Source: a virus. From it: DNA of 32,033 nt. Of the stretch, positions 1-32,033 are shown one piece after another (the first letter of the stretch is position 1; the number at the start of each line of letters is the position of its first letter). Made by a program: the position numbers and the translations under genes. The stretch is from positions 1-32,033 of the IMG/VR virus record IMGVR_UViG_3300021405_000040; one strand, written 5' to 3'. The notes beneath the pieces are model-generated. The model was not told the DNA's origin. It saw only the letters and a list, made by a program, of their open reading frames with translations, and made no database searches.

Positions 1-1
1 A

Positions 2-457
2 GCGCCGCCAGCGCCGAACGGCGGACCGGCCGACCCCGACGACGTCGAGGGGCTGCGCCGATCGCTCGCCGCCGAGCGCAAGCGGGCCGCCGCCGCCGAA
101 GCCGACCTAACGAAGCTGCGCGCCGCGAACATGACCGACGCCGAGCGGCAGATCGCCGAAGCGCGCGCCGCGGGTAAAGCCGAAGCCGAAACCGCCGCGG
201 CGCTGCGGATCGCCGCCGCCGAATTCCGCGGGCTCGCCGCGGGCCGGATCGCCGACCCCGACGCCGCGATCGAGCTACTCGACCTCGCGAAGTTCGTCAA
301 GGACGGCGAGCCCGACCGCGAAGCCATCGCCGCGGCGATCGAACAGCTCGCCGCCGTGCCCGCCCCGCCGCCGCCGCCCGGCCAGATACCCGCGGGCGCC
401 CGCCAATCGGCCGCGCCCGTATCGGACGACTGGCTGCGCCAGATACGCCGCCGCTAA
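2..457 (+). CDS. Scaffold protein, 5' end missing
   Basis: The frame is open from the left edge, so only the last 151 residues are visible; the first internal ATG is at 131. The protein is Ala/Glu/Arg rich with long charged helices (ERKRAAAAEADL, then DAERQIAEARAAGKAEAE), a short Pro run and a basic C-terminus (WLRQIRRR). Head scaffolding proteins have this coiled-coil composition with a basic capsid-binding tail, and this gene sits just upstream of the major capsid gene. The capsid protein appears to lack an N-terminal delta domain, which fits a separate scaffold. The function is inferred from composition and position; no catalytic motif is seen. Confidence 0.75.
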   Translation, partial: APPAPNGGPADPDDVEGLRRSLAAERKRAAAAEADLTKLRAANMTDAERQIAEARAAGKAEAETAAALRIAAAEFRGLAAGRIADPDAAIELLDLAKFVKDGEPDREAIAAAIEQLAAVPAPPPPPGQIPAGARQSAAPVSDDWLRQIRRR

Positions 458-466
458 CCCGACCCC

Positions 467-477
467 GAAGGGACCAA
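467..477 (+). promoter_or_regulatory. Start-associated sequence GAAGGGACCAA, copy 1
   Basis: This contains a strong Shine-Dalgarno (GAAGGGA) 6 nt before the ATG at 480. The identical 11-mer precedes three other genes in the window, at 19306-19296 (minus), 28583-28593 and 30134-30144. Confidence 0.75.
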
Positions 478-479
478 CC

Positions 480-947
480 ATGATGCGGACCGCCGCGCTC
501 GTCGTCGTGCTCGCGCTGGCGGGATGCACGGGCTCGACCACGATCACGGTAACGCCGACCCCGCTCACGGCGACCGCCCGGCCGAGCCCGCGCCCGGCGC
601 CGCCCGTGCGCTGCGCGTGGTACTCGCCGACCACGGACGGCGGGCAGCAAGTGATCATCAGGGCGACCGGCCCGGCGTGCGGCGACCCGCCCGTAATCGA
701 CTGGATCGCATCGATTACCCGGCGAACGTGGATCACGACCGGATACGAGCCCGCGGCGACCTGTATCGCGCAACTCGCCCGAGCCGGGGCGATCGTGCAA
801 GTGTGGCAGACCGGATTCGCCCCGCGAACCGATCAGGTCGCCGGGCAGATCGCCGACACGCTAGAGCGCGACGGCTGGCTAGTCCAGGTGCCGCCGGGCG
901 GTCCGGGGCCGACCCCGCCGATACTGCCGACGCCGATCGGCGCTTGA
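480..947 (+). CDS. Secreted lipoprotein (possible moron)
   Basis: A 155-residue protein with a short N-terminal hydrophobic segment ending in a lipobox, L-A-G-C, with lipidated Cys16. A Thr/Pro-rich linker (about residues 17-43) follows, then a small domain with Cys45, Cys67 and Cys95. The Pro-rich C-terminus ends PILPTPIGA. It should be exported and anchored in the outer face of the membrane. It interrupts the scaffold-capsid pair, where no lipoprotein is needed for assembly. It has its own strong ribosome site and 194 nt of spacer after it. Phage lipoproteins such as T5 Llp and TP-J34 Ltp block superinfection, so an exclusion or lysogenic-conversion role is plausible but is inference. ATG 480 is followed at once by ATG 483. 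Confidence 0.85.
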   Translation: MMRTAALVVVLALAGCTGSTTITVTPTPLTATARPSPRPAPPVRCAWYSPTTDGGQQVIIRATGPACGDPPVIDWIASITRRTWITTGYEPAATCIAQLARAGAIVQVWQTGFAPRTDQVAGQIADTLERDGWLVQVPPGGPGPTPPILPTPIGA

Positions 948-974
948 TCGGCCGCGCTCGCGGGTTTACTCTGG

Positions 975-1075
975 CCGGGATGCCGCGCGGCGGGATGCGG
1001 CGGCAGCCGGTCGAGCCGAATCCGGGCGCTTTACGCGGCGGGATGCCAAGACCGGGCGCGCGTGCGGCGGGATGC
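975..1075 (+). repeat. GCGGGATGC direct repeats before the capsid gene
   Basis: GCGGCGGGATGC occurs three times (987-998, 1035-1046, 1064-1075), with a partial copy CCGGGATGC at 975-983. The reverse complement of the last nine bases, GCATCCCGC, lies at 1132-1140 against the capsid start. The copies also hold ATG codons in the capsid frame (980, 995, 1043), but the protein they would add is low-complexity and Arg/Gly-rich. Confidence 0.8.
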
Positions 1076-1128
1076 GGCGCGCGGCCGGGGGCGCGGAAAG
1101 CGGCGAGCCATACCGTCTCGCCCCGATC

Positions 1129-1140
1129 GGAGCATCCCGC
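1129..1140 (+). promoter_or_regulatory. Capsid ribosome site with complement to the upstream repeats
   Basis: GGAG (1129-1132) lies 9 nt before ATG 1142. The following GCATCCCGC (1132-1140) can pair perfectly over 9 bp with each of the three upstream GCGGGATGC copies. Confidence 0.6.
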
Positions 1141-1141
1141 A

Positions 1142-2104
1142 ATGCCGCCAGCGCCGCCAGCCTATGACTATTCCGGCGTGATCCCGCGCGAGATGAGCGC
1201 GCAGATCATCGAGGAAGCCGTCGCCAGCTCGACCGTCCTACAGCTCGCCAACCGCGTCCCGATGGGCACGCACATTAACGAGCTGCCGATTCCGAAGACG
1301 CTGCCCAAAGCGGCGTTCGTCAACGCGCCCGGCGGGCGCAAGGCATATACCGAGATGGCGCTAGAGGCGCAGACCCTACGCGCCGAGGAAATCGCCGCCG
1401 TGACCGCGATTCCCGATCAGTATCTCGAAGACGCCGAGATCAACCTATGGAATTGGGTTCGGCCGCGGCTCGCCGAAGCGGTCGGCTATGCGCTGGACGA
1501 CGCCGTCCTATTCGGCATCGGCGCGCCCGGCTCGTATCCGGTCGGCGGCGTGGTATCGAACACGTTTAGCCAAGCGGTCGCGAATGGCACCGACGCCGTC
1601 GACGGCGTCAATCAGGCAATGAGTCTGGTCGAGCGCCAGGGCGTAACCGTGACCGGGCACGGCGCCGATCTCGTCGTCCGCGGCGCGCTGCGCGGCGTGC
1701 GCGATGACACGGGCGCGCTACTGCTCGGCGAGACACAAGTCGATCAGGTTTCGCGGCCGACTATCTACGGTCTGCCCGCCAGCTATCACCCGTGGTCGGT
1801 ACAGGTGCCCGACTTCATTACGGGCGGCTGGCAATTCCTGATCATCGGCGTCCGCCAGGACATCAGATACACGATGGACCCAAACGCCGTGATCGCCGAC
1901 AATAACGGCGCCGTCGTAGTGTCGGGATTCCAAGACAACGTCACGCCGATCAAGATTTGGGCTAGATTCGCGTGCGCAATCGTGCGGCCGGTTACGCCGC
2001 GCGTGACCGCCGGGGCTCGCCCGTTCGCCCGCGCGACCCTCTCGACCCTCGCGCCCGCCGCGGGCGAGGCGCGCGAAGTCGTGACGACCAAGCGCGGCAG
2101 CTAG
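1142..2104 (+). CDS. Major capsid protein (HK97 fold)
   Basis: A 320-residue protein of usual size for an HK97-type capsid without a long delta domain. The N-terminus (MPPAPPAYDYSGVIP, then EMSAQIIEEAVASSTVLQLA) is typical of actinophage capsid proteins of the phage major capsid family. The central part (LRAEEIAAVTAIPDQYLED, then LAEAVGYALDDAVLFG) matches the spine helix and P-domain region, and the GVRQDIRYTMDP segment is typical of the C-terminal A-domain. It should form the icosahedral shell with the upstream scaffold. The start was placed at ATG 1142 because GGAG lies 9 nt upstream and recognisable homology begins there. In-frame ATGs at 980, 995 and 1043 would add a basic extension and are less likely. 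Confidence 0.92.
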   Translation: MPPAPPAYDYSGVIPREMSAQIIEEAVASSTVLQLANRVPMGTHINELPIPKTLPKAAFVNAPGGRKAYTEMALEAQTLRAEEIAAVTAIPDQYLEDAEINLWNWVRPRLAEAVGYALDDAVLFGIGAPGSYPVGGVVSNTFSQAVANGTDAVDGVNQAMSLVERQGVTVTGHGADLVVRGALRGVRDDTGALLLGETQVDQVSRPTIYGLPASYHPWSVQVPDFITGGWQFLIIGVRQDIRYTMDPNAVIADNNGAVVVSGFQDNVTPIKIWARFACAIVRPVTPRVTAGARPFARATLSTLAPAAGEAREVVTTKRGS

Positions 2105-2114
2105 GGCCGGGCCG

Positions 2115-2294
2115 ATGGCCCGACCCGCCGAGACGTGCACCGAATGCCGCGCGCTCGTGGCAGCCGATCAGATGACGGCCCATGTGGCGTGGCATACCGG
2201 GCTATCGAACGCGATCGCGCTCGTCACGACCCGCACGGCGACTAACCACCCGCACGGGCCGGTTACCGCGAGCCGAAGCGGCGGCAAGACGTGA
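2115..2294 (+). CDS. Small C2H2-type zinc-finger protein
   Basis: A 59-residue ORF with CTEC at its N-terminus and HVAWH 11 residues after the second Cys, giving C-x2-C-x11-H-x3-H, close to a classical C2H2 finger. It starts 10 nt after the capsid stop. Its TGA overlaps the GTG of the next gene (GTGA, 2291-2294), which supports real translation by coupling. Small zinc-binding ORFs between capsid and connector genes occur in actinophages, but their function is unknown. No strong Shine-Dalgarno is visible beyond GGCCGGGCCG. Confidence 0.65.
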   Translation: MARPAETCTECRALVAADQMTAHVAWHTGLSNAIALVTTRTATNHPHGPVTASRSGGKT

Positions 2295-2710
2295 CCGACT
2301 GGCAGACGTGGGCGCCGCCGCTCAACCCGCCGACCGCGGGCGGGCTCGACCTCGCCGACGCCGAGCGGATCGCCGCGCTCTACTGGGACGCCGAGCCGCA
2401 CTTGTGCGCGGCGCTGCAATGGGAAAGCTACGCGGCAACGCTGCCGCCGGGCTCGGCCGTCTCGCAGGTCCAAACCGGGATGCAATCGGTTACCTACTCG
2501 CCAGCCATGCCCGGCGGCGACTACGGGCAAGCGATCTCGCGGGCGAACTGGCATCGCTCGTTCGTCTCGACGCTGGTCACGGTCCCGCTCGACCTCGCGC
2601 CGCTCGACCTCGCGGGGATCGAGCCGCCGGGATGGTGGGAAACCGAGCCCGTGACCAGCGGAAACGGGGCGCCCGGCCAGGCCGGGGGCGCCGAAGGGGG
2701 CGCGCCGTGA
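2291..2710 (+). CDS. Head-to-tail adaptor
   Basis: A 139-residue protein starting at a GTG that overlaps the previous stop. It lies directly after the capsid genes, where the gp6/gp15-like adaptor of siphoviruses is found. The segment LADAERIAALYWDAEPHLCA is helix-rich, as in adaptor proteins. The C-terminus is a Gly/Ala linker (NGAPGQAGGAEGGAP) encoded by a dispersed hairpin repeat at 2668-2696, so the tail of this protein looks like a later addition. The role is inferred from position and fold-like composition. Confidence 0.6.
   Translation: MTDWQTWAPPLNPPTAGGLDLADAERIAALYWDAEPHLCAALQWESYAATLPPGSAVSQVQTGMQSVTYSPAMPGGDYGQAISRANWHRSFVSTLVTVPLDLAPLDLAGIEPPGWWETEPVTSGNGAPGQAGGAEGGAP
2668..2696 (+). 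repeat. Dispersed 29-bp hairpin repeat, copy a
   Basis: The core is the odd palindrome CCCGGCCAGGCCGGG (2672-2686), flanked by GGCG and GGCGCC. The same 29 bp recur at 22112-22140 with one mismatch and at 27642-27670 with about three. In each case they encode an APGQA linker. Confidence 0.75.
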
Positions 2711-3069
2711 CCGTGCTGCTCACGCCCGATCCGGTCGAGCTGTTCGCGCCCGGACACATGGACGCGCACGGCTGGCGCTCGCCCGGCGACCTCGCCGCCG
2801 ACTGGCGCGGGCGCGGCTCGCTACAGCTCGTGCAAGCGCCCGGCGACCCGCGCGCGACCGCGGGCGGCGGGCACGGCCCGCACGAGCCGCGCGAGATCGC
2901 CGCCGGGACGCTGTTCCTGCCGACCGAAGCCGAGCCGCGAGCGGGCATGACGGCGATCGTGCGCGGCTCGGCGTTCGTGCTGCTCGGCGTGCGGTACGTG
3001 CCCGATCCGGTCGGGTCCGGGCTCGATTGCTACGCGGCGACCGTGAGCGAGGCGCCCGCCGATGCCTGA
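2707..3069 (+). CDS. Head-closure (stopper) protein
   Basis: A 120-residue protein from GTG 2707 (GTGA overlap with the previous stop). It is beta-rich: AAGTLFLPTEAEPRAGMTAI followed by RGSAFVLLGVRYVPDPVGSG. This resembles the stopper/head-closure family that follows the adaptor in siphovirus gene order. It would seal the portal after packaging and give the tail its docking surface. Assignment is by order, size and beta pattern rather than by a signature residue. Confidence 0.55.
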   Translation: MTVLLTPDPVELFAPGHMDAHGWRSPGDLAADWRGRGSLQLVQAPGDPRATAGGGHGPHEPREIAAGTLFLPTEAEPRAGMTAIVRGSAFVLLGVRYVPDPVGSGLDCYAATVSEAPADA

Positions 3070-3355
3070 TGCGACATTCAAGGTAACGAACGCGATCGCG
3101 CGGCGGCTCGTGATTCAGCCCGATATCGCCCGGATCGCCGAGCAGGTCGCCGAAGCGGCGCGGGCGAGCACGCCGCGCGGGCCGACCGGGCAGCTCGCGG
3201 GCGGCTGGCACACGCTGCCCGGCCGTGACCCCGGAACGACGATCATCCGAAACGACACGCCGCACGGGCGCTATGTCGAGTACGGAACCCGGCGGCGGCG
3301 CGCCGATGCGATGCTCGGCCGCGCGCTCGCCGCGGCGAGGGGCGCTTACTCATGA
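3062..3355 (+). CDS. HK97 gp10-like neck protein
   Basis: A 97-residue protein overlapping the previous gene by 8 nt. It contains ARIAEQVAEAARASTPRGPT followed by a GGWHTLPG strand and NDTPHGRYVEYGTRRRRA. The pattern of helix, then a Tyr/Val-Glu-Tyr-Gly-Thr strand near a basic run, is typical of the HK97 gp10/tail-component family (minor capsid or tail-completion). It ends in ATGA, shared with the next start. Confidence 0.65.
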   Translation: MPDATFKVTNAIARRLVIQPDIARIAEQVAEAARASTPRGPTGQLAGGWHTLPGRDPGTTIIRNDTPHGRYVEYGTRRRRADAMLGRALAAARGAYS

Positions 3356-3726
3356 GCGCGCCCGTGGTCGAGCAACCCGACGTCGAGGCGCTCGTCTGGT
3401 CGCAGATCGAGCCGCTTAAGGGCGTGACCTCATTCGCCTACGCGGCGACCTCGCTCGACCGGATCGGCTGGCTTTATGCCGTGTTCGTGCAAGTCGACGC
3501 GCGGCACGCCGATAAGAAACGCGCACGCGACCTCGCCGAGCGCGTGCGGCAGATCATAACCGGGCTCGGCGGCGCCGATTGGGCAGACGGCGTCGTTTCC
3601 TACGTGCAAGCGGTCGAGGGACCGTTCTACCTGCCCGACGACGACAATGGCGCGCCGCGGTATGTGGCGCGTTACGAGATAAGGGTTCATCCCCCGCGCC
3701 GGGCTACGGTTCCGGCGCGAATGTAG
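3352..3726 (+). CDS. Tail terminator protein
   Basis: A 124-residue protein with an alpha/beta pattern: a start helix (PDVEALVWSQIEPL), paired strands (GWLYAVFVQVDARHADKKRA), a helix (DLAERVRQIITGL) and a closing strand (YVARYEIRVHPPRRA). This layout matches the gpU/tail-terminator family, and the gene lies directly before the major tail protein as expected. It would cap the tail tube and join it to the head. It overlaps the previous gene by 4 nt. Confidence 0.65.
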   Translation: MSAPVVEQPDVEALVWSQIEPLKGVTSFAYAATSLDRIGWLYAVFVQVDARHADKKRARDLAERVRQIITGLGGADWADGVVSYVQAVEGPFYLPDDDNGAPRYVARYEIRVHPPRRATVPARM

Positions 3727-3741
3727 GAAGGAATCGCGATA

Positions 3742-4377
3742 ATGACCACGCCAGCGCCGCCAGCGCTCAACCCGTCCGAGGTCCAAGTCGGAACGCCGAA
3801 CGGACCCGGAATCTATATCGCCGAAGCGGGCACCGAGCCGCCCGACGAGACCGACGAGGAATGGGGCTCGGATTGGTCGATACTCGGCTATCTATCGGAC
3901 GACGGCCCGACCGTGGGCAGCTCGACCGATTCCGAGTCGCTCCAGCCATGGCAGAGCGCCGTCCCGCTGCGCGAAGTCATTACGGGCCGCTCGATCACGA
4001 TGCAATTCGTTATCTGGTCGCTCAACGAGCAGACACTAGCGCTCTACTTTGACGCCGACGTGCCGACCGCGGGCGCCGATGGCTCTATCGATATGGAGCT
4101 ACGGACCGACACGCCCGCGCATCTGTACGCGATCGGGATCGACTCGGCCGACGCCGAGCGCGTGTTCCGAATCTCGTTCCGCCGCGCTTCACTGTCGGCG
4201 GCGGGCGATATGGCGATCTCGCGCGGCGCCGCGGTTCCGCTCGATTGCACGCTAAGCGCGCTGGACGACGGCGGCGTGCTCGGCCGTGTCCAGCTCGGCG
4301 CGCGCGCTTCGGGCTCGGGCGGCGGCTCGGGCAACGGTCGGCGTCGGCACGCCGAGCGCGCCGAAGCGGCGGCGTGA
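3742..4377 (+). CDS. Major tail (tube) protein
   Basis: A 211-residue protein preceded by a strong ribosome site, GGAAGGAA (3726-3733), consistent with high expression. Features seen are an acidic segment (DETDEEWGSDWSILGYLSDD), a beta-rich middle (REVITGRSITMQFVIWSLNE) and a Gly/Ser-rich end. Position between the tail terminator and the tail-assembly chaperones defines it as the tube subunit. The GTG of the next gene overlaps the stop (GTGA). Confidence 0.8.
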   Translation: MTTPAPPALNPSEVQVGTPNGPGIYIAEAGTEPPDETDEEWGSDWSILGYLSDDGPTVGSSTDSESLQPWQSAVPLREVITGRSITMQFVIWSLNEQTLALYFDADVPTAGADGSIDMELRTDTPAHLYAIGIDSADAERVFRISFRRASLSAAGDMAISRGAAVPLDCTLSALDDGGVLGRVQLGARASGSGGGSGNGRRRHAERAEAAA

Positions 4378-4736
4378 CCGCGGCAGCGAGCGCGAACGGT
4401 CACAGCGAGGTTTTCGACCTCACCGACGCCGCCGATGCGGCGGCGGGCGAGGGCGAGCCGTTCGCGTTCACATTCAAGGGCAAGCCCTACGAAGTGCCGC
4501 CCGCGACGAGCTGGCCGGTATCGGCGCTGCGCGCCGTGTCCCGCGGGGATCTCGATTCGGCGCTCGCCGAGCTGGTCGGCGCCGAGACATTCGACGCGCT
4601 GTGCGACGACGGGCTGAAACTCGGGCAACTTAACGTGCTGTTCGGGAAGATCGCGACCGCGCAGGGGCTCGGCGACCTAAAAAATTCCGCGCGGCAGCAA
4701 CGGCCCGTTTCGACCCGGACGTCGAAGCGGCGCTAA
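4374..4736 (+). CDS. Tail assembly chaperone, short form (gpG-like)
   Basis: A 120-residue protein from GTG 4374. An acidic N-terminus (SEVFDLTDAADAAAGEGEPF) is followed by FTFKGKPYEVPPATSWPVSA and helices. This is typical of actinophage first tail-assembly chaperones, which bind the tape measure during tube assembly. Frame 0 reads CTA AAA AAT TCC near the end, so a slip at 4679-4685 gives the longer G-T product. Translation without slipping ends at TAA 4734-4736. Confidence 0.85.
   Translation: MTAAASANGHSEVFDLTDAADAAAGEGEPFAFTFKGKPYEVPPATSWPVSALRAVSRGDLDSALAELVGAETFDALCDDGLKLGQLNVLFGKIATAQGLGDLKNSARQQRPVSTRTSKRR
4679..4685 (+). other. -1 frameshift slippery heptamer AAAAAAT
   Basis: In the chaperone frame the site reads A AAA AAT (X XXY YYZ type). 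A -1 slip makes the next codon TTC at 4685 and continues FRAAATARFDPDVEAAL into the downstream open frame. Six consecutive A residues are conspicuous in this GC-rich window. Confidence 0.85.
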
Positions 4737-5218
4737 TGAGCGCGTTCGGCGTCGACACGCTCGACCCGGCGACCACGACCCGCCGGGTTGCCGTGCTGCT
4801 CGACCGGCTGCCGCCGAGCGCGCGTGTCGGCGGCGAGGTCTGGTCGGTCGAGGCGGAATTGCTCGCCGTGCTGATCGATCAGGTCGCCGCGCTCACATGG
4901 GTCACGCTGCGCGCCGCCGGGGCGAAGGGCGCTCGACGGCCCCGGCCGATCCCGCGGCCGACCCGCTCGGGCCGCTCGGCCGGGCGCCAGGCGCCCGCCG
5001 CCGCCGAGCCGGGCCGGGCGGGCTCGTGGGCGGACGCCGCCCGCGCGCTCGCCGTGATGCCGGGAATGGGGCGCGATGGCGACTTATGCCTATGGCGGGC
5101 TAGAGGTCCGGGTTACCGGCGACACGCGGCAACTGACCGTCGATATCAAAAACGCTGCCACGAGCGCGGGCACGGACGCCGCGCACACGATCAGCGAACG
5201 AATGGGCGCCGGGCTTAA
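4685..5218 (+). CDS. Tail assembly chaperone T extension (via -1 frameshift)
   Basis: This is the second half of the long chaperone, read as join(4374..4685, 4685..5218), giving about 281 residues in all. From the slip point it reads FRAAATARFDPDVEAALMSA, then GEVWSVEAELLAVLIDQVAA, then a basic Ala/Pro/Arg-rich tail. An ATG at 4736 exists but lacks a good ribosome site and begins in the middle of the conserved stretch, so independent initiation is unlikely. The last 143 nt overlap the tape measure gene in another frame, and the encoded end looks like unconstrained sequence. The long form should contact the tape measure. Confidence 0.8.
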   Translation, partial: FRAAATARFDPDVEAALMSAFGVDTLDPATTTRRVAVLLDRLPPSARVGGEVWSVEAELLAVLIDQVAALTWVTLRAAGAKGARRPRPIPRPTRSGRSAGRQAPAAAEPGRAGSWADAARALAVMPGMGRDGDLCLWRARGPGYRRHAATDRRYQKRCHERGHGRRAHDQRTNGRRA

Positions 5219-7661
5219 GGCGGTCGGCGGGCTCGGGCTGGCGACCGGGAAAGCGGTTGCGACCGGGATCGCCGGGGCGACCACGGCGGCGACGGCGTTC
5301 GGCGTCGAGGCATTCCGCACGGCGGCGCGGGTCGGCGAGATGGACGCGAGCCTGCGCGCGCTCGCCAAAGCAAATAACGTCTCATACGCGGAAATGCAGA
5401 AAAGCGTCGCCGCGATCCGTAAACAGGGAATCGAGGCGAGCACAGCACAAGATTTGGTCGCGCAGTTTACCCGTAATAACCTGAAACTCGCCGACGCGCA
5501 GAAACTCGCGACGGTCGCGCAGGATGCCGCCGTGATAAGCGGCCGGAATTCAACCGACGTGCTCGCCGACTTGACGCACGGGATCACGACGCAAAACTCG
5601 CAAGTGCTGCGGAATGCCGGGCTCAACGTCCAGGCCGGGCAGGCGATCAGCCAATACGCGGCGTCGGTCGGTAAGTCGGTTAAGGACTTGACCGACGCCG
5701 AGCGGTCGCAAGCCGTGCTAAACGCCGTACTGGAATCGGGCTCGACTGTTGCGGGCGCCTACGCCGAAGCGATGACCGAGCCCGGTAAGGTGCTGCGCTC
5801 ATTCAAGCGGGTAACCGACGATATTAAACTCTCGGTCGGCGAGGGGCTCGTTAAGGCATTCGGCCCGCTGATCTTGCAAGCCTACGATATGGCCAAAGCG
5901 CTATCGGCCGCGGTCGGCCCCGGCGGCGCGCTCGCGCCGATATTCGACGCGATCGGCGTAGCGGTCGGCAAGCTGATAACGCCGCTACTCGGGCTCGTCA
6001 CGCAATGGTCTAAATGGCTGGAAAACCTTAAGCCCGAGCAAATGCAGGGCGTGCTTAAGGTGATCGAGCGTTTCGGCCCGGCGATCCTCGCCGCGGCGGG
6101 CGCGATAACCGTACTCGTCGCGCCGGGTCTGCTCGGTCAGATTCCCGTGCTCGGCGGGATGCTGACAAACCTGCTCGGCCCGGCGAAACTCGTCGCGGGC
6201 GGCATGGGGTCGATCGGGCAAGCGGCATTGCACAGCATCCCGGCGCTATCCGGTATCGTGCCCGCGGCTGGCGGGGTCGGCGCCGCGCTCGGCTCGCTGG
6301 CGCTGCCCGTAACCGCCGTGGTCGCCGCTATCGCCGCGCTCATGCTCGCCAGCTCGGATTTTCGCGGCGCCGTGGTCGAGCTGGGCAAGTCGCTACTAGA
6401 GGGGCTGAAACCCGCTCTAATGGCGGTCTGGGAATTGGTAAAGGTTTTCGGCTCGGCGCTCTGGGAAATTCTCGGCGCCATCGGCGATGCGCTCGCCCCG
6501 GCGCTGCGCAACCTCGCGCCGCTACTTAAGCAGATCGGCGAGCTATTCGGCGTGAATATGGCGGGCGGCGCCGAAGGGGCCGGGTCGGCGCTCGGCGGTA
6601 TCGTGCCCGTGATAACCGGCGTGATTAAGGTAATCGGCTGGCTGCTCGATATCACGACGAAAGTGCTCGTGCCGATAATCGAGGTTCCGATTAAACTCGC
6701 CACGATGGCGAGCGCCGCGGTCGCCGTCGTGCACCCGCTTAAGCTGCTCGGCGGCGCGATCGAATGGCTTACCGGGATCGCGCAAAAATTGTGGCACTGG
6801 ATAACCGGCAACTCGCCCGGTTTGATCCCGGCGTTTCACGAGCTATCCGGCGTGGTCGGCCAGGTCGCCGGGGCGATCGGCGGCGTGCTCGCGGCCGGAT
6901 TCGGCCGGGCGGTCGACGTCGTGCGGTCGGCGACTGGCACGATCGCCGAGACGGCCCGCGAAAAATGGGCCGGGATGACGAGCGATGCGCGGGCGGCGGG
7001 CTCGTCAATGGTCGAGGGACTTAAGGCGGGGCTATCGGCCGCTAAGTCGCTCGGCGGCTGGATCGGCTCGAATGTGACCGGCCCCGTGGTCGGGTTCATT
7101 AAATCCGGGTTCGGCGTATTCAGCCCGAGCACGGTCACGATCACGATCGGCGGCGACGTGATCGCCGGGCTTAAAAAGGGGCTGGAAGCCGCGCGGCAAA
7201 TGGGCGGCTGGATACAGAGCAACGTAACCGGCCCCGTGGTCGGCGTGCTTAAGCAAGGGCTCGACAAAGCGGCGATGACCCCGATCGGTCAACAGATGAT
7301 CGCCGGGCTACAGCAAGGGCTATCCGCCGCCGGGCCGCTACTCGATCAAGCCCGGTCGATCGCGAGCGGCGTGGTCGGCGCGTTTAAGGGCGTGCTCGGT
7401 ATCAGCTCGCCGTCAACGGTCATGATCGGTATCGGCGTATCGATGGTGGAAGGGCTAGAGGAAGGGCTAGAGGGCGCGCGGCAGATCGAGATCGGCCCCG
7501 GTATCAGCGCGCCCGCGCTCGGCGGCGACCTCGCCGGGCTCGGCGCTGGCGCGAACGGGGCAACGGTCAACGTCTACCCGCGCGCGCAGCAAGACGAGCA
7601 AACAATCGCCCGGCTCGTATCCCGCGAGCTGGCATGGGCTGCCGCCGGGGGGTTCGCATGA
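5076..7661 (+). CDS. Tape measure protein
   Basis: An 861-residue protein, the longest in the window, placed directly after the chaperones. The N-terminal third is helical and polar (RALAKANNVSYAEMQKSVAA, then QDLVAQFTRNNLKLADAQKL). The centre has several hydrophobic helices and GPGG, and there are three related C-terminal units: GWIGSNVTGPVVG, GWIQSNVTGPVVG, and the SPSTV-x-IGIG-type motif seen twice. It should fill the tail tube, set its length and enter the host envelope. No peptidase or muramidase motif was recognised. It uses some A/T-rich codons such as CTA and TTA-free AAG runs like its neighbours. Its stop overlaps the next ATG (ATGA). Confidence 0.93.
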   Translation: MATYAYGGLEVRVTGDTRQLTVDIKNAATSAGTDAAHTISERMGAGLKAVGGLGLATGKAVATGIAGATTAATAFGVEAFRTAARVGEMDASLRALAKANNVSYAEMQKSVAAIRKQGIEASTAQDLVAQFTRNNLKLADAQKLATVAQDAAVISGRNSTDVLADLTHGITTQNSQVLRNAGLNVQAGQAISQYAASVGKSVKDLTDAERSQAVLNAVLESGSTVAGAYAEAMTEPGKVLRSFKRVTDDIKLSVGEGLVKAFGPLILQAYDMAKALSAAVGPGGALAPIFDAIGVAVGKLITPLLGLVTQWSKWLENLKPEQMQGVLKVIERFGPAILAAAGAITVLVAPGLLGQIPVLGGMLTNLLGPAKLVAGGMGSIGQAALHSIPALSGIVPAAGGVGAALGSLALPVTAVVAAIAALMLASSDFRGAVVELGKSLLEGLKPALMAVWELVKVFGSALWEILGAIGDALAPALRNLAPLLKQIGELFGVNMAGGAEGAGSALGGIVPVITGVIKVIGWLLDITTKVLVPIIEVPIKLATMASAAVAVVHPLKLLGGAIEWLTGIAQKLWHWITGNSPGLIPAFHELSGVVGQVAGAIGGVLAAGFGRAVDVVRSATGTIAETAREKWAGMTSDARAAGSSMVEGLKAGLSAAKSLGGWIGSNVTGPVVGFIKSGFGVFSPSTVTITIGGDVIAGLKKGLEAARQMGGWIQSNVTGPVVGVLKQGLDKAAMTPIGQQMIAGLQQGLSAAGPLLDQARSIASGVVGAFKGVLGISSPSTVMIGIGVSMVEGLEEGLEGARQIEIGPGISAPALGGDLAGLGAGANGATVNVYPRAQQDEQTIARLVSRELAWAAAGGFA

Positions 7662-8620
7662 GCCGACCGCCGATCCGCGCCGCCGTGGCGGGTACGCGAG
7701 GTTACGATCGCGCGTTCGATTGGGGCTATGCCGACGACGAGCCGGTCGAGCCCGGCGGACCCGGCGCGCCGGGCGGGCTGATTCCGATCATCTTCGGCGG
7801 GGTCTGGCTCAATACCGGCGACCAGGCGGGCGGGCTCTGCTCGGTCATAACCGGCGTCGATGGCTGGCTCGACTCGCCGCCGGTCAACGGGAACGACGTC
7901 GAGCGGGTCATATCCGATGGGGCCGCGTGGGGTCCGAAGGTGCTTAACGCGCGGACGATCGTGCTGCGCGGCGCCGCGGCCGGGCCGCGCGATCAGCTCG
8001 GCCGGTTCCGCGATCAGCTCGCCGCGCTCGCCGCCAGCCGCGAGCCGGTCGAGCTAGTGATCGGCGATTACGATCTCGCGCGCGTGCTGACCGCCGACGT
8101 CCGCGCCGGAACCGAGGCATACCGGCACACGCCGCTCGGCCGCGATGGGTTCCGCTGGCAAATGACCGTGACCGCCGCCGATCCGATGCTCTACTCGGGC
8201 CGCTGGGAATCGGCGAACCTGACCAACCTCGCCGCCGATGAGGTAACCGGCCGTGAATACCCGCGCGAGTACCCATGGCGATACGGGCAGCCGCTCGTCC
8301 CAAACTCCGCGCTGTTGCGGAATGATGGCAACGCCGACGCGCCGGTCTACGCGCTTTATACCGGCGATCTGTCCGAATCGACCCTAACCACGGCCCGCGG
8401 CGGATCGATCCGGGTTGTCGCGCTCGACGCCGGGGTCGCGATCCTGGTCAATACCGCGACACTAACCGCCGAGTCGCCGCAGGGCGGGCACTCGCGCGCG
8501 TCGTTCCTGCTGCCCGGCTCGCGGCCGATGACCGTTCCGGCGGGCAGCTCGGCGCGCTGGAATCTGCGCGCCGCCGGGCGCGGGTCTGTCCAATTGGCGT
8601 GGCGGTCCGCATGGGTCTAA
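7658..8620 (+). CDS. Distal tail protein (Dit-like)
   Basis: A 320-residue protein starting at ATG 7658, which overlaps the tape measure stop; an upstream in-frame ATG at 7634 lies inside the tape measure and is less likely. Its features match the siphovirus tail-component/Dit family: GGVWLNTGDQAGGLCSVITG near the start, GARTIVLRGAAAG-like strands (NARTIVLRGA), a helix DQLGRFRDQLAALAASREPV, and RDGFRWQMTVTAADPMLYSG at the end of the N-terminal domain. A beta-sandwich half follows. It would form the ring joining tail tube to tip. Confidence 0.75.
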   Translation: MSRPPIRAAVAGTRGYDRAFDWGYADDEPVEPGGPGAPGGLIPIIFGGVWLNTGDQAGGLCSVITGVDGWLDSPPVNGNDVERVISDGAAWGPKVLNARTIVLRGAAAGPRDQLGRFRDQLAALAASREPVELVIGDYDLARVLTADVRAGTEAYRHTPLGRDGFRWQMTVTAADPMLYSGRWESANLTNLAADEVTGREYPREYPWRYGQPLVPNSALLRNDGNADAPVYALYTGDLSESTLTTARGGSIRVVALDAGVAILVNTATLTAESPQGGHSRASFLLPGSRPMTVPAGSSARWNLRAAGRGSVQLAWRSAWV

Positions 8621-10449
8621 CCACGAGCCGCGCGCTCGCGACCTCGCCGCTCGCTATCGAGCCGCGGCCGACAATACCGCTGCCCGACCGCTGGACGTTT
8701 TGGGCCGATACGATGATCGGCGCGGTTCCGCTCGGCATGGTCGACGTCTCGTCGTTCTATTGCGTGAAACGGCTAAGCGGGTTCGGTCACGGGAACGTGA
8801 CCGTAAACCTGCCGTGCGGGATACCCGGCGACGTGCTGCGCCGCTTGTGGAGCTGGCGCATATGGGCTATGTACGGCGGCGAGCCCTATTGGTGCGGCGT
8901 GCCGACCGGGCTCGCCGACCAAAACGGCTCGGCGCATGTGCAATTGACGCTAACCGAGCTGCCCGGCTATCTCACTAAGCGGGCATGGGACGTCTACCCG
9001 GATCGCCGTTACGTGAATACCGAGCAGACGCAGATCGCGCGGGATATCGCCGAGCCGGTCGGCGACGTCGGCGTGATCATCATGATTGACCCCGGCACGG
9101 GATACCGGCGAGATCGCACATACGAGTTTCTCGAATCCGGTAACCGCGGCGTGCTGCTGTCTAACCTCGCAGGTGTATTGAACGGCCCGGAATTCCGCAC
9201 TGAATACCGCATGAATCCGGCGTCGGCCAGGCCAGAGTGCATTTTGCGGATCGCTTACCCGCGGGTCGGGAATGACGGGCCGGGGCTCGGGATCACGGTT
9301 CCCGGCGCGGCGGTCGGATACCGCGCGCAATGGGATTCCGACGAGCTGCGCACGGTTACGTTTGCGGTCGGCGACGTCCCGCACGATGCGCCAGAGGGCA
9401 CGCCGCGGCCGGTCGCGATACAGCGCCGCAACCAACCCGAACTGCCGCGGCTCGACGCCGTCGATGACTGGCCGGGCACGATCCTACAGAGCACGCTTAC
9501 CGAGCGGGCGACGACAATGGCCGAGCGGCAAGCGGCGCCCGCGCTGAATATGACCGCGAGCCCGCCCGAGGAATTGCCCGATATCACGGGCTATGGGCCG
9601 GGCGACACCGTGACCGTCCGCGCCGTGACGCCGCTCATTCCCGAAGGAATGGAGGTCGCCGGGCGGCTATCGCAGATCGAGGTTAACGCCGCCGAAGGGG
9701 TCGCGACGTGGACGATCATCGGCAGCTCGCCCGCGCCGGTAACCCGCGAGACCGTGACCGACCGGCTAGAGCGGATCGACTCGACCGTCGCGCAGATGTT
9801 CCACGCGGGCGAGCTGGTCGAGGTCGGCACGCCGATTGCCGAAGCGCACCGCGTGACCGGGCGCGCGACCGCGGGCGCGTGGAATCTCGGCAACTCGACC
9901 AACTGGGCTCGCGTGTCGGATTACGGCACGCTGCGCGCGAGCCCGCCGGTCGACGCAATGGTCGTGATCGAGGCGCTCGGCATACTCGATTGGCGGTCGA
10001 ATGATATCGAGGTCGCGTTGTCATGGCCGGGCGCGACCGGCGCCGGGCAGGTCGCGAGCGCGCGGGTCGAGGGCCGGTCGCTGCCGGTATCGCCTATCGC
10101 GATGGTGGCAAGTGTCACGGCGACGGCGATCGTCACGGCGAGCGGGCAGCTACGCGCGCACGTATCGGGGCGGATCTCGCCCGATTACCGGGTCGGGAAT
10201 ATGGCGGGCGGTAACCCGGATATCGTGACCGAACTACAGCTCGGCCCCGGTAATCACTCGCACGGCGCCCGAGCGAACGTTAGCAATATGTTCGTGATGG
10301 AGGGCGACACGGGCGGCGTGGTCGGATTCAACCCGGCCGTCGAGACAAACCTAAATATCGTCGCGCGCTTCGGCGCGGGCGGGATCGGGCAGCAATTCGG
10401 AATGCGGATAACCCGCGTGCAATGGTACGGCGGCGCGATGCCGGGATGA
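8611..10449 (+). CDS. Tail hub / tail-associated protein (Tal-like)
   Basis: A 612-residue protein with ATG 8611 inside the last codons of the previous gene; GTG 8599 is the alternative. The first ~380 residues carry hub-type motifs (RLSGFGHGNVTVNLP, then GVPTGLADQNGSAHVQLTLT, then YRRDRTYEFLESGNRGVLLS). The stretch GTILQSTLTERATTMAERQA precedes an OB-like segment (GYGPGDTVTVRAVTPLIPEG) common in prophage tail hubs. A helix (VTDRLERIDSTVAQMFHAGE) leads to a beta-rich C-terminal domain likely to face outside. No protease motif was found. Confidence 0.7.
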   Translation: MGLTTSRALATSPLAIEPRPTIPLPDRWTFWADTMIGAVPLGMVDVSSFYCVKRLSGFGHGNVTVNLPCGIPGDVLRRLWSWRIWAMYGGEPYWCGVPTGLADQNGSAHVQLTLTELPGYLTKRAWDVYPDRRYVNTEQTQIARDIAEPVGDVGVIIMIDPGTGYRRDRTYEFLESGNRGVLLSNLAGVLNGPEFRTEYRMNPASARPECILRIAYPRVGNDGPGLGITVPGAAVGYRAQWDSDELRTVTFAVGDVPHDAPEGTPRPVAIQRRNQPELPRLDAVDDWPGTILQSTLTERATTMAERQAAPALNMTASPPEELPDITGYGPGDTVTVRAVTPLIPEGMEVAGRLSQIEVNAAEGVATWTIIGSSPAPVTRETVTDRLERIDSTVAQMFHAGELVEVGTPIAEAHRVTGRATAGAWNLGNSTNWARVSDYGTLRASPPVDAMVVIEALGILDWRSNDIEVALSWPGATGAGQVASARVEGRSLPVSPIAMVASVTATAIVTASGQLRAHVSGRISPDYRVGNMAGGNPDIVTELQLGPGNHSHGARANVSNMFVMEGDTGGVVGFNPAVETNLNIVARFGAGGIGQQFGMRITRVQWYGGAMPG

Positions 10450-10465
10450 TCGGAAGGGGCAGGAT

Positions 10466-11365
10466 ATGACAACGCCGACCGGGCGGCTCGCGTGGGCGCA
10501 AGCGCAGACCTACGACGCCGTCGATGACCGGGCAGTGATTACCGCGCTATCGCGCGGCCGGATCGGGCTCGTTAGCCCGCCCGTAGTGTCCGCCGGGTCC
10601 GGGTTGCAATTGATCGTCGGCGGCGGCTGGCTCGGCGTGGCATCATGCGGCGACCGATCGAACGCCGTCGTCGGGGATCGCGTAGACAATACCGTGCAAG
10701 CCAACCCCGGCGGCGGCACGACCAGCCGCGAGGACGTTCTATGGTGCGACACGTACCCGGATGAGGGTTATTGGGAATTGAGCGTTATCACGGTCGCGCA
10801 GGCCGCCGGGCGGTTCGGGCTGCCGATCGCCGGGCTCGTCGTTCCGGCGAACGCCAATCTCGCATCGCAGATGACGATTATCCCGATGGATGCCTCGCTC
10901 GACCGGCGGCTAATGAGTCACTCGATATTTAACGGCGTCGTACAGCCCGGTATGGGCTGGAATTACGGCACATGGGCGCAAGCCGCCCCGGTCAACTGCC
11001 CGAGCCAACCCGTCGTGATGGAACCCGGACAGTGGTATCGGGTCCGCTACTTTGCGCGGAATCCCGATCTGCTACAGGGGCCGAGCTTTATCGGCCGACT
11101 CGGCGTCGGCTATCGCACGGCCGGGCAAGATGTATCGACGTCGATCCTCGCCGCCGAGTCGTGCATCAGTTACGCGGCGATCAACCGCCCGACTAGCGCG
11201 GTCGCCGAATGGGTATTCCGGCACGCCAAGAACGACGCGCGGGTCACGCGGGTATTCGACGGCCGAATGTGGCACGAAGGGAACGGGATTTACCGGATCG
11301 GCTCGCGCACGGGCGGCGGTAATCAGCCGCATCTGACGCTCACGGTCGAGGACGCCGGGTCATGA
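10466..11365 (+). CDS. Minor tail protein
   Basis: A 299-residue protein with a very good ribosome site (GGAAGGGG, 10452-10459). Its N-terminus, with [20 protein letters not shown], is paralogous to that of the next gene (DDRQVITAL in the same place), so both probably dock to the tail in the same way. The remainder is beta-rich ([20 protein letters not shown]) and ends in [11 protein letters not shown]-like strands. A receptor-binding or tip role is inferred from position. The stop overlaps the next ATG. Confidence 0.65.
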
Positions 11366-12915
11366 CGACGCCGGGTCTGCTGCGATGGGGGCAGAGCGGC
11401 CGGTATTCCGCCGCCGATGACCGCCAGGTGATCACGGCGCTCGCCGCGGGCGGAACCGGCGTCGTGCGCGGCGCTGTGATGACCGCGGCCGATGGGCTCG
11501 CGATCATGGTCGACGCCGGATGGCTCGCGCTCGCCGATGCCGAAGACGGCTCGATCGCCGTGCTCGCTTCGCCGGTCGCCGTGCTCGTGCCCGTGCTGCC
11601 CGGCGATCCCGAAGACGACCGGACCGACGAGCTATGGGCCGAAGTTGTCGAGGTCGAGTCGGCGACATTCCGGCTCGCCGTGCTCGCGCCCGACCCCGAC
11701 CGGCACGGCGTGATGCTCGGCGAGGTCGAGATACCGGCGGGCGCCGACTCGGCCGCGGACATGACCCTAACGCCGCGGGCGCCAGACTACGGACCCGGCG
11801 CGCCCGGCCCGCCCGGACCGGCCGGGCCGCAGGGACCGAGCGGCGTTCCGGGTCCGCCCGGCGAGCCCGGCGGACCGCCCGGACCGCAGGGCGACCCCGG
11901 CCCGAGCGGACCGCCCGGCGGGGTCGGCCCCGAAGGACCGGCGGGCGGGCCGGGCGAGACGGGGCCGCAGGGACCGGCGGGCGAGGTCGGCGGACCCGGA
12001 CCGCAGGGACCGGCCGGGCCGACCGGACCGGAAGGGCCGCGCGGACCGCAGGGCGAAGCCGGTCAGACGACGCTGATCGTGGGCACGTTCGGGCAGCAAA
12101 CCGAGCCCGCCGATCTGCCGCCGGGCGGGCTCATTCCGGCGGATTGGGACGGCCCCGGCCGACCGGCGACCGCGACTCAAGTCGAGATCGGATGGAGTCT
12201 CGTTTACGAGCCGAGCGGCGCGCTCTGGACATACGCCGGGGCCGACTGGCCGCAGGGCGAATGGTTTAGCCCGGCCGTCGTGCAAGGTCCGCCCGGTATC
12301 GAGGGACCGCGCGGGCCGCAGGGCGAGCAGGGACCGCCCGGCCCGCAGGGACCGCCGAGCGCGGCGACCGGCACATTCCAATCCGATAGCGGCTCGTTCC
12401 CGGTCGCCGGGTCGGTCACGCAAGCGATCATGGTTACCCGGCTATGGGTCATACCGGCGGGCGAGCTAATACCCGGTAGCTGGTTTGAGGTTCACGCCGT
12501 GGGCTCGGGAACCTGGGCGGGTAGCGGGCTGCTCGTCGCCGGGCAGCGATTCAACGCCGCGCTAACCGATCGGTATATCGACCTCGCCGTAAGCAACTGG
12601 CAGGCAAACGCGCCGTTTGCCGTGGCGCTGCGCTCGTTCTATCAAGTCGTTTCGACGGCGCTCATTCTGCATTGGACCGAAGCGCTCATGTCACCCCGGC
12701 CCGCGCACTCGACGTGGACGGCCGGAAATATGAGTATCGGCGCGGTAAGCCAGATCGATACTTCGGCGGTCACGCCGGGCGCCGACTTGACTGTCGGGCT
12801 CACTGCCCGATGGTCGGCGACCGGCGCGCAGACGATCACATTCCGCGGCTCGCGATTGAGCCGCTTTATCGCTTCGCCAGCCCGCGAAGCGACGACCTAT
12901 GGAGGTAATCAGTAA
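11362..12915 (+). CDS. Collagen-like tail fibre protein 1
   Basis: A 517-residue protein. Residues 1-130 form a docking domain paralogous to the previous gene. About residues 139-232 are Gly-X-Y repeats ([20 protein letters not shown]). About 233-308 form a spacer module ([38 protein letters not shown]). About 309-334 are a second Gly-X-Y run. A beta-rich C-terminal domain ends in [14 protein letters not shown]. The collagen runs should form a trimeric helix. The same spacer module occurs twice in fibre protein 2. The gene ends in TAATG, coupled to the next ORF. Confidence 0.85.
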
Positions 12916-13073
12916 TGACGACCGCACACGCGCCATTCGTGCCGCCGGTCCGGGCGACCGTGACCGAGCCGCCCGAGCCCGAGCCCGGCGAGCCCGAAGA
13001 CGGCGAGCTACACGACGAGGGCGCGGGACCGGACCCCGACGCCGAAGACGACGAGGTAGGGGGCGAGGGCTAA
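12915..13073 (+). CDS. Small acidic protein, unknown
   Basis: A 52-residue ORF ([20 protein letters not shown], then almost only Glu, Asp, Pro and Gly). It begins at the TAATG overlap with fibre 1, has GGAGG (12901-12905) 9 nt upstream, and ends in TAATG with the endolysin. That tight coupling on both sides argues for real translation. No domain is recognised. A short acidic linker or chaperone for the neighbouring fibre or lysin is possible but unsupported. Confidence 0.55.
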   Translation: MTTAHAPFVPPVRATVTEPPEPEPGEPEDGELHDEGAGPDPDAEDDEVGGEG

Positions 13074-13837
13074 TGGCGCGGTTCGCGTGCGCTACGTGGC
13101 GCCCGATCTCGGTCAACTACGGCGGGAACGTCGCCGGGTATCTCGGCGCGATCTTGCACCATCAGGGCGGTAACGGCGGGCTCTACGGCTGGTTTAACAA
13201 CCCGAGCGCGAAAGTGTCGGCGCATTTCTGGATCGGCAAAAACGGCGCGATCGAGCAATACGTCGACACGAGCCGCCAGGCGTGGCACGGCATGAGCCTA
13301 AACAGCCGCTATGTCGGCGTCGAGACTGAGGGCTGCCCGCCGAACAACCCGACCGAGCCGCTCACGGACGCGCAGGTTTCGGCGTTCGCCCGGCTCTACG
13401 CCGAAGGGATGCGCGTGCACGGATGGGCGAACGCGCTCGCGAATGCGGACGGGCAACGGGGGCTCGGCTATCACCGTATGGCGGTCAATACCGCGTGCCC
13501 GACTCAATCCCGGCTCAACATGCGCCCCGAGATTCTGCGCCGCGCGACCGGGCAAGCGCCGTCGAGCCCGCCGCCGAGCGGCGGCGGCGGCGGCACGCAA
13601 GCGCCGAAGTTCTCGGCCAACCCGTATTTTGACCAGAAAACCAACTCGCGGCACGCCGACGTCCGAACGTGGCAAAGCAAGATGCGCTCGCGCGGCTGGT
13701 CGATCGACGTCGATCAGATTTACGGGCCGGGTTCCGAGCGGGTCTGTCGCTCATTCCAGAGCGAGAAGCGGCTAACCGTGGACGGCAAGGTCGGCCCGCA
13801 AACGTGGTCGATGACATGGACGGCGCCGATCTCATGA
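13073..13837 (+). CDS. Endolysin: amidase_2 plus peptidoglycan-binding domain
   Basis: A 254-residue protein. Residues ~10-155 are an N-acetylmuramoyl-L-alanine amidase/PGRP domain. ILHHQGG supplies the first zinc ligand (His29 or His30). GYHRMAVNTACP supplies His134 and Cys142, spaced as in T7 lysozyme. VGVETEG (Glu84) is in the expected core strand. A Gly/Ser/Pro linker (~165-182) leads to a PG_binding_1 domain with DVRTWQSKMRSRGWSIDVDQ and LTVDGKVGPQTW. It should cut the stem peptide from muramic acid after release by a holin. It has no signal peptide. Unusually, it lies between two fibre genes. Confidence 0.93.
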   Translation: MARFACATWRPISVNYGGNVAGYLGAILHHQGGNGGLYGWFNNPSAKVSAHFWIGKNGAIEQYVDTSRQAWHGMSLNSRYVGVETEGCPPNNPTEPLTDAQVSAFARLYAEGMRVHGWANALANADGQRGLGYHRMAVNTACPTQSRLNMRPEILRRATGQAPSSPPPSGGGGGTQAPKFSANPYFDQKTNSRHADVRTWQSKMRSRGWSIDVDQIYGPGSERVCRSFQSEKRLTVDGKVGPQTWSMTWTAPIS

Positions 13838-14208
13838 CCGCGGCGACCGAAGCGCGGGCGACCTCGCCGCCGGGCGAGGCGCCGCAGGACGTCCCGCTCT
13901 ACGTGTACCGGGGCGACTCGCGCTCGTGGGCATTCCGGCTATGGGTCGACGCCGATGCGACCGAGCCATACGATCTCGCGCAGGTTACGGCGGTCGCCGC
14001 GCAGATCCGCCGCTCGCCCGATGACCGCGCTTCGGTCGATCTGACGTGCGCGATCGTGCTACCCAATTACGTGTTCGCGCATCTGTCCGCCGGGCAATCG
14101 CAGAATACGCCGCCGGGCCGCTGGGATATGCAGCTCTCGTTTCCCGGCGGTCGCGTGCTGACCGTGATCAAGGGCGCCGTAACCGTAGAACCGGACGTGA
14201 CCCGATGA
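13834..14208 (+). CDS. Baseplate-upper-protein-like N-terminal domain protein
   Basis: A 124-residue protein from ATG 13834 (ATGA overlap with the endolysin). [18 protein letters not shown], then a Leu/Ala-rich strand before [15 protein letters not shown], resembles the BppU N-terminal fold that anchors receptor-binding proteins in other siphoviruses. It directly precedes fibre protein 2 and overlaps it by 4 nt, so it may be the adaptor that mounts that fibre. The family call is by pattern only. Confidence 0.5.
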
Positions 14209-15728
14209 GCGAGATAGATGTAACCGTGCCGCGCCCGCCGGGATTCGTGGACGTGATCTCGGGAATGCCGGGCGAGCAGGGACCGCCCGGCCCGCCCGGC
14301 GCGCAGGGACCGGAGGGACCGCCCGGCCCCGGCGGGCAGGCGACGATCATTGTCGGCACGTTCGGCGCGACCCGGACCCCGGCCGAGCTGCCGCCCGATG
14401 GGATGATCCCGGCCGATTGGGACGGGCTCGGGCGCCCGGTCGCCGACACGCAAATACAGCTCGGCTGGTCGCTGATTTTCGACCCGCTCGGCGAGCTGTG
14501 GACGTTCGTGGGCGAGGGGCTCAACCCCGGCGGGCAGCCGTGGATTACGCCCGGCGTCTTGCAATCGCCGCCCGGCCCGCCGGGGCCGAGCGGACCCGCC
14601 GGGCCGCAGGGCGGGCAGGGACCGCCGGGGCCGCAGGGCGCCCGCGGCGAGATGGGGCCGCAGGGCTCGACCGGCTCGCAGGGCATACCGGGCGGGCAGG
14701 GCGCGCGCGGCGAGGCGGGACCGGCCGGGCCGCAGGGCGTGCAAGGTCTGACCGGGCAAACCGGCGTGCAAGGTCCGCCCGGCCAGGATGGCGCCGCGGC
14801 GATCATTGTCGGGCAGTTCGGCGTCACGAAAACGCCGGCCGATCTGCCGCCGACCGGGTATCTGCCCGCCGATTGGGACCGGCCCGGCCAGCCCGCTTAT
14901 CAGTGCCGGATCGGCGATGCTCTGCTCTACCATCGCGACGGCGACCCGCTCGACGGCCAGCTATACGGGTTCGTTTCGCAGGTGAATAACCCGCTCGGAT
15001 GGGTCGATATCGGAACGATTCTCGGCCCGCAGGGGCCGCAGGGACCGCCCGGCCCGGATGGCGCGCCCGGCGTCGACGGGCAGACCGGCCCCGAAGGGCC
15101 GACCGGACCGGCCGGGCCGATCGGGTTTCTCGGCCCGCAGGGACCGACCGGACCGCCCGGCCCGCTCGGCGATCAGGGCGAGCCGGGGCCGCAGGGACCG
15201 ACCGGCGCGGCCGGGCCGACCGGCGCGCGCGGCGCTGACGGCGAGGTAACCCGCGCCGAGCTGGTCGCCGCGCCGTATGGCGTGCCGATCTCGCTCGGCC
15301 CCGGATGGGTCGACGGCAACGTCGCCGGTCCGCCCGAGCCGCCGCTGCGGTTCTACTATCACCGCGGCGTCTGCTGGATTGGCGGCTATATCCAATGGAC
15401 CGGCGGCGGGCTGCCGAACGCCGGAACCGTTATCGGCGCGTGCCCGCTCGGGTTCTACTGCCCGACGTCGATCTACACATGCCCGGCGATCGTGGTCGCG
15501 CCGGGCGGCGGGCGGGTAAGCGCGCAAGTGATGATCGTGCAGGGTTATCAGCTACAGATGTACTCGGCCCCGTCCGACTGGCCGGGGGCGACCTCATTTC
15601 AAGTGCTGTTTCTCGACGCGATCCGGTTCGTTCCGACCAGCGCGCCGCCGTGGCCGCCGACCGGCGAGCGCCGCCGCGAGACTAACCGGCTCGACCCGCT
15701 GCCGCCGCCGTTCCCGCTGCCCGGCTAA
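14205..15728 (+). CDS. Collagen-like tail fibre protein 2
   Basis: A 507-residue protein. A short N-terminus ([16 protein letters not shown]) is followed by three Gly-X-Y runs separated by two copies of the spacer module found in fibre 1 (IVGTFG and IVGQFG starts; [12 protein letters not shown] and [12 protein letters not shown] cores; GWSLIF; LYGFVS). The C-terminal ~160 residues form a globular domain with [20 protein letters not shown] and several Cys, probably the host-contacting tip, ending in a Pro-rich tail. The two fibres and the endolysin are coupled by stop/start overlaps, so they are made together. Confidence 0.85.
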
Positions 15729-16033
15729 TGCGCCGGGGGGTCGATTGGCGCGGGGTCGCCGCCGCCGTGCTCGCGCTCGGCGTGGTCGCCGCCGTGATCA
15801 TCGGCGAGGTTTTCGCGTTCCTGAATAAAGACCGGACCGTCACGACCGAGGAAGTCGCGACACTCTCGACCGTGCTAGGCGCGGCGGTCGGCGCGGTCGG
15901 CGGGTACATCGGCGGATACATCGCCGCGCGGCGCCCGCCGCCGAACGGCCCGCCAGCGCTGCCACGATCAACGGACGGCGGCGCTGGCGAGCCGCCAGCT
16001 ATGAACGGACCCGGCGGCGAAGACGGCGCGTAG
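15728..16033 (+). CDS. Holin-like protein, two membrane segments
   Basis: A 101-residue protein starting at TAATG. The basic N-terminus (MRRGVDWRG) leads to a first membrane span of about residues 9-32 (VAAAVLALGVVAAVIIGEVF). A short polar turn (NKDRTVTTEE) and a Gly-rich second span at about 46-66 (LGAAVGAVGGYIGGYIAARR) follow. The Pro/Gly tail is hydrophilic. Size, topology and position after lysin and fibres fit a class II holin. The last codons contain the first copy of a 35-bp direct repeat (15943-15977). Confidence 0.7.
   Translation: MRRGVDWRGVAAAVLALGVVAAVIIGEVFAFLNKDRTVTTEEVATLSTVLGAAVGAVGGYIGGYIAARRPPPNGPPALPRSTDGGAGEPPAMNGPGGEDGA
15943..15977 (+). repeat. 35-bp direct repeat, copy 1
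   Basis: It begins GAACGGCCCGCC and contains GCGCTGCCACGATCA, then CGGACG. It matches 33 of 35 bases of the copy at 16120-16154, 177 bp away. This copy is inside the holin-like gene; the other is non-coding. Confidence 0.85.
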
Positions 16034-16050
16034 CGGGCCGCTAAAACGGC

Positions 16051-16072
16051 CCCGGCCAGGCCGGGCGGGTTT
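16051..16072 (+). terminator. Terminator of the late operon
   Basis: The stem CCCGGC (16051-16056) pairs with GCCGGG (16060-16065) and is followed by CGGGTTTCTCC. It lies 18 nt after the stop of the holin-like gene. The core is identical to the 15-bp palindrome of the dispersed 29-bp repeats. Confidence 0.5.
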
Positions 16073-16079
16073 CTCCGGG

Positions 16080-16101
16080 GCTGGCGGGCGCGCCCGCCAG
16101 C
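16080..16101. repeat. Perfect 22-bp palindrome
   Basis: GCTGGCGGGCG is followed directly by its reverse complement. As RNA it would be a very stable hairpin backing the terminator just upstream; as DNA it could be a dyad binding site. Confidence 0.7.
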
Positions 16102-16119
16102 ACGGCAGAGCATAGCCCG

Positions 16120-16154
16120 GAACGGCCCGCCCGCGCTGCCACGATCAGCGGACG
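16120..16154 (+). repeat. 35-bp direct repeat, copy 2
   Basis: It starts GAACGGCCCGCC, with the GCGCTGCCACGATCA core at 16133-16147. It differs from copy 1 (15943-15977) at two positions only. Confidence 0.85.
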
Positions 16155-16202
16155 CGCGCTGTAGCGGCTCGGGCGCTGTAACCGGATGCACGGCCCGCCG
16201 GG

Positions 16203-16225
16203 GCGCTTAGAAACGCGCTAAGCGC
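16203..16225. repeat. 8-bp stem, 7-nt loop
   Basis: GCGCTTAG (16203-16210) and CTAAGCGC (16218-16225) form a perfect inverted repeat around AAACGCG. Confidence 0.6.
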
Positions 16226-16259
16226 TGCGAGGCTGTGAGCGGGCTAACGATCCGGCGTC

Positions 16260-16282
16260 GGGCTCGGGACTAATCCGAGCCC
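16260..16282. repeat. 8-bp stem, 7-nt loop
   Basis: GGGCTCGG (16260-16267) pairs with CCGAGCCC (16275-16282) around GACTAAT. Stem and loop lengths equal those of the hairpin 35 bp upstream, suggesting a paired RNA or protein-binding element. Confidence 0.6.
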
Positions 16283-16300
16283 GGCCGATATCGTCGGGAC

Positions 16301-16320
16301 GCCAGCCGTGGGGGGCTGGC
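16301..16320 (+). promoter_or_regulatory. Hairpin before the secreted-protein ribosome site
   Basis: GCCAGCC (16301-16307) pairs with GGCTGGC (16314-16320), 7 nt before the Shine-Dalgarno GAAAGGA. Confidence 0.5.
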
Positions 16321-16345
16321 CCAAACCGAAAGGAAACCACCCGCT

Positions 16346-16798
16346 ATGACGCACTCGATCGTTTCTAGGTTCCGGGCTCGCGCTGTGCTCGTTCCGCTCG
16401 GCGCGCTCGCGCTGATCGCTGGCAGCTCGACGGCCGCGTTCGCTGGCCAGACGCCGACCCCGGCGCCGATCGCCAGCTATGGCGCGCACCATCACGCGCC
16501 GAAGCATTGCGAGCTGGTCTTGCTGACCGGCTCGGCAGCCGACCACGACAACGCCGGGCAGGACGTCGGCGGCGGGTACGGCTCGCAGACCGCCGCGCCC
16601 GACTACGGCAGCAAGGGCAAGCCCGCCGCCGAGCGGGTCAAGGTCGAGCAACTCGCCGAAGTCTGCGAGCAGGGCGAGCATCTGACCGTGTTCGACGTGA
16701 CGCGCCCGTTCGCGCAGGAAACCGAGCCGACCCCGACCGGATACCCGGCGCCCGACTCGCCGAGCGCCTACGTGACCCCGGCGGCAAGCGCTAGCTAG
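16346..16798 (+). CDS. Secreted protein, unknown function
   Basis: A 150-residue protein with a clear signal peptide: basic start (MTHSIVSRFRAR), hydrophobic core (VLVPLGALALIAGSS) and an AFA cleavage motif before GQ, near residue 33. The mature part has a His cluster (GAHHHAPKHC) and two Cys (about residues 55 and 110) that could form a disulfide or, with the His residues, bind a metal. The C-terminus is Pro/Thr/Ser-rich. The gene stands alone between structured DNA and a strong terminator, as lysogenic-conversion or exclusion genes often do. Its ribosome site is GAAAGGA, 11 nt upstream. Function unknown. Confidence 0.8.
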   Translation: MTHSIVSRFRARAVLVPLGALALIAGSSTAAFAGQTPTPAPIASYGAHHHAPKHCELVLLTGSAADHDNAGQDVGGGYGSQTAAPDYGSKGKPAAERVKVEQLAEVCEQGEHLTVFDVTRPFAQETEPTPTGYPAPDSPSAYVTPAASAS

Positions 16799-16810
16799 CG
16801 CCCGACGACG

Positions 16811-16852
16811 GCGAGCCGCGCCCCGGAATTCCGCTCACGGGGCGCGGCTCGC
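16811..16852. terminator. Bidirectional terminator between convergent genes
   Basis: A perfect 14-bp stem (GCGAGCCGCGCCCC, 16811-16824, with its complement at 16839-16852) around a 14-nt loop. It sits between the rightward secreted-protein gene and the end of the leftward integrase operon, serving both. Confidence 0.85.
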
Positions 16853-16862
16853 TCGTGTCTGC

Positions 16863-17276
16863 TCACATATGCCGGGCGATCTTGTTAATCAGCTCGCCGG
16901 GCGACCACGCCGAGAATGTCGGCTCGCCGTGCGGCTCGGCGTCCGCGGGCCGGGCGAGCCATTCGACCCGGCCCGCCAGCGCGATAAACCAGACATGCCA
17001 GCGCCCGGCGAACCGCTCGTTTAGCTCGACCGCGCGCGCCAGCATCGCGCCGTAATTGAGAATCCCGGCGGGCACGCCGACGTCGTCGGCGAGCTGCCGC
17101 AGGGCATCGTCCATCGCCGCCCGGTAGGGGTCGAGCTGTTCGGCCGTGGGCTGGTCGTGCTCGGGACAGTAAGCGCGATCGACGTCGAGCCCGCTATCGG
17201 TCGCCGCGGTCGCGCCGATCAGGTGATGCCAGACGCCGCCGGTCAAGACGCAGAATCGGGGCTCGGGCTCGGTCAT
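16863..17276 (-). CDS. Unknown protein, last gene of the integrase operon
   Basis: A 137-residue protein from ATG 17276, overlapping the upstream stop (ATGA). The N-terminal part has possible metal ligands (FCVLTGGVWHHLIGA, then AYCPEHDQP). A helical middle (PYRAAMDDALRQLADDVGVP, then YGAMLARAVELNERFAG) leads to an aromatic strand (RWHVWFIALAGRVEWLARP). No family is recognised. Its place behind the integrase on the lysogenic strand makes expression in the prophage likely. Confidence 0.65.
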   Translation of the reverse strand: MTEPEPRFCVLTGGVWHHLIGATAATDSGLDVDRAYCPEHDQPTAEQLDPYRAAMDDALRQLADDVGVPAGILNYGAMLARAVELNERFAGRWHVWFIALAGRVEWLARPADAEPHGEPTFSAWSPGELINKIARHM

Positions 17277-17677
17277 AGCGCCCGCTCGATCCGATGGATA
17301 ACCGCGCGAATCCGGTTCTCTAGCCGCTCGGCCGCGGACCGGCCCGCTTGCTCGGCCGCAGGATGGAAGAAACCGGGCGACTCCAGCGCCCGCCCGAGCA
17401 TCCCGGCGAGCAACCGCCAATCGGGCAGACTCGGGAACCAAACCGGCTCGGCGACATGATCGCCCCGAAGCCGATCGACCGTCTCGGCGCCGAGCCGAAC
17501 CTGATAACCCTCGCGCAGATACTCGACCCCGGCCGTAAGCGCGTCGACCGGCTCGGCGAACACGAGAGTTTTCGGCGGCGACTGACCGCGCCAGATCAGC
17601 ACGCGATACTCGGGCCGCGCCGCGGCGGCGGCATCGCCGGTCGCGCGGCGCTGCGCCCCGAGCCCGTCGCGCTTCAC
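17273..17677 (-). CDS. Unknown protein, integrase operon
   Basis: A 134-residue protein from a GTG that overlaps the integrase stop (GTGA). After a basic Ala-rich start it shows EYRVLIWRGQSPPKTLVFAE and helices DALTAGVEYLREGYQVRLGA and LLAGMLGRALESPGFFHPAA, ending with an Arg/Glu-rich helix. No domain is recognised. It is coupled to the gene downstream by 4 nt, so the two are probably a functional pair. Confidence 0.65.
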   Translation of the reverse strand: MKRDGLGAQRRATGDAAAAARPEYRVLIWRGQSPPKTLVFAEPVDALTAGVEYLREGYQVRLGAETVDRLRGDHVAEPVWFPSLPDWRLLAGMLGRALESPGFFHPAAEQAGRSAAERLENRIRAVIHRIERAL

Positions 17678-18807
17678 GCCGCGCCCGCCCGCTGCGAGGT
17701 CGAGGCGGGCCGGGATAGCCGCGAAGCCATCAGCGCGTCCCGCTCGGCGTCGGCGTGCTCGTAACGCGCCGCCATGCGGTAATCAGAGTGCCCGAGACGG
17801 TGCATACGCTCTTTCAAGGTCGCGCCGTTCCGGGCGAGCCAAGTCGCGCCGGTATGCCGCAGGTCGTGAAAGTGGAAGCCGGGCAAGCCGACCTCGCCCC
17901 GCGCCCGGTTCCAATCCCGGTAAATTTTCGCGCTGTAGAGCTGCGCGCCGCTCGCCGCCGTGAACACGAGCGCATCACGGCCGGGGCCGACGTGCTCGGC
18001 CATATGGGCGGCGAGGTCGCCGACCAGATCGGGCGGCACGGCGACCGCCCGGCGACCCGCGGCAGACTTCGGCGGGCCGACGATCAGCTCGCCGTCGACC
18101 CGCGAGACTGACCGCCGGATACGGATCACGGCGCTACCGTTCCCGATCTCGACGTCGCGCCGCCGTAGCTCGGCCAGCTCGCCGAAGCGCAGCGAACAGT
18201 AAGCGCCGAGCATGACCAGCATTCGCCAGCTCGGCCGCATCGCATCGGCGAGCCGCTCGACCTGCTCGGGCGAAGCGGGCTCGGCGTCGACCGCCCGCCG
18301 CGGGTCGGCCGCGCCGCCCCGGACCCGGCACGGCGAACCCTCGCGCAACCCTTCATCGATCGCCGAGCGCATGATCGAGGCGAGCAAGCGGTAAGCGTTC
18401 GCCCGCGTGCCGCCGAGCCGCCGACCGTATGCGGCGTGCCAATCGTTCACCATCGCGACCGTAATCGAATCGACCCGGACCGGGCCGAAGGTCGGCAGCA
18501 AGTGCCCGTTAAGCAACCCGCGGTATTTGCTCGCCGTGTTCGCCGACAGACCGCCCGCGACTCGCTGCGCGATGATCCGGGCGGCGTACTCGCCGAAGAC
18601 CGGCACGGCCGACCGGCGGGCCGCGGCGGGCTCGGTCCAATCGCCGCGCCCGATCTCGGTCTGCATACGAGCGAGGAAAGCGCCCGCATCGCCTTTGGTC
18701 TGAAACGTGGTCGGCCCGTTATAGCGCTGGCCGCCGACCATGTACGTCGCTTGATACTTACCGCTCGGTAGCTTACGGATCGAGCCGAAGCGGGATCGGC
18801 GGCTCAT
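17674..18807 (-). CDS. int: Tyrosine-recombinase integrase
   Basis: A 377-residue protein. The N-terminal arm-binding domain has IRKLPSGKYQATYMVGGQRY. The SAM-like core-binding domain covers about residues 66-155 (SANTASKYRGLLNGHLLPTF). The catalytic domain carries the full active site: Arg207 (CSLRFGEL), Lys247 (GPPKSAAGRR), His314 and Arg317 (FHDLRHTG), His340 (RLGHSDY) and nucleophile Tyr349 (AARYEHA). It should recombine phage attP with a host attB. It overlaps the genes on both sides by 4 nt, in the middle of a leftward operon. No tRNA 3'-end-like sequence was found nearby to name the attachment core. Confidence 0.96.
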   Translation of the reverse strand: MSRRSRFGSIRKLPSGKYQATYMVGGQRYNGPTTFQTKGDAGAFLARMQTEIGRGDWTEPAAARRSAVPVFGEYAARIIAQRVAGGLSANTASKYRGLLNGHLLPTFGPVRVDSITVAMVNDWHAAYGRRLGGTRANAYRLLASIMRSAIDEGLREGSPCRVRGGAADPRRAVDAEPASPEQVERLADAMRPSWRMLVMLGAYCSLRFGELAELRRRDVEIGNGSAVIRIRRSVSRVDGELIVGPPKSAAGRRAVAVPPDLVGDLAAHMAEHVGPGRDALVFTAASGAQLYSAKIYRDWNRARGEVGLPGFHFHDLRHTGATWLARNGATLKERMHRLGHSDYRMAARYEHADAERDALMASRLSRPASTSQRAGAA

Positions 18808-19013
18808 GGCGCGAGTGCCAGAGGCATCGTGCCCGGCGTGCCCGGCGCGAGCCGGTCGGCGGCGGCGAACAGTAGGCCGATGCGCTTACTCGGCCGGGTT
18901 CCGTCTGGCCCGCCGATCGCCATCATTCGTAGCTCGGCGGCGAGGTCGGCGTCTGGCAGCACGAGCGCGGCGTCGTAGTGCCGCCGCGCGGCGGCGCGTG
19001 TCGCGCCGTTCAT
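18804..19013 (-). CDS. Small unknown protein upstream of int
   Basis: A 69-residue protein from ATG 19013, chosen because it overlaps the upstream stop (ATGA); the longer open frame would run into that gene. Helices AATRAAARRHYDAALVLPD-like (GATRAAARRHYDAALVLPDA) and AELRMMAIGGPDGTRPSKRI are visible. No domain is recognised. Its own stop overlaps the integrase ATG, so the two are translationally coupled. Confidence 0.6.
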   Translation of the reverse strand: MNGATRAAARRHYDAALVLPDADLAAELRMMAIGGPDGTRPSKRIGLLFAAADRLAPGTPGTMPLALAP

Positions 19014-19291
19014 GAGGTCACCCGAGCGAACGGGTCGGCGACCGCGCCCGCGGCGGCGAGCGCATCGCAGAGCGCGCAGACCGAGCCGGGCATAAAGCCG
19101 TCGTGCCCGTGTTCCTGGCACCATGCCGAATCCGGGTCGGTCGAGCCGACCGCGATCAACAGCACGCCGGGCAGCGCGCAGACTAGCGCGTTGACGTGTA
19201 TGAATTCCTGCGCTAGCTCGATCGTGCCGAACGCGCGCGACACGCGGTAGCGGTCGCCGCCCGCGTGATGGTAGTAGCTGACTTTGAACAT
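19010..19291 (-). CDS. First gene of the integrase operon, possible zinc protein
   Basis: A 93-residue protein from ATG 19291, chosen over upstream in-frame starts because the start-associated sequence GAAGGGACCAA lies just before it (19306-19296). FKVSYYHHAGGDRYRVSRAF is a beta hairpin, followed by a helix (IELAQEFIHVNALV). WCQEHGHDGFMPGSVCALC gives a Cys/His cluster (C-x3-H, C-x2-C) able to hold zinc. Function unknown; control of integration is a guess from position. Confidence 0.65.
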   Translation of the reverse strand: MFKVSYYHHAGGDRYRVSRAFGTIELAQEFIHVNALVCALPGVLLIAVGSTDPDSAWCQEHGHDGFMPGSVCALCDALAAAGAVADPFARVTS

Positions 19292-19295
19292 TGGT

Positions 19296-19306
19296 TTGGT
19301 CCCTTC
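19296..19306 (-). promoter_or_regulatory. Start-associated sequence GAAGGGACCAA, copy 2
   Basis: Minus-strand copy, with its end 4 nt before the ATG at 19291. It is identical to the copies at 467, 28583 and 30134. Confidence 0.75.
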
Positions 19307-19308
19307 CG

Positions 19309-19329
19309 CCGTGCGTAAACCGTGCGTAA
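19309..19329. repeat. Tandem CCGTGCGTAA operator-like repeats
   Basis: CCGTGCGTAA lies at 19309-19318 and again at 19320-19329, an 11-bp spacing that puts both on one face of the helix. They overlap the predicted start of the leftward transcript, a place for a repressor or an Xis-type protein. Confidence 0.6.
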
Positions 19330-19332
19330 CAC

Positions 19333-19361
19333 AGTCTAGCTTTGTGGTCTGTAGTGGTGCA
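19333..19361 (-). promoter_or_regulatory. Candidate promoter of the integrase operon
   Basis: On the minus strand TGCACC (19361-19356), 17 bp, then TAGACT (19338-19333). The -10 fits the actinobacterial TAnnnT rule; the -35 is weak. CACAGT (19330-19335) and ACTGTG (19361-19366) form an inverted repeat around it. Confidence 0.35.
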
Positions 19362-19396
19362 CTGTGGGTAACGCCGATGCGCACGAATCTATGCCC

Positions 19397-19528
19397 CGAC
19401 CTGCGCTTATGCCGTCTGACCTGCGGCGATGGGTATTCCCGTTAAGAGATGCGCAATATACGAACATCGCAGGTCAGACCCTATAGCCGCCGCCGCGTGC
19501 AACCTACGTGCGACACTCGCGCAGGTCG
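19397..19528. repeat. Inverted ACCTGCG motif array
   Basis: CGACCTGCGC (19397-19406) has its perfect complement GCGCAGGTCG at 19519-19528. Nested inside, GTCTGACCTGCG (19414-19425) has its complement CGCAGGTCAGAC at 19468-19479. This makes two inward-facing pairs of the same motif. Confidence 0.65.
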
Positions 19529-19561
19529 CCGAGCCCGCCCGAGCTGATCGCGCCGTATGGG

Positions 19562-19591
19562 TTGACGTGCGACGTCGCCGCGGCGTATTAG
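19562..19591 (+). promoter_or_regulatory. Candidate early promoter
   Basis: TTGACG (19562-19567), 18 bp, TATTAG (19586-19591): five of six and four of six matches to the housekeeping sigma consensus. It points right, toward the HTH gene at 19794, and would give a leader of about 195 nt containing the 65-bp tandem repeats. Confidence 0.5.
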
Positions 19592-19610
19592 TTGCTAGTG
19601 AGCGTTCGCG

Positions 19611-19740
19611 CTCGCCGCCGTACCGAGCCCGGCGTGATCGGCTCGCCGACCCTCGCGAGGTCACGTAGGCCAGACCTCGCCGCCGTACCGAGCCCGGCGT
19701 AACCGGCTCGCCTACCCTCGCCGGGTCGCGTAGGTCAGAC
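19611..19740. repeat. 65-bp tandem repeat, two units
   Basis: Units 19611-19675 and 19676-19740 start CTCGCCGCCGTACCGAGCCC and end CCAGAC or TCAGAC; seven of 65 positions differ. Each unit holds CGAGCC...GGCTCG with a 10-nt spacer (19624-19645 and 19689-19710), and unit 1 also has the palindrome CCTCGCGAGG (19651-19660). They lie in the predicted leader of the early transcript. Confidence 0.85.
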
Positions 19741-19793
19741 CCGAAGCGGTTACCCGCTTTGCTGACCGCCGACCCCGGATCGAGGGTTCACCT

Positions 19794-20060
19794 ATGCCGT
19801 CTCGCCGCCCGCCCGCGCCGCGCTGGGCGACCCTAGCCGAAGCCGCGATTTACTCGAAAGTGCCGCGCTCGACCCTGCGGCGATGGATCGCGCAGGGATT
19901 GCTACCGGCGAAGCGGCTCGGGCCGCGCCGAATACAGGTCGATCTAAACGATCTGGACGCGATGCGCCAGCCGATCCCGACCGCCGCGGTTGGGCAAACG
20001 GCAGACGACGAGCACGTCAAGTCTCGGCAAAGTGCGTTTGAACAGGCCGGGAATGGTTAG
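19794..20060 (+). CDS. Excisionase-like MerR/HTH_17 DNA-binding protein
   Basis: An 88-residue protein with GAGGG upstream (about 19782-19787). WATLAEAAIYSKVPRSTLRR then IAQGLLPAKRLGPRRIQVDL is a textbook winged helix-turn-helix of the excisionase/HTH_17 type: an L-x-E-A-A helix, an S-x-S-T-L-R-R-W recognition helix and a basic wing. It is the first gene of the rightward operon, opposite the integrase operon, so it may direct excision, act on the tandem repeats nearby, or both. The last ~30 residues are a polar tail. Confidence 0.8.
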   Translation: MPSRRPPAPRWATLAEAAIYSKVPRSTLRRWIAQGLLPAKRLGPRRIQVDLNDLDAMRQPIPTAAVGQTADDEHVKSRQSAFEQAGNG

Positions 20061-20130
20061 GGCCGCTAGCGGTCGCCGACCTGCTCGCTCGGCGGCGGGG
20101 TCTGGGACCAAGAGCACGAGCGGCGGCGGT

Positions 20131-20961
20131 ATGAGCGGCGGCACCGCGCCGACAACGGCGACGTTGTCCGGGTCGATCAAGCGCCGAAACTACGGCCGAA
20201 ACCACGGATACCGGATCGACGGCGTCAAGGTGCCCGGCGTGACCACGATCACGGGGCACTATAAGTCGGGCGCGCTGGCGAAGTATCCGGGCACGGCGAC
20301 CGCCGAATACGCCGTAAACAACTGGGATACCCTCGCCGCGATGGCGCCCGCCGACCGGCTCAAAGCGCTATACGCCGGGCAGTATGCCGAGCGGGACGCC
20401 GCCGCCGGGCGCGGAACCGAAGTGCATCGGGTCGCCGCCCGGATCGCCGCGGGCGAGGAAAACGTGCCCTACGCCGACGAGCTGGCCGGGCACGTCGAGG
20501 CATACCGCGATTTTCTCGACCGGCTAGAGCCGAAGGTGCTCGCGGTCGAGCTAGTGATCGGGAACCGCGCGCACCGCTATTGCGGGACGCTCGACCTGAT
20601 CGCCGATCTCGGCCCGATCGAGGTCGAGGGCGCGATCATCCCGCCCGCGCGCTGGCTGCTCGACGCCAAAACGAACCGCTCGGGCATCTGGCCAGAAACC
20701 GCGATGCAGGTCGCCGGTTACGCCGGGGCCGAGGTTTTCATCGCCGAAGACGGCACAGAGCGGCCGATGGAATGGCTAGAGGTCGAGCGCTGCGGCGCGG
20801 TCTGGATACGCGGCGACGGATGGGATCTCGTGCCGCTCGATACCGGCCCCGATGTGTGGCAAACGTTCACGTACCTAGCTTGGCTCTATCACCACGAGGA
20901 CGAGCGTAAGGAATGGGTGAGCGCTGCCGCCGGTCCGTTCGCGGCGGCGGCGCTCACATAA
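20131..20961 (+). CDS. RecB/Cas4-like PD-(D/E)XK exonuclease
   Basis: A 276-residue protein counted from ATG 20131. It matches the actinophage RecB-like nuclease family: GRGTEVHRVAARIAAGEE (His99), ELVIGNR (Glu140), YCGTLDLIADLG (Asp155), WLLDAKTNRSGIWPETAMQ (Asp178-x-Lys180, Gln193) and VAGYA (Tyr197). These are motifs I-IV of the PD-(D/E)XK fold. It should resect DNA ends to load the RecT partner encoded next. An in-frame ATG at 20053 overlaps the previous gene and would add 26 low-complexity residues. I prefer 20131 because family similarity begins with SIKRRNYGRNHGYRIDGVKV. Confidence 0.87.
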   Translation: MSGGTAPTTATLSGSIKRRNYGRNHGYRIDGVKVPGVTTITGHYKSGALAKYPGTATAEYAVNNWDTLAAMAPADRLKALYAGQYAERDAAAGRGTEVHRVAARIAAGEENVPYADELAGHVEAYRDFLDRLEPKVLAVELVIGNRAHRYCGTLDLIADLGPIEVEGAIIPPARWLLDAKTNRSGIWPETAMQVAGYAGAEVFIAEDGTERPMEWLEVERCGAVWIRGDGWDLVPLDTGPDVWQTFTYLAWLYHHEDERKEWVSAAAGPFAAAALT

Positions 20962-21048
20962 CCGCATATGCAGCGCGCGGGCCGGTCGCGCTGACACGCC
21001 CGGCCCGAGCGTAAGCCCAACCACCGTGGACGAGATTGGACTTGCAAG

Positions 21049-21114
21049 GTGACCATATCGCAGCTACCCGCGCATACCCGGATTAACCACGCCGACGCGC
21101 CGAGCCGCTCATGA
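21049..21114 (+). CDS. Possible 21-residue leader peptide before recT
   Basis: From GTG 21049 it reads MTISQLPAHTRINHADAPSR plus Ser. Its TGA overlaps the recT ATG (ATGA), as between real neighbours here. GATTGGA lies 8-14 nt upstream. It may exist only to couple translation to recT. The remaining spacer 20962-21048 shows nothing else. Confidence 0.35.
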   Translation: MTISQLPAHTRINHADAPSRS

Positions 21115-22175
21115 GCCCGGCCCGCCGCCAGCCGAACGACGCCGCGCTGCGCGAATGGGTCGCCGAGCTGGAAGCCGCCGCCAGCATCGCCCGCCAGCTC
21201 GCGCCGACCGCGTTTCTGCCCGACTCGCATCGCCGCTATCACATGGACGAGCGAGGGTTCCCGCTCAACGGGAAAGATGGGCGCGCATACCGGCTCGACG
21301 TCGAGGCGACCACGGCGACCGCCGCCGCCGCGATCATGACCGGGAAAGAACTAGGGCTCGACGTGATGGCTTCGCTTCGCTCGATCGCGATCATCAATAA
21401 CACGCCAGCCCTAAGCGCGCTCACGCTGCGCGCGATCCTACAGAACGCCGGTCACGATATTTGGGTCGTGGCCGAGAGCAACGCGACCCGCGCGATCGTG
21501 CGCGCCCGCCGCGCCGGAACCGACGACGTGCAACAGAGCGTATGGACACTCGACCGGGCGAAGACGCTCGGGCTCTATCCGGGCACCGAGCGCTCGCAAT
21601 GGCGGCGGCAGCCAACCGCGATGCTGGTCGCGCGGGCGACCGCCGAAGCGGCGCGATGGGTCGCCGCCGACGCGATTCTCGGTATCCCGTATGTCGCCGA
21701 GGAATTGACCGACCAGATCGAGGGCGCCGACCCGCTCGCGATCGAGGGCGGCGCCGCGGCGATCGAGGCGGGCAACGGCGAGGCGCCGGGCAGCAAACGC
21801 CGCCGCACGCAACGCAAGAGCCGCGCGGCGCTGCCCGCGCTGCCGAGCGGACCGCCGGGCGGGCAGCCGATCGCGCCGGTCGGCGAGCCCGAGCGCGCGG
21901 ATCTCGACGCCGAGCCCGAGTCGATCCGCAAACCGCAACTCGACCGGCTGCATATCGTGTTCCGCGAGCTGGGTTGGGACCGGGCGACCGCGCTCGCCCA
22001 TATCGCCGACTGGATCGGCCACAAGATCACGAGCACTAAGAATCTCACCGCGGACGAAGCGCATACGGTGCTCGGGAATGTCGGCGAGCTGCGCAAACTC
22101 GCAGGTCAAGAGGCGCCCGGCCAGGCCGCGGGCGCCGAAGACGTGCCGCTGCCCGATACCGAGCCGCCGCTATGA
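21111..22175 (+). CDS. recT: RecT-family single-strand annealing protein
   Basis: A 354-residue protein. Central features are those of the RecT/Redbeta-like actinophage family: ATAAAAIMTGKELGLDVMAS, LRSIAIINNTPALSALTLRA, ILQNAGHDIWVVAESNATRA, RRAGTDDVQQSVWTLDRAKT and QPTAMLVARATAEAARWVAA. A Lys/Arg-rich linker (KRRRTQRKSRAALPA) and a helical C-terminal domain (KPQLDRLHIVFRELGWDRAT) follow. It should anneal strands exposed by the upstream nuclease for phage recombination. Near the C-terminus APGQAAGAE is encoded by the dispersed hairpin repeat at 22112-22140. Confidence 0.88.
   Translation: MSPARRQPNDAALREWVAELEAAASIARQLAPTAFLPDSHRRYHMDERGFPLNGKDGRAYRLDVEATTATAAAAIMTGKELGLDVMASLRSIAIINNTPALSALTLRAILQNAGHDIWVVAESNATRAIVRARRAGTDDVQQSVWTLDRAKTLGLYPGTERSQWRRQPTAMLVARATAEAARWVAADAILGIPYVAEELTDQIEGADPLAIEGGAAAIEAGNGEAPGSKRRRTQRKSRAALPALPSGPPGGQPIAPVGEPERADLDAEPESIRKPQLDRLHIVFRELGWDRATALAHIADWIGHKITSTKNLTADEAHTVLGNVGELRKLAGQEAPGQAAGAEDVPLPDTEPPL
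22112..22140 (+). repeat. Dispersed 29-bp hairpin repeat, copy b
   Basis: One mismatch to the copy at 2668-2696; core CCCGGCCAGGCCGCG. It encodes the APGQA linker near the end of RecT. Confidence 0.75.
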
Positions 22176-22480
22176 TGACCGATGCGGCGCTCGCCGCCAT
22201 CGCCGAGCGGGTCGGTTTGTGGACCGATTACCGCGATATCGCTTCGCTGCGCGACGACGATCTGCGCGAGCTGCTCGCCGAGCTGGCCGACATGCGGCGG
22301 CAGCACTCGCACGACGTCGCGCTGCTCACGAGCTGCCGCCAGCGATACGCGGATCTCGACACCGAATATCGCACGCTCGCCGCGTGGGCGGACCGCTCGC
22401 CGCGCCGCCCCGCCGGGCGCGGGCTCGCCGCGGTCGCGACCGACCGCCAGCACGCCGCCGAGATCGGCGAGGCGCCATGA
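22172..22480 (+). CDS. Small coiled-coil protein, unknown
   Basis: A 102-residue protein from ATGATG at 22172, overlapping the recT stop. ADDDLRELLAELADMRRQHS-type heptads (DDLRELLAELADMRRQHSHD) suggest a coiled coil, followed by RYADLDTEYRTLAAWADRS. No domain is recognised. Four-base overlaps on both sides place it firmly in the operon. Confidence 0.6.
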   Translation: MMTDAALAAIAERVGLWTDYRDIASLRDDDLRELLAELADMRRQHSHDVALLTSCRQRYADLDTEYRTLAAWADRSPRRPAGRGLAAVATDRQHAAEIGEAP

Positions 22481-22641
22481 GCCGCCCGGTCGAGCCGCTC
22501 GCGATCCGGGCAACCCGGCTCGTCTGGTATCAGACCGACCGGCACTGTTCTATGTGCCATTGGCCCAACCCGTATTTTTGCGGGCCGCACTGCGCCGTAC
22601 CCGATTGGCCATACGCGAGGGCCGAGTTTTGGTCAAGCTGA
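22477..22641 (+). CDS. Small Cys4 zinc protein
   Basis: A 54-residue protein from ATG 22477 (ATGA overlap). RHCSMCHWPNPYFCGPHC gives Cys24, Cys27, Cys35 and Cys39 with nearby His28 and His38, a compact zinc-binding knot. It ends inside the first codons of the next gene. Function unknown; it is one of several Cys-rich small proteins near the two methylases. Confidence 0.6.
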   Translation: MSRPVEPLAIRATRLVWYQTDRHCSMCHWPNPYFCGPHCAVPDWPYARAEFWSS

Positions 22642-22847
22642 CCGGCGACCCGTGGGACGACGTGCCCGACGCCGAAGCGCCCGCGGCGTTCGCGGCGTGG
22701 TCGGCGATCCATTCGGGCGCGTGGGATCGGCATCTGCTCGTGCTGCGCGGCGCGATCAATGCCCGGCTGTTCGTCGTTAACGACCCGGCCGAGCGGCTCG
22801 GCGACGAGCCCGTGCCCTACTGGCCAGCCGCCGGGGCCGCGCCGTGA
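22629..22847 (+). CDS. Small conserved phage protein, TTG start
   Basis: A 72-residue protein. The best start is TTG 22629, with GAGG about 9 nt upstream and a 13-nt overlap with the previous gene; no ATG or GTG is available nearby. The body (VKLTGDPWDDVPDAEAPAAF, then AWDRHLLVLRGAINARLFVV) resembles a conserved actinophage ORF of unknown role. It ends in GTGA with the methylase start. Confidence 0.6.
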   Translation: MVKLTGDPWDDVPDAEAPAAFAAWSAIHSGAWDRHLLVLRGAINARLFVVNDPAERLGDEPVPYWPAAGAAP

Positions 22848-23449
22848 CCGACACTTACCGCACGATCGTCGCCGATCCGCCATGGCCGACCATGCGCGGG
22901 GTCCGCTCGGCGAACCCCGGCCGGGGTCACCCGCAACGGCATTACCCGGTTATGACCGTGCCCGAGATCATCGCGCTACCGATCGCCGACCTCGCCGACC
23001 CCGACGCGCATCTGTGGATATGGGCGATTAACCGGCTCGTCGCCGAAGCGCACGCCGTAGCCCGCGCGTGGGGATTCCGCCCCGTAACGATGCTCACATG
23101 GTGCAAGCCCGGCCCCGGCGTCGGTTACTACCTGCGGAACAATACCGAGCACGCCATACTCGCGACCCGCGGCCGGGCGATGCCGCCCGAGCAGGTGCCG
23201 CTATCGAGCTGGTATTGCTGGCCGCGCGGGTCGCACTCGCGCAAGCCCGACGATTTTTACCGGCTCGCCGAGCAGGTGAGCCCGGCGCCGCGGCTAGAGC
23301 TGTTCGCCCGCTGGCATCGCCCCGGATGGGCCGCATGGGGAAACCGGGTCGGTTCCGACGTCGAGGTCGAGGGCTGGCAGCCGAACCCGGCGACCCCGGC
23401 CGACCCCGGCGACGACCCCGGCGCGCTGTTCGCGCTAGGGGCGCTGTGA
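22844..23449 (+). CDS. MT-A70 family adenine-N6 DNA methyltransferase
   Basis: A 201-residue protein from GTG 22844. TIVADPPWPTM has the DPPW catalytic motif (Asp11-Trp14). HYPVMTVPEIIALPIADLAD is the typical next segment, followed by HLWIWAINRLVAEAHAVARA, TMLTWCKPGPGVGYYLRNNT, EHAILATRG, and the C-terminal SRKPDDFYRLAEQVSPAPRL with LELFARWHRPGW. This is a complete MT-A70 domain. It probably methylates adenine in phage DNA to evade host restriction. Its target sequence cannot be read from the gene. Confidence 0.92.
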   Translation: MTDTYRTIVADPPWPTMRGVRSANPGRGHPQRHYPVMTVPEIIALPIADLADPDAHLWIWAINRLVAEAHAVARAWGFRPVTMLTWCKPGPGVGYYLRNNTEHAILATRGRAMPPEQVPLSSWYCWPRGSHSRKPDDFYRLAEQVSPAPRLELFARWHRPGWAAWGNRVGSDVEVEGWQPNPATPADPGDDPGALFALGAL

Positions 23450-23784
23450 TCCGGCCCCGGCGCCGTCTGCGCCGAGCCGCCCGCTCGCTGCCCGAGCCGC
23501 CGACCGCGCTCATGCCCGCGACGTCGCTCGTATGGCGCGCCGGTCCGCCCGAGCTGGCCGAGTACGTGCCCCGCCATCGGCGCCGCTGTCCGGGTTGCGG
23601 TCGGCCGACCGGCGGCGACGTCTGGTGCTGCTGGGTCTGCCGCTTTGCTGCCGATGGCGGTTGGCAGCTCGGCCGATGGAGCGCGCGCGCGCCGTGGCAC
23701 GACGTGCATACGGAAACGTGCGAGCGGGCCGCGCGGGCGCTCGATCCCCGTTGGTATGCCGGATCGGCGGCGCGCCGTGTCTGA
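23446..23784 (+). CDS. Zinc-ribbon protein, unknown
   Basis: A 112-residue protein from GTG 23446 (GTGA overlap with the methylase). After an Arg-rich N-terminus it has CPGCGRPTGGDVWCCWVC (Cys48, 51, 62, 65), a zinc ribbon, then DGGWQLGRWSARAPWHDVHT. The basic start and ribbon suggest nucleic-acid binding. Co-expression with the methylases suggests, but does not prove, a shared modification role. Confidence 0.55.
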   Translation: MIRPRRRLRRAARSLPEPPTALMPATSLVWRAGPPELAEYVPRHRRRCPGCGRPTGGDVWCCWVCRFAADGGWQLGRWSARAPWHDVHTETCERAARALDPRWYAGSAARRV

Positions 23785-23953
23785 TTTTGAGACTCGCCTA
23801 CGGGCCGAGCTGCGCGAGGTCGCCGACCGGATCGAGCCGACCCGGACACTCGCCGACCTGCGCGACCGGATCGAGCGGCATCGCCCGCGCGCGCGGCGCT
23901 GGCGGGCCGCGGTCGAGCGAGCCCGCGCCGTGCTCATGCGGGCGGCGCTGTGA
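23777..23953 (+). CDS. Small Arg-rich helical protein
   Basis: A 58-residue protein from GTG 23777 (8-nt overlap); ATG 23756 is an alternative adding seven residues. It consists of helical Arg/Glu heptads (TRLRAELREVADRIEPTRTL, then RRWRAAVERARAVLM). No domain is recognised. It ends in GTGA with the next gene. Confidence 0.5.
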   Translation: MSDFETRLRAELREVADRIEPTRTLADLRDRIERHRPRARRWRAAVERARAVLMRAAL

Positions 23954-24483
23954 CCGAAACCGAGATCGCCGACCGGCTGCCCGCCGACCGCCGCGCCGAG
24001 TACGAATGGACCCGGCCGATACTGCCGCGGATCAAGCAGATCGCCGCGAACTATCTCGTAAGCGAGGCGCCCGCCGCCGAAGACATGCGGCACAATACCG
24101 ATCTGATCGTGCTCACGCTCGCGCCGAAGCGGATCGCCGTCCGAATCCGCCGGGCCGAGTACGCCGACCGCTACGGCGACGAATTCACGCTACGCGCGAG
24201 CCGCCCATCGGGCACCGAAACCGAGCTGAGCAAGATCATATCGGGATGGGGCGATTACCTGTTTTACGGATTCGCCGACCCCGCCGACCCGCTCGCTCTG
24301 TCCCGATGGCTGCTCGGCGACCTCGCGGTTTTCCGGCTATGGCACGCGACCGCGCTCGGATACCGCGCCCGGCCGTGGCGCGACCGGGCGAACGGCGACC
24401 GTAGCTCGGCGTTCCGCGCTTACCGGGTCGCCGATCTGCCGCCCGAATTCGTGATCGCCGCATCATTCAAGGTGCGCCGATGA
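23950..24483 (+). CDS. Conserved phage protein, possible nuclease
   Basis: A 177-residue protein from GTG 23950. EDMRHNTDLIVLTLAPKRIA followed by VRIRRAEYADRYGDEFTLRA and GWGDYLFYGFADPADPLALS, RWLLGDLAVFRLWHATALGY, and an end with SSAFRAYRVADLPPEFVIA, resembles a widespread phage ORF of unknown function. The acidic residue followed by a basic strand hints at a PD-(D/E)XK-like core with Arg in place of Lys, but the catalytic set is not clear. ATGA overlap with the next gene. Confidence 0.55.
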   Translation: MTETEIADRLPADRRAEYEWTRPILPRIKQIAANYLVSEAPAAEDMRHNTDLIVLTLAPKRIAVRIRRAEYADRYGDEFTLRASRPSGTETELSKIISGWGDYLFYGFADPADPLALSRWLLGDLAVFRLWHATALGYRARPWRDRANGDRSSAFRAYRVADLPPEFVIAASFKVRR

Positions 24484-25172
24484 GCTGCCCGATATGCGGC
24501 TATGACGCCGGTCCCGTGCTCGCCGACTGGTGCTCGGGCGCGGGCGGCGCGGGCTACGGCTATCAGCTCGCCGGGTTCCATACGGTCGGATTCGACATTA
24601 AGCCGCAACCGCGATACCCCGGCTGTTTCGTGCTCGGCGATTGCATGGACGCGCCGCTAACCGGGTTCGATGCCTATCACGGCTCGCCGCCGTGCGTCGA
24701 TCACATGCGGTATCGCGCCGCGTGGGCGATCGAGCAAGGGACGGGCTGGCTGCTCGACGCCGTCCGCGAGCGGTTCCGCTCGACCGGCGCGCCATGGGTA
24801 ATCGAGAATGTGCCCGGCGCGCCGCTGCGCCCCGATTACCGGCTATGCGGCTGCATGTATGGGCTCGGCGCGGACGGATACCTGCTCGTGCGCGAGCGCT
24901 GGTTTGAGACATCATGGGGCGGTTTCGCGCTGCGCCCGCCGTGCGTCCACGATGGCCCGGCGATCTCGATTATCAAAAACGGCGCGTTCTACCTCACGCC
25001 GCGCGACCCCGGCGGCGGCGGGCACGGCAAGCGGTATATACCGCTCGCGACCGCCCGCCGCGCGATGGGTATCGGATGGATGCGGAAAAAAGAGCTAGGC
25101 GAGGCGATCCCGCCCGCTTACACGGCAGATATCGGGGCCGACCTCATGACTCAAGTTCGGGCCGCGGCATGA
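24480..25172 (+). CDS. C5-type DNA cytosine methyltransferase-like protein
   Basis: A 230-residue protein. After an N-terminal CPICGY knuckle, a SAM-binding start (ADWCSGAGGAGYGYQLAGFH, then VGFDIKPQPRYPG) leads to the catalytic loop GSPPCVDHM (Cys72) and the ENV motif in WVIENVPGAP (Glu109-Val111). These are motifs I, IV and VI of C5 methylases. The target-recognition part is short, and the C-terminus (IPPAYTADIGADLM) matches the family end. It is about half the size of bacterial Dcm-type enzymes but usual for actinophage versions. It lies 1 kb from the MT-A70 gene, so the phage may modify two bases. Confidence 0.82.
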   Translation: MSCPICGYDAGPVLADWCSGAGGAGYGYQLAGFHTVGFDIKPQPRYPGCFVLGDCMDAPLTGFDAYHGSPPCVDHMRYRAAWAIEQGTGWLLDAVRERFRSTGAPWVIENVPGAPLRPDYRLCGCMYGLGADGYLLVRERWFETSWGGFALRPPCVHDGPAISIIKNGAFYLTPRDPGGGGHGKRYIPLATARRAMGIGWMRKKELGEAIPPAYTADIGADLMTQVRAAA

Positions 25173-25519
25173 GCCGGGGCAGAGGGAACCGCGCGCCCGG
25201 ATGGGTCGCCGAGTATCTGCGCCCGTGGTTCCCGACCGCCGAAGCTACGCCGAACAGCCGGAAGGGCCGCGATCTGCTCGGTACGCCGGGCATCGCGATC
25301 GAGGTCAAGACCGGCGCCGAATGGCGCGCGGCGTGGCTTAAGCAAGCGGCGGGCTACGCGGCAGACGGCGAGCTGGCATGGCTCGTCTACCTGCCGCCGG
25401 GGCTCGGCGAGCGATCGGTTAACCGGGCGATGGTGATCGTTCCGCTAGAGGTCGCGATCGGATGGGCGGTCGAGGCTGGATATGCACCCGAGCGGGCAGA
25501 CCCGGAAGGGGGCGAATGA
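25169..25519 (+). CDS. PD-(D/E)XK nuclease, Holliday-junction-resolvase-like
   Basis: A 116-residue protein from ATG 25169. NSRKGRDLLGTPGIAIEVKT contains Asp35 and Glu45-x-Lys47, the D...ExK site, with Gln59 in AWLKQAAGYAADGELAWLV completing the fold. It matches the small resolvase/VRR-type nucleases in actinophage replication modules. The basic start (MSRGRGNRAPGW) may bind DNA. It probably resolves branched intermediates made by RecT or replication. Overlaps of 4 nt on both sides. Confidence 0.78.
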   Translation: MSRGRGNRAPGWVAEYLRPWFPTAEATPNSRKGRDLLGTPGIAIEVKTGAEWRAAWLKQAAGYAADGELAWLVYLPPGLGERSVNRAMVIVPLEVAIGWAVEAGYAPERADPEGGE

Positions 25520-26586
25520 TGCCGCGAGGAATCACGAGCGGGATCATCTATATCCCGCTCGACGTGCGCTGGCCGCGGTCTAAGAAGGTCCGCGCGATGA
25601 TCGTTGAGCACGGCGAGCGCGGGTTCGCCGCGTGGGGGCTCTATCTCGCGATGGCTTGCTACTGCCGCGAGAATCTGTCGGATGGGTTCGTGCCCGCCGC
25701 CGAGATCGGCGCGCTCGCCTACCCGCTGCCCGCCGACCTCGCCGCCGGTCTGGTCGCGTTGCTGGCCGACGCGCGGCTGATCGACCCGAGCGGATCGCAT
25801 AACGGACCGCATAGCGAACCGCAAAGCGATTCGCATACGGCGGGCTATCTCGTTCGTGCCTACGTCAAGCGGAACGGAACGCGCGCCGAGACACTCGACC
25901 ACGCCGCGAAAGTGTCGGCCGCGGGCCGAACGGCGGCGCTTACCCGCTGGTCAGAGGGCACTGATACGGCGGGCAATGCGAGTCGCAATGCGGATCGTAT
26001 GCCAGACATAGACAGAGACAGAGACAAACGTCGCGCGCGCGCGCCGGGGCGCGTGGGCGCGCCCGCGCGCGACGACGGCGAGGGCTGGTCGCCGAGCGGC
26101 GTACTCGACCAGCCGCCAGCCGCCGCCCGCCGCGGGCGCCCGATCGCCCGGCCCGCCGCGCAGATCATCGCCGACATGCACCGCCCCGGCGGACCCGCAA
26201 CCGACGATCAGCGCGCCGCCCGAGCCGAGGAAGCGCGGAAGGGGCTAGCGAACCGGCCCGCCCGGCTCGGCGACCCCGAACCCGACCCCGCCGCCCGCTT
26301 GCACGGCGAGGCGCTCGCCCGCGCGCAGGTCGCCGAGATCGCCGCCCAACGGCGAGCCGAACCCGCCATCGCGACCGCCGAAGACGACCAGGGCGACCCG
26401 CTCGGGCTCGGCGGCGGGCGCGAGGTCGAGGGCGAAGACGGCGAATGGCACGTCGAGCCCGCCGACCCCGAAGACCGGCCCGGCCGGGGCGATGCGGATA
26501 ACCCCGGCCGGGCCGACCCACCCGAACCCGACCCCGAAGACTTCGGCGAGCTAACCGAGCCCGCCGACGACGAGTACCCGTTTTAG
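25516..26586 (+). CDS. Replisome organiser / replication initiation-like protein
   Basis: A 356-residue protein from ATGATG at 25516. The N-terminal ~125 residues form a winged-helix-like domain typical of phage replication organisers: YIPLDVRWPRSKKVRAMIVE, RGFAAWGLYLAMACYCRENL, FVPAAEIGALAYPLPADLAA, LLADARLIDPSG. A linker with SHNGPHSEPQSDSHT then KRNGTRAETLDHAAKVSAAG and a DIDRDRDKRRARAP run follow, then a long acidic Pro-rich C-terminus. The linker DNA holds 12-bp iteron-like repeats (25792-25839, 25980-26003), and the next stretch is a GC palindrome. Origins inside the initiator gene are known, as in lambda O. No helicase motif is present. Confidence 0.7.
   Translation: MMPRGITSGIIYIPLDVRWPRSKKVRAMIVEHGERGFAAWGLYLAMACYCRENLSDGFVPAAEIGALAYPLPADLAAGLVALLADARLIDPSGSHNGPHSEPQSDSHTAGYLVRAYVKRNGTRAETLDHAAKVSAAGRTAALTRWSEGTDTAGNASRNADRMPDIDRDRDKRRARAPGRVGAPARDDGEGWSPSGVLDQPPAAARRGRPIARPAAQIIADMHRPGGPATDDQRAARAEEARKGLANRPARLGDPEPDPAARLHGEALARAQVAEIAAQRRAEPAIATAEDDQGDPLGLGGGREVEGEDGEWHVEPADPEDRPGRGDADNPGRADPPEPDPEDFGELTEPADDEYPF
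25792..25839. repeat. Four tandem 12-bp iteron-like repeats
   Basis: GGATCGCATAAC, GGACCGCATAGC, GAACCGCAAAGC and GATTCGCATACG follow one another without gaps; all share G-(G/A)-x-x-CGCA-x-A. Two more related units lie at 25980-26003. Confidence 0.75.
25980..26003. repeat. Two further iteron-like units
   Basis: GAGTCGCAATGC (25980-25991) and GGATCGTATGCC (25992-26003). The stretch CGGATCGTATGCC matches CGGATCGCATAAC at 25791-25803 in 10 of 13 positions. Purine-rich GACA repeats (about 26004-26028) follow. Confidence 0.55.
26029..26074. repeat. GC-rich inverted repeat in the replication gene
   Basis: CGTCGCGCGCG (26029-26039) and CGCGCGCGACG (26064-26074) form an 11-bp inverted repeat. It encloses further CG alternation and the palindrome GGGCGCGCCC (26055-26064). 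A long cruciform or hairpin is possible. Confidence 0.65.
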
Positions 26587-26598
26587 GAAGGGGAACCG

Positions 26599-27048
26599 AT
26601 GCCAGACGTCAAGGCAAACGCGATTCTGCCGAAGGGCGAAGCAAACGGGCTCGCGGCAATCGCCGACGAGCTACTCAAAGACCCGACCCGCAAGCGCGCG
26701 GCGCTGATTATTTTCGATCTGCGCCGCGGAACCGAGGATTACGACGTGTCCGATACGGTCGCGACCGTGCGAATCCGCCGGGTCGAGCCGCTATTGCCCG
26801 ATGATCTGCCAAACGCCGAGCTGATGATCCGCCGCGCCGCGCAAGCGCGCACGATCGGCGGCGAACAGCTCGCGTTTGAATTCGAGCAAGAGATCGAGGC
26901 GGCATTCGAGGCGATGCGCGACCCGACCTCGCCAGCCGACCCCGACGAGCCCGGCGAGGGCACGATCGACCCGCCGCCCGGCGACCCGCCCGGCGGCGAG
27001 CCCGGCGACGAGCCCGGTAAGGGACCGCGCGGAAGGGGCCGCAAATGA
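26599..27048 (+). CDS. Unknown protein with acidic Pro-rich tail
   Basis: A 149-residue protein with a strong ribosome site, GGAAGGGGA, at 26586-26594. The N-terminus (NGLAAIADELLKDPTRKRAA, then LIIFDLRRGTEDYDVSDTVA, then TVRIRRVEPLLPDDLPNAEL) is a compact alpha/beta domain. The tail is Pro/Gly/Asp-rich and ends in KGPRGRGRK. No family is named with confidence. It starts a new ribosome-site-led block of small genes after the replication gene. Confidence 0.6.
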   Translation: MPDVKANAILPKGEANGLAAIADELLKDPTRKRAALIIFDLRRGTEDYDVSDTVATVRIRRVEPLLPDDLPNAELMIRRAAQARTIGGEQLAFEFEQEIEAAFEAMRDPTSPADPDEPGEGTIDPPPGDPPGGEPGDEPGKGPRGRGRK

Positions 27049-27350
27049 GCGCCCGCCAGCCCGGCGTCGGCGCAACCCCGACCGGCGGAACCCGCGTGCG
27101 GATCGGCCCGAACGAAGCGCCGCCCGGAATGGTCGAGGTAATCAGCGATACCGAGCTGATCGCCCCGTATATGGGCGGCGGCGACGGCCCCGAAGACGTG
27201 ACCGTGATCACGAGCGCGGGCACCGCGACCGCGACCGGCGCGTTTTACGCCGAACAGCCGCCCCGCCCGCCGACTATCGAGGCGGTCGAGCCCGATCGCG
27301 GGCTCGGCGGCACGCGGGTAACGATCCGCGGAACGGGTTTTCAGCCGTGA
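27045..27350 (+). CDS. IPT/TIG-like protein in permuted register
   Basis: A 101-residue protein from ATG 27045 (ATGA overlap). Its C-terminus (PPTIEAVEPDRGLGGTRVTI then RGTGF) is the canonical opening of an IPT/TIG immunoglobulin-like domain, but the protein ends there. Its N-terminal half (VRIGPNEAPPGMVEVISDTE, LIAPYM, DVTVITSAGTATATGAFYAE) is the rest of such a domain, from just after GxGF to the final strand. End joined to beginning gives one full fold. This suggests circular permutation or strand exchange between subunits. IPT domains normally sit in surface proteins, so an early-operon copy is odd. Confidence 0.6.
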   Translation: MSARQPGVGATPTGGTRVRIGPNEAPPGMVEVISDTELIAPYMGGGDGPEDVTVITSAGTATATGAFYAEQPPRPPTIEAVEPDRGLGGTRVTIRGTGFQP

Positions 27351-27628
27351 CCGGCGCGCCGGGCGCGGGCGCGATCCCGGTCACGTATCAGCCGATACCC
27401 GCGAGCGCGATGGAACGGCGGCTCGTCTCGGCCGACCGGCCCGGCGCGCATCTGTGGGTTATGGTCGCCGCGTGGATCATCGCCGACCCGCGCTCGGCCG
27501 CCGACCCCGACGTCATAAAGCTGATGGACCGCGAGAATCTCGTTCAATTCCAGGGGCCGGGCTGTTTCAAGTGCGAACAGCCGTTTAGTAACCGGCTCGC
27601 CCGCAAACCCTGTAGGGGGAAGCTGTGA
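27347..27628 (+). CDS. Conserved small protein with CxxC motif
   Basis: A 93-residue protein from GTG 27347 (GTGA overlap). HLWVMVAAWIIADPRSAADP and LMDRENLVQFQGPGCFKCEQ, then ARKPCRGKL, resemble a conserved actinophage ORF. Cys73, Cys76 and Cys89 may bind a metal. Function unknown. Confidence 0.6.
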   Translation: MTGAPGAGAIPVTYQPIPASAMERRLVSADRPGAHLWVMVAAWIIADPRSAADPDVIKLMDRENLVQFQGPGCFKCEQPFSNRLARKPCRGKL

Positions 27629-27966
27629 CCAGCACAAACGAGGCGCCCGGCCAGGCCGGGGCGCCCGAAGCGCCGCCCGAGATCGACCCGCTCGACATGG
27701 CGCGCAACCTCGCCCGCTCTGTGCTCAAATACGCGCGGCTGCTCGACGCCGCCGATCCGATGGGCCGGATCGAGCTGCATATCGCGCAGGTCGGCGAGCG
27801 CGGGCACTACGCCGGGCAGCTCGCCGCGAATCTCTCGCTCGTGTCGCTCGCCGCCGATTTTCGCCGGGTCGCCGACGTGCTCACCCGCGCCGATCAGACA
27901 CTCGACCGGCTCGACACGCCCGACGCCGACCCGCTGCCGTTCCCCATGCCCGGCGATCCCGAGTGA
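27625..27966 (+). CDS. Unknown helical protein
   Basis: A 113-residue protein from GTG 27625. The N-terminus EAPGQAGAPEAPP is encoded by the dispersed hairpin repeat at 27642-27670. The body is helical (PLDMARNLARSVLKYARLLD, IELHIAQVGERGHYAGQLAA, LVSLAADFRRVADVLTRADQ). No domain is recognised. Four-base overlaps on both sides. Confidence 0.6.
   Translation: MTSTNEAPGQAGAPEAPPEIDPLDMARNLARSVLKYARLLDAADPMGRIELHIAQVGERGHYAGQLAANLSLVSLAADFRRVADVLTRADQTLDRLDTPDADPLPFPMPGDPE
27642..27670 (+). repeat. Dispersed 29-bp hairpin repeat, copy c
   Basis: Core CCCGGCCAGGCCGGG (27646-27660) identical to copy a; about three differences in the right flank. It lies just after a start codon and encodes APGQA in the same frame as the other copies. 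Confidence 0.7.
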
Positions 27967-28229
27967 CCCGCGGCATACCCGAACCCGATCTCGACGCCGC
28001 CCGCGCGACGGCCGGGATGGCTTTTCATTTCATCGCATCGGACCCGGCGGTAACCGAGATATTCCGCCGATGGATCGAACATCACGCGGGCGACCTCACC
28101 GCCGCCGACGTGATCTGGTATCTCGGCGCGTGTCATGATCTGATCTCGCCGACCTGTGAGGACGTCGTGACCGTTGATTACCGGCCCGAGCGGCGCGGGC
28201 CGATGCTGTATCTCGTGGACGACCCGTAA
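27963..28229 (+). CDS. Unknown small protein
   Basis: An 88-residue protein from GTG 27963 (GTGA overlap). Helix MAFHFIASDPAVTEIFRRWI, then DLTAADVIWYLGACHDLISP, and a strand ending GPMLYLVDD. Two Cys are present. No family is recognised. It is followed by a 14-nt gap and a new ribosome site. Confidence 0.55.
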   Translation: MTRGIPEPDLDAARATAGMAFHFIASDPAVTEIFRRWIEHHAGDLTAADVIWYLGACHDLISPTCEDVVTVDYRPERRGPMLYLVDDP

Positions 28230-28243
28230 GGGGGCATCACCCA

Positions 28244-28540
28244 ATGAGCGGACATTGGTTCATGATCACCACAAGCGAGGCGATGCGGCAGCAAGCCGAC
28301 GACGCGCTCGCCGCCATCGCCGCGGCGAACGGCGGCGAGGAACCCGAGAACCTGCGCGCCGCATACGATATCGACCCGCAGGCATTCGCGAAGCTGATCG
28401 AGGCGCTACTAGCGCTCGGCGCCCGCGTAGACGACGAGATGATCCGGCTCGCCGGTATCCGCCCGATCGGCGAGATACTCGGGTTATCCACATATCGCGC
28501 GTCGAGTGTGGAAACCGGAGACGCGCACGGCATAGAGTGA
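28244..28540 (+). CDS. Unknown helical protein
   Basis: A 98-residue protein with GGGGG about 9 nt before ATG 28244. Helices EAMRQQADDALAAIAAANGG and AFAKLIEALLALGARVDDEM are visible. The end (LGLSTYRASSVETGDAHGIE) is encoded by DNA that holds a DnaA-box-like pair (28484-28515). No domain is recognised. Confidence 0.55.
   Translation: MSGHWFMITTSEAMRQQADDALAAIAAANGGEEPENLRAAYDIDPQAFAKLIEALLALGARVDDEMIRLAGIRPIGEILGLSTYRASSVETGDAHGIE
28484..28515. promoter_or_regulatory. DnaA-box-like inverted pair
   Basis: TTATCCACA (28484-28492) is an exact Escherichia coli-type DnaA box. TGTGGAAAC (28507-28515) is a near box on the other strand; TCCACA and TGTGGA form a perfect inverted repeat with a 14-nt spacer. 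Confidence 0.45.
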
Positions 28541-28582
28541 TTGCCGGGAATCCGCAACCCCGAACCCAACCCAACCCGATAC

Positions 28583-28593
28583 GAAGGGACCAA
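28583..28593 (+). promoter_or_regulatory. Start-associated sequence GAAGGGACCAA, copy 3
   Basis: It ends 5 nt before the GTG of the Lsr2 gene at 28599 and provides its ribosome site. Confidence 0.75.
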
Positions 28594-28598
28594 ATCAG

Positions 28599-29012
28599 GT
28601 GACCACGATTACGAACGTGCTGTTGGTCGATGACCTAGACGGCTCGGCCGCCGAAGACACGATCAGATTCGGGCTCGACGGCCAGGCATACGAGATCGAC
28701 CTATCGGCGCCGAACGCCGGGAAACTGCGCGGCGCGCTCGCCCGCTACGTCGACGCCGCCCGCATAGCGGCGAACGGCAAGCCGGGCAAGCGCGGCCGGA
28801 AACCCGGCGCCACGAGCCGCGGCAGCTCGGCCCCGGCGGCGACATTCCGCCCGCCGACCGCGAACGGCGATCAGCCGCTAACCCCGGCCGAGCGGGTCGC
28901 GCTGCGCGCGTGGGCAGCCGACCAGCCCGGCGTCACGGTCGCCGAGCGCGGCCGGATCGCCGCGAGCGTTATCGCCGAATGGCGCGCGGCGACCGGCGGG
29001 CGCACCGCATGA
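28599..29012 (+). CDS. lsr2: Lsr2-like nucleoid-associated protein
   Basis: A 137-residue protein from GTG 28599 with the start-associated ribosome site. The N-terminal dimerisation domain is classic Lsr2: NVLLVDDLDGSAAEDTIRFG, LDGQAYEIDLSAPNAGKLRG and YVDAARIAANG. A Lys/Arg-rich linker (KPGKRGRKPGATSRG) leads to the C-terminal DNA-binding domain, with RVALRAWAADQPGVTVAERG and the minor-groove motif Arg117-Gly-Arg119. Both halves are complete and slightly longer than host Lsr2. Lsr2 silences A/T-rich foreign DNA. A phage copy may silence its own lytic genes, as CgpS does in Corynebacterium, or counter the host protein. It is expressed apart from the neighbours, by its own ribosome site. Confidence 0.9.
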   Translation: MTTITNVLLVDDLDGSAAEDTIRFGLDGQAYEIDLSAPNAGKLRGALARYVDAARIAANGKPGKRGRKPGATSRGSSAPAATFRPPTANGDQPLTPAERVALRAWAADQPGVTVAERGRIAASVIAEWRAATGGRTA

Positions 29013-29338
29013 GCCGGGCCGATATCGAGCAGGTGCCCGGCTCGCGGCTCGTGCAAGTGCCCGCGCCCGACCTCGCCGCCGTACTGGTCGAGGGCGGCGT
29101 CGTGATCACGCCGCTCGCCCCGCCCGAGCCGCCGCCCGCCCGGCGCTGTTACCGGGTCATGCGGGACGGCCAGCGCGAGCCGCTCGACACATTCGACCGA
29201 GACGAGTCGGGCGGCGGCGCGATCAACGCCGTCAACCGCGCGCACTGGCACTCGACCCGCGGCGGGCCGGTCACGGTCTATATCGGCGATCGGCCGCTCT
29301 GCCGCTACGTCCGCGGGCGCCGGGCCGAGCTGCCGTGA
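29009..29338 (+). CDS. Unknown protein
   Basis: A 109-residue protein from ATG 29009 (ATGA overlap with lsr2). PGSRLVQVPAPDLAAVLVEG then GVVITPLAPPEPPPARRCYR is strand-rich, followed by REPLDTFDRDESGGGAINAV and VTVYIGDRPLCRYVRGRRA. No domain is recognised. Coupling to lsr2 suggests joint expression. Confidence 0.55.
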   Translation: MSRADIEQVPGSRLVQVPAPDLAAVLVEGGVVITPLAPPEPPPARRCYRVMRDGQREPLDTFDRDESGGGAINAVNRAHWHSTRGGPVTVYIGDRPLCRYVRGRRAELP

Positions 29339-29442
29339 TCCTGGTCGTGATTTACGGCGGTCTGCTCGCCGCCGCGCTGCTCGCGCTGGTCGGCGCGATC
29401 CTGCTCGTGCTCGACCCGCACATACGGCGGCGGCGTGCCTAG
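29335..29442 (+). CDS. 35-residue single-span membrane protein
   Basis: From GTG 29335 (GTGA overlap) to TAG 29440-29442. Nearly the whole protein is one hydrophobic helix (LLAAALLALVGAILLVL), ending DPHIRRRRA, a basic cytoplasmic anchor. The overlaps with both neighbours (4 and 8 nt) support translation. Such small membrane proteins can be exclusion factors or holin-like; this is inference only. Confidence 0.6.
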   Translation: MILVVIYGGLLAAALLALVGAILLVLDPHIRRRRA

Positions 29443-30115
29443 CGGCGTAGGGCCGCGAGCGCTGATCGTTGAGCCGAACGGCTCGACGGCGCTCGTGACC
29501 CTACCCGCCGAGCCCGCCGCGATGGCAGCCGCCATACACGAGGCGATCGGCGGTTACCTCTGCTGCCCGGTCGCTGGCGGCGATTGGGTCGCCTACGCCG
29601 CCGAGGAAGCCGCCGAGCGGAACGAGCCGCCGAATTTTGTCGCCGACACGATCGCCCGCCAGCTCGGCGGCTGGCACCGCGGGCCGGGGCCGATCCTGCT
29701 CGGCGTGATCGTGTTTCTCGGCCGCTCGGGACCAAACGAGGTCGACGTGCCCGAGCGGCTATGGAGCATCGCCGACCCCGGCGCCCGCCCGCAACCGCGC
29801 CGCCCCGTGATGCGCCTACGAATGCGGCTCTACATCGACGGCGAGGTCGCCGACGAGACATGGATCGGGCAGCACGACCCCGAACCCGGCAAACCGCACG
29901 GCCCGCACGTAGACGGCGCCACCATCGCCGCCAGACACCGCGAGCAAGTCGAGCGGGCCGAAGCCGCCGGGCAGAGCTGGCAAGTCGAGGCATACGATCC
30001 GACCGCGCCCGATGGCGAGCAGTATTTCCGGTTCGGAAACGACGCCGCGGGCATGGTAACCCCGATTGCGATCATTCCCGGCCCGCCGGGTCACCCTCCG
30101 CAATCAGCCAACTGA
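29435..30115 (+). CDS. DUF3846-like protein
   Basis: A 226-residue protein from GTG 29435. The N-terminal ~95 residues fit DUF3846: ALIVEPNGSTALVTLPAEPA, AIHEAIGGYLCCPVAGGDWV, AYAAEEAAERNEPPNFVADT, then GPILLGVIVFLG. The C-terminal half is separate, with MRLRMRLYIDGEVADETWIG and YFRFGNDAAGMVTPIAI. DUF3846 proteins are common in phages and plasmids without a known activity. It ends 37 nt before the next ORF. Confidence 0.65.
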   Translation: MPSGVGPRALIVEPNGSTALVTLPAEPAAMAAAIHEAIGGYLCCPVAGGDWVAYAAEEAAERNEPPNFVADTIARQLGGWHRGPGPILLGVIVFLGRSGPNEVDVPERLWSIADPGARPQPRRPVMRLRMRLYIDGEVADETWIGQHDPEPGKPHGPHVDGATIAARHREQVERAEAAGQSWQVEAYDPTAPDGEQYFRFGNDAAGMVTPIAIIPGPPGHPPQSAN

Positions 30116-30133
30116 CCGACTACAGCACGACCG

Positions 30134-30144
30134 GAAGGGACCAA
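30134..30144 (+). promoter_or_regulatory. Start-associated sequence GAAGGGACCAA, copy 4
   Basis: Preceded by CCG and followed by CCCCCAAC before ATG 30153; the spacing is longer (8 nt) than in the other copies. Confidence 0.7.
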
Positions 30145-30152
30145 CCCCCAAC

Positions 30153-30356
30153 ATGAGCGGAAGACCAACCCTAACCGTCCTAGCGGGCGGGCTCGATCAC
30201 GAGTGCCGACCCGACCCCGCGAGCGTCAAGCGGACCGTAACGAGCGAGCCCGCATCGCTGCTCGACCCGACCGCTTACCCGCTGATCGCGGTCTGCGCGG
30301 GCTGCGCCGAGCCGATCCGCGCCGCAACCTACCTCGCCGACTGGCGGCACGTATGA
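30153..30356 (+). CDS. Small CxxC protein
   Basis: A 67-residue protein from ATG 30153, with the start-associated sequence upstream. LTVLAGGLDHECRPDPASVK, then LIAVCAGCAEPIRAATYLAD: one CxxC plus His and Cys could bind zinc. Function unknown. ATGA overlap with the next gene. Confidence 0.6.
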   Translation: MSGRPTLTVLAGGLDHECRPDPASVKRTVTSEPASLLDPTAYPLIAVCAGCAEPIRAATYLADWRHV

Positions 30357-30592
30357 CCGCCGCCGCCGATGGGCACGCGCCGCACGAGCGGGTATCGGTC
30401 GACGTGGTCCGGGGCGATGAGGAACCCGGCCCCGGCGGCACGCCGTCGATCAAGATCGCTCTAGTCGCCGAGATCACGGGCGAATGGATCGAGCCCGCCG
30501 TCATCGCCGAAACCGCGCGCACGCTCGCCGACAACCTCGCCGGGTCGCTGCGCGCCGCCGCCGCCCGGATCGACGCCGAGTCGCCGCCGTGA
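30353..30592 (+). CDS. Unknown small protein
   Basis: A 79-residue protein from ATG 30353. VSVDVVRGDEEPGPG, then SIKIALVAEITGEWIEPAVI, then AETARTLADNLAGSLRAAAA: two strands and a long helix. No domain is recognised. It ends in GTGA with the next gene. Confidence 0.55.
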   Translation: MTAAADGHAPHERVSVDVVRGDEEPGPGGTPSIKIALVAEITGEWIEPAVIAETARTLADNLAGSLRAAAARIDAESPP

Positions 30593-31074
30593 CCGATCAG
30601 CGCACGAACGAGCAACTCGCCGAAGCGCTGCGCGACCTCGCCGAGCGGCTATTCGCCGAGCGCATGATCGGCGATCCGGTCGCCGCGGTCGACGCCGTCG
30701 AGACACTCCAGACCGCCGCCGCCCGGCTCGCCGGGCGGCGCGTGGTCCTAACCGGGAATACCGCGCTCGCCGCCGCGCGGGCGCTGCGCTCGGCCGCCGA
30801 GCTGGCGACCGACCACGGGCAGCACGGCGACGGGCGGGCATGGCACGAGATCGCCCGCCGGATCGAATCGGCGATCGAGCGGGACGGCGGCGAGCCCGAC
30901 CGCCCGGCGATTTACTGCGCCGTGCATCTGTACGCCGAGCCCGGCGAGGCGCCCGCCGCCGATACGATCATCGGCGGCGTTGCCGTCTGCATGGATCACG
31001 CCGGGCTCGTGGCGCAGGGGCACGACTGGCACGTCATCCTGACCGCCGCCCGACCGCCCCGCATGATGCCCTAG
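30589..31074 (+). CDS. Unknown protein, last gene of the early operon
   Basis: A 161-residue protein from GTG 30589. Helices (TNEQLAEALRDLAERLFAER, AAVDAVETLQTAAARLAGRR, AAARALRSAAELATDHGQHG) lead to a beta-rich end (AIYCAVHLYAEPGEAPAADT, then IIGGVAVCMDHAGLVAQGHD). The stop codon is the first base pair of the long terminator hairpin. No family is recognised. Confidence 0.6.
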   Translation: MTDQRTNEQLAEALRDLAERLFAERMIGDPVAAVDAVETLQTAAARLAGRRVVLTGNTALAAARALRSAAELATDHGQHGDGRAWHEIARRIESAIERDGGEPDRPAIYCAVHLYAEPGEAPAADTIIGGVAVCMDHAGLVAQGHDWHVILTAARPPRMMP

Positions 31075-31133
31075 ACGGGCCGCGTGCCCGCCGCTGATAA
31101 CCCCCCCATCGGCGGCGGGCACGCTGCCGTCTA
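31072..31133 (+). terminator. Very long terminator hairpin overlapping the stop codon
   Basis: TAGACGG (31072-31078) pairs with CCGTCTA (31127-31133). GCGTGCCCGCCG (31082-31093) pairs with CGGCGGGCACGC (31113-31124). CTGAT (31094-31098) pairs with ATCGG (31108-31112) with one G-T wobble. The loop is AACCCCCCC. There is no U-tract. It ends the early operon; 31134-31168 holds nothing else. Confidence 0.8.
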
Positions 31134-31168
31134 GACCTCGCCGCCGCCCGCAGGGCAGACTAGAGCCC

Positions 31169-31552
31169 GTGACTACCCGGCGAGCCCGGACCGCCAGCCG
31201 CGCGACCCTATCGGCGCGCGGTCGCCGCATGTACGGCGTCGGCGTCACCCGCTCGTGGAAGACCGCGAACTATGCCTACCCGCGCGGCGCCGGGAAAGAT
31301 CGAGGCAAGCGCCCGAGCTATCCGATCGACCCGCGGCACGTCCGCGCCGCGCTCGGCCGAGCATCACAGCGCAACACGGCGTCGAGCCGGTCGGCGATCG
31401 AGGCGAGGCTACGCAAACGCTACGGCTCGGTATCAAACGCGCTCGCCGCCGCCCGCCGTAGCTCGGCCCATCGCTCGACCACGGCCCGCCGCCGCTCGAC
31501 CCCGGCCCGCCGCTCGACCCGCACGGGCACGGCCCATCGCCGCCGCCGCTAA
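31169..31552 (+). CDS. Very basic protein, unknown
   Basis: A 127-residue protein from GTG 31169, rich in Arg, Ser and Ala. The middle (KRPSYPIDPRHVRAALGRAS, then AIEARLRKRYGSVSNALAAA) resembles a short motif (SYPI...RAAL) found in many phage structural and unknown proteins. The tail is Arg/Ser/Thr-rich (RSTTARRRSTPARRSTRTGT), like a histone H1 tail. DNA binding is likely on charge grounds. The start is uncertain because no good ribosome site precedes it. TAATG overlap with the HNH gene. Confidence 0.6.
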   Translation: MTTRRARTASRATLSARGRRMYGVGVTRSWKTANYAYPRGAGKDRGKRPSYPIDPRHVRAALGRASQRNTASSRSAIEARLRKRYGSVSNALAAARRSSAHRSTTARRRSTPARRSTRTGTAHRRRR

Positions 31553-32007
31553 TGCCTACCCGCGCCCCGACCGGATGCACCAACCCCGGATGCCCGGCCA
31601 CCCAAACAGACCACGGCCGATGCGCAGACCACCCGCACGCTAACCGCTGGGCCGATGGCACGCCGGGCCGCGTGATGCCGCCCGGATGGGCCGCAACCCA
31701 AGCCCGGATACTCGCCCGCGATGGGCACCGCTGCCGATCCTGCGGCGCGCCCGCAACCGAAGTGCATCACGTAGCGCGACACGTCGAAGCCGACGAGCTG
31801 CTCGTCTCGCTCTGCTCGGGTTGTCACGAGCGGTTCACGCAAGCCGAAGCGGCGAAAGCACGCGCGATCCGGCGGCTCGGCGCTGTGCTGTCGGGAACGG
31901 CAATCGCGCCGATCTCGGCGCAGAGGGCCGAACGCGCTCGGGCGCTGCGGCTCGTGACGACGTCGGCCCCGCTCGGCTCGGTCGGCGCTCGGATGGGTGG
32001 GGGGTGA
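31552..32007 (+). CDS. HNH endonuclease
   Basis: A 151-residue protein. An N-terminal Cys/His knuckle (CTNPGCPATQTDHGRCADH) is followed by RILARDGHRCRSCGAPATEV and HHVARHVEADELLVSLCSGC with HERF: two CxxC zinc pairs (Cys61/64, Cys88/91), His72-His73 and His92 of the HNH site. Such genes lie next to the small terminase subunit in many cos phages and help terminase cut DNA. The C-terminal half has RALRLVTTSAPLGSV and no known motif. The position suggests packaging genes just beyond the right edge. Confidence 0.88.
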   Translation: MPTRAPTGCTNPGCPATQTDHGRCADHPHANRWADGTPGRVMPPGWAATQARILARDGHRCRSCGAPATEVHHVARHVEADELLVSLCSGCHERFTQAEAAKARAIRRLGAVLSGTAIAPISAQRAERARALRLVTTSAPLGSVGARMGGG

Positions 32008-32028
32008 CCCCGCGGGCCGGGGGGTGAG

Positions 32029-32033
32029 ATGAG
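32029..32033 (+). CDS. Possible start of the next gene (cut by window)
   Basis: ATGAG at the right edge is preceded by GGGGGGTGAG (32019-32028), which could be a ribosome site. Only the start codon and two bases are visible, so no product can be named. The small terminase subunit is expected here from gene order. Confidence 0.2.

Follow-up and report, generated by a model that had tools for sequence, protein, structure and literature searches.

Three copies of a short repeat stand ahead of the major capsid gene of this virus and their reverse complement lies at the ribosome site of the same gene, which raises the question of whether the repeats regulate capsid synthesis and, if so, whether they act as DNA or RNA and with or without a partner. 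The window (the whole stretch analysed, an IMG/VR virus record of 32,033 bases) carries genes for scaffold, capsid, tape measure, endolysin and integrase, and the features at the start of the capsid gene are as follows.

1129..1132, + strand: Shine-Dalgarno GGAG of the capsid gene, from the sequence
1132..1140, + strand: anti-repeat GCATCCCGC, between the Shine-Dalgarno and the AUG
1142..2104, + strand: major capsid protein, HK97 fold family (Pfam Phage_capsid, 4.3e-26; PHROG major head protein, 5.6e-38)

The repeat GCGGGATGC occurs exactly at 990-998, 1038-1046 and 1067-1075, just where the earlier note had placed it, and the reverse complement which that note had singled out as the only one nearby is the sole exact minus-strand copy of the 9-mer in the 32 kb. 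This copy, at 1132-1140, overlaps the last G of the Shine-Dalgarno and stops one base short of the ATG at 1142. The partial copy reported at 975-983 was also found (CCGGGATGC, one mismatch to GCGGGATGC), but it is outside the repeat array, because it falls on the predicted start of transcription and forms no hairpin. The real shared unit is a 12-mer, GCGGCGGGATGC, which is present three times and nowhere else within the window, and no further repeat array was seen elsewhere in the window. When 950-1141 was shuffled with dinucleotide composition kept, some 9-mer occurred three times in 287 of 5,000 shuffles, some 9-mer occurred three times together with its complement in 155 of 5,000, and some 12-mer occurred three times in 15 of 5,000. 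Compared with such shuffles the repeats and complement of the window alone are only mildly unusual, and the evidence for the reality of the repeats comes from the comparison with relatives.

Some neighbouring genes were recorded as well. Between the scaffold gene and the capsid leader, a lipoprotein-like ORF at 480-947 (signal peptide, LAGC box) shows a weak match to an Rz-like spanin PHROG (E 0.0038). Right after the capsid gene, at 2115-2294, lies a 59-aa ORF with a C2H2-like pattern (CTEC...H...H), which is kept in L005-type relatives and in L041 and missing elsewhere; it was considered as ligand of the leader and rejected, being present in few relatives, and no ligand was found for the leader. 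Long collagen-like GPPGPxG repeats are found in late proteins at 11362-12915 and 14046-15728, probably in the tail region.

The folded leader and its relatives

Ahead of the capsid start, capsid relatives of 58-83% identity share a noncoding stretch that is conserved. Fifty-seven such leaders were aligned by MAFFT without structure and a consensus structure was drawn by hand. Comparison among the leaders shows a fold of ~125 nt, composed of a core hairpin, a long-range helix and three hairpins in which the repeats form apical GNRAY loops. The elements of this fold in the window are listed below.

979..1103, + strand: structured leader RNA, covariance model R1 of 124 positions (91.8 bits, E 8.5e-15; the window sequence is within the training set)
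982..1004, + strand: hairpin H1, helix 1 and apical pairs, with the first repeat copy at 990-998 and loop GGGAU at 992-996
1007..1025, + strand: invariant core hairpin CCGG-loop-CCGG, whose loop contains GCCGAA
1026..1094, + strand: long-range helix P2, GCGC 1026-1029 with GCGC 1091-1094, enclosing H2 and H3
1037..1047, + strand: hairpin H2, GGC-GGGAU-GCC, with the second repeat copy at 1038-1046
1053..1090, + strand: hairpin H3, with the third repeat copy at 1067-1075 and loop GGGAU at 1069-1073
1097..1103, + strand: conserved AAAGCGG, 3' edge of the core, from the leader alignment
1102..1122, + strand: hairpin H4 just upstream of the Shine-Dalgarno, GGCGAG 1102-1107 with CTCGCC 1117-1122

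In the hand-drawn structure 77.3% of the cells of the 57 leaders are paired versus 36-45% when the partners are slid, a control that flatters the structure somewhat since this was drawn with the sequences in view. Changes on both sides were observed in 25 of the 36 pairs, and the covariation score was matched by none of 500 shuffles. All 4 base pairs of P2 exhibit double changes (GC, AU, UA and CG types) with 88.6% paired, and the third pair of H2 is C-G, A-U, G-C or U-A in relatives. Confidence is lowest for the lower stem of H3, with double changes in all 8 pairs, yet only 59% of cells paired. For H4, a stem of at least 6 was found in 54% of 56 leaders vs 15% of shuffles, and with several pair types. 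Taken together, these data make it almost certain that a conserved structured element exists as RNA. The repeats to which the earlier note drew attention thus belong to the capsid leader as conserved parts of an RNA.

The covariance model recovered all 19 held-out relatives (at least 55% capsid identity, with upstream DNA) at 59-113 bits, and gave no match in relatives of 30-33% capsid identity, nor in L200. The latter (capsid 51% identity) has at 2840-2998 a leader of similar length with AGCCGGTCGATACCGAGTCGGC, similar by eye and possibly a diverged homologue missed by the model. Folding of the window region alone, a check proposed earlier, gave no unusual stability (z = +0.77), and the free ensemble of the window RNA was estimated at -103 kcal/mol vs -93 kcal/mol with the apical hairpins enforced. 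The consensus is not preferred by such single-sequence models, which are uninformative at 80% G+C.

Two further observations on the fold can be mentioned. The invariant loop GCCG in 1007-1025 could form a pseudoknot with the invariant CGGC at 1101-1104 after AAAG, a candidate for which invariance gives no covariation. In L042, L057 and L085 the H2 module or its surroundings are shortened or lost while H1, the core and H3 are kept, which suggests modular evolution of the RNA. A coding reading was considered too, as an ORF at 524-2104 spans the leader; it was ruled out by frame-shifting indels and by a capsid frame that is open through the leader in only 8 of 85 cases, and the leader is therefore not an N-terminal extension of the capsid protein.

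The segment 979-1103 of the window belongs to a family of structured RNAs, represented by 85 distinct leaders, directly upstream of an HK97-type major capsid gene. When viral contigs were searched for the DNA core pattern alone, GGCAGCCGGTAGCCGAAYCCGGG, 65 were returned, and a capsid gene of the same family was located downstream in 65/65. A gapped core pattern enlarged the set to 116 places with 85 non-redundant leaders, in which the distance from core to capsid is 95-187 nt. The leader precedes the capsid family in every place examined, and in none of the 116 does a gene intervene; upstream, the neighbour is mostly the scaffold gene, and accessory genes, among them the ORF at 480-947 of the window, are inserted before the promoter and leader, never between leader and capsid. 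The core pattern was absent from the 50,697 cultured phages searched, and in a distant relative, Arthrobacter phage Eileen, the scaffold-capsid gap is only 21 nt.

In genomes the core pattern gave 23 matches, 21 of which look like chance, the same capsid gene not being downstream, and two of which are genuine and belong to metagenome bins labelled Nocardiopsaceae and Streptosporangiales. A host search in ~800 Actinomycetes genomes recovered L105 and L099, the two metagenome-assembled genomes known before it, and nothing else. The hosts probably belong to the Nocardiopsaceae/Streptosporangiales part of the Actinomycetes, since both metagenome bins turn up in the same family sample, and the carriers are many uncultivated soil phages, apparently of Actinomycetes.

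No Rfam 15 family matched the window leader at the gathering score, and nothing was returned for 900-1200 even at E 10; for eight relatives there were just weak matches to unrelated families, far below gathering scores. Like the Rfam families it is a cis-acting bacterial or phage leader, but it matches none of them. Literature searches, whose coverage is incomplete so that the novelty is provisional, gave no report of this leader element. We conclude that the leader RNA is a real cis-acting element, apparently previously undescribed.

Predicted promoter and loop identity

Conservation among the leaders begins at the following element.

944..972, + strand: predicted sigma-70-type promoter (-35 TTGATC at 944-949, 17-nt spacer, -10 TACTCT at 967-972)

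The transcription start predicted from it, near 979, is the first base of the covariance model. A -10 hexamer with [TC]A at the start and usually CT at the end was found in 51 of 56 dereplicated leaders, where A at position 2 and T at position 6 were required by the search and represent no evidence; the evidence lies in the free positions, 1 (T or C in 49) and 5 (C in 46), and in the -35. A TTGAC-like -35 is mostly 18 nt from the -10 (17 nt in the window) and scores higher than all 200 shuffles, while a generic promoter scan did not list 944..972. The conserved promoter would place the RNA at the 5' end of the transcript.

At the repeat positions, relatives have GCGUGAU, GCGCGAU, GCGGGAU or GUGCAAC; in most cases a GNRA-plus-one loop is closed, and other loops occur in a few lineages (L016, L041, L125). 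The second loop base, which is G in the window and U or C in relatives, is identical in H1, H2 and H3 in 40 of the 42 leaders readable at all three (permuted mean 5.1, maximum 14) and in 18 of 20 after dereplication at 65%, with the reservation that the permutation tests ignore shared ancestry. As the aligned leaders show, the three hairpins of a phage share this base and change it jointly. Even phages with capsids ~90% identical can have different bases there, every readable copy being changed, and this speaks against the capsid protein as reader of the loop base. The concerted change may instead be read as one factor contacting all three loops.

A position directly after a promoter is also that of the put RNA of phage HK022, which has ~70 nt and two stem-loops, binds the zinc-binding domain of the polymerase beta-prime subunit and suppresses termination (PMC9378689). 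Both are phage-encoded structured RNAs at the 5' end of a transcript, beside a promoter that in our case is predicted. The nascent leader could accordingly be a factor-independent antitermination RNA that binds RNA polymerase and allows read-through of the long structural operon; it heads a long head-tail operon from immediately downstream of a conserved promoter, the same position from which put RNAs act (PMC9378689). However, the leader is larger, with ~125 nt and at least four helices or stem-loops, has another fold with three concerted GNRAY loops and is linked to the capsid gene. A search of 1-3000 showed no terminator-like sites, and a conserved polymerase target leaves the joint change of three loops between close relatives unexplained. 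We consider this explanation unlikely.

To a similar degree unlikely is a stabiliser of the 5' end of the mRNA, or translation enhancer, which would protect the abundant capsid mRNA and keep the ribosome site open with no specific ligand. Such a role is in line with the start of H1 ~3 nt from the predicted transcription start, with the insulation of the ribosome site by H4 and with the high expression that a capsid needs, but the near-invariant core and the concerted loop bases exceed the needs of a generic stabiliser.

The anti-repeat and probable control of capsid expression

The sequence ATCCC is found at most 22 nt from the AUG in 5 of 12 GGGAY leaders vs 0 of 66 others (Fisher 4e-5, a value inflated by shared ancestry). 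Complementarity between loop and ribosome site was examined by label permutation, since ranking is unsuitable (A is always worst and C-rich spacers generally favour G). In the last 16 nt before the AUG the mean energy advantage of the GGGAY repeat is -6.2 kcal/mol in GGGAY leaders vs -0.6 in the others (inflated by ancestry), and the same test is flat at -40 to -17. A held-out set of eight GGGAY leaders gave an advantage of -4.1 (p = 0.004, or 0.012 without L221, again inflated by ancestry). The exact 9-mer GCATCCCGC precedes the AUG in the window, L004, L048, L077 and L221, and 7 of its 9 bases do so in L066; in L057 (GCGAG type) the AUG is adjoined by GCCTCGCGC, a 9-mer exactly complementary to the L057 repeat itself, in a stretch that can also fold on itself. 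Several GGGAY members (L218, L222 and L166) lack the complement, and C-rich spacers to which a GGGAY loop would be suited are also present in some non-GGGAY leaders. The GUGAU and GCGAU types, i.e. the majority of leaders, keep the hairpins with no tracking complement before the AUG (p = 0.18), and flanking DNA, examined for an anti-repeat acting in trans, showed no enrichment of the own-type complement. The earlier suggestion that the repeats pair with the ribosome site thus has partial support for the GGGAY subtype, which favours the complement, and does not extend to the U and C types, and redundant anti-ribosome-site arms are not the defining feature of the element.

The 9-bp complement between repeat and anti-repeat is worth ~-19 kcal/mol, and enforcing the pairing costs 1.4-7.5 kcal/mol relative to the free ensemble, copies 2 or 3 being within 4 kcal/mol; in these models the paired and unpaired states are both energetically open to the window RNA. 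A pure switch, in which the repeats compete for the anti-repeat and thereby close the ribosome site without any factor, draws on this low cost, on the exact complements in several lineages and on the held-out result, but it is quite improbable in view of the majority types and those GGGAY members that do without a complement. That the repeats are protein-binding DNA sites downstream of the promoter, similar to stoperators, is highly improbable. Short same-orientation concerted copies near a promoter are expected of phage-specific operators, but P2 and the lower stems show covariation that passes through G-U intermediates, a feature for which DNA binding has no need, and the window holds no further array. 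The protein-binding array which the earlier note had offered beside the switch fares better, as the concerted loops suit an array more than a switch, though at the RNA level rather than in DNA and with a bound factor that we infer.

Other arrangements at the ribosome site were seen in single lineages. In L016 and L067 (and the related L018 and L019) H4 pairs GCGCUCC with GGAGCGC, which includes the Shine-Dalgarno, and the ribosome site can be directly sequestered. Before the capsid start of L057, L120 and L126, a Shine-Dalgarno GGAA is in the loop of a CCCC-GGAA-GGGG hairpin.

The reading that we prefer, and to which as a whole we give an even chance, is a cis-acting 5' leader that controls capsid expression via a factor reading the three loops, with self-pairing in the GGGAY subtype. 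Control of capsid expression in cis is in itself very probable, and the reading of the loops by a trans-acting factor is more tentative, somewhat short of evenly balanced. Transcription would start near 979; the leader is noncoding and ends close to the ribosome site of the capsid gene. All three loops would be read by a single trans-acting factor, which is most likely an RNA-binding protein of the phage, and its specificity may differ among phages as that of N for boxB does among lambdoid phages. Binding of the factor would set capsid expression, probably at translation initiation, because the 3' hairpin of the leader lies directly against the ribosome site, which in some relatives is part of that hairpin. 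In the GGGAY subtype, to which the window belongs, the repeat could also pair with 1132-1140 and block initiation, and factor binding and self-pairing would then compete.

The lambdoid nut sites have boxB hairpins that are read by N, with GNRA-like five-base loops that are repeated and of phage-specific identity. The leader likewise has repeated hairpins with GNRA-like five-base loops (GNGAY, GCAAC) of phage-specific identity. Unlike in nut sites, however, the three hairpins are inside one compact folded leader of a late gene, and no unpaired boxA is found beside them; the only stretch that comes near it, CGCUUNAC downstream of the core, bears a weak resemblance to boxA and takes part in P2 pairing. 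The leader can also be compared to autogenous operators, such as the coat operator of RNA phages and ribosomal protein leaders, in having structured RNA at or near the ribosome site of a structural gene (H4 and the anti-repeat), but differs from an autogenous capsid operator in that two phages may carry different loop types even with capsids of 90% identity. With no match in Rfam or in the literature searched, a structured leader of the major capsid gene seems to be undescribed so far in tailed DNA phages.

It is tempting to speculate, although we regard it as doubtful, that the three identical loop letters serve as a recognition code in RNA, specific to each phage and read by a factor that the phage encodes, in which a switch of the letter between close relatives would give exchangeable specificities of late structural gene control, like immunity types, and GGGAY loops would double as antisense arms on the capsid start. 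The leader family provides a concrete testable model, with a promoter, a 125-nt RNA, three co-changing loops and, in one subtype, an antisense arm, and its motif also marks a large group of uncultivated soil phages. Reading of the loop base by a phage-encoded factor, if it occurs, would be a new way to time or dose capsid production, with a control that is private to one phage.
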